Shown here: positions 1 to 39,224 of the stretch, in pieces
How positions within the stretch are numbered: position 1 is the stretch's first letter
How the letters are laid out: every line of letters starts with the position of its first letter
Source of the DNA: Chitinivibrionia bacterium
Lineage (GTDB): Bacteria; Fibrobacterota; Chitinivibrionia; Chitinivibrionales; Chitinivibrionaceae
Direction: 5' to 3'
Length of the DNA stretch: 39,224 bases
NCBI GenBank assembly: GCA_009787445.1
Contig: WRFX01000007.1
Location: 1 to 39,224, forward strand
Position numbers and translations under genes: made by a program
The notes under the pieces: model-generated
Told to the model about the DNA's origin: nothing
What the model saw: only the letters and a program-made list of their open reading frames with translations
Databases searched by the model: none

Positions 1-83
1 TTATTCATAAGAATAAAATATAATGCGTCGCACACCAAAGATGTACAAAAATCGTTAAAATTGCAAATTTTATTATTTTTCAT
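1..83 (-). CDS. 5' end of an unknown gene, cut by left edge
   Basis: Reading the minus strand from an ATG at 83-81, an open frame of 27 codons runs off the left edge (begins MKNNKICNFNDF). A good AAGGAG-type ribosome binding site lies at about 91-97, seven or so bases upstream, and an AT-rich promoter-like region follows. The visible residues show no signal peptide or motif, so no function is proposed. It would be transcribed divergently from the aldo/keto reductase. The strong RBS is the main support; the frame is too short to be certain. Confidence 0.4.
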   Translation of the reverse strand, partial: MKNNKICNFNDFCTSLVCDALYFILMN

Positions 84-309
84 TATATTTTCTCCTTTTT
101 TTGTTTTCGGGTATTATTGCCCGCTTTCATATATATTATGCAACATATTTTTTTAAATGTCAAGTGTTTTTTGCAATTTTTGTAATTTTTTGTGAAAATT
201 TTTTATTTTTGCAGTTTAATTTTGTTTGCCTTTTCACCCGCGCCAAATAGTATTTTTGCTTCGTTTTGCTTATATCCTTGCGGTAAATTTAAGGGGAAAG
301 GAAAATATT
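84..309. promoter_or_regulatory. AT-rich divergent intergenic region
   Basis: About 225 bases without a gene, between the leftward partial gene and the aldo/keto reductase. It holds long T/A runs, a small inverted repeat (CGGG...CCCG, 108-123) close to the leftward start, and the purine-rich ribosome binding site AAGGGGAAAGG at about 291-301 for the rightward operon. Promoters in both directions are expected here, but no clear -35/-10 pair could be assigned. Confidence 0.4.
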
Positions 310-1710
310 ATGGAGGATTTTACAAAAAATATAGACCGACGTAATTTTATGAAATTAGCGGGCGCGGGCGTCGCCGGCGCGGCAATTTCGGCAACTTTGG
401 GCGGATGCGATAATTCAAAACTATTGCAAACGCAAACAAAAACGGTTCCTGCGGACAAAATGACTTATCGCACAGACCCAAAAAACGGCAACAAACTTTC
501 ACTTTTGGGCTTCGGTATGATGCGACTGCCAAGAGTACAGCGCAAACGCGGAGAATCGCTTCCCGATACTAACGACCTCGACCAAGAAGCGGTAAACGAA
601 CTCGTAGATTATGCAATCGCGCACGGAGTAAATTTATTCGATACGTCGCCGGTTTATTGCAAAGGATTTTCCGAAAAAGCGACGGGCGAAGCGCTTTCCC
701 GTCATCCGCGAGACAAATATTATATCGCCACAAAAATGTCAAATTCGCGTCCCCCGCACGCAAAAAATCGCGAAGAATCCATTAAAATTTATCACAGGTC
801 TTTCGAGGACTTAAAAGTAGATTATATAGATTATTATTTTGTCCATAACGTCGGCAATAATACCGCGCTTAACGAACGATATATAGACAACGGAATGCTT
901 GATTTTATGTTCAAAGAAAAAGAAGCGGGACGAGTTAAAAATATCGGCTGGTCGTTTCACGGCGACGGCGATTTTTTTGAATATATGGCGGGCGCGTATC
1001 CGTGGGATTTTACTATGATACAGTTAAATTATCTCGATTGGAACGTAAATATGGGCGGCGGCGGAACTTCCACAAACATAAGCGCGCGCAGACAATATGA
1101 GATACTTACCGAAAAAGAAATTCCCGTTTGGATAATGGAACCGCTTTTGGGCGGCGTTTTATCTATGCCGCATTACAAGGCGAGAGAACGAATGATGCAG
1201 GCGGATTCGCAGGCGAGCGCGGCTTCGTGGGCGTTTCGTTTTGCGGGAGGTTTGCCGAATGTTACAACAGTTTTAAGCGGTATGATGTTTATGGACCATT
1301 TGCAAGACAACATTCGTACATATTCGCCGCTTACGCCGCTTAACGACAGCGAAAACGAAATGCTTTTGGGAGACGTTTCGCGCATAGCGATGGAATATCG
1401 CAATATAAATTGTACAAAATGTCAATATTGTATGCCGTGTCCGTATGGAATAGATATTCCCGAAATATTTTCGCATTTCAATCGCAGTTTAAACGAAGGA
1501 AATTATCCCGACGACAGACAAAGCGACGATTATAAGCGCGCGCGCCGAGCGTATTTGGTAGGAATGGACAGAAACGTTTCGCCGCTTCGTCAGGCGAGCA
1601 GATGTATAAACTGCGATTTGTGCATATCGGCTTGCCCGCAGAGAATAAACATTCCGCGCGAAATGCGGCGAATAGACGAATTTAGCGAAAAGTTGCGGAC
1701 GGAGGTTTAA
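310..1710 (+). CDS. Tat-exported 4Fe-4S aldo/keto reductase, lipoprotein-like
   Basis: 466 residues from the ATG at 310, preferred over an in-frame ATG at 226 because it follows a purine-rich RBS and places a twin-arginine signal at the N-terminus (DRRNFMK, residues 9-15). A lipobox-like LGGC ends at Cys33, so the protein is probably exported folded and lipid-anchored. Residues about 60-345 form an aldo/keto reductase barrel with the usual catalytic tetrad Asp111, Tyr116, Lys142 and His179. The C-terminal part carries two ferredoxin-type motifs: Cys368/371/374/377 and Cys432/435/438/442. The family is known as Tat-signal, iron-sulfur aldo/keto reductases; the substrate is unknown. It is followed three bases later by a membrane polyferredoxin and then a ferredoxin, so electrons for or from the barrel probably pass through those partners. 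Confidence 0.88.
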   Translation: MEDFTKNIDRRNFMKLAGAGVAGAAISATLGGCDNSKLLQTQTKTVPADKMTYRTDPKNGNKLSLLGFGMMRLPRVQRKRGESLPDTNDLDQEAVNELVDYAIAHGVNLFDTSPVYCKGFSEKATGEALSRHPRDKYYIATKMSNSRPPHAKNREESIKIYHRSFEDLKVDYIDYYFVHNVGNNTALNERYIDNGMLDFMFKEKEAGRVKNIGWSFHGDGDFFEYMAGAYPWDFTMIQLNYLDWNVNMGGGGTSTNISARRQYEILTEKEIPVWIMEPLLGGVLSMPHYKARERMMQADSQASAASWAFRFAGGLPNVTTVLSGMMFMDHLQDNIRTYSPLTPLNDSENEMLLGDVSRIAMEYRNINCTKCQYCMPCPYGIDIPEIFSHFNRSLNEGNYPDDRQSDDYKRARRAYLVGMDRNVSPLRQASRCINCDLCISACPQRINIPREMRRIDEFSEKLRTEV

Positions 1711-1713
1711 TAT

Positions 1714-2553
1714 ATGAGTTTATTTAAGAAAGTTCGCGTTGTCGTCGCGGTATTTTTTGTCGTCGCTATTTCTTTGCTTTTTCTTGATTTTACGGGAAAT
1801 GTGCATAAATATTTAAATTGGTGTTCTCAAATACAAATTGTTCCCGCGATTCTTGCCGTAAATATTATCGCGCTTATTATTCTTATCGCAATGCTTTTTG
1901 TGCTCGGACGTTTTTACTGTTCGGCAATTTGTCCGTTGGGCATTTGTCAGGACGTTTTTTCGCATATTGCGGGCGCCATAAAAAAGAACAGATTTTCTTA
2001 TAAACCGTCCAAAAAAGCGTTTGTAATTTTGCGATTTTCGATACTTGGAATTTCTATTGTCGCTTTAATATTTAATATTGCGATAATCACGTCGACGATA
2101 GAACCGTATAGCATTTACGGACGAATTATTTCGCAGATTTTTGCTCCCGTTTATCTGTTGGGAAATAATATTCTCGCTTATTTTGCCGAGAAAAACGGCA
2201 GTTTTGCGTTTTATACCGTCGATATTTGGCTAAAAAGCGCGGCTGCGCTTGCGGTTGCTGTTATTTCTTTTGTCGTAATTGCGATTTTTGCCATAAAAAG
2301 CGGTCGCGGTTATTGCAATAATATTTGTCCTGTCGGCGCATTTTTGTCTATTTTTGTAAGATTTTCGCTTGTAAAGCCGCGCATAGACAAAAATAAATGT
2401 AGTAATTGCGGTTTGTGCGCGCAAAATTGTAAGGCAAATTGCATAAATTCTGCCGAAAAAGATGTAGACGCTTTAAGATGCGTCGCTTGTTTTAATTGCG
2501 CGTTGCGTTGTCCAAAAGGCGCGGTTAATTATCTTCCAAATACGAAAAAATAG
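1714..2553 (+). CDS. NapH-like membrane polyferredoxin
   Basis: 279 residues with about five hydrophobic segments (roughly 9-26, 42-64, 103-125, 140-158 and 173-195). Two CxxxCP motifs abut membrane helices (Cys69/Cys73 and Cys201/Cys205), as in NapH/RdxA-type proteins. Two classical 4Fe-4S motifs form the C-terminal domain (Cys229/232/235/239 and Cys256/259/262/266). Such proteins move electrons between the quinone pool and periplasmic or cytoplasmic redox partners. The gene starts four bases after the aldo/keto reductase stop and is followed 12 bases later by a second ferredoxin gene, so the three are almost certainly one operon. Naming it NapH would over-state it, since no nitrate reductase genes are nearby; it is better seen as the membrane electron conduit of the aldo/keto reductase. 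Confidence 0.82.
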   Translation: MSLFKKVRVVVAVFFVVAISLLFLDFTGNVHKYLNWCSQIQIVPAILAVNIIALIILIAMLFVLGRFYCSAICPLGICQDVFSHIAGAIKKNRFSYKPSKKAFVILRFSILGISIVALIFNIAIITSTIEPYSIYGRIISQIFAPVYLLGNNILAYFAEKNGSFAFYTVDIWLKSAAALAVAVISFVVIAIFAIKSGRGYCNNICPVGAFLSIFVRFSLVKPRIDKNKCSNCGLCAQNCKANCINSAEKDVDALRCVACFNCALRCPKGAVNYLPNTKK

Positions 2554-2565
2554 GAGCGAAAAATT

Positions 2566-3246
2566 ATGGAAAAAAATCAAACTCAAACAAATGAAAATTT
2601 GAAAACCGATACGAAAACTCGTCGCGAATTTGTTGCCGGAACAGGACTTTTTGCGCTCGGATTAGTCGCTCCCGCAATTTCTCGCGGATACGATTTCGAC
2701 GGCGGTCTCGCCCCGCTCGAAGACAAAAAAATTCCTATGCGTTCAACTCCGATAATTCCCGCAGGCGCGGATAATATACGAAACTTTAGTAGCAGTTGCA
2801 CAGGTTGTCAGCAGTGCGTTACTACGTGTCCGAATCAAGTTTTACGTCCGTCGAGCGACGTTCCAAAATTTATGCAGCCAAATTTGTCGTTTGAACGCGG
2901 ATATTGCCGTCCCGAATGCGTTAAGTGTTCGCAAGTTTGCCCGACGGGCGCGATACGTCCTATAACGACCGCCGAAAAATCCGCTATACAAAAGGGAATC
3001 GCAATTTTTAAAAGCGAATTATGCGTGGTAAATACCGACGACGTGCAGTGCGACCTTTGTTCAAGAAAATGCCCGACTGCGGCGATAACTATGATTTCTT
3101 TGAACGCCGACGATTCGTCTTCGCGCAAAATTCCTATGATAGACACAAATCGTTGTATCGGCTGCGGAGCGTGCGAACAATTATGCCCCGCAAGACCGTT
3201 TTCGGCAATTTACGTCGAAGGAGTTGAAACTCACAGGATAATATAA
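2566..3246 (+). CDS. NapG/MauM-like four-cluster ferredoxin with twin-arginine signal
   Basis: 226 residues. The ATG at 2566 is preceded by AGGAG. A twin-arginine signal (TRREF, Arg19-Arg20) precedes a hydrophobic stretch (about 24-38), suggesting Tat export. Four cysteine clusters follow: Cys78/81/84/88, Cys114-118/121/125, Cys162/165/169 (with Cys153 as a possible fourth ligand) and Cys197/200/203/207, typical of NapG/MauM-type polyferredoxins. It probably works on the outer face of the membrane between the NapH-like protein and the exported aldo/keto reductase. The operon continues with larB 23 bases downstream after a new purine-rich RBS. Confidence 0.82.
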   Translation: MEKNQTQTNENLKTDTKTRREFVAGTGLFALGLVAPAISRGYDFDGGLAPLEDKKIPMRSTPIIPAGADNIRNFSSSCTGCQQCVTTCPNQVLRPSSDVPKFMQPNLSFERGYCRPECVKCSQVCPTGAIRPITTAEKSAIQKGIAIFKSELCVVNTDDVQCDLCSRKCPTAAITMISLNADDSSSRKIPMIDTNRCIGCGACEQLCPARPFSAIYVEGVETHRII

Positions 3247-3269
3247 TATACAATAAAAAAAGGAAAATT

Positions 3270-4022
3270 ATGGAAAAAATGCAAGTATACGAATTACTTT
3301 CGGACATAAAAAACGGGCAAATTTCGTTTGACGAAGCGATGTTAAAACTAAAATTGTCGCCTTATAGCGATTTGGGTTACGCCAAAATCGATAATCATCG
3401 CGGAATAAGACAGGGAACGCACGAGGTAATTTTCGGACAGGGAAAAACGGTTGAACAAATCGTCGGAATCGTAAAAAAAATGCTCGAAAACGAAAGAAAA
3501 AATATTCTTATAACGCGACTTGACGGCGAAAAAGCGGCGCAAGTTCAAAAAAGCGTAGATTTTGAATATAACGACGTGGCGCATCTTGGAATTGTCGCAA
3601 GAAGCGAAAGTACCGCCGCAAAAACGTCGTATATAGTTGTGGCGACGGGAGGCACAAGCGACATTCCCATCGCGGAAGAAGCGGCTGTAACCGCCGAAGT
3701 TTTGGGAAGCCGCGTGGAGCGAGTGTACGACGTCGGCGTGGCGGGGATTCATCGCCTGTTGGACAAAACAAAACTTCTTATGGGCGCAAAAGCCATAGTA
3801 GCGGTGGCGGGAATGGAAGGCGCTTTGGCAAGCGTTATCGGCGGACTCGTCGATTGTCCTGTTATAGCCGTTCCGACGTCGGTGGGTTACGGCGCGTCGT
3901 TTGGCGGAGTCGCCGCGCTTTTGTCTATGCTAAATTCCTGTTCGAGCGGCGTAAGCGTCGTGAATATCGACAACGGTTTTGGCGGGGGTTTTCTTGCGCA
4001 TAAAATAAACAGAATCGGTTAA
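3270..4022 (+). CDS. larB: LarB, nickel-pincer cofactor biosynthesis
   Basis: 250 residues, the usual LarB length. LarB carboxylates and hydrolyses nicotinic acid adenine dinucleotide, the first step to the nickel-pincer nucleotide used by lactate racemase and related LarA enzymes. The C-terminal half is PurE-like: conserved DNHRGIRQG (41-49), VATGGTSDIPIAEEA (124-138), a DVGVAGIHRLL segment (154-164) and GGFLAHKINR near the end. Cys224 in LNSCSSGV lies where the family's catalytic cysteine is expected. The start has an AAAGGAAAA ribosome binding site. It is directly followed by larC (6-base gap). larE, needed for sulfur transfer, and a larA target enzyme are absent from the window. Confidence 0.93.
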   Translation: MEKMQVYELLSDIKNGQISFDEAMLKLKLSPYSDLGYAKIDNHRGIRQGTHEVIFGQGKTVEQIVGIVKKMLENERKNILITRLDGEKAAQVQKSVDFEYNDVAHLGIVARSESTAAKTSYIVVATGGTSDIPIAEEAAVTAEVLGSRVERVYDVGVAGIHRLLDKTKLLMGAKAIVAVAGMEGALASVIGGLVDCPVIAVPTSVGYGASFGGVAALLSMLNSCSSGVSVVNIDNGFGGGFLAHKINRIG

Positions 4023-4028
4023 GTTGAA

Positions 4029-5243
4029 ATGAAAACCTTATATATAGAATGCAATATGGGAGCGGCGGGAGATATGCTTATGGCGGCTTTGTCGCAACTT
4101 TGCCCCGAGGTTGATAAATTTATAGAAAAAATGAACGAAATCGGTCTTAAAAATACCGTCGTAAATTTCGTAAAAACCGAAAAATGCGGTATATGCGGCG
4201 CAAGTATAGACGTAATTATAAACGGCGAAACGGAAGAAAATTGCAAACGCGAACATCACCGCGAACACGATGAAAAACACGAACATCATCATTCGTCGAT
4301 AGATAATATATTATCGCTTATTCGTTCCTTAAACGTTCCCGAAAACGTAAAAAATAAATCTATCGAAGTATATCGTCTTTTGGCGTCGGCGGAAGCGCAA
4401 GTTCACGGAAAAGAAATTTCGCACATACATTTTCACGAACTCGGAACATTGGACGCGATTTGCGATATTGTCGGCTGTTGTCTTGCGCTCGATATTATTT
4501 CGCCCGAAAAAATAATCGTTTCGCCAATTTGCACGGGCTTTGGCAGCGTTAAATGTCAGCACGGAATACTTCCCGTTCCCGCGCCCGCGACCGCGCACAT
4601 ATTAAAAGAAATTCCGATTTACGGCGGCGATATAAAAGGCGAACTTTGCACTCCCACAGGCGCCGCGTTGTTAAAAACTTTTGCGCATTCGTTTGGTTCT
4701 ATGCCCGTTATGAATATTGAAAAAACGTCTTACGGAATGGGAAAAAAGGATTTTGAACGACTAAATTGCGTTCGCGCGTTTTTGGGAGAAAGCGAAGAAA
4801 AAAGTAGCGAAAACGTTTATGAAATATCGTGCAATTTAGACGATATTACGGCGGAAGAATTGGCGTTTTCGTATGACCTGCTTTTTGAAGCCGGCGCGCT
4901 CGACGTTTTTGTTACGCCGACGGTTATGAAAAAAGGTCGTTTGTCTCAAATATTAACCGCGCTTTTTTACGAAAAAGACAAAACCGCCGTTGCAAAAGCG
5001 ATGCTTATGCATACGACGACACGCGGAGTAAGAATTTCGTCTCACGCTCGAATGACGCTTGAATCGCGCATAGAAGAGGTGCAAACAAAATACGGAAACA
5101 TAAAAATTAAAGTATCGTCGGGATACGGAATTACCAAAATAAAGCCCGAATACGAAAGCGTTGCCGCGGCGGCAAAAAAGTTTGGCGTAACGTTTGCGGA
5201 AGTGCAAAAAATCGCGATGGGGAGTTTAAAAAACGCAAATTAA
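4029..5243 (+). CDS. larC: LarC, nickel insertion in pincer cofactor synthesis
   Basis: 404 residues in a single frame. LarC is the CTP-dependent nickel insertase that completes the nickel-pincer nucleotide. It opens with the family signature (IECNMGAAGDM, residues 6-16) and has a His-rich stretch at 76-88 (eight His or Glu-His repeats) that fits metal binding. In some species larC is split and expressed by programmed frameshifting; here the N- and C-terminal parts are continuous. There is no strong RBS in the six-base gap after larB, so translation is probably coupled. The 3' end overlaps the 3' end of the convergent restriction-modification remnant by 18 bases. Confidence 0.93.
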   Translation: MKTLYIECNMGAAGDMLMAALSQLCPEVDKFIEKMNEIGLKNTVVNFVKTEKCGICGASIDVIINGETEENCKREHHREHDEKHEHHHSSIDNILSLIRSLNVPENVKNKSIEVYRLLASAEAQVHGKEISHIHFHELGTLDAICDIVGCCLALDIISPEKIIVSPICTGFGSVKCQHGILPVPAPATAHILKEIPIYGGDIKGELCTPTGAALLKTFAHSFGSMPVMNIEKTSYGMGKKDFERLNCVRAFLGESEEKSSENVYEISCNLDDITAEELAFSYDLLFEAGALDVFVTPTVMKKGRLSQILTALFYEKDKTAVAKAMLMHTTTRGVRISSHARMTLESRIEEVQTKYGNIKIKVSSGYGITKIKPEYESVAAAAKKFGVTFAEVQKIAMGSLKNAN

Positions 5244-5722
5244 ATCAATTTCTTTCATTATTTCTCCCGTTTCTTTTAGTACTCTAATTATTCTTTGATA
5301 ATGTATAATATCGTCGTATTGTAATTTGCGGTCTTTGCGGTCTTTTAGCCACTTTTGCGCGGGCTGATAACCGCCAATGTAAAAATTATATATCTCGGTA
5401 TCTACGTTTTCAAAATATTGCGATTCGTTTATGTAAATTCTTGATTTTGGAAAGGTCTCACCTTTTTCATAGAACCTAATTTTTTCTACTTTGTCCGTTC
5501 CCGTAATAGGAAAATTTGCAATATCAGGCATCGGCTCCACATTTTCTAACAAATGCAATTTGCGCAGTTTTTCGCCTAATTTTGTCAAATTAAAAAATTG
5601 TTTTGCGTCTTTTGGAAAAGGCGCTCGCGGAAAATCTATTTTTAAAAATTCTTTGTAGCGCATTCTATAAGTTGGCGAATGCAAAACGGCGTAAATGTAG
5701 TCAAAAATTTGTTCTGGGGTAA

Positions 5723-5751
5723 ACCACCCCTGCCCCTCCACAGGAGGGGAA
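5723..5751 (+). repeat. GC-rich palindromic repeat, copy 3 (inverted)
   Basis: 29 bases that are the reverse complement of copies 1 and 2 with one mismatch (CACAGG for CAAAGG). The core is a hairpin of CCCCTCC and GGAGGGG arms. It lies in frame within the C-terminal methylase part and contributes SPPVEGQGW. Confidence 0.85.
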
Positions 5752-6550
5752 TTTTCTATAAACCGCAAACCTATCCGACGAGATATTTTATTTACAATTT
5801 CCTCATTCAAATTCGCAATTTTTTCTGTTTTATTATCTTTTTCTTGATATAAATAAAGCGGGAAAATGTAAGTTGCATCGCTAATGATATGCGTATCTAT
5901 AATATTTTTAGAAATAAATACTCTATTGAAATCTTGACCTTGTGGAATAATACGCGAAGTAATCAAACTCACATTTTCGCCTTTTAAAAAATGTCGCATA
6001 ATATCTCCGCGTGGCATACAATGAAATCCTTTTGAATTACCCGTATAATAGGTAAATTTTGTATCAAATGGTCGATAGTTAATTTTAACGATTTTGCTAA
6101 AATCAGGATTAGATGTTAAATCTTTTTTTGCTCCTTCAACGCTCCAATCTCTGGCATCTTTTCCTAAATCAAATTTTTGTCGAGCCGTTTCAACATCTAA
6201 CTTAATAAAATCGTTTATGGTGTTTTTTTACGGCTTCCACTGTATAATGTACGGTAAAATTATCTCTTGCCGTTACAATTCCAACAGAATTCACGGGAAA
6301 CAATTCTTTCACGGAAAAACCTTGTTCATATTCGCTTTGCAAAGAAAAATCTTTCGGCACAAAAAAGTAATACGGTTCGGTCGGTTTTAACTCTTGCCAA
6401 GGTACAGTTTGCAAAGAATTATTTAGCAAAAAATTATACTTTTCTTCGCGTTTTCCGTATAGGTCAAAATGGAAAACTTGCGCGAGTTGTTTTTTGGGAG
6501 TTTCTTCCTTTGGGAGTTTTTTATTATTCCCTTCTTTTGCCAAAATTTTA

Positions 6551-6579
6551 TTCCCCTCCTTTGGAGGGGCAGGGGTGGT
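6551..6579 (+). repeat. GC-rich palindromic repeat, copy 2
   Basis: 29 bases identical to copy 1, with the hairpin core CCCCTCCTTTGGAGGGG followed by CAGGGGTGGT. It stands out sharply from the AT-rich surroundings and encodes TPAPPKEGN at the start of the central methylase fragment. It is the right member of the direct repeat flanking the PIN cassette on its low-coordinate side. Confidence 0.88.
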
Positions 6580-6596
6580 GTGTTTTTCCATAGTTT

Positions 6597-6773
6597 TCAT
6601 TTTACTTTTTCCCTTTCCCTTACTAACCGATGCGCCTTCTCATTCAATTCGGCAAAATATAAAAGTTCTTCTTCCGATGTCATAGCATTTAATTTTGCGC
6701 TTATTTTGTCTTTTATTGCCCGCGTGCCTTTTATGCAATCCCAGCGAAAAGTATCGTCGTTATTCGTCATCAT
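6597..6773 (-). CDS. 58-residue antitoxin-like protein in PIN cassette
   Basis: A small open frame from tandem ATG codons at 6773-6768 to a TGA at 6599-6597, with GGGGTT upstream as a modest ribosome binding site. The protein begins MMTNNDDTFRWDCIK, is highly charged and probably helical, and ends VREREKVK. It resembles in style the small antitoxins found with PIN toxins (a short helix, then a MTSEEELLYFAELNEKAH segment), but no named family is assigned with certainty. Its stop overlaps the ATG of the central methylase fragment (ATGA), giving possible translational coupling. It is the third gene of the cassette 6597-7501. Confidence 0.62.
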   Translation of the reverse strand: MMTNNDDTFRWDCIKGTRAIKDKISAKLNAMTSEEELLYFAELNEKAHRLVREREKVK

Positions 6774-6807
6774 AAACCCCCATTTCTTTAGGTGAATGAA
6801 TGTTTAA

Positions 6808-7002
6808 TTATTGTGCATAAAAAGGTTTTTTGCCAGTTTTTTTAAGCGTTACAATTTTGTACCCCGCTTTTTCGTACTCTGCCTGTGTATCGCGTAAATA
6901 CTTATGGTATGCTTTCGGGTCGTAATTAAATTCTTTCATAATTGCTTCGCGCTTGCGATACACTTCCGCGACGGTGTCTTCCAGTTCTTTATACTTTCCC
7001 AT
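6808..7002 (-). CDS. 64-residue putative antitoxin of PIN toxin
   Basis: The start at 7002 (MGKYKELEDTVAEVY) is chosen over an upstream in-frame start at 7047 because AGGAAAAGCGAA precedes it and because it gives the usual short overlap (14 bases) with the end of the PIN gene. The product is a charged helical protein (AYHKYLRDTQAEYEKAG) ending KKPFYAQ. It is expected to neutralise the PIN ribonuclease encoded just upstream; this rests on size, overlap and context rather than a confident family match. Confidence 0.65.
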   Translation of the reverse strand: MGKYKELEDTVAEVYRKREAIMKEFNYDPKAYHKYLRDTQAEYEKAGYKIVTLKKTGKKPFYAQ

Positions 7003-7501
7003 TTCGCTTTTCCTTTCTTTTTTCTTCCATAATTTCCATAAACACATCGGGCGTTAATAATTCAGGTAACCATAAGTTGCGATTCCCGTTGAATAATACT
7101 ATTTTTGAATAAGTCGGTTGCCCTAAATGCGTCATATTCCAACTTATCAAAAAATCAATTTCATTCATAACGCATACCGCCAAATGAAAACAATCTGTTT
7201 TTGCTTTTTGCGGAATATTCAAATATTCAAAATATTCTTCCGCAAGTTTTTCCGCATCCGCCGTTACTTGTAAATGCGGTATACCTTTCATTAAGTCGAG
7301 CCGTCGTTTTGCCGCATCTCTGTCGCCTTTTTCGCATTCTTCAATAACATATCGGCTTATATATAAGTCGTATTTGTGCCGCTCGTTTTCCCAAAAAAAT
7401 TTTGCTTCTTCCTGCCTAAAAAGTTCTCTATGCTCTCTGCTCGGTCGCGCTGTTACTAAACTCGGAATAGTGGTTTCTATGTAAACGCTTTTCTTTTTCA
7501 T
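6989..7501 (-). CDS. PIN-domain toxin (VapC-like ribonuclease)
   Basis: 170 residues with the YIETTIPS opening typical of one PIN subfamily. Candidate metal-binding acids are Glu9, Glu54/Glu55 and Asp103 (KTDCFHLAVC), followed by FLISWNMTHL (117-126). The usual first Asp is replaced by Glu, as is common in this subfamily. These proteins are Mg-dependent ribonucleases acting as toxins. The gene starts about 37 bases downstream of a methylase remnant ending at 7538 and is followed by two small antitoxin-like genes. The cassette lies inside the restriction-modification gene between two copies of a duplicated methylase segment. Confidence 0.82.
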   Translation of the reverse strand: MKKKSVYIETTIPSLVTARPSREHRELFRQEEAKFFWENERHKYDLYISRYVIEECEKGDRDAAKRRLDLMKGIPHLQVTADAEKLAEEYFEYLNIPQKAKTDCFHLAVCVMNEIDFLISWNMTHLGQPTYSKIVLFNGNRNLWLPELLTPDVFMEIMEEKRKEKRNGKV

Positions 7502-7537
7502 TTTTTCCCTTTTCGCGTTTTTTTTACAACAAAAATA

Positions 7538-7640
7538 CTATTTGCCAAATAAATCAAAATAAAAAACTTGCGCAAGTTTTTTATTATTCCCTTCCTTTGC
7601 CAAATTTTTATTCCCCTCCTTTGGAGGGGCAGGGGTGGTA
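7538..7640 (-). pseudogene. Duplicated methylase remnant upstream of PIN cassette
   Basis: In one minus-strand frame this reads TTPAPPKEGNK, then LAKEGNNKKLAQVFYF and DLFGK before a TAG at 7540-7538. It is a near copy of the segment that opens the central methylase fragment (about 6467-6590), where the same words lead on into KREEKYNF. The two copies flank the PIN cassette as an imperfect direct repeat of about 100 bases. The remnant is out of frame with the N-terminal methylase fragment, which stops at 7608 inside the repeat. Confidence 0.7.
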
Positions 7641-9584
7641 TGTTTTCTTCACAAAAATATTTATACTCACGCCTTGCATAATATCAAAAATGTTTTCGTC
7701 TTTGCTTCCATCGGGAGAAGTTTCTTTTTTCTTGCTATTGCCGTGCAGGTCAAGAACGTATATTTTATCGAAAGTATTTAACAAACTATAACGCATCCCG
7801 CGAAAAGTCGGATTGTCTAAAAAACCGTTGTTGTTTATAAACGCCAAAATTCCTTCGCCGTTTTTTTCTATAAAATGTTGTCCTAAACGAATAAATTTTA
7901 CATAATCGTCGTTTATCCATTTAGGGTTTTTTTCTTGCAATTTTATTCCCGAATGTTCTTTTTTATATTCGTTTATCAAATTCATAATCCATTTGCCGTT
8001 GTTTTGGCTTTCGCCACTATACGGCGGATTTCCCAAAACTACCATAACGGGAATATCGCGTTTAATTTTATTTGCTTCGTTTGCTTCGTTTGCAAGAAAC
8101 TGCGCAAAAGGGGTTTTTACGTCGGCGTGTTGTTCTTCCAAAGAATTTGTTAAATAAATATTAAAACGCTCGTCGTTTTTAGGCAAAAAACCCGTTTTTG
8201 CAAGTAGATATTCAAGTTTAATATGCGCTATGGTGTAAGAAGACATTAGCAATTCAAAACCGTTCAGTCGCGGAATAAGGTGTTGTTCTACATATCCTTG
8301 CCAAAGTCCGCTTTGTCCGCTAAATTTTTCATATATTTTATTTGCCGCTTCCGCAAGAAAAGTTCCCGTGCCTGTAGCGGGGTCTAATATTTGAACTTTG
8401 TGGACTTCTGTTTCGGTTTGAACGTTTTGGCTTTGTTTGTCTAAAGTTTTGTCGCAAATTTTTATTTTTACTTTCGACGTGTCGGCTAATCCTTGTTGCA
8501 AACTAAATTCGTTTTGCAAAATTTCGTCTATCGCTTTAACTATAAAGTTGACCACAGATTTTGGCGTATAAAATACTCCGCGACTTTTGCGCAAAGCGGG
8601 GTCATAAGTAAATAAAAAATCTTCATAAAAATGAAGCACGGGGTCGGTCTGTTGCGCGGCGCGGACGCTTTCGCCAAAAAAATTTATTTCTGTTTTAATT
8701 TGTTTAGAATTTTCGCCAAAGTTTTTCATTATTGCGCGCATATCAGACGCTCTAAACATTTGGGCAAGGTCGTCTACTATCCAAGCGAGGTGGTCGTCAA
8801 GGTCGCCGCCCGATATATTTTTAAAAAGATTTCGTAAAAAAGGATTGCTTTTTGGAATTAAATTTGTAACTTTTTCTATGCTGAACGTATCGGGGTCTCC
8901 GCTGTGCGAGCAGGCGGCAAACATACCGTAAGTAATGGTTTGCGCGTAAATATCGGCAAATTGTTTTGGTGAAATGTCGGGAATTAAAATTTCTTTTATC
9001 GCGGACAATTGTTGCGATAACGAGCCGTCAACGTCGCTTTTTTTAAGCACGTTTTCAATAACTTGCGACATAAGACGCGCTTTATTTGCCATTATTTCGG
9101 CAAGTTTTGCGGGAGAGTTTATTTTTTGCGGACGCGAGTTGCAAAATTTATTGAGCAAACTTTCAAATTTCGTAAATTGTTGCGAAACGGCAATAACGCC
9201 GTCGTTTGATTTTAATTCGGCTATGCGAATATTTTCTACAAATTCGCCGTATTCGTAAAATTCAAAAACAAGATAATCGGTAATAATTAAATGGTCTAAC
9301 GCTTTTTTGTATCTGTCAAACTGTTCTTTGTAATTTTTGTCGTCTAATTTTTTTCCAATATCTTTTGCTTCTACGTAACTAACGGGAATGTTTTTTCGCA
9401 AAAGCGTTAAATCGGGAGCGCCGCATTCTATATGCCGCGCTTCGTTTATTACAGTGCAATCCGTTAAGTTTTTGAGTAGCGTTTCTAACGCTCCGCGAAA
9501 CGAATGTTCGGTGGTAACGTCTTCTTTATATTTGTCGTTAAGTTGAAAAATATATTCGTTTATTTCATCGGTTTCTTTTGTCAT
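7608..9584 (-). CDS. N-terminal part of restriction-modification enzyme (nuclease + adenine methylase), truncated
   Basis: 658 residues. An N-terminal PD-(D/E)xK nuclease is suggested by Asp58 in GAPDLTLL and Glu72-x-Lys74 in YVEAKDIG. The N6-adenine methylase part shows motif X (RGVFYTPKSVV, 335-345), motif I (DPATGTGTF, 401-409) and the catalytic NPPY (519-522). The chain ends HPCPSKGGE in the palindromic repeat, before the region that normally continues into target recognition; that part lies at 5226-6600. Without the insertion the protein would be about 1,000 residues, similar to single-chain type IIG / type ISP-like enzymes without a helicase. The RBS is weak (AGAAAGA). It starts 36 bases after NfnAB and may be on the same transcript. 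Activity is doubtful because the recognition domain is detached. Confidence 0.82.
   Translation of the reverse strand: MTKETDEINEYIFQLNDKYKEDVTTEHSFRGALETLLKNLTDCTVINEARHIECGAPDLTLLRKNIPVSYVEAKDIGKKLDDKNYKEQFDRYKKALDHLIITDYLVFEFYEYGEFVENIRIAELKSNDGVIAVSQQFTKFESLLNKFCNSRPQKINSPAKLAEIMANKARLMSQVIENVLKKSDVDGSLSQQLSAIKEILIPDISPKQFADIYAQTITYGMFAACSHSGDPDTFSIEKVTNLIPKSNPFLRNLFKNISGGDLDDHLAWIVDDLAQMFRASDMRAIMKNFGENSKQIKTEINFFGESVRAAQQTDPVLHFYEDFLFTYDPALRKSRGVFYTPKSVVNFIVKAIDEILQNEFSLQQGLADTSKVKIKICDKTLDKQSQNVQTETEVHKVQILDPATGTGTFLAEAANKIYEKFSGQSGLWQGYVEQHLIPRLNGFELLMSSYTIAHIKLEYLLAKTGFLPKNDERFNIYLTNSLEEQHADVKTPFAQFLANEANEANKIKRDIPVMVVLGNPPYSGESQNNGKWIMNLINEYKKEHSGIKLQEKNPKWINDDYVKFIRLGQHFIEKNGEGILAFINNNGFLDNPTFRGMRYSLLNTFDKIYVLDLHGNSKKKETSPDGSKDENIFDIMQGVSINIFVKKTYHPCPSKGGE
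7611..7639 (+). repeat. GC-rich palindromic repeat, copy 1
   Basis: Same 29 bases and orientation as copy 2, about 1.06 kb away. The N-terminal methylase fragment reads through it as HPCPSKGG and stops at its edge (stop at 7610-7608), so insertion or duplication of this repeat appears to have ended that reading frame. Short palindromes of this type are dispersed in several bacterial genomes; whether it is mobile here cannot be judged from three copies. Confidence 0.88.
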
Positions 9585-9620
9585 AATATCTTTCTAAAAA
9601 GCCGTAAAACACGCGCAATT

Positions 9621-11864
9621 TTATTCCAACCCAATATCCGTCAAAATCGCTTTTGCGGCTTCTTTTCCCGCTCCCATAGCCATAATAACCGTCGCCGCGC
9701 CGGTTACGATATCGCCGCCGGCATAAACGTTAGGTCTCGAAGTCCGCCCTGCGCCGCTTGTCGCAGTTATCGTTCCGTATTTTGACGTGTCTAAATTTTG
9801 CGTGGTTTGGGCTATTATCGGATTTGGCGACGTGCCGATAGCCACTATAAAAACGTCGCATTCTATTACAAATTCGCTGTTTGGAATTTCCACGGGACTT
9901 CGCCGACCGCTATTATCGGGTTCTCCCAGTTCACATTTTATACATTTTACGCCGCAGACAAAACCGTCTTCGCCGACTATTACTTCTTTTGGGTCGCGCA
10001 AAATATCAAAAATTACGCCCTCTTCCTGCGCGTGAAGTATCTCTTCTTTTCGCGCGGGCATTTCGTCAAAACTTCTGCGATAAACAATGTGCGCTTCGTT
10101 TGCTCCCAGCCGCAAAGCGACGCGAACCGCGTCCATAGCGACGTTTCCGCCGCCCATTACGACCGCTTTTTTGCCTTTTATAATGGGAGTATTGCTGTTT
10201 TCTTTCCAAGCGTGCATTAAGTTAACGCGAGTCAAATATTCGTTTGCCGAATATACGCCGTTCGCGTTTATGCCTTTTATGTTCGGAAATTTCGGCAAGC
10301 CCGCGCCAGAGCCGATAAACGCCGCAGAAAATCCTTCTTTTTCTAATAAATCGTCAATAGTCGCGGTTTTTCCGACGACAAAATTCGTTTCAAATTTTAC
10401 GCCTATCTCTTTTAGTTCGTCAACTTCCATTTGCACGACAGATTTTGGAAGCCGAAATTCTGGAATGCCATAAACAAGCACGCCGCCGACTTCGTGAAGC
10501 GCTTCAAAAACGACTACTTCAACTCCGTGTTTCGCCAAATATCCCGCTGTCGAAAGTCCCGCGGGACCAGAGCCGATAATCGCTACTTTTTTGCCGCTTT
10601 TGGGATAAACGGGATAATTTGGCGTGTGATGTTCGCAATTCCAATCGGCGACAAATCTTTCCAATGCGCCGATAGCCACCGAATCGCTTTTAATTCCCAA
10701 AATACATTTTGCTTCGCACTGCGTTTCCTGCGGACAAACGCGACCGCAAACGGCGGGCAAAGCGTTGGTTTTTTTTATAACGGCAAGCGCGTCTATAAAA
10801 TCGCCTCGCTTTACCAAACGAATAAAATCGGGAATATTTATTCCCACCGGACATCCGTCTACGCAGCGCGGTTTTTTACATTCCAAACATCTTGCCGCTT
10901 CTTTTGTCGCTTCAACTTGTGAAAAACCCAAATTTACTTCTTCAAAATTTCGTCTTCTTTCGTTTGCATCTCGGCATCGCATTTGCGTTCTGTTCGACGT
11001 TTTTGTCGGTTCTTCAACTTCGTTTTCGGTTTTTGCGGAATATAAATTGCAGGTATGCGATTCGTTTTTTTGCGCAATTTTTTCATAACTTCCCAAACGA
11101 TTCAGCAATTCGTCCCAGTTCACCAAACTTGCGTCAAATTCGGGACCGTCCACGCAGGCAAATTTCGTTTCGCCGTTTATGGACACCCGACATCCGCCGC
11201 ACATTCCCGTTCCGTCAATCATTATTGGATTTAGCGAAACAAACGTTTTTATGCCGTTTTCAACCGTAAGTTTCGATGTAAATTTCATCATAATCGGAGG
11301 ACCTACAACTACCGCGCAGTCAAATTTTTTGCCTTCCGCAATAAGTTTTTTTATCACGTCCGCCGCAAATCCTTTTATGCCTGCCGTTCCGTCGTCGGTC
11401 GTTATAAAAACGTTGTCGCAGAACTTGCGAAAATCGTCTTCGAGAATCAACAAATCCTTATTTCTTGCGCCGATTATCGCCGTAACTTCGTTTCCCGCGT
11501 CTTTCATTGCGTTTGCAATAGGATAAAGCGGCGCGGCGCCGAGTCCTCCGCCTATGCACAAAACTTTGCCGAATTTTTCTATATGAGTAGGATTTCCAAG
11601 CGGTCCCGCCAAATCGTTAATATAGTCGTTTTCGTTAAATTCCATAAGTTTTTTAGTCGATTTTCCGACCGCCTGAACTATAATTTCTATCCAGCCCTCT
11701 TTGTCGTTTGCGTCCGCTATTGTAAGCGGAATTCTTTCGCCGTCGGCTGATATGCGAATTATTACAAATTGTCCCGCTTTTCGTTTTTTTGCTATTTTTT
11801 CCGCTTCGAGCCGAAGCCGAAAAATTGTGTCTGATAATTTTTGCTTTTTAAGTATTTTTACCAT
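9621..11864 (-). CDS. nfnAB: Fused NfnAB-type NADH-dependent ferredoxin:NADP oxidoreductase
   Basis: 747 residues joining the two Nfn subunits. The alpha part (1-about 290) has the FAD motif RIPLTIAD (44-51), the NAD-binding GGGLGAAP (105-112) and a [2Fe-2S] site with Cys222, Cys225 and Cys237 plus Asp217, matching the Cys3Asp coordination known for NfnA. The beta part is GltD-like: two 4Fe-4S motifs (Cys326/329/334/338 and Cys373/377/383/387), FAD-binding GSGPAG (431-436), NADPH-binding GGGNVA (571-576) with YRRS (595-598), and a C-terminal GGD. Nfn enzymes couple NADH, NADPH and ferredoxin by electron bifurcation in anaerobes. Databases often call the fusion a dihydroorotate dehydrogenase subunit/glutamate synthase. 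Its ATG overlaps the stop of the upstream chemoreceptor gene (ATGGTAA), implying coupled translation. Confidence 0.9.
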
Positions 11865-13750
11865 TTATCGTCGTCTTCCGATTTATACGCGATTGCCGCA
11901 ATACTGCCGCTATTTCGCGGTTGAGGTTGAGATTTAATTTTAATATTTGTGGTCATTTTGGTCGCCGATTTTGCCATTTTTGCTTCTTCTCCGTTAATTA
12001 CGCCGACCAAATCGTTTACTAAATTGTCTATCGAGACAACTTGCGAATTTAATTCTTGCGAACTTGCCGCCAATTCTTCGCTTGAACTTGCGTTGGAATT
12101 TGTTATCAAATTCATTTTTCCTATAGACGCATTTACCTGCGAAACGCCTCTTGTCTGTTCTTCTGTGGCTATAGAAATATCCGAAACTATGGCGTTTATT
12201 TCCAAAGATTTTTCCGCGACTTTGTCTATTATTTTAGCCGTTTCTTCGGTTAATTCCACGCCTGTTTGCGATTTTTTTTGCGACATTTCAATTAAATCCG
12301 CAGTTTTTTTCGCGCTTTCCGCGCTTCTCTGCGCCAAATTTCTAACTTCTTCTGCGACGACGGCAAATCCTTTGCCCGCTTCTCCCGCCCGAGCCGCTTC
12401 AACAGCCGCGTTAAGCGCGAGTAAATTTGTTTGGAACGCAATTTCGTCTATATCTTTAAGGATTTTCCCCGTTTCGTTGCTCGATTGTCTAATTTCGGCG
12501 ACCGCTTCCTGCAATTTATGCATAGACGTTTTGCCCGCGTTTGTTTCTTCTCCCTGTTCTTTTACCAAATTGCTCGCGTTTTTGGCGTTGTCGGCGGTTT
12601 GTTTTGTCATAGACGTAATTTCGTTAAGCGACGAAGATATTTCCTGCAAACTGCTCGACTGTTCCGTCGCTCCGCCCGCTACGGATTCCGCCGCGTTAGA
12701 AATTTCCCGCGACGCTCCCGAAACTTCCTGCGAACTCGACGAAAGTCCGTCTATAATTTCGGTTATCGGTTTTACGGTCGACCTCGTAACAATGGAACTC
12801 AAAAGAATGCCGAAAATTATCGCAAAAATAAGTCCGCTCGTTATTAAAATTGCGCCGACTTTCAACTCGCCCATAGAGTCGTTAGACAATTTGGTTATTG
12901 CGCCGATTGCGGTTTTTTTCGCGTCGTCAACCGATTTTTTGAGTTGATTTCTCGCTTCTTCGCATTTTGGATTTATGTCGTATCTCATTTGAACTAAAAA
13001 TTCTCCCAACTGTTTCATAGATTGTTCGTAACTGTTGTAATCGGAAAAATATTCGGTAAATAATTTTTTCTGCGCGCCTTCCAAAGAAATTTTTTCGAGT
13101 TCGTTCAACGCTCCTAATCCGTGCGCTATAAAATTGTAAGCGTTTGAAAAACCTACGGTATCGACGCCAATTCGCGCTTTGTTAGCCGCGTTAATGGCTA
13201 AAATCGCGTCCAATTCCAAAATAAAAACGAGTTCTCTTTCGTGCGAAGCGGAATGAAAAAGTTCTCTTAATTTGCTTCCGTTTTCTATAATTTTATGTTC
13301 CAAATTGTTTAATTTGTTGGTTTGTTCCAAAATTTTGTCGCTTACTTCTTTTTGTTTGTTGCGAATTGCGGTATATGCGCGAAACGCCGTATCGACGTTC
13401 ATAATTATTCCCGGGCTTTTTACCAAATGCGGCGCGCTCATTACAAATTCTTTTGTCGCCGTCAGTCCGGAATCCAAATACGCGGCGCCTTTTTGCGCGT
13501 TTTCGTAATATTTTTGGTCAAGCGTAACTTCGTACAAATGCGAATTGATAACAATACTGTCGGATATCCCAAGCGACAAAGTATATGCGACGTCCACAAT
13601 CGGAACAAGTTCTTCTGAAATTACCGTTGCCCTGACGACTGCCGGTACCAACCATTTTCCTACGCTTACTGCGCCGGCAACCGCCATTAAGGCAAGCAAA
13701 AATCCCGCGAGCATTTTAATTTTTGCGCTTAGTTTTAGTTTTTTTAACAT
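11858..13750 (-). CDS. MCP1, divergent chemoreceptor coupled to NfnAB
   Basis: 630 residues from the ATG at 13750, chosen because it gives the [11 protein letters not shown] start shared by the array; a GTG nine bases upstream is possible but too close to the AGGAG. Transmembrane helices are at about 12-32 and 298-321, with a helical periplasmic domain between them that differs most from the other receptors ([10 protein letters not shown] replaces the array's SSSTxDRD motif). The signalling hairpin is typical ([19 protein letters not shown]). The N-side methylation site reads [10 protein letters not shown], with Gln-Glu instead of Glu-Glu. The tail is short and ends SEDDDKW, lacking the terminal pentapeptide; its stop lies in the NfnAB start. 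Confidence 0.9.
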
Positions 13751-13865
13751 TTTCTGCACCCACTCCTAACAATAAAAATGTAAATAAGATTTTTAAATTC
13801 GCGTAAAAATACTATATTGCGCTAAATTAAAACGAATAAAAAACAACAAAAGCAATAAAAAACAA

Positions 13866-13893
13866 GGAAGTTAAAACATTTGTCTTAACTTCC
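13866..13893 (-). terminator. Intrinsic terminator of MCP2
   Basis: A perfect 9-base stem (GGAAGTTAA / TTAACTTCC) with a 10-base loop, followed on the minus strand by TTGTTTTTTATT. It lies about 40 bases after the MCP2 stop. Confidence 0.85.
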
Positions 13894-13931
13894 CGTTCGG
13901 AAATTATTAAAAAAAGGGGGTTAATAATCGC

Positions 13932-15863
13932 CTAATTATTATCGTCGTTAAAAGAAATCATTTTTCCCGTTTTATGTACATCTTGAATATTGGAAGTTAC
14001 GTTTGCGTATCTTCCCGTAACGCTTCTTCGCGTATTTCCGCTTTGTTGCAAACCTCTTTCTCTTTGCGCTTTTGCCTCCGCTCCCGCGACGACAGTTACC
14101 AAATCGCCCACCAAATCGTTAATTGAAAGCGCCTGCGAACTTAACTCTTCGCTACTTGCCGCCAACTCTTCGCTCTGACTTGCGTTACTCTGCGTTACTT
14201 GGTCTAAACTTCCTATCGCCGCGTTTACCTGCGACACGCCGTGCGCCTGTTCGTCTGCGGCTTTGGTAATTTCGTCGACTATCGCTTCTATTTTTGCCGA
14301 CGATTCGGCTATTTTTTCTATGGATTGCGCCGTTTCTTCCGCCAAAGTTACGCCTTTTTCGCTACTTTTTTGCGACGCTTGAATTAAATCCGCAGTTTTC
14401 TTTGCAGCCGCCGCGCTTCTTTGCGCCAAATTTCTAACTTCTTCGGCGACAACCGCAAATCCTTTGCCCGCTTCTCCCGCCCGAGCCGCTTCAACAGCCG
14501 CATTTAACGCAAGTAAGTTTGTTTGAAACGCAATTTCGTCGATGTCTTTAAGAATTTTTGCAGTATCGTCGCCCGATTGTTTTATATCGTTTACCGCAGA
14601 AAGCAAACTTCCCATCGCTTCTTTGCTCGCTTTGGATTTATCTACGCTGTCTTTTACCAATCCTTCCGCGTTTCTGGCGTTTTCGGCGGTTTGTTGAGTC
14701 ATAGAAGTTATTTCGTTAAGCGACGCGGAAATTTCCTCCAAACTGCTTGCCTGCTGACTTGCGCCGCTCGCCATAGATTGCGACGCCTTCGATATTTCTC
14801 CCGACGCGCCGGTTATCTGATTTGAACCCGAAGAAAGTTCGTCTATGGTTCTCGTTATCGGACGCACAATAGAATTTATAATGAAAACGCTCATTATTAT
14901 TCCCAAAACGATTGCCGCAATTAACAAGATTATCATAATAAGCGAACTTGCGTTCATCTGCACGGCGGTTTCCATTGCCAAGCCCGAATTTCTATATACA
15001 AGCGTATCCATCATATCGGTAACGTCTTGGCTGAAAAGTTCTACCAAATGCAACTGTCTTGCATTCATTTCGTTTCGCGTCTGTTGCGTTTTTGAAAATT
15101 TGTCGAAAGCGTCGAAATATGCGTTTATATCGTTAATTATTATGTGAAGTTCCCGCTTAAAATCGTCGGAAAGCGTTTTGGATTCTGCAAAATGTTCTGC
15201 AAATTCCGCAACTTTTGTCCCTGTTTCGACTATCGCGGCGGCTCCCGACGTATCTATGCTTTGAAGAAATTTGTTAAGTTGTACGCGCGAATCCATTAAA
15301 TAATAAATTACGTCCAAAATGTCGTCTCTGTCCTGCGAACTCGACGTTCCGAGTTGTTTGTCTCTTCCATCTATCATTTTTGCCCGTAACGCCATTAGTC
15401 CGTCCGCAACTTTTATTCCCAGAGCGCTTATTTGGACTTTGTATTCGTTTTGTTGAAATCCGAGTTCGAATATTGAATCGCAAATCGCTATTAAGTCCTT
15501 TACTTCCGGTTGGATTTTTGCTATGGAGATAGGAAATTGTTTAAGTCCCGTTGCCGTTTTTGTTAGTTCTTGCGCTCGAACGATTTCTTGTCTAAGCGTA
15601 TCGAGCCACATTCTTGCCGCTTGCGCGTCGGAGGGGTCGGACCTGTACGTAAACGTGCGAATTGCCGTGCGAAAGTTGCCTTTTGAATCCAAAATTTCGC
15701 TGCCGGACCTTACGGCAGGAAGCACTTCTTTGGCAGTATATGCGGAACTTGCCCGAGCCGAAAACATATTTATCACGCCGACTATTCCCACAATAGCCAT
15801 AAAGATAAACAAAACCGCCGCGAGCGCCGCAATTTTCGCGCTCAATTTTAATTTGTTAAACAT
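13932..15863 (-). CDS. MCP2, chemoreceptor that lost its tail pentapeptide
   Basis: 643 residues with RBS AAAGGAA. Transmembrane helix 1 spans about 11-32, the periplasmic domain 33-306 and helix 2 about 307-328. The domain contains [11 protein letters not shown], a variant of the array's SSSTxDRD motif. The methylation sites are [10 protein letters not shown] (Glu376/Glu377) and [10 protein letters not shown]; the hairpin tip is near Arg461. The tail (AQRERG onward) ends ISFNDDNN, where related receptors continue to x-F-G-x-Y. One base inserted near the stop would restore NNLGDY, and GDY plus a stop codon are still present out of frame at 13921-13932. The receptor therefore seems to have lost its CheR/CheB tether recently. 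Confidence 0.92.
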
Positions 15864-15900
15864 AACAATGTTCCTTTATATAAAAGTGATTTTCCAAAGG

Positions 15901-15948
15901 TAAAATAATTTTTGGCGGTATATTATATATGGAATATACGAAAACTTT
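15901..15948 (-). promoter_or_regulatory. Conserved upstream element of MCP2
   Basis: On the minus strand this holds TTTTCGTA, then a TATAAT hexamer, then AAAATTATTTTA, the same order as in the other receptor leaders but with wider spacing. It lies 38-85 bases before the start codon and probably contains the promoter. Confidence 0.4.
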
Positions 15949-15988
15949 TTGTAAATTTTTTATTTTTTTGTTTTTTTTGCGCAGAAAG

Positions 15989-16252
15989 TTATTTTTCGCC
16001 GTTCCAGTATAAATCTTCGGGGTCAATATCTATTTTTTCGTTCCATACGACCGTATTGTATTTTACGGTTGCTTTTGCGAAAAACGCCTCGTTTTTTAAC
16101 GGAATAAACATTTTATATTTCAAAAGCGGCTCGGCGTTATAAACTCTTGTTTCGCCGTTTGAAAAGAACACTCGCAGACGATAATTTTCAAGCGGTTCAA
16201 CTTTTACCGCTTTAATATTTTCGGTGGAATTTTCGTAATTTAGAGTATGCAT
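15989..16252 (-). CDS. DUF2442 protein
   Basis: 87 residues. The pattern (an opening strand-rich segment LRVFFSNGETRVYNAEPLL and an ending IDIDPEDLYW) matches the DUF2442 family, small proteins commonly encoded next to DUF4160 proteins. It starts 9 bases after the DUF4160 stop, with no clear RBS of its own, so the two are co-translated. Their role is unproven; a toxin-antitoxin-like or DNA-associated function has been suggested from gene pairing. The pair sits between MCP2 and MCP3 on the receptor strand. Confidence 0.8.
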   Translation of the reverse strand: MHTLNYENSTENIKAVKVEPLENYRLRVFFSNGETRVYNAEPLLKYKMFIPLKNEAFFAKATVKYNTVVWNEKIDIDPEDLYWNGEK

Positions 16253-16261
16253 AGGTTTGTA

Positions 16262-16522
16262 TTATTTCAACGGTTCTATCGGTTCGGGTTCTTCTCCTTT
16301 AATCGCCAGAGACCAATCGGTTAATAAATCGTCCTGCCGCATTTCCGCCCAAACTTTAACAAATCTCGCCTGTTTCGGCGGGAAATTTCCGCTTATTATA
16401 TCGCCGTTTAAATCAAACGATGCTTCGTATTCTCCGTATATCGCGTGAAAATGCGGCGGATTATGTTCGGATGTTTTATACATTCTGATTAAAATTCCGT
16501 AAAATCTCGATATTGTAGGCAT
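16262..16522 (-). CDS. DUF4160 protein
   Basis: 86 residues opening MPTISRFYGILIRMY and containing the family hallmark HNPPHFHAIYGEYEA (residues 20-34), diagnostic of DUF4160. A strong RBS (AAGGAG) precedes the ATG. It is the first gene of the DUF4160/DUF2442 pair. An upstream motif CCGTAAAAATAATAAT (16579-16594) resembles the element before several receptor genes and may be its promoter region. The terminator of MCP3 separates it from the next receptor. Confidence 0.85.
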   Translation of the reverse strand: MPTISRFYGILIRMYKTSEHNPPHFHAIYGEYEASFDLNGDIISGNFPPKQARFVKVWAEMRQDDLLTDWSLAIKGEEPEPIEPLK

Positions 16523-16618
16523 TATTATCTCCTTATGCCAATTTTTATTTATTTTCGCAAAAGTTTTCTAAATTTACACCGTAAAAATAATAATCGCGCA
16601 AACATAAAAACAAAAAAA

Positions 16619-16646
16619 GAAAGTCGAAACGTTTGTCTCGACTTTC
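16619..16646 (-). terminator. Intrinsic terminator of MCP3
   Basis: A 9-base perfect stem (GAAAGTCGA / TCGACTTTC) with loop AACGTTTGTC-type sequence, followed on the minus strand by TTTTTTTGTTTTT. It is closely related to the MCP4 terminator. Confidence 0.87.
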
Positions 16647-16675
16647 CGTTACGGTAACTATCTAAAAAAAGGAGG

Positions 16676-18679
16676 TTAATAGTTGCCGAAATCTTTGTTA
16701 TCGCCGCCTTTATCGTCGTTAAACGGAATAAGTTTTTCGCCGCCTTTTTGCACCGCTTTTATGCTGGTGGTTATAGCCCTGTATCTTCCCGTGCCCGGTC
16801 TCGCCGTCGACCTGCTGCTTACGGCTCCGTAAGTTCCCGTGAAACTTCTTGTGCTTCTTCCTGTAATTCCTCTTTCTCTTTGCGCTCTTGCCATTGCGCC
16901 CGCGACAACCGTTACCAAATCGCCTACCAAATCGTTAATTGAAAGCGCCTGCGAACTCAACTCTTCGCTACTTGCCGCCAATTCTTCGCTCTGGCTCGCG
17001 TTTGCCTGAGTCGTTTGGTCAAGATTTCCTATCGCCGTATTTACCTGGTCAACGCCGCGCGCTTGTTCTTCCGACGCTTTGGCTATTTCGTCGATTATCA
17101 CCGCTATTTTTTCGCTCGCTTCCGAAATTTTTTCTATCGAATGAGACGTTTCTTCAGCCAATTCTAATCCTTTTGAACTACTCTTTTGCGATGTCTCAAT
17201 AAGCAGAGCGGTCTTTTTGGCGCTTTCTGCGCTACGCTGAGCCAAGTTTCTAACTTCTTCCGCGACGACCGCAAATCCTTTGCCCGCTTCTCCCGCCCGA
17301 GCCGCTTCAACAGCCGCGTTAAGCGCAAGTAAGTTTGTTTGGAACGCAATTTCGTCGATATCTTTAAGAATTCTCGCCGTATCGTCGCCGGACGCCTTTA
17401 TAGCGTTTACCGCCTCAAACAAACGCGCCATCGCTTCTTTGCTTTCTTTGGCTTTATCTACCGAATCCTTAACCAAAGCGTCTGCGGTTTGCACGTTGTC
17501 CGAGTTCTGTTTTGTCATAGAAGTAATTTCGTTAAGCGACGCGGAAATTTCTTCCAAACTGCTTGCCTGTTCGCTTGCGCCGCTCGCCATCGACTGCGAC
17601 GCTTTCGATATTTCTCCCGACGCGCTGGTTACTTGTCCAGAACCCGAAGAAAGTTCGTCTATCGCTCTGTTTATCGGTTTTACTATGGAATTTATAATGA
17701 ATACGCTCATTATTACTCCCAAAAGTATCGATACGATTAACAAAATCATCATAATTATAGAAGACGTGCCCATTGCTTCCGCAGTTTCTATTGCCAAACT
17801 TGCATTTCTGGTTGCCATTGCGTTCATCATCTCGTTTACGTCGTCGCTAAACTGCGCCACAGTATCCAATTGTTTTTGGTTAACTTCGTTGCGCAATAAC
17901 TGATATTGCATATATCTGTCGAATGTGGCGAAATATTCGTCAAAATCTTTCTTTACTCCGATAAGTCGAGTTTTAAATTCGTCGGAAAGCGTAGGCGATT
18001 TCATAATATTTTCCAAAACCGCGTCGTCTTTTTTGCCAAGTTCCCTTAATGCGTTGGCTCCTGTGGTATCGGTGGATTGAAGAAATCTGTTGAGCACTAT
18101 TCGCGCGTCCTGCATATCAAAAGCGACGGACAAAAGGGCGTCTCTGTCTTCCGTAGAAGAAGAGTTCATACCTTTATCTCTTTGCTCGCTTGCGTCCATT
18201 CGTATTTTCATAAGTTCGCCCGTCATTCTGTCGCCTGTAACCGCGAAAGAACCTTTTTCTATATTCTGCGCGGCTCCCAATTTGAATATCGAATCGCAGA
18301 CCCATCTTAAAGTTTTCAGTTCGGGTTCAATTTTCGCGAGACCTATGGGAAACGCTTTCAAATTTGTTGCGGTTTTCGCCAATTCCTTTGATTTTTTTAA
18401 TTTTTCGTCCAACGTATCTAAATGCGCCATCGCTTCTTTTGCGTAATTGGAATCCGAGTTATACGTAAACGTGCGCACCGCAAGTCGGAAGTTTCCTTTC
18501 GAGTCCAAAATTTCCGCTCCCGCTTCAAACGCGGGAAGCACTTCGCGGGCGGTATAGGTAGAACTCGACCTCGCCGAAAACATATTTATAATTCCGACAA
18601 TCCCCACGATTGCCATAAAAATGAATAAAACAGCCGCAAGCAGCGAAATTTTCGCGCTCAATTTAAGTTTGTTAAACAT
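16676..18679 (-). CDS. MCP3, chemoreceptor
   Basis: 667 residues, RBS GAGGAG seven bases before ATG. It keeps the N-terminal anchor [10 protein letters not shown], the motif [13 protein letters not shown] in the periplasmic domain, and transmembrane helix 2 ([20 protein letters not shown]) joined directly to [13 protein letters not shown]. The signalling part has both methylation sites and the standard hairpin. Unusual hairpin-flank choices ([26 protein letters not shown]) resemble the MCP6-type receptors and may reflect recombination. The tail is Ser/Thr/Arg-rich ([15 protein letters not shown]) and ends [17 protein letters not shown], with five extra residues before the terminal pentapeptide DFGNY. 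Confidence 0.93.
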
Positions 18680-18821
18680 AACAACACTCCTCTATAAAAA
18701 AATTTTTTGATTTTCTTTCGTAGAAATTTGAAAAAGTTTTAGAAATTTGAAAAACATTTACGTTTTCCAAATCGGCGCTTGCCGCGTGTTTCAATAATTT
18801 AATAACGGTAGTCAAAATCAT
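18672..18821 (-). CDS. Possible 49-residue leader ORF overlapping MCP3 start
   Basis: On the minus strand an ATG at 18821-18819, preceded by AAAGGAAAA, opens a frame ([20 protein letters not shown] at the start) that ends at a TAA inside the MCP3 start (TATGTTTAA). It lies 40-60 bases downstream of the conserved upstream element, so it would be the first ORF on the MCP3 transcript. Related receptors lack an obvious counterpart. It may be a small regulatory leader, a remnant, or chance; no function is proposed. Confidence 0.3.
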
Positions 18822-18863
18822 AGATTTTCCTTTAATTTTACCGTAAATAAAAATTTGCGCTAA

Positions 18864-18900
18864 TAAAATAATATTTGCGAATATGCAAATTGCGAAATTT
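18864..18900 (-). promoter_or_regulatory. Conserved upstream element of MCP3
   Basis: On the minus strand AAATTTCGCA, then 12 bases, then GCAAATATTATTTTA. The same two blocks occur before MCP9 with nearly the same spacing and in weaker form before MCP4, MCP5 and MCP8. The TATTAT part could be a -10 region. Confidence 0.42.
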
Positions 18901-18914
18901 GTGTGAAAATTCTT

Positions 18915-19448
18915 TTATTTCATAAAATTAAGTTCAATGAAATATATAATGTGGGCGAGCGTATGGGTAAAAAATGCGTTTCTTTTATAAAATTCGCTGT
19001 GTTCTTTATAATACGAAAGCAATTTAAAAAAATGCGTTTTGTAATCGTCAAATTTTTCAAGATTAAATTTTTTTCCTGTCCATACTTGTAAAATCACAGT
19101 CATAATATCAAAACAAAAACTTTCATTTATAAAAATCATTTTTGGAGAGGGATATTTTTTTGTAGGCACTGATACTAATTTAAAAACAGGATTTTCCAAA
19201 AATAATTGCATATATAAAGAAACTATTTTATGACGGTCTATTTTATTGCCCGTTTCAATATCGCGCTCGCCATAAATTTCTTTTTTAACGGAATCAAGGC
19301 GCACGGGATATATCTTTTTTATTGCGTCTATTTTTTTGCTATCGTATTCTACAAAGTTGGTTTCAGAGTTGTTTTTAATAAGTTCGTAATATTTATCGGC
19401 GAGTTTTTTTATATGCGTAAAAAAATCCTGCGAGTTAAATTCCGTCAT
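18915..19448 (-). CDS. Unknown protein, second gene of two-gene module
   Basis: 177 residues from the ATG at 19448 (MTEFNSQDFF); a TTG 15 bases upstream in the same frame is less likely because the ATG sits five bases after the upstream stop and follows GGCGG. The protein is soluble and rich in Lys, Phe and Tyr, with segments DRHKIVSLYMQLFLENPVF and FINESFCFDIMTVILQVW and a helical C-terminus ending THTLAHIIYFIELNFMK. I do not recognise a family. It is paired with a 63-residue gene and lies between MCP3 and MCP4, which suggests an accessory module such as toxin-antitoxin, but there is no catalytic motif to support that. Confidence 0.7.
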   Translation of the reverse strand: MTEFNSQDFFTHIKKLADKYYELIKNNSETNFVEYDSKKIDAIKKIYPVRLDSVKKEIYGERDIETGNKIDRHKIVSLYMQLFLENPVFKLVSVPTKKYPSPKMIFINESFCFDIMTVILQVWTGKKFNLEKFDDYKTHFFKLLSYYKEHSEFYKRNAFFTHTLAHIIYFIELNFMK

Positions 19449-19453
19449 ACAAT

Positions 19454-19645
19454 TTACCGCCAATAAGTTTTTTTAGCGTCTATTTCCTTGCATCGTTCAT
19501 TGATTGCCGGACCTATATCCACGTCTTTCGCCGATTTGTCGTCGTTTGTAAATTTCATATACAAATGAAAATTTTCATACTGTTTTTTTGTCAGAGGTTT
19601 ATCGGGATTTTTTAACAATACCCCTAAATCGTAATTCTGTTTCAT
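19454..19645 (-). CDS. Unknown 63-residue protein, first gene of module
   Basis: Begins MKQNYDLGVLLKNPDKPLTK, with a good RBS (AGGAG) and an AT-rich promoter-like stretch at 19660-19700. Small, charged, without membrane segment or recognised motif (contains YENFHLYMKF). It is followed five bases after its stop by the 177-residue gene. Size and order would suit an antitoxin or regulator for the larger protein; this is inference from layout only. Confidence 0.68.
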   Translation of the reverse strand: MKQNYDLGVLLKNPDKPLTKKQYENFHLYMKFTNDDKSAKDVDIGPAINERCKEIDAKKTYWR

Positions 19646-19739
19646 TCAAAACTCCTGTTTTTGGGTTCATAATAAATACAATATAATAAATGCGACGACT
19701 TAAAAGGTAAAAAAAATTAAATTTTCACAAAAAAAACAA

Positions 19740-19768
19740 GAAAGCCGAAACGTTTTGTCTCGACTTTC
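19740..19768 (-). terminator. Intrinsic terminator of MCP4
   Basis: Stem GAAAGCCGA / TCGACTTTC (one G-U or mismatch) with an 11-base loop, followed on the minus strand by TTGTTTTTTTT. Its sequence is a sister copy of the MCP3 terminator, so the terminator was duplicated with the receptor. Confidence 0.85.
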
Positions 19769-19790
19769 TTCTTTTGGCAATAAAAGGAGG

Positions 19791-21797
19791 TCAATACTTG
19801 CCGAAATTCTTATCGTCGCTAAAAGGAATCATTTTTTCCGCTTTTCTCGGCGTTACAGGAATACTTTTGGTTACGGCTTTGTATCTTCCCGTAACCGCTC
19901 TGCCGCCGACCGCTCGGTAAGTTCCCGTAACCGCTCTGCCGCCGACCGCTCTATAACTTCCCGTAGAGTATCTTCTTCTCGACGATACTACTCCTCTTTG
20001 CGCCATTGCGCCCGCGACTACCGTTACCAAATCGCCCACCAAATCGTTTATGGAAAGCGCCTGCGAACTCAACTCTTCGCTACTTGCCGCCAACTCTTCG
20101 CTCTGGCTTGCGTTTGCCTGAGTCGTTTGGTCAAGATTTCCTATTGCGCTATTTACCTGCGACACGCCGCGCGCCTGTTCGTCTGCGGCTTTGGAAATTT
20201 CCGACACAATAACCGCTATTTTTTTGCTCGCTTCCGAAATTTTTCCTATTTCTACCGACGTTTCTTCCGCCAAATCCACGCCTTGCTGACTACTCTTTTG
20301 CGAATCTTCAATTAAATTAGCCGTCTTTTTTGCGCTTTCGGCTGTTCTCTGCGACAAATTTCTAACTTCTTCTGCGACGACCGCAAAACCTTTGCCCGCT
20401 TCTCCCGCGCGAGCCGCTTCAACAGCCGCATTGAGCGCAAGTAAGTTTGTTTGGAAAGCAATATCGTCTATGTCTTTTAGAATTTTTGCCGTTTCGTCGC
20501 TCGAATTTTGAATTTTTGCTACCGCTTCCTGCAAACGTTTCATCGTTCTTTCAACTTCCGCTTGTCCTTCCGCCGCTCCTTTTACCAATCCTTCCGCGTT
20601 TCTTGCGTTTTCGGCGGTTTGTTGCGTCATAGAAGTAATTTCGTTAAGCGAGGCGGATATTTCCTCCAAACTGCTTGCCTGTTCGCTTGCGCCGCTCGCC
20701 ATCGACTGCGACGCTTTCGATATTTCTCCCGACGCGCTGGTTATCTGACCCGAACCCGAAGAAAGTTCGTCTATCGCTCTGCTTATCGGCTTTACTATGG
20801 AATTTATAATGAAAATACTCATTATTATTCCCAAAATTATCGCTACGATTAACAAAATTACCATAACTATGGTATTTGTGTCCATTTGCCCGGCGGTTAC
20901 CATTGCCAAACCGGAATTTCTTATGACCAGCGTATCCATCATACTGTTTACCGCGTCGCTGAATGTTCCTACCAAAGTCAGTTGTTTTTGGTTAGTTTCA
21001 TTGCGGCTCAACTGCAATCGTATATATTCGTCGAAGGTCTTGTAATACGTGTCGAAATCTTTTTTTACGACGCCTAATCTATCTTTAAATTCGGCGGAAA
21101 GCGTTTCGGATTTCATAATTTCGGACAAAAGTTGAGTATCGGTTTTTCCGTAAGCCGCTATTTCGGCTGCTCCTACGGTATCTATACTTTGGAGAAATCT
21201 GTTGAGTATTATTCGCGCTTTCATCAAATCAAAGGTAAAATTAAGAATATCGTCTCTGTCTTTCGTAGAAGAACTGTTAATACCTTTGTCTCTTTGGTCG
21301 CTCGCGTCGGTTCTTATTTTTATCACTTCATCGGTCATTCTGTCGCCGACAACGGCAAAAAAGTCCTTTTCTTTGCCTTGCATAGCCCCAAGCGTGAACA
21401 ACGAATCGCAAATGACTCTTAAACCTTTCAACTCCGGCTCAATTTGCGCTATACTTTTTGGAAACGACTTTAATCCCGTCGCAGTTTTTGTCAAATCGCG
21501 CGCTTTTCTGACTTCATCGTCAAGCGTGTCTAAATACGCCGTCGCTTGTTTTGCGGAAGCGGAATCCGACGTATAAGTAAAAGTGCGCACCGCAAGTCGA
21601 AAGTTTCCTTTCGAGTCCAAAATGTCCGACGCGGCTTTTACCGCGGGAAGCACTTCGTGCGCGGTATAGGCGGAACTCGCTTTCGCCGAAAACATATTTA
21701 TTACGCCGACAATTCCCACGACTGCCATAAAAATGAACAAAACAGCCGAAAGCAACGTAATTTTCGCACTTAATTTTAGTTTGTTAAAGTTAAACAT
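19791..21797 (-). CDS. MCP4, chemoreceptor with duplicated tail repeat
   Basis: 668 residues, RBS AAGGGG. Its N-terminus carries two extra residues ([13 protein letters not shown]). The periplasmic domain has [13 protein letters not shown] and the array's [16 protein letters not shown] segment. In the hairpin the array's usual DEIAFQTN is DDIAFQTN, and NLAQRS is replaced by NLSQRT (shared only with MCP10). The tail contains two copies of a 12-residue unit ([12 protein letters not shown] / [12 protein letters not shown]) from a 36-base tandem repeat and ends [12 protein letters not shown], with terminal pentapeptide NFGKY. The upstream element and terminator make it a single-gene unit. Confidence 0.93.
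19888..19959 (-). repeat. 36-base tandem repeat in MCP4 tail
   Basis: Two 36-base units (19888-19923 and 19924-19959) differing at only a few bases near the end. They lengthen the flexible tail by 12 residues without shifting the frame. Confidence 0.88.
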
Positions 21798-21882
21798 AAC
21801 AACACCCCTTTATAAATAATTTTTTGATTTTCCCATTTATTTTTATCGCGAATAAAATTTTACGATAATAAATTTGCGACAA

Positions 21883-21917
21883 TAAAATAATATTTGTTGT
21901 ATTGTATATGCGGATTT
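21883..21917 (-). promoter_or_regulatory. Conserved upstream element of MCP4
   Basis: On the minus strand a CCGCATA block followed by ACAAATATTATTTTA, matching the MCP3/MCP9 element in order and spacing. A TTGTAA...TACAAT pair with 17-base spacing overlaps it and could be the promoter. About 90-120 bases before the start codon. Confidence 0.42.
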
Positions 21918-21978
21918 TTTACAAAACTTTTACTTTTTCTGTTAAATCGCGTTTGTTAAAAACCGATAAAAAAACAAA

Positions 21979-22005
21979 GAAGCCGAAACTTTTCGCTTCG
22001 ACTTC
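21979..22005 (-). terminator. Intrinsic terminator of MCP5
   Basis: Stem GAAGCCGAA / TTCGACTTC (one G-U or mismatch) with a 9-base loop, followed on the minus strand by TTTGTTTTTTT. Confidence 0.82.
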
Positions 22006-22029
22006 CCGTTTTGGCATTTCTAAAAAATC

Positions 22030-24012
22030 TCAATATCTTCCGTAATTTTTGTTGTCGTCGTTAAACGCAATCATTTGGTCTGTTTTGCGCACCGCGGGCA
22101 TATTGTGCGTGGTTATGGAACGATATCTTCCCGTGCCGGGTTTGCCGCCTGCGCCTGCGGTTCTGTGGATTCCTTTTCTTCTGTTGGTCGTAACTCCTCT
22201 TTCTTTTTCCGCTCTTGCAAGCGCACCCGCGACCACATTTACCAAATCGCCGACCAAATCGTTTATGGAAAGCGACTGCGAACTCAACTCTTCGCTACTC
22301 GCCGCCAATTGTTCGCTTTGGCTTGCGTTACTCTGCGTTACTTGGTCCATACTTCCTATCGCTTGATTTACCTGCGAAATTCCGCGCGATTGTTCGTGCG
22401 CGGCTTTGGAAATTTCATCGACTATCATTTCTATTTTTCTGGACGCTTCGGTTATGTCGTCGATAGCCACCGACGTTTCTTCCGCCAAATTTACGCCGCT
22501 TTCGCTACTTTTTTGCGAATTGTCAATCAACTCCGCCGTTTTCTTTGCCGCCGCGGCGCTTCTTTGCGCAAGATTTCTAACTTCTTCGGCGACGACCGCA
22601 AATCCTTTGCCCGCTTCTCCCGCCCGAGCCGCTTCAACAGCCGCATTAAGAGCAAGTAAATTTGTCTGAAACGCAATTTCGTCTATATCTTTAAGAATTT
22701 TTGCCGTATCGTCGCCCGATTTTTTTATGTTTTTTACCGCTTCCATAAGCCGCGTCATAGATTGATGACCTCTATTGGATTTATCCACGCTGTCTTTTAC
22801 CAAAGTTTCCGCGCCTTTTGCGTTTTCGGCGGTCTGTTTGGTCATAGAAGTAATTTCGTTAAGCGAGGCGGAAATTTCCTCCAAACTGCTTGCCTGTTCG
22901 CTTGCGCCGCTCGCCATTGCCGACGCCGCTTTCGATATTTCTCCCGCCGCGCCGGTTATTTGGTCTGAGCCGGAATGAAGTTCGTCTATCGCCCTTGTTA
23001 TCGGTTTTACTATGGAATTTATAATGAAAATACTCATTATCACTCCCAAAAACATCGCTACCAATAATATCGCTATCATTTTTATGGAACCCGAATTTAG
23101 CGCGGTCGCGGCGTTTACGGCTCTTTGCGTGTTTCTGTCTATAGTTTTTTCCGTCATTTCGTGAACCGCGTATGCAAATTCGTCCATCATCGCTTCTTGT
23201 TTGTAGTAAATATCTTCGCGTTGCGCTTGCATTTTGTGATAATCCGCAAATCCCGCGTAATATGCGTCGGTTTCTTTTTCGAGCGCGGTGATTTTATTTT
23301 TAAAATTTTCCGAAAGCGTCGGGGAATTATTTAGTTTTTCGCCTAAACTTTTTCTATTTTTGGCGTAATTTTCTATAATTTCCGCGCCGCCTGTCGTGTC
23401 GGTAGTTTGAATATACCTGTTCAGCGCGATTCTGTTCGTCAAAAACCTGATGTTAAATTGAGTTAAATTGTCTCTGTCCGCCGTGGAAGAAGTGTGCAAT
23501 CCCGCGTCTCTCTGCGCGTTCATCTCTTCTCGTATATCGATTAGCGTTTGCGTTGCTTTTGCGCCGTCAATAAAAAAATATGCTTTGACTTCGTTTTGTT
23601 TCAGTCCTATATCCAATAGTTCGTCGCAAATTTCTATTAACGGTTTCGTAAGTTCTTCCACTTTTTTGAAACTCGACGTAAAAGCGGGAAGGTCGGTTAC
23701 TTCTCTTTTAATAAATTTGGACGTTTCGTCTATTACCGTTGCTAAACTATCCATAAACAATTTTGAGATTTCCGCGTCTTGCGGCTCGGAAGTATGAACG
23801 AATTTGCGCATAGTTCGCCGTATATCGCCCGTAAATTGCAAAATGTCGGTTGTGTGGTTTATTGCCGGCAATATCTGTTGCGCGACGTGGCGGGAACTGC
23901 TTGCCGCCGAAAACATATTTAACACCGCAATTAGCCCGACGGTGGACATAAAAATAAATAAAACAGCCGCGAGCGCCGCAATTTTCGCGCTCAATTTTAG
24001 GTTTTTAAACAT
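22030..24012 (-). CDS. MCP5, chemoreceptor with divergent sensor domain
   Basis: 660 residues, RBS AAAGGAG. Anchor and hairpin follow the array, but the periplasmic domain is clearly different from its neighbours ([27 protein letters not shown]-type middle replaced by [17 protein letters not shown]) while keeping [12 protein letters not shown]. The hairpin uses [14 protein letters not shown] as in MCP2 and MCP8. The N-side repeat unit reads [13 protein letters not shown]. The tail is basic and Gly-rich ([20 protein letters not shown]) and ends [13 protein letters not shown], with pentapeptide NYGRY. A different ligand from the neighbouring receptors is likely. Confidence 0.93.
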
Positions 24013-24048
24013 AACAAATCTCCTTTAAGAAATTTTTTGTAATTTTTT

Positions 24049-24084
24049 AAAAATAATTTTGGCAATATAAAAAATACGAAATTT
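24049..24084 (-). promoter_or_regulatory. Conserved upstream element of MCP5
   Basis: On the minus strand AAATTTCGTA, 11 bases, then GCCAAAATTATTTTT, close to the MCP3/MCP9 element. It lies only 37-72 bases before the MCP5 start and directly after the PIN gene stop. Confidence 0.4.
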
Positions 24085-24105
24085 TTTGTAATTTTTGTAA
24101 TTTTT

Positions 24106-24594
24106 TTATAATAGAGAAATTTCTCCCGTTTTCCATAACGGATTATTTTTTTCGTAATCTTCAAGTAATTTAATCATTTGCGACGTGGTTTTGAAGTTAT
24201 TATAACCTTTCGCGCAAAGCCCGTTTATCAATATTTTATCGCCCGTCCATAAATTAGCGTTCAAATAATCGGCGACCGACACAAAAGCCATATCGTCGCA
24301 ATCGACGTCGCAAGTTATGTATTTGGCTTTTTGTAAAACGTCTTTTGGCAACAACCTGTCGTCTATAAACGTTATTTTTCGTTCGATTTTTTGTATAAGT
24401 TCAAATAAATGCGAATTGTCAAGTTTCGTATATTTTTGTATTTTTTCAAAATGATTTAATATTTCGTCGCGTAAATACGAACAAGTATAGAAAGAAAAAC
24501 ATTCTTTCGGCGAATAAACGAGAATTTTTCCTATTTGGCTTGACGAATTTAACAACGCGCTGAATACTATATTCGTATCAACTACGATTTTCAT
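24106..24594 (-). CDS. PIN-domain toxin between MCP5 and MCP6
   Basis: 162 residues beginning MKIVVDTNIVFSALL, the classical PIN opening with Asp6. Other likely metal ligands are Glu44 (LRDEIL), Asp100/Asp101 (CDVDCDDMAFV) and Asp119 in WTGDKIL. This is a complete active-site set for a Mg-dependent ribonuclease. Its start overlaps the end of the 65-residue antitoxin-like gene by 17 bases, the usual order for such pairs. It differs in subfamily from the PIN toxin at 6989-7501. No terminator separates the module from MCP6 upstream, so it is probably read from the MCP7-MCP6 transcript as well. Confidence 0.85.
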   Translation of the reverse strand: MKIVVDTNIVFSALLNSSSQIGKILVYSPKECFSFYTCSYLRDEILNHFEKIQKYTKLDNSHLFELIQKIERKITFIDDRLLPKDVLQKAKYITCDVDCDDMAFVSVADYLNANLWTGDKILINGLCAKGYNNFKTTSQMIKLLEDYEKNNPLWKTGEISLL

Positions 24595-24775
24595 AAACGT
24601 TTAGCCAATTTTTATTTATTTCTTTTGCAAAAGCGTCTACTTCGTCTTGCGGAACATTGTAGCCCGAAGTCAATTCAATATAGCGAAAATAATCGACCAA
24701 TTCCTGCACGCGCTCTATTTGCGAAACGACGGGCATACGTATAATAAATTCTTTCGCGTTTCTTTCTATTACCAT
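24578..24775 (-). CDS. 65-residue antitoxin of PIN pair
   Basis: Begins MVIERNAKEFIIRMP after a GGGGAGA ribosome binding site, only 27 bases after the MCP6 stop. A short strand-forming N-terminus is followed by a helical part (RVQELVDYFRYIELTSGY) and a C-terminal KEINKNWLNVY, typical of antitoxins paired with stand-alone PIN proteins. It overlaps the toxin start, giving coupled translation. Confidence 0.78.
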   Translation of the reverse strand: MVIERNAKEFIIRMPVVSQIERVQELVDYFRYIELTSGYNVPQDEVDAFAKEINKNWLNVYENRS

Positions 24776-24802
24776 TTTTTCTCCCCGTCCCTTCGCAATT
24801 TT

Positions 24803-26887
24803 TCAATAATCGCCGAAATTTTTATCGTCGTCAAACGGAATAACTTCTTCAGGTTTTGTTGACGGCTGCGCCGTTTGCTTTCCCGTCGGATTTGTCGCCG
24901 CCTGCTTTATTGTCGGATTCGGATTCGTCGCCGTTTGTTTTATTGTCGGATTTATCGTCGTTTGTTTCATTGTTTTATGTTTGTCGCCCGCCGACGGATT
25001 GTAACCGATTGCCGCCGTCGCTCTTCTTGTCGGACGACTAAAAGCCGCGCTCGAACTCGAAGACGAAATTCTTCTCTTGCTTTCTCTTTTGACTCTTGCT
25101 TCTTCGCCGTCTACAACGCCGACTAATTCGCCGACCAATTCGTTCATAGAATGCGCCTGCGATGTCAATTCTTCGGAACTTGCCGCCAACTCTTCGCTCT
25201 GACTCGCGTTACTTTGCGTTACCGCGTCAATTCCCGATATTGCGCCGTTTACCTGCGAAACTCCGCGCACCTGTTCTTCGGACGCGGAAGATATTTCTGC
25301 GACAATCATAGCAATTTTGCTCGACGTTTCGGTAATTTTTCCTATTGCTTCTGCCGCTTCCGTCGCCAAAGTTACGCCTTGCTGACTACTCTTTTGCGAA
25401 CTTTCAATTAAATCGGCGGTTTTCTTTGCGCTTTCCGCGCTTCTTTGAGCCAAATTTCTAACTTCTTCGGCGACGACGGCAAATCCTTTGCCCGCTTCTC
25501 CCGCTCTTGCCGCTTCAACAGCCGCGTTTAACGCAAGTAAATTTGTTTGGAACGCAATTTCGTCTATGTCTTTAAGAATTTTTGCCGTTTCGTTGCTTGA
25601 TTTTTGTATGCCTACAACCGCTTCCTGTAAGCGCGTCATCGCTTCCTGACTTTCTTTCGCTTTTACTACGCTGTCCTGAACAAGCGCGTCGGCGGTTTTT
25701 ACGTTGTCTGCGGTTTGTTTGGTCATAGAGGTAATTTCGTTAAGCGAGGCGGAAACTTCTTCCAAATTCGACGCTTGTTCGCTTGCGCCGCTCGCCATAG
25801 TTTGCGAAGCGTTTGAAATTTCCCCAGCCGCCGTAGTTACTTGGTCGGAGCCGTTAGAAAGTCCGTTTATCGCTTCCGAAATCGGTTTTACTATCGAGCG
25901 AATTACCAAAATACTCAAAACGACGCCCACTACAAGCGCGATAAACAATATCGCAAACGTAAGAAGAAGCGCGCTGTGCAGCATTTTTGCCGCGCCGTCC
26001 GCTTTTGTGGTGTTTGCCGCTACAACTCTGTCTATAAGAGTGTCGACTCCCGAATTAAACACCGCTAATTGCGCTATCTGTTTTAAATAAATATCGTATC
26101 TTTGTTCCTGCAATTTCGCGTATTGGTCAAATAGCGAATCGTAAAGTTCTATATCTTTTTCAAGTTCGGCGTATTTTTTTATAAAATCGTTAGAAAGCGT
26201 TTGACTTTCAACAAGTTGATGGGCAAGCCCCCATATTTTTTTCTCCGCGTCGTGAATTGCCCCGACGCCGCTTGTGTCAATCGACTGCAAGTATATGTTT
26301 ATGGCGATTCGCATTCTCATTATTTCGGCGAATAATTGAAATCCTACGTCGCGGTCAGTAGCGGATGAAGAATTTAATCCTTGGTCTCTTTGAGTGCTCG
26401 TTTCGTTTCTGTATTTTTCGGCGTTTTCCGACATTTTAATTCCTATCGTGGCAAATTGTTCTCTCAATTCAAGTTGTCTTTCTCCGATACTAAACATATT
26501 TTCGGAAATCGTTCGCACGTCTTTTTCTACCGGTTTAAGTTCGATTAGCATCGGAGGAATTTCGGGTAAATCTCTCGCGTTAAGCAGTAAAGAGTCGAGT
26601 CCGCTAAAATTTTCTTCTATGCTGTTAAACCAAAATATTGCGGTTTTTGCCATTTCGGGATTCGACGTAAGCGCAAAATCTCTAACGGGAACGCGCATAT
26701 CGCCTTTGTCCGATAAAATTTCAGCCGTATATTTTATTGCGGGAAGCGCCTCATACGCCAGCCGCGAAGAAGTTCCGCTGGCTAAACGCATATTAACAGC
26801 CGCCACCGTTCCTAAAATTGCCGTAATTATCAGCAATATTGCCGCAAGCGCCGTAATTTTTGCGCTCAATTTCAACTTGTTAAACAT
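24803..26887 (-). CDS. MCP6, chemoreceptor of the long-tail group
   Basis: 694 residues, the longest in the array; RBS TAGGAGG. It belongs with MCP7, MCP10, MCP11 and MCP12, whose periplasmic domains share DKGDxRxxxRxFxLT. Domain boundaries match MCP2 and MCP9 to the residue (helix 1 about 11-32, helix 2 about 307-328, methylation pair 376/377), so the sensor domain has the same length in both groups. It carries [13 protein letters not shown]. After helix 2 comes [18 protein letters not shown] rather than the INSIVKPI of the other group. About 100 residues follow the signalling domain: Ser-rich, then Lys/Gln/Thr/Asn/Pro repeats ([20 protein letters not shown]), ending [12 protein letters not shown]. 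It follows MCP7 by 33 bases and was probably co-transcribed with it. Confidence 0.93.
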
Positions 26888-26920
26888 AAACGCCTCCTAA
26901 TTAAATTGCAAATTCTTTTA

Positions 26921-28921
26921 TCAATAACTTCCGTAATTTTCGTCGTCGTGAAACGGTATAGCCGTCTTTGGATTTTCGGAATCTCCATCGACCGCGGGCA
27001 TAGTTCTCGTTCCCGAAGTCGCGGGCATTGTTCTTGTTCCCGAAGGAATTGCCTTCATAGACCTTGTAGCCGCAAGTTCGTCGTGCGTGGATGAGATTGC
27101 TTTAATTTTTTGCGTTTGCCGCTCTACTTTTGCGTGGTCGCCATTTACTACGCCGACCAAATCGCCGACCAAATCGTCCATAGAATACGCCTGCGAATTT
27201 AATTGCTCGCTGCTTGCCGCCAACTCTTCGCTACTACTTGCATTGGATTGCGTTACGACATCCATACTCGATATTGCGCTGTTTACTTGCGAAACGCCTT
27301 GCGCCTGTTCTTGCGCCGCCGTCGTAATTTCGGCGACAATCATCGCTATTTTATTGGATGTTTCCGTAATTTTTTGTATCGCTTCCGCAGTTTCGCCCGC
27401 CAAAAGTACGCCGTTTTCACTACTCTTTTGCGAACTTTCAATTAAATCGGCGGTTTTCTTTGCGCTTTCGGCGCTTCTCTGCGCTAAATTTCTAACTTCC
27501 TCTGCGACGACCGCAAATCCTTTGCCAGCTTCTCCCGCCCGAGCCGCTTCAACAGCCGCGTTTAACGCAAGTAAGTTCGTTTGGAACGCAATTTCGTCTA
27601 TATCTTTAAGAATTTTTGCAGTTTCGTTGCTACTTTTTTGTATGCCGACAACTGCTTCCTGCAAGCGAGTCATCGCTTTTTGGCTGTCGTTTGCTTTTTC
27701 TACGCTGTCCTGAACCAAAGCGTCCGCGCTTCTTACGTTGTCGGCGGTTTGTTTGGTCATAGAAGTAATTTCGTTAAGTGACGCGGATATTTCCTGCAAA
27801 TTTGCCGCCTGTTCGCTTGCGCCGCTCGCCATAGATTGCGAAGCGTTTGAAATTTCCCCCGCCGCGACCGATATTTGTCCAGACCCCGAAGAAAGTCCGT
27901 TTATCGCCATAGTAATAGGACCGACAATCGAGCGAATTACCAAAACGCTCATAACAATTCCCAAAAGCATAGCCAAAATCAATAAAACCAAAGAGACGTA
28001 TGAAGCGATTTCCAATTGAGCCGCCATCGATTTTGAAATTACCGCGTTTCTATCTATAACGCCCGCAATTAAACTGTCAATTTCTTCGTTGAGTACGCCG
28101 AGTTCTTTCGCTTGCCTGTCGAACAGTTCGTGACGGCGTTTCTGTATTTCTATAAATTTACTGAACATTTCGTCGTAATCCATCATCGTCGTGATTATTT
28201 TTCCCTGTCCTTTTTTAAATTCTTCCGAAAGCGTATTGGAACTCATAAGAGAATTTATTAAATCGTGGCAATGCCCCGCGACTACCAAAACCTGCGCGTA
28301 TCCTACCGTATCGTTGTTGTAAATAATGTTGTTAAAAAGAAAAATAGTTTTGGAAACGTCGCCTAAAAACTTAAACATATTGTCTCTGTCTTTTGTCGCG
28401 GAACCGTGCAAACCCGCGTCTCTATTTGCGTCCATTTGCGCGCGAAGGTCTATTATGCTGTCCAAAAGCGCGGCTCCCATAGGAATAAGTTTTTCTTTAA
28501 GTTCCATTTGTTCTCTTCCGTATTCAAACACGGAATCCGACATTATTTTCAGCGCTTTTTCGCTCGGTCTTATTTTTGGAATAATTTTGGAAAAGATAGG
28601 CAAATGTTTCGCGGTTTTAAGTAAATCGTCCGCGTTATCAAATCCTTGTTCCAACATAGCGAAATCGCCGTCCGCGTCAATCGCGTTTTGCGGATTGGAA
28701 GACAATGTAAAAGTGCGCAAATTTGTTCGCAAATCGCCTTTTTTAGATAACATTTCGGTAGATATTTTTATTGCGGGAAACGCTTCGTCCGCGATAACGT
28801 CGGACGTCCTTGCCGACACAAACATATTTATCGCCGCAAATATTCCCAAAACCGCCGCAATAATTAACAATATTGCCGACAATAACGTAATTTTAGCGCC
28901 CAACTTCATCTTGCTAAACAT
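26921..28921 (-). CDS. MCP7, chemoreceptor of the long-tail group
   Basis: 666 residues from the ATG at 28921. A start 63 bases upstream is open but lacks the array's N-terminus; the chosen one follows GGAGGG by eight bases and gives [11 protein letters not shown]. The sensor domain has [13 protein letters not shown] and an unusual [14 protein letters not shown] where others have [12 protein letters not shown]. Helix 2 ([20 protein letters not shown]) leads to [15 protein letters not shown], with Gly in place of the usual Lys before the Pro. The tail is short for its group, with TRTMPA repeats, and ends [12 protein letters not shown] (pentapeptide NYGSY). First gene of the MCP7-MCP6-antitoxin-PIN run. 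Confidence 0.92.
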
Positions 28922-29096
28922 AAGCACCCTCCGTTTTCCTTTTTTATATACATAAAAAACCCCATTGTTTTTTACCCAAAACAAAAAAATCGCCGTTTTT
29001 ACAAAAAAAATTTAGTAAAGATAATGTAAAAATAATAAGTGTTACATAAAAAGTGTAATGTTTTTCGTTATTTTTATAAAATTTTTTTAAAATAAA

Positions 29097-29132
29097 ATTG
29101 GGAAGTCAAGATTTTCGCCTTAACTTCCCAAT
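29097..29132 (-). terminator. Intrinsic terminator of MCP8
   Basis: A 14-base stem (ATTGGGAAGTCAAG / CTTAACTTCCCAAT, one G-U pair) with an 8-base loop; T-rich sequence follows on the minus strand. The inner part matches the MCP2 terminator. Confidence 0.83.
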
Positions 29133-29155
29133 TTTTTAACTATTAAAAAGCGCGT

Positions 29156-31126
29156 TTAATAGTCGTTGAAAACCTTATCGTCGTTAAATTGAATAACGTT
29201 TCCCGATTTTTGCGCCGCTGTCGAAATTTTTCTCGGTATAAATCCGTATCTTCCCGCAAGCGGAGTTTTTGCCATTCCTCCGTAGCCGGTGTTAGGATTT
29301 TTTGTTATCATAGCGTTTCTTTCTCTTTCCATACGCGCCATTTCGCCCGCGACGACAGATACCAAATCGCCCACCAAATCGTTTATGGAAAGCGCCTGCG
29401 AACTCAATTCTTCGCTACTTGCCGCCAACTCTTCGCTCTGGCTCGCGTTACTCTGCGTTACTTGGTCTAAACTTCCTATCGCGATATTTACCTGCGACAC
29501 GCCGTTTGCCTGTTCGTAAGCGGCTTTTGCAATTTCGTCGACTATTATTTCTATTTTCATAGACGCTTCGGCAATTTTTTCTATGGATTGCGCCGTTTCT
29601 TCCGCCAAATTTACGCCGTTTTCGCTGCTCTTTTGCGAATTGTTAATCAAGTCCGCAGTTTTCTTTGCGGCGGCGGCGCTTCTTTGAGCCAAATTTCTAA
29701 CTTCTTCCGCGACGACCGCAAATCCTTTGCCCGCTTCTCCCGCCCGAGCCGCTTCAACAGCCGCGTTAAGCGCGAGTAAATTTGTCTGAAACGCAATTTC
29801 GTCGATGTCTTTAAGTATTTTTGCAGTATCGTCGCCCGATTGTTTAATGTCCCTTACCGCTTCAAGCAAACAGTCCATCGCTTCTTTGCTCGCTTTAGAT
29901 TTATCTACGCTGTCTTTTACCAAATCTTCCGCGCTTTTTGCGTTGTCGGCTGTTTGTTTGGTCATAGAAGTAATTTGGTTAAGCGAGGCGGATATTTCCT
30001 CCAAACTGCTTGCCTGCTGACTTGCTCCGCTCGCCATTGCCTGCGATGCGTTAGATATTTCTCCCGACGCGCCGGTTATCTGATTTGAGCCCGAAGAAAG
30101 TTCGTCTATCGCTTTTGTAATGGGTTTAACTATGGAATTTATAATGAAAACGCTCATTATTATTCCAAAAATTATCGCTAAAATCAAAAGGACTACCATA
30201 ATTATTGAATTTGTGTCCATTTGTCCTACGGTTTGCATTGCCAAGCCCGAACTTCTATATACAAGCGTATCCATCATTTCCGTTACGTCTTCGCTGAACG
30301 TTCCTATCATACTCAACTGTTTTTTGTACGTTTCGTTGCGATGTTGCTGTAAAACTACGTATTCTTCAAAATCGTCGAAATATTCGTCGAAATCCTTTTT
30401 TACTTCGTTAAGTCGAGTTCTAAATTCGTTGGAAACCGTGTTGGAATTTATAATTTCGTCCAAAAGCGCGGCGTCCGCTTTTCGCGCAATCGTTATTTCT
30501 GCGGCTCCCGACGTATCTATGCTTTGAAGAAAACGGTTGAGTTTAATTCGCGTTCTCATCAAATCGAAGGAAAATTTAAGCAAATCGTCTCTGTCTTTTG
30601 TGCTGGAACTGTTAAGTCCTTCGTCTCTTTGCGTGCTCATTTCGTCTCTTATTTTTATCGCGTCTTCGGTTACTTTGTCGCCTATGACGGAAAACATTTC
30701 CTTTTCTTTGTTCTGTTTGAGACCAAAGTCAAATATCGAATCGCAAAGTTGGGTTAAAATTTTCACTTCCGGCTCGATTTTTGCAATACTTAACGGAAAA
30801 AATTTTAATCCTTTCGCCGTTTTTGTCAGTTCTTGCGCTTTTTTAATTTCTTCGGCAAGCGTATCCAACCACTCTCTGGCTTCTTTTGCGGAAGCGGGGT
30901 CGGACGTATAAGTAAACGTGCGGATTGCCGCGCGAAAGTTTCCTTTCGAATCCAAAATATCCCCTGCGGACTTTACCGCGGGAAGCACTTCGTGGGCGGT
31001 ATATGCGGAACTTGCTTTCGCTGAAAACATATTTATCACGCCGACGATTCCTACAATAGCCATAAAAATAAACAATACGGCTGCGAGCGCTGCGATTTTC
31101 GCGCTCAATTTTAGTTTTTTAAACAT
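29156..31126 (-). CDS. MCP8, chemoreceptor, sister of MCP9
   Basis: 656 residues, RBS AAGGAG. The first 75 residues are nearly identical to MCP9 ([20 protein letters not shown]), pointing to a recent duplication, but the hairpin-flank residues ([33 protein letters not shown]) match MCP2, so it looks like a mosaic. The motif reads [13 protein letters not shown]. In the methylation helix SLNQITSM replaces the array's SLNEITSM. The tail ([20 protein letters not shown]) ends [12 protein letters not shown]; pentapeptide VFNDY is the only one with Asn instead of Gly but still fits x-[FY]-x-x-Y. Confidence 0.93.
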
Positions 31127-31212
31127 AAGACACTCCTTGTAAAACAGTTAAACAAAACTTTTCTTGTTAAAAACAAGAAATTTACCCTAAATTTTAAGGC
31201 GGCAAATCCGCG

Positions 31213-31252
31213 TTTGATTTTAGTTTTTGCGCGCAAAAAAACTAAAATCAAA
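31213..31252. repeat. Long inverted repeat in MCP8 leader
   Basis: Perfect 16-base arms (TTTGATTTTAGTTTTT at 31213-31228 and its complement at 31237-31252) around GCGCGCAA. It lies about 90 bases before the MCP8 start. It could fold in the leader RNA or bind a dimeric protein; no equivalent was seen before the other receptors. Confidence 0.85.
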
Positions 31253-31367
31253 TAACGGGAAACCCATTATTTTCTTTTTTGGAAATATTTTGAGAATTCG
31301 ACAATAGAATTTGAGAACCGGAGAATACGTCGCAAATTTATGCCGCTAATAAAATTTATATGTAACT

Positions 31368-31402
31368 AATATAATTTATGCCAAAACGAAAATGCGGAAT
31401 TT
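31368..31402 (-). promoter_or_regulatory. Conserved upstream element of MCP8
   Basis: On the minus strand AAATTCCGCA, then TTTTCGTTTTG, then GCATAAATTATATTA. It aligns base for base with the MCP9 element over most of its length, with TTATATTA in place of TATTATTTTA. Confidence 0.4.
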
Positions 31403-31458
31403 TTTTTAATTTTTTTTAATTTTTTAAAAATAATTTTTATTTTCTCTTATAAAAGACG

Positions 31459-31496
31459 AAAACAGCCGCCTGAAAATAATTCCAAACGGCTGTTTT
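31459..31496 (-). terminator. Intrinsic terminator of MCP9
   Basis: A 10-base stem (AAAACAGCCG / CGGCTGTTTT) with an 18-base loop that itself can pair partly. T runs lie on both sides, so it could act in both directions; on the minus strand it follows the MCP9 stop by about 30 bases. Confidence 0.8.
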
Positions 31497-31528
31497 TTTA
31501 GTAAAATTTGCGAATTTCTTTGAAAATT

Positions 31529-33496
31529 TTAATAGTCGCCGAAATTCTTGTCGTCGTTAAACGTAATCATTTTTTCACTTTTTCGCACCGACGGCATATT
31601 TGCGGTTATGGATTTATGCGACCTGCCGCTTCCCGCGTTGTAACCTCCCGCGGCGTATCGTGTTGTCGGCGTTGCTCGCATTATTCCTCTTTCTCTTTCG
31701 GCTCTTTCCATTGCGCCCGCGACGACGGTTACCAAATCGCCGACCAAATCGTTTATGGAAAGCGCTTGTGCGCTTAACTCTTCGCTACTTGCCGCTAACT
31801 CTTCGCTTTGGCTCGCGTTTGCCTGCGTTACTTGGTCAAGATTTCCTATTGCGGTATTTACCTGCGAAATTCCGTTTGACTGTTCGTCGGCGGCTTTAGA
31901 AATTTCGGTTACGATAACCGCTATCTTTTTTGCCGCTTCCGTAATTTTTCCTATTTCAAGCGATGTTTCTTCCGCCAAAGTTACGCCTTGCTGACTGCTG
32001 TTTTGCGAATCTTCTATTAAGATAGACGTTTTTTTCGCGCTTTCCGCGCTTCTTTGCGCCAAATTTCTCACCTCTTCCGCGACGACGGCAAATCCTTTGC
32101 CCGCTTCTCCCGCTCTTGCCGCTTCAACAGCCGCGTTTAACGCGAGTAAGTTTGTTTGAAAAGCAATTTCGTCAATATCTTTAAGAATTTTTGCGGTTTC
32201 GTTGCTCGACGCTTGAATTTCTTCTACCGCGTCTTGCAAACGGCGCATCGCTTTTTCTACGCCTTCTTGTCCCGTCGCGGCTTGCGCTACCAAACCTTCC
32301 GCGTTTTTGGCGTTGTCGGCGGTTTGTTTTGTCATTGAGGTAATTTCGTTAAGCGAGGCGGAAATTTCTTCCAAACTGCTTGCTTGCTGACTTGCTCCGC
32401 TCGCCATCGACTGCGACGCTTTCGATATTTCTCCCGACGCGCCCGTTATCTGATTTGACCCCGAAGAAAGTTCGTCTATCGCTTTGCTTATCGGGTGAAC
32501 AATAGAATTTATAATGAAAACGCTCATTATTATTCCCGAAATTATCGCTACGATTAACAAAATTACCATAATTATTGAACTGAAATTCATTTGTCCCGCG
32601 GTTCCCATCGCTAAATCCGAATTTCTTTTTACCAATGTTTCCATCATATCGGTTACGTCTTGGCTGAACGTTCCTACTAATTCCAACTGTTGTTTGTTCA
32701 AATCGCCGCGGCGCAACTGTATTTTTACGTATTCGCCGAAGGATTTGTTATACTCGTCAAAATCCTTTTTTAAGCCGATAGTACGATTTTTGAACTCGTC
32801 GGAGATTGTTTTGGAATTTATAATTTCGTCCAAAATCGCGTTGCCTTCTTTGCTGAATTCAATTATTTCTGCGGCTCCTGCGGTATCGACGTTTTGAAGA
32901 AATTTATTTACTTTAATTCGCGTGTTCAGCAAATCAAAGGTGAATCCAAGCAAGTCGTCTCTGTCTTTTGTAGACGAACTATTAAGCCCCGCGTCTCTTT
33001 GCGTACCCATATCGTCTCTGATACTTACCGCGTCGACGGCTATTTTGGTTCCTATGACCGCAAGCGCGTCTTTTTCTTTGCCCTGCATAAATCCGAGCGC
33101 AAATATAGAATCGCAAAAACTTCTTAAAGTTTTTAATTCGGGTTCGATTTTCGCGATACTTATCGGAAACGCTTTTAAGCCCGTCGCGGTTTTTGTTAGT
33201 TCGTGCGCTTTTTTAACTTCTTCGTCCAGCGTGTCTATCCACGCTCTGGCTTCTTTTGCGGAAGCGGAATCCGACGTATAAGTAAACGTGCGAATTGCGA
33301 CGCGGAAACTTCCTTTCGAATCCAAAATATCTCCTGCGGATTTTACCGCGGGAAGCACTTCGTGGGCGGTATAGGCGGAACTTGCCCGTGCCGAAAACAT
33401 ATTTATAACGCCGACGATTCCTACTATAGCCATAAAAATAAATAATACGGCTGCGAGCGCGGCAATCTTCGCGCTCAATTTTAGTTTTTTAAACAT
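31529..33496 (-). CDS. MCP9, chemoreceptor (reference member)
   Basis: 655 residues, RBS GAGGAG. Used here as the counted reference: helix 1 about 10-32; periplasmic all-helical domain 33-306, about the size of an HBM-type double four-helix bundle; helix 2 307-328; a short AS1-like segment 329-345 ([14 protein letters not shown]); methylation helix with Glu376/Glu377 in [10 protein letters not shown]; hairpin tip at Arg461 ([16 protein letters not shown]); second methylation site Glu565/Glu566 in [10 protein letters not shown]; tail from about 598; acidic tail motif ITFNDDK and pentapeptide NFGDY. The spacing of methylation sites to the tip equals that of E. coli Tsr (304, 388, 493), so the signalling part fits the 36-heptad class. 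The sensor motif is [13 protein letters not shown] (171-183). The hairpin flank [17 protein letters not shown] is close to that of MCP4. Confidence 0.94.
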
Positions 33497-33639
33497 AAAA
33501 AACTCCTCTCTAAAATAACAGTTAATCCATTATTTTTCTTTTCTGAAAACATTTTAAAAACACAACTTTTTTGGTTTAATGAACCGGATAATATATCGCA
33601 AATTCCTGTTTTCTTGTAACAAATAAAAATTATAAACGG

Positions 33640-33675
33640 TAAAATAATATTTGCCAAAACAAAAATGCGAAATTT
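33640..33675 (-). promoter_or_regulatory. Conserved upstream element of MCP9
   Basis: On the minus strand AAATTTCGCA, 11 bases, then GCAAATATTATTTTA: the clearest copy together with that of MCP3. It lies 144-179 bases before the MCP9 start and about 100 bases from the divergent start at 33773, so the promoters of both directions share this gap. Confidence 0.45.
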
Positions 33676-33772
33676 TTTGAAATTTTTTTATTTTTTTGTG
33701 AAATTAAGTAAAAACTGCGAAATCGCGCCGCAAATTTTAGTATATTTATATAAAAAAAAGGAGTGAAAAATA

Positions 33773-34009
33773 ATGCTTGATAAAGAATTTAGTTATTATC
33801 TTGACCATCAAAACGAACTTTTAAAGACGTACAGCAATCGTTTTTTGGTAATTATCGGCGAAAAAGTTGTCGCCGATTACGGCAGTATGGCGGAAGCATA
33901 CGCGAAAGCGTCATCCAAATATGAATTGGGAACTTTCCTTATTCAAGAATGTACTCCCGGCGAAGAAGCATATACTCAAACGTTCCATTCAATGGTAGCA
34001 TTCGGCTAA
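33773..34009 (+). CDS. Small DUF5678-like protein paired with protease
   Basis: 78 residues starting MLDKEFSYYLDHQNELL, with a strong AAGGAG ribosome binding site. The pattern of an N-terminal helix, then RFLVIIGEKVVADYGSMAEA, then GTFLIQECTPGEEAYTQTFH resembles the DUF5678-type proteins that commonly precede retropepsin-like genes. Function unknown. It is the only gene module in the receptor array on the plus strand, divergent from MCP9. The next gene follows its stop after three bases. Confidence 0.75.
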   Translation: MLDKEFSYYLDHQNELLKTYSNRFLVIIGEKVVADYGSMAEAYAKASSKYELGTFLIQECTPGEEAYTQTFHSMVAFG

Positions 34010-34012
34010 AAT

Positions 34013-34483
34013 ATGAAAAAATTAAAGAAACCGACGGTACACGCGCTAACAAGTCCGTTTCATAAGGGATTGTCTCGCCGTATCGTTACGCCCGTTGCAA
34101 TTACAAATATTTCCACAAAAGAAACGCGCTTTACCGAAGGCATTTGGGACACGGGCGCAACGGGTTCGGTTATTACAAAATCGACAGCCGCCGCGCTTGG
34201 CTTGCCGCCCATTGCTAAAATGCGCGTTCGCGGAGTTCACGGAGATAGAATAGTAAACGCTTATTATGTAAATATTACTCTTGACAATAAAAATATTACT
34301 TTGGACGCACGAGTAACCGAATGCGACGAGTTGTCCGCCGATAATACGCTGGGAATGCTAATTGGAATGGATATTATTACTATGGGAGATTTTGTTATTA
34401 CAAATTATAAAGGCGATACCTCAATGTCTTTCAGAATACCGTCTTTGCAAAAAATTGATTTTGTTAAGGGCGCCGAACAGTAA
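34013..34483 (+). CDS. Retropepsin-like aspartic protease
   Basis: 156 residues. The active-site loop is IWDTGATGSVITKSTAAALGL-like: Asp46-Thr47-Gly48-Ala49, followed by the expected hydrophobic-Gly strand (MRVRGVHGDRI) and a C-terminal LIGMDIITMGDFVI segment, the family's second conserved block. Such single-domain proteases act as dimers. No signal peptide is seen, so it is cytoplasmic. It is translationally coupled to the small gene before it (three-base gap, no separate RBS). Whether it cleaves that partner or something else is unknown. A strong terminator overlaps its last codons. Confidence 0.83.
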   Translation: MKKLKKPTVHALTSPFHKGLSRRIVTPVAITNISTKETRFTEGIWDTGATGSVITKSTAAALGLPPIAKMRVRGVHGDRIVNAYYVNITLDNKNITLDARVTECDELSADNTLGMLIGMDIITMGDFVITNYKGDTSMSFRIPSLQKIDFVKGAEQ

Positions 34484-34499
34484 TTCGACGCCCTTTTTT
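34468..34499 (+). terminator. Intrinsic terminator of the protease module
   Basis: Stem GGGCGCCGAA / TTCGACGCCC (one G-U) with a 6-base loop that contains the gene's stop codon, followed by TTTTTT. It separates the plus-strand module from the convergent MCP10 end, and the AAAAAA before it lets it serve MCP10 in part as well. Confidence 0.87.
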
Positions 34500-34506
34500 A
34501 ATCTTC

Positions 34507-36582
34507 TCAATAATTGCCGAAATCTTTATGGTCGTCGTCAAACGGAATAACTTCTTCGGGTTTAACCGCTTCTTGCTTTACGGTCGGTTGTTTTCCCGTA
34601 GGTCTCACGGCGGGTTGTACTGCCGTTTGCTTTACGGTCGGTTGTTTTCCCGTCGGTCTTACGGCGGATTGTACCGCCGTTTGTCTTATGGTCGTTTGTT
34701 TGCGCGTCGGCGGATTATAACCGATTGCCGGCACTGTTTTTGTGTGTCTGCTTAAAGTCATTCGGCTGTGAGTTTGCCGTTCAATTTTAGCGGCTTCTCC
34801 GTCGATAACGCCTACCAAATCGCACACCAAATCGTTCATTGTTATAGATTCCGAATTTAACTCTTCGCTACTTGCCGCCAACTCTTCGCTTTGACTTGCG
34901 TTTGCCTGCGTTATTTTGTCCACATTTCCTATGGAACCGTTTACCTGCGAAACGCCGCGCGCTTGTTCTTCGGCAGCCGTCGTAATTTCGGTTACGATAG
35001 CCGCAATTTTACTCGACGATTCCGTAATTTTTTCTATCGCAAGCGCAGTTTCTTCCGCCAAAGTTACGCCCTGCTGACTGCTTTTCTGCGAACTTTCTAT
35101 TAAATCCGCCGTCTTTTTTGCGCTTTCGGATGTTCTTTGCGACAAATTTCTAACTTCTTCCGCGACGACCGCAAATCCTTTGCCCGCTTCTCCTGCGCGA
35201 GCCGCTTCAACAGCCGCGTTAAGCGCAAGTAAGTTTGTTTGGAACGCAATTTCGTCGATGTCTTTAAGAATTTTTGCCGTTTCGTTGCCCGAATGCTGAA
35301 TTTCTACGACCGCTTTCTGCAAACGTTGCATCGCTTCGTGGCTGTCTTTTGTTTTTTCTACGCTGTCTTGAACCAAAGCGTCCGCGTTTTTGGCGTTGTC
35401 GGCGGTTTGTTTTGTCATACTCGTAATTTCGTTAAGCGACGCGGATATTTCTTCCAAACTGCTTGCCTGATGAGTTGCGTTGCCCGCAAGCGCCTGCGCG
35501 GAGTTCGATATTTCCGTCGCCGCGACGGTTACCTGTTCCGAACCGTTTGAAAGTCCTTTTATCGCCGTCGAAATGGGTTTTACTATCGAATTGATAACAA
35601 AAATGCTCATACCTATTCCCAAAACTATCGCTATACCCAACAAAATTAGAGAAAGAACCGCGCCCGTGTGCAAAAAGAACGCCATTTTTCTGGCTTTTTC
35701 CAAATTTCTGTCGGACACTCTGCCGATTAACGTATCTACGTCTTCGTTAAAAAGCGCTATTTCTTGCGCTTGTTTTTCAAAAAGCAGGTTTCGTTCCACA
35801 GACAAAGTTACGTATCTGGCGAAATGTTCAAGATACGTATCCATTTTTGCGCCTATGTTTTTGGCAAAAAAGTCCTTGTACTCGTGATGCAAAGTCGGCG
35901 AACTCATTAGCGCCTGAACTATGGAAAAGTCCGTCTGCGATTTTGCGTATGCGTCGGATACTCCCGAAGTGTCGTTAGTATAAAGAACTGCGTTAAACGA
36001 AATAAGCGTTCTTGCGACGGTCGAAGTAAAATTGGACATATTTTCAACGTCAAAAAGCGCCGAACGGTGTCCTCCGCTGTGCGTGTCTTTGTACATATCC
36101 ATTTTCATTTCGTCTATTCTGTCCATAATTTCTATGCCGAAAGGAATCAAAAACGATTTTATTTCGTTCTGTTCTTTTCCGTGTTCAAAAACCGAATCCG
36201 AAAGAATTTTCAACTGTCTTTCTTCGGGTTCGAGTTTTGCGAGAATAATTGGAAGGTCGGGCAGGTCGTCCGCCGTTTTCAGTAATTCGTGCGCGTTTTT
36301 AAATCTCTCTTCTATAACGCCAAATGCGTCGTTTGCCAGCGCCGCGCTTTTATCGCTGGAAGAAAGGGTAAATTCTCGAAGATTCGTCCGCAAATCTCCT
36401 TTGTCCGATAAAATACCGGACGCGATTTTTATAGCGGGAAGCGCTTGGAACGCAATTTGCGTCGCCGATTTGCTTGCCGAATAAGAATTTATTGCCGACG
36501 CTATTCCTAATATAGTCGTAATAACTAATAATATCGCCGCCAGAGCCGTAATCTTCGCGCTCAATTTCAATTTACTAAACAT
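34507..36582 (-). CDS. MCP10, chemoreceptor of the long-tail group
   Basis: 691 residues, RBS AAAGGG. The sensor domain is the most changed of its group: the usual SSSTxDRD motif is degraded to [13 protein letters not shown]. Helix 2 is followed by [15 protein letters not shown]. The signalling part has [17 protein letters not shown], an Arg-Thr variant shared with MCP4, and in the methylation helix [13 protein letters not shown] instead of [12 protein letters not shown]. The tail includes two copies of an 18-residue Lys/Gln/Pro unit (54-base repeat) and ends [13 protein letters not shown]. It starts 37 bases after the MCP11 stop, so the two are probably one transcript. Confidence 0.93.
34574..34681 (-). 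repeat. 54-base tandem repeat in MCP10 tail
   Basis: Two 54-base units (34574-34627 and 34628-34681) with only about four differences. Each encodes [18 protein letters not shown] or a close variant, extending the tail by 18 residues in frame. Confidence 0.9.
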
Positions 36583-36619
36583 AATACCCTTTCTTCGTTT
36601 AACTTTATTTTAACCCAAA

Positions 36620-38674
36620 TCAATAATCTCCATAATTCTTGTTGTCGTCGTCAAACGGAATAACGTCTTCCGACGACTTTACGGCTTCGGTTACCGCAGT
36701 TTGCCTTATTGCGGTTTGCCTTGTTGCCGTTTGTCTCGTCGTATTTCTTACAGCGTCTTGCTTAACGGTGCCTTGCTTGCCCGTCGACGACGGATGATAA
36801 TCTATTGTCGCTACGGCGGGCTGTTTCATCGTCGTTTTGAATCGCAAACTTGTGGGCGCTTTATGCTGCTGTCTTGCCTGTTTTGCGGCTTCTCCGTCAA
36901 TAATTCCCACCAAATCGCCTACCAAATCGTTCATAGAAACCGCTTGCGAGTTCAACTCTTCGCTACTTGCCGCCAACTCTTCGCTTGAACTTGCGCTCGA
37001 CTGCGTTACTTGGTCCATATTTCCTATTGCGCCGCTAACTTGCGAAACGCCTCGCGCTTGTTCTTCGGTCGCGCTTGTAATTTCGGTAACAATCATCGCT
37101 ATTTTTCCCGACGATTCCGTAATTTTCGTAACCGCCGCCGCCGCTTCTTCCGCCAAAGTTACGCCCTGCTGACTACTTTTTTGCGAACCTTCAATTAAAT
37201 CGGCGGTTTTCTTTGCGCTTTCCGCGCTTCGTTGCGCTAAATTTCTAACTTCTTCGGCGACGACCGCAAATCCTTTGCCCGCTTCCCCTGCGCGAGCCGC
37301 TTCAACAGCCGCGTTAAGCGCGAGTAAGTTCGTTTGGAACGCAATTTCATCGATATCTTTAAGAATTTTTGCGGTTTCGTTACTTGATTTTTGAATGCCT
37401 ACAACCGCTTCCTGCAAACGAGTCATCGCTTCTTGGGTATTTTTTGCGCCGACTACGCTGTCTTGTACCAAAGCGTCGGCGTTTCGCGCATTGTCGGCGG
37501 TTTGTTTTGTCATAGACGTAATTTCGTTAAGCGACGCGGAAATCTCTTCCAAACTGCTTGCCTGTTCGCTCGCTCCCGCCGCAAGAGATTGCGCCGTGTT
37601 CGATATTTCTCCCGCCGCAGCCGTTACTTGGTCGCTTCCTTGCGAAAGTCCGTCTATCGCAAGCGAAATGGGTTTTACTATCGAGCGAGTGATTAAAACG
37701 CTCAAAATCATTCCTAAAATAATAGCCGCAAAAAGCAAAACGAAAGTCAAAATAAGTCCCAAATGAAGCGTCGCCGCCGCGCTGTGCGTTTTTTCCATAT
37801 TGTGGCTTATAACCTGTTCTATCAGAGTATCCACGACGGCGTTTAAATCTTGCATACGGGCGGTTTGTTTAACATACGCCCTGTAGCGCGAATCCTGTAT
37901 GCCTACAAATTCGCTTAACTGGGCAAAATACGCTTCGAGGTCCTTTTTCGCCTGCGCCATTCTTTTAGTCATTTCGCCGTGAAACGTTTGCGATTCGATA
38001 AGTTTTTCAGCCGCTTCTACGCATTGTTTTTCGTATCTATAAATTTCCGATTGTCCGGAAGTGTCTACCGTTTGCAAAAATTTATTTACGGCGACTCGCA
38101 AGCGCATAATGTCCGCGTATAATTCAAATATTACGTCGCGGTCTTCGCGAGACGTAGAGTTAATGCCTTTTGCCGCGTCGGCGCTAGCGTCGTTTCGCAG
38201 TTGATAAAGGTCTTCGGAAAGTTTTGCGCCAATGCCCGCAAACTGTCCTTCCAATTCGGTTTGTCTTGCTCCGAAAGCGAAAATCGAGTCGGAAATCGTT
38301 CTCAATTCTTTTTCAAAAGGTTCCATTTTGGTTAAAAGCGGCGGAATTTCGGCAAGGTCTTTTGCGCCGTCCAAAAGTTTTCGCATATCGACAAAATGTC
38401 CTTCTATGCTGTTAAAATAGGTTATGGCGGTTTTTGCCATTTCGGGATTGTCCGTAAATGTAAAATCGCGCAAAGGTACTCGTAGATTGCCCTTGTCGGA
38501 CAAAAGTTCCGACGTGAACTTGATTGCAGGCAACGCCTCGTCGGCAATATCTTCCGACGTTGAAGCCGCAGTTAGCATATTAAACGCCGCGACTCCTCCC
38601 AAAATAATGGTGATAAGCAGTAATGCCGCGGCGAGCGCCGTAACTTTCGCGCTCAATTTCAACTTGTTAAACAT
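36620..38674 (-). CDS. MCP11, chemoreceptor of the long-tail group
   Basis: 684 residues, RBS AAAGGAG. Closest in sensor domain to MCP6 ([25 protein letters not shown]-type segment); the motif reads [13 protein letters not shown]. Helix 2 leads to [19 protein letters not shown]. In the second methylation site [12 protein letters not shown] replaces [11 protein letters not shown]. The tail has [15 protein letters not shown] repeats and ends [13 protein letters not shown], pentapeptide NYGDY. Its leader (38675-38937) carries a CGGCAATAA...TTATTGCCG inverted repeat. First gene of the MCP11-MCP10 pair. Confidence 0.93.
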
Positions 38675-38811
38675 AACTTCACTCCTTTTAAGTAGTTAAA
38701 AAAAACAATTTATAACAATAAAATATTCGCACATTTGGAGTTCAGTATTTTTAAACGCCATTGTATAAAAATACAATTTTTTAGTAAAAACGTCGTAAAA
38801 ACGCTGTAAAA

Positions 38812-38834
38812 CGGCAATAAAATAATTATTGCCG
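38812..38834. repeat. Inverted repeat upstream of MCP11
   Basis: Perfect 9-base arms CGGCAATAA / TTATTGCCG with a 5-base spacer. It may be the terminator of MCP12 (TTTT follows on the minus strand) or an operator for MCP11; its AAAATAATTATT core resembles the upstream element of other receptor genes. Confidence 0.5.
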
Positions 38835-38937
38835 CAACAAAAACAAGTAAAAAATTAAATTTTTTGCAAAAATTTTGTAACATTTTTAAAAATTGCGAAA
38901 AAAGCGGGTAAAAATTAACGCAATTTATTAAAAAAAA

Positions 38938-39224
38938 TCAATAACTTCCGAAATCTTTATTGTCGTCGTCAAACGGAATAACGTTTTCGGGTTTTACCGC
39001 GTCCTGTTTTATAGTCGCCTGTTTTATAGTCGCTTGCTTTGTAGTCGGACTTACCGCGTCCTGTTTTATAGTCGCCTGTTTTCCCGTCGGTCTTACGGCG
39101 GATTGCACGGCGGTTTGCCTAATTGCTGTTTGCCTTATTGCGGTTTGTCGGACGGTCGCTTGTTTTGTCGTCGACGGATTATAAGAAATCGCCGCCATTT
39201 GTTTCGTATGCCTGCTTGAAGCCA
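38938..39224 (-). CDS. MCP12, C-terminal tail of a chemoreceptor cut by right edge
   Basis: The minus-strand frame is open to the window edge; only about 95 residues are visible and the start lies outside. Upstream of the first Met the frame reads ASSRHTKQ, matching the same position in MCP10 (LSRHTKT), so this is the tail of another receptor and not a separate small gene. It is made of Lys/Gln/Thr/Ala repeats ([29 protein letters not shown]) from a 15-base unit repeated several times, and ends [13 protein letters not shown] with pentapeptide DFGSY. It shows that the array continues beyond the window. Confidence 0.88.
   Translation of the reverse strand, partial: ASSRHTKQMAAISYNPSTTKQATVRQTAIRQTAIRQTAVQSAVRPTGKQATIKQDAVSPTTKQATIKQATIKQDAVKPENVIPFDDDNKDFGSY

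Follow-up and report, generated by a model that had tools for sequence, protein, structure and literature searches.

The locus described here bears on the movement of small addiction modules that lack a transposase: how did a PIN toxin–antitoxin cassette come to stand inside a restriction-modification gene, between two copies of a segment of that gene? The window (the whole 39,224-nucleotide stretch of DNA that was analysed) carries a type IIG gene, composed of nuclease, methylase and Type_ISP_C specificity domain, that is split at the linker 5′ of the specificity domain. The parts of the interrupted gene are as follows.

7608–9584, reverse strand: 5′ part of the type IIG gene, nuclease and N6-adenine methylase, 658 amino acids (N6_Mtase and Eco57I domains)
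6202–6600, reverse strand: resumed open reading frame, 132 amino acids, starting at a new ATG that overlaps the antitoxin-B stop; frameshift near 6220
5226–6017, reverse strand: Type_ISP_C specificity domain in a second frame, 263 amino acids from its first ATG (Type_ISP_C, 2.2e-66)

The family descent of the gene is clear, the 5′ part being a relative of LlaBIII that matches the PADLOC REase_MTase_IIG model at 2.4e-211. It resembles the type IIG/ISP enzymes LlaBIII and LlaGI in combining a nuclease-methylase with a Type_ISP_C specificity domain, but is shorter than LlaBIII (1578 residues) and, being interrupted and frameshifted, does not form one intact chain. As a preliminary description of this DNA had stated, the methylase frame ends at 7608, and the gene resumes past the cassette at a new ATG coupled to the last cassette gene through an ATGA overlap with the antitoxin stop. 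The methylase is severed from the Type_ISP_C domain, and the gene does not resume as a single reading frame. After 132 amino acids, ahead of most of the specificity domain, the frame is lost near 6220 in a stretch of seven T (seven A in the coding strand), and the specificity domain lies in another frame that is open from about 6230, upstream of its first ATG at 6017. Because of this frameshift an intact C-terminal protein, which the same description had thought might still be made, is unlikely. With its specificity domain cut off from nuclease and methylase by the insertion, the enzyme is very probably inactive; the gene halves are decaying by frameshifts.

The 952-bp insert between the linker copies contains three small genes and a toxin remnant.

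6989–7501, reverse strand: PIN-A toxin gene, 170 amino acids (PIN, 7.3e-4, below Pfam's curated cut-off)
6808–7002, reverse strand: antitoxin-A candidate, 64 amino acids, overlapping the PIN stop (follows PIN-A in sister cassettes)
6760–6798, reverse strand: remnant of a PIN-B toxin C terminus, last 12 residues (HSPKEMGVYDDE and stop)
6597–6773, reverse strand: antitoxin-B candidate, 58 amino acids, an orphan whose own toxin is missing here (relatives follow PIN-B in loci L088, L090 and L092)

The cassette is thus a mosaic of PIN-A, antitoxin-A, a 12-residue remnant of PIN-B and antitoxin-B. The three small genes of the preliminary description stand, with the third corrected to a second antitoxin preceded by the PIN-B remnant. 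As in PIN-domain (VapC-like) type II modules, the PIN gene is followed by a small overlapping gene, here of 64 amino acids and conserved in sister cassettes; unlike in typical modules of this kind, the PIN score of the predicted toxin falls below Pfam's curated cut-off and an orphan antitoxin and a toxin remnant are attached. By inference from its families the cassette would be a type II addiction module, in which a PIN RNase toxin is held by the protein encoded just downstream, and the orphan antitoxin-B could serve to neutralise PIN-B toxins from other loci of the genome. Ten further close copies of the PIN-A family are present in the genome. Sequence searches for a PDB relative of the toxin gave no meaningful match, and an Rfam search of window positions 5000–10000 for an RNA element returned none.

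On either side of the cassette lies a copy of the linker segment.

7541–7648, reverse strand: upstream copy of the target segment, comprising the linker element and KLAQVFYFDLFGK, then TAG; cassette-side edge uncertain by about 15 bases
6451–6588, reverse strand: downstream copy of the target segment, running on into the remainder of the gene
7558–7585, no strand assigned: perfect 28-base palindrome AATAAAAAACTTGCGCAAGTTTTTTATT, upstream of the PIN gene, in the upstream copy only (self-match)

The cassette therefore lies between two segment copies, and the repeat of about 100 bases reported earlier is real. The copies span 108 bp (upstream) and 138 bp (downstream); positions 6515–6586 and 7575–7646 match over 72 nt at 96% identity (E about 1e-27), and the repeat extends for a further 40 nt at 78% identity on the side encoding KLAQVFxFDL. 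Read one base off the methylase frame, the upstream copy codes for HTTPAPPKEGNKNLAKEGNNKKLAQVFYFDLFGK followed by TAG. In the genome the full duplicated segment occurs in two places only, both flanking the cassette. Since both linker copies include the conserved KLAQVFxFDL codons, the duplicated DNA is target DNA.

The preliminary description had called for an uninterrupted orthologue; twelve uninterrupted relatives were found. In all twelve relatives (1,007–1,141 amino acids) the gene is continuous, with the linker present once and no cassette; the methylase part ends at the equivalent of window position 7647 and the sequence continues from about 6495. An allele of this locus without the cassette was not found in the same-genus genome, which lacks the restriction gene; two other sites that are occupied here (uvrA and an mlaD-like gene) are empty there.

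The continuity of the gene in relatives, the target-derived flanks and the occurrence of similar sister cassettes at unrelated targets (below) together make it probable, on sequence grounds, that a toxin–antitoxin module inserted in the type IIG linker and that the event left roughly 100 bases of the gene in duplicate, one copy to either side of the cassette; duplication on integration was one of the routes raised in the preliminary description. The divergence of the two copies is nonetheless uneven (3 of 72 versus 9 of 40 differences, p = 0.008), which is not predicted by a single recent duplication. Copies differing by several percent, and spread between strains, would be accounted for by homologous recombination with a linear or circular DNA that carried the cassette beside a fragment of the same target, long direct repeats being exactly the product of a single-crossover integration. 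We regard this as unlikely here, because it explains the transfer of an occupied site but not the first arrival at a new target, and for each site it would call for a donor that carries the matching target fragment. The 9 differences in 40 nt also resemble the divergence of paralogues, as expected had two tandem restriction genes flanked the module until a deletion removed the 3′ portion of the leading gene together with the 5′ portion of the one that followed. This gene type does occur in tandem elsewhere (three copies in locus L008), but this genome has a single gene of the type, both breakpoints would have to fall at a nearly identical gene position with an overlap of only about 100 bp, and the same scar at the unrelated targets of sister cassettes would be left unexplained; such a deletion is accordingly quite improbable.

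A 30-base palindromic element, ATTCCCCTCCTTTGGAGGGGCAGGGGTGGT, is present in both linker copies, in agreement with the shared palindrome noted earlier, and a third, inverted copy lies in the same gene.

7610–7639, no strand assigned: palindromic element, upstream copy
6550–6579, no strand assigned: palindromic element, downstream copy
5723–5752, no strand assigned: third palindromic element, inverted and in frame in the specificity domain (SPPVEGQGW)

Its presence in both flanking copies had suggested that recombination between copies of the element brought the cassette. This is now scarcely credible, and the palindrome is rejected as an integration site: the duplicate runs past the element into gene codons, the other bracketing repeats lack it, and among its six occurrences genome-wide, three of them in the restriction gene region, no other cassette adjoins one, the nearest lying 2.9 kb away on contig C78. 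The linker of other lineages holds other repeat-like peptides at the same location, so the element was most likely already resident in the linker before the insertion. Rickettsia palindromic elements are short palindromic repeats that are read in frame inside protein genes. The element here is likewise in frame in a protein gene, twice in the one gene, but has only six copies in this genome, and we treat the resemblance as a lead.

Further evidence for insertion with target duplication comes from the other PIN loci of the genome. Sister cassettes are bracketed by local repeats of 167 bp (L079), 55 bp (L082), 43 bp (L088), 95 bp (L084) and 102 bp (L090), the range at PIN loci in this genome being 43–167 bp. 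Such repeats bracket 6 of 21 PIN loci versus 3 of 197 control open reading frames (p = 2.7e-5), or 4 of 19 without the weak L087 pair (p = 0.0013), in a locus set picked after the pattern was first noticed, and are absent from the remaining 15 of the 21. The assembly is a draft, with one redundant stretch of 7 kb shared by contigs C9 and C30. The L150 repeat, with several copies within its locus, was not counted, and the repeat pairs of the G001 stretches, many of them short and recurring, were not taken as evidence. Each bracketing repeat in the genome is different, and nearly all are found only twice (genome-wide for L079, within 626 kb for most others), on which ground a dispersed repeat as the carrier of the cassette is rejected. 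The L146/L159 repeat has five matches, four of them on its own contig, which fits serial insertion. Outside this genome, within the phylum, the bracketing repeats derive from the ends of flagellin, UPF0175-like and retropepsin-like genes and from tRNA-Pro.

These data also bear on whether the cassette is itself a unit with repeated ends, the element and its flanks being mobile repeat DNA of that unit and not target DNA. Two copies do flank the cassette, and in Microcystis aeruginosa a ParE/ParD-like pair beside MaOC1 lies between two direct repeats of 152 bp that have inverted repeats inside them (PMC7935541). For this genome the idea is very improbable and already contradicted: the bracketing repeats all differ, nearly all occur just twice, and the segment encodes part of a restriction gene here and other gene parts or a tRNA elsewhere. 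The Microcystis locus is similar in placing a toxin–antitoxin pair between long direct repeats that hold a shorter inverted repeat, but its repeats are identical (96% and 78% identity here) and its toxin family differs; the relevant passages of that account describe one locus and do not identify the repeats as duplicated target (PMC7935541).

Insertion with long target duplication is known for Helicobacter pylori restriction-modification genes (Nobusato et al. 2000; Furuta et al. 2010; as related in PMC1643837, PMC3874152 and PMC3031569), and the present locus matches it. There too a selfish or addiction-type gene is inserted without a transposase, and the local direct duplication is roughly 100 bp long, with variation (108 and 138 bp here, 43–167 bp at the other loci). 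In contrast to H. pylori, the inserted unit here is a toxin–antitoxin module, with a restriction gene as its victim, and the evidence comes from relatives and sister cassettes instead of two strains compared at the same locus.

The open reading frames of the insert include no transposase gene, and nine of ten events show no terminal inverted repeats beyond chance; a classical transposon is therefore rejected. We infer that a module without either feature would enter the restriction gene linker by one-ended illegitimate or replicative recombination: a strand would cross to cassette DNA and later rejoin the target upstream of its departure point, generating a duplication of variable length. Such insertion mostly spares neighbouring genes and promoters, the restriction gene being an exception, which would account for the survival of the scars.

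Cassettes related to this one bear the same scar, both here and in other genomes, which suggests that these transposase-less modules move by insertion with long target duplications. More tentatively, and with the balance of probability still against it, such toxin–antitoxin modules may be gene-sized mobile units of a single class, inserting repeatedly by a shared mechanism with 40–170-bp target duplications. They would often do so at gene ends and promoters, where neighbours survive and a duplicated host promoter can come to lie ahead of the toxin gene, and serial insertion at one site would build arrays (L159, L079). With about ten close module copies, several still scarred, this genome offers many events with comparable edges. 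One selfish defence module has broken another here; at promoters, a flagellin gene and a tRNA, the same kind of scar shows how modules of this sort can enter a genome and yet spare the neighbours.

The preliminary description of a PIN toxin–antitoxin cassette lying in a restriction–modification gene between duplicated segments is confirmed by the open reading frames, the two copies and the relatives of the gene. The type IIG gene is spread over three open reading frames, and a 952-bp cassette of three genes separates the first two.

9584-7608, minus strand, methylase open reading frame, 658 aa
7501-6989, minus strand, PIN gene
7002-6808, minus strand, small gene (antitoxin-A)
6773-6597, minus strand, small gene (58-aa antitoxin-B relative)
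6600-6202, minus strand, resumed open reading frame, 132 aa
6017-5226, minus strand, further open reading frame, 263 aa

The 5′ part of the gene carries N6_Mtase and Eco57I and the last part Type_ISP_C (2.2e-66; Pfam), all three pieces match REase_MTase_IIG (2.4e-211, 1.2e-35 and 8e-61; PADLOC), and PDB relatives include LlaBIII and LlaGI. Uninterrupted relatives (1007-1141 aa) align to the window as far as 7647 and again from about 6495 with few residues between (an example of the intact linker is INIFVKTGKKKTGELAQVFHHDLYGKRQTKYDFL), which places the insertion in the linker between methylase core and specificity domain. The reading frame shifts near 7648 and again near 6220, each time at a run of A, which leaves no complete protein and makes it unlikely that the resumed part still yields the suggested C-terminal protein in functional form; either shift may be genuine or an error of the draft assembly. 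This type of gene is present in three tandem copies in one Cytophagales genome (L008, 4490-11277). At 11858-38988 the window also contains numerous direct repeats, diverged and 0.8-2.1 kb long, the first being tandem methyl-accepting chemotaxis genes (11858-15863), which suggest that a chemoreceptor paralogue array fills much of the remaining sequence.

The segment following the methylase (7541-7648, the upstream copy) recurs where the gene resumes (6451-6588, the downstream copy), with 3 differences in 72 nt and 9 in a further 40 nt, and a whole-genome search finds the full segment at these two places only. The upstream copy codes for HTTPAPPKEGNKNLAKEGNNKKLAQVFYFDLFGK and then TAG, one base out of the methylase frame; the downstream copy gives almost that peptide, longer by about ten residues, and runs on into the remainder of the gene. 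Conserved target codons are thus part of the duplicated DNA. The last few codons of the upstream copy (FGK) may be the cassette's own promoter instead of target, since TTTGGCAAATAGTATTTTT resembles the DNA preceding sister cassettes and preceding the G001 uvrA gene, so the copy's cassette-side end is placed only to within about 15 bases. Such uneven divergence between the two parts is not what a single recent duplication would give; seven of the nine differences in the short part have C in the downstream copy, and six of these seven have T in the upstream copy.

Each copy has a 30-base palindromic element in its linker, and the element recurs at 5723-5752 in inverted orientation, where it is read in frame (SPPVEGQGW). 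Recombination at this palindrome had been proposed as the entry route, and we reject it because the element has six genomic occurrences with up to three mismatches, including one on contig C78 and weaker ones on C28 and C57, and the remaining occurrences do not border a cassette. The same linker in relatives from other lineages holds different repeat-like peptides (SPLAGEVAFAEGGGG in L035 and VILSEARKGEVEGF in L047), and the gene most likely already carried the element when the cassette came in. Such peptides (SPLAGEV..., VILSEAR..., VKCKVES... and HTTPAPPKEGN) occur in several unrelated lineages (L035 at about 7792-7890 and 9796-9900, L047, L014 and the window at 7610-7639), as though this enzyme family tolerated the arrival of small palindromic repeats in its linker. 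A perfect 28-base palindrome just upstream of the PIN gene (7558-7585), present in the upstream copy and absent from the downstream copy, may be an operator or terminator acquired since the duplication.

The PIN gene belongs to a family, PIN-A, with ten further genomic copies at E < 1e-50 (49-83% identity), two of which contain an internal stop codon, and further, more distant members; no PIN-A copy is present in the same-genus genome. Antitoxin-A is followed by 12 residues, HSPKEMGVYDDE, that match the C-terminus of a second family, PIN-B, and then by the 58-aa relative of the antitoxin that elsewhere follows PIN-B. The cassette is a mosaic in which most of toxin B has gone and the candidate antitoxin-B is orphaned.

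Comparable scars are present elsewhere in this genome and in other genomes of the phylum.

Modules and the repeats that bracket them (first five loci, window's own genome; last four, other genomes of the phylum)
L079: PIN-A; 167 bp, 94%, taking in the HepT gene end and the next gene's promoter region
L082: PIN-A; 55 bp, taking in the end of a DtxR-like gene
L088: PIN-B; 43 bp
L084: DUF3990/DUF3791 module; 95 bp, 97%, a duplicate of the DNA upstream of uvrA
L090: weakly Rpn-like gene; two 102-bp copies
L161: flagellin C-terminus (NQIMVQSATSMLAQ...LLGLLG)
L159 (genome G071): C-terminus of a gene we take to be UPF0175-like, in four partial copies (382-497, 4949-5003, 5317-5430, 6119-6206)
L057: end of a presumably retropepsin-like gene
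L162: part of tRNA-Pro and what looks like its terminator

The L079 repeat has exactly two occurrences genome-wide, and most of the others have exactly two in the 626 kb searched. The uvrA and mlaD-like genes of the same-genus genome have no module in front. Among the PIN loci, 6 of 21 have bracketing repeats, against 3 of 197 control open reading frames (p=2.7e-5); leaving out the weak L087 pair, the figure is 4 of 19 (p=0.0013). These p values are indicative, as the pattern had already been noticed when the PIN set was taken up. In L159 different cassettes keep the four pieces of a single gene end apart, an arrangement suggestive of serial insertion into one site. In L079 a nucleotidyltransferase/HepT pair is followed by a PIN-A pair, and one promoter-like region recurs in front of each (227-267, 919-1084, 1838-2004), apparently through nested insertions. 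At L090 (11210-12359) and L096 (5298-9710), too, unique direct repeats of 95-174 bp enclose weakly Rpn-like genes and other modules. The end of contig C9 (L089) and contig C30 (L090) share 6,992 bp that are 100% identical in reverse orientation, probably through assembly redundancy or overlap.

With the segment at two places genome-wide, the linker uninterrupted in relatives and the same scar elsewhere, insertion of the module with duplication of its target, one of the two routes first proposed, is well supported. The inserts are 679-1195 bp long; nine of the ten insertion events examined have no terminal inverted repeats beyond chance, and the window insert carries no recombination enzyme of its own. 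From the variable length of the duplications, their lack of fixed edges and the existence of mosaics, we infer that template switching, illegitimate recombination or a similar one-ended process would insert the module. In L079, L084 and probably L088, the DNA upstream of the following gene is part of the duplicate, so that module and neighbour each keep one such region; in L079 only 14 bases separate the start of the insert from the toxin's start codon. The window event, by contrast, broke its target gene.

Helicobacter pylori restriction–modification genes are known to insert with target duplications that are long, around 100 bp, and differ in length (PMC1643837, PMC3874152, PMC3031569). The kind of event is alike, but there restriction–modification genes insert, whereas here the mobile unit is a toxin–antitoxin module and the restriction gene its target. 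In Microcystis, 152-bp repeats fence a toxin–antitoxin pair (PMC7935541). A limited search of open-licence literature found no paper on insertion with target duplication as a recurrent behaviour of toxin–antitoxin modules.
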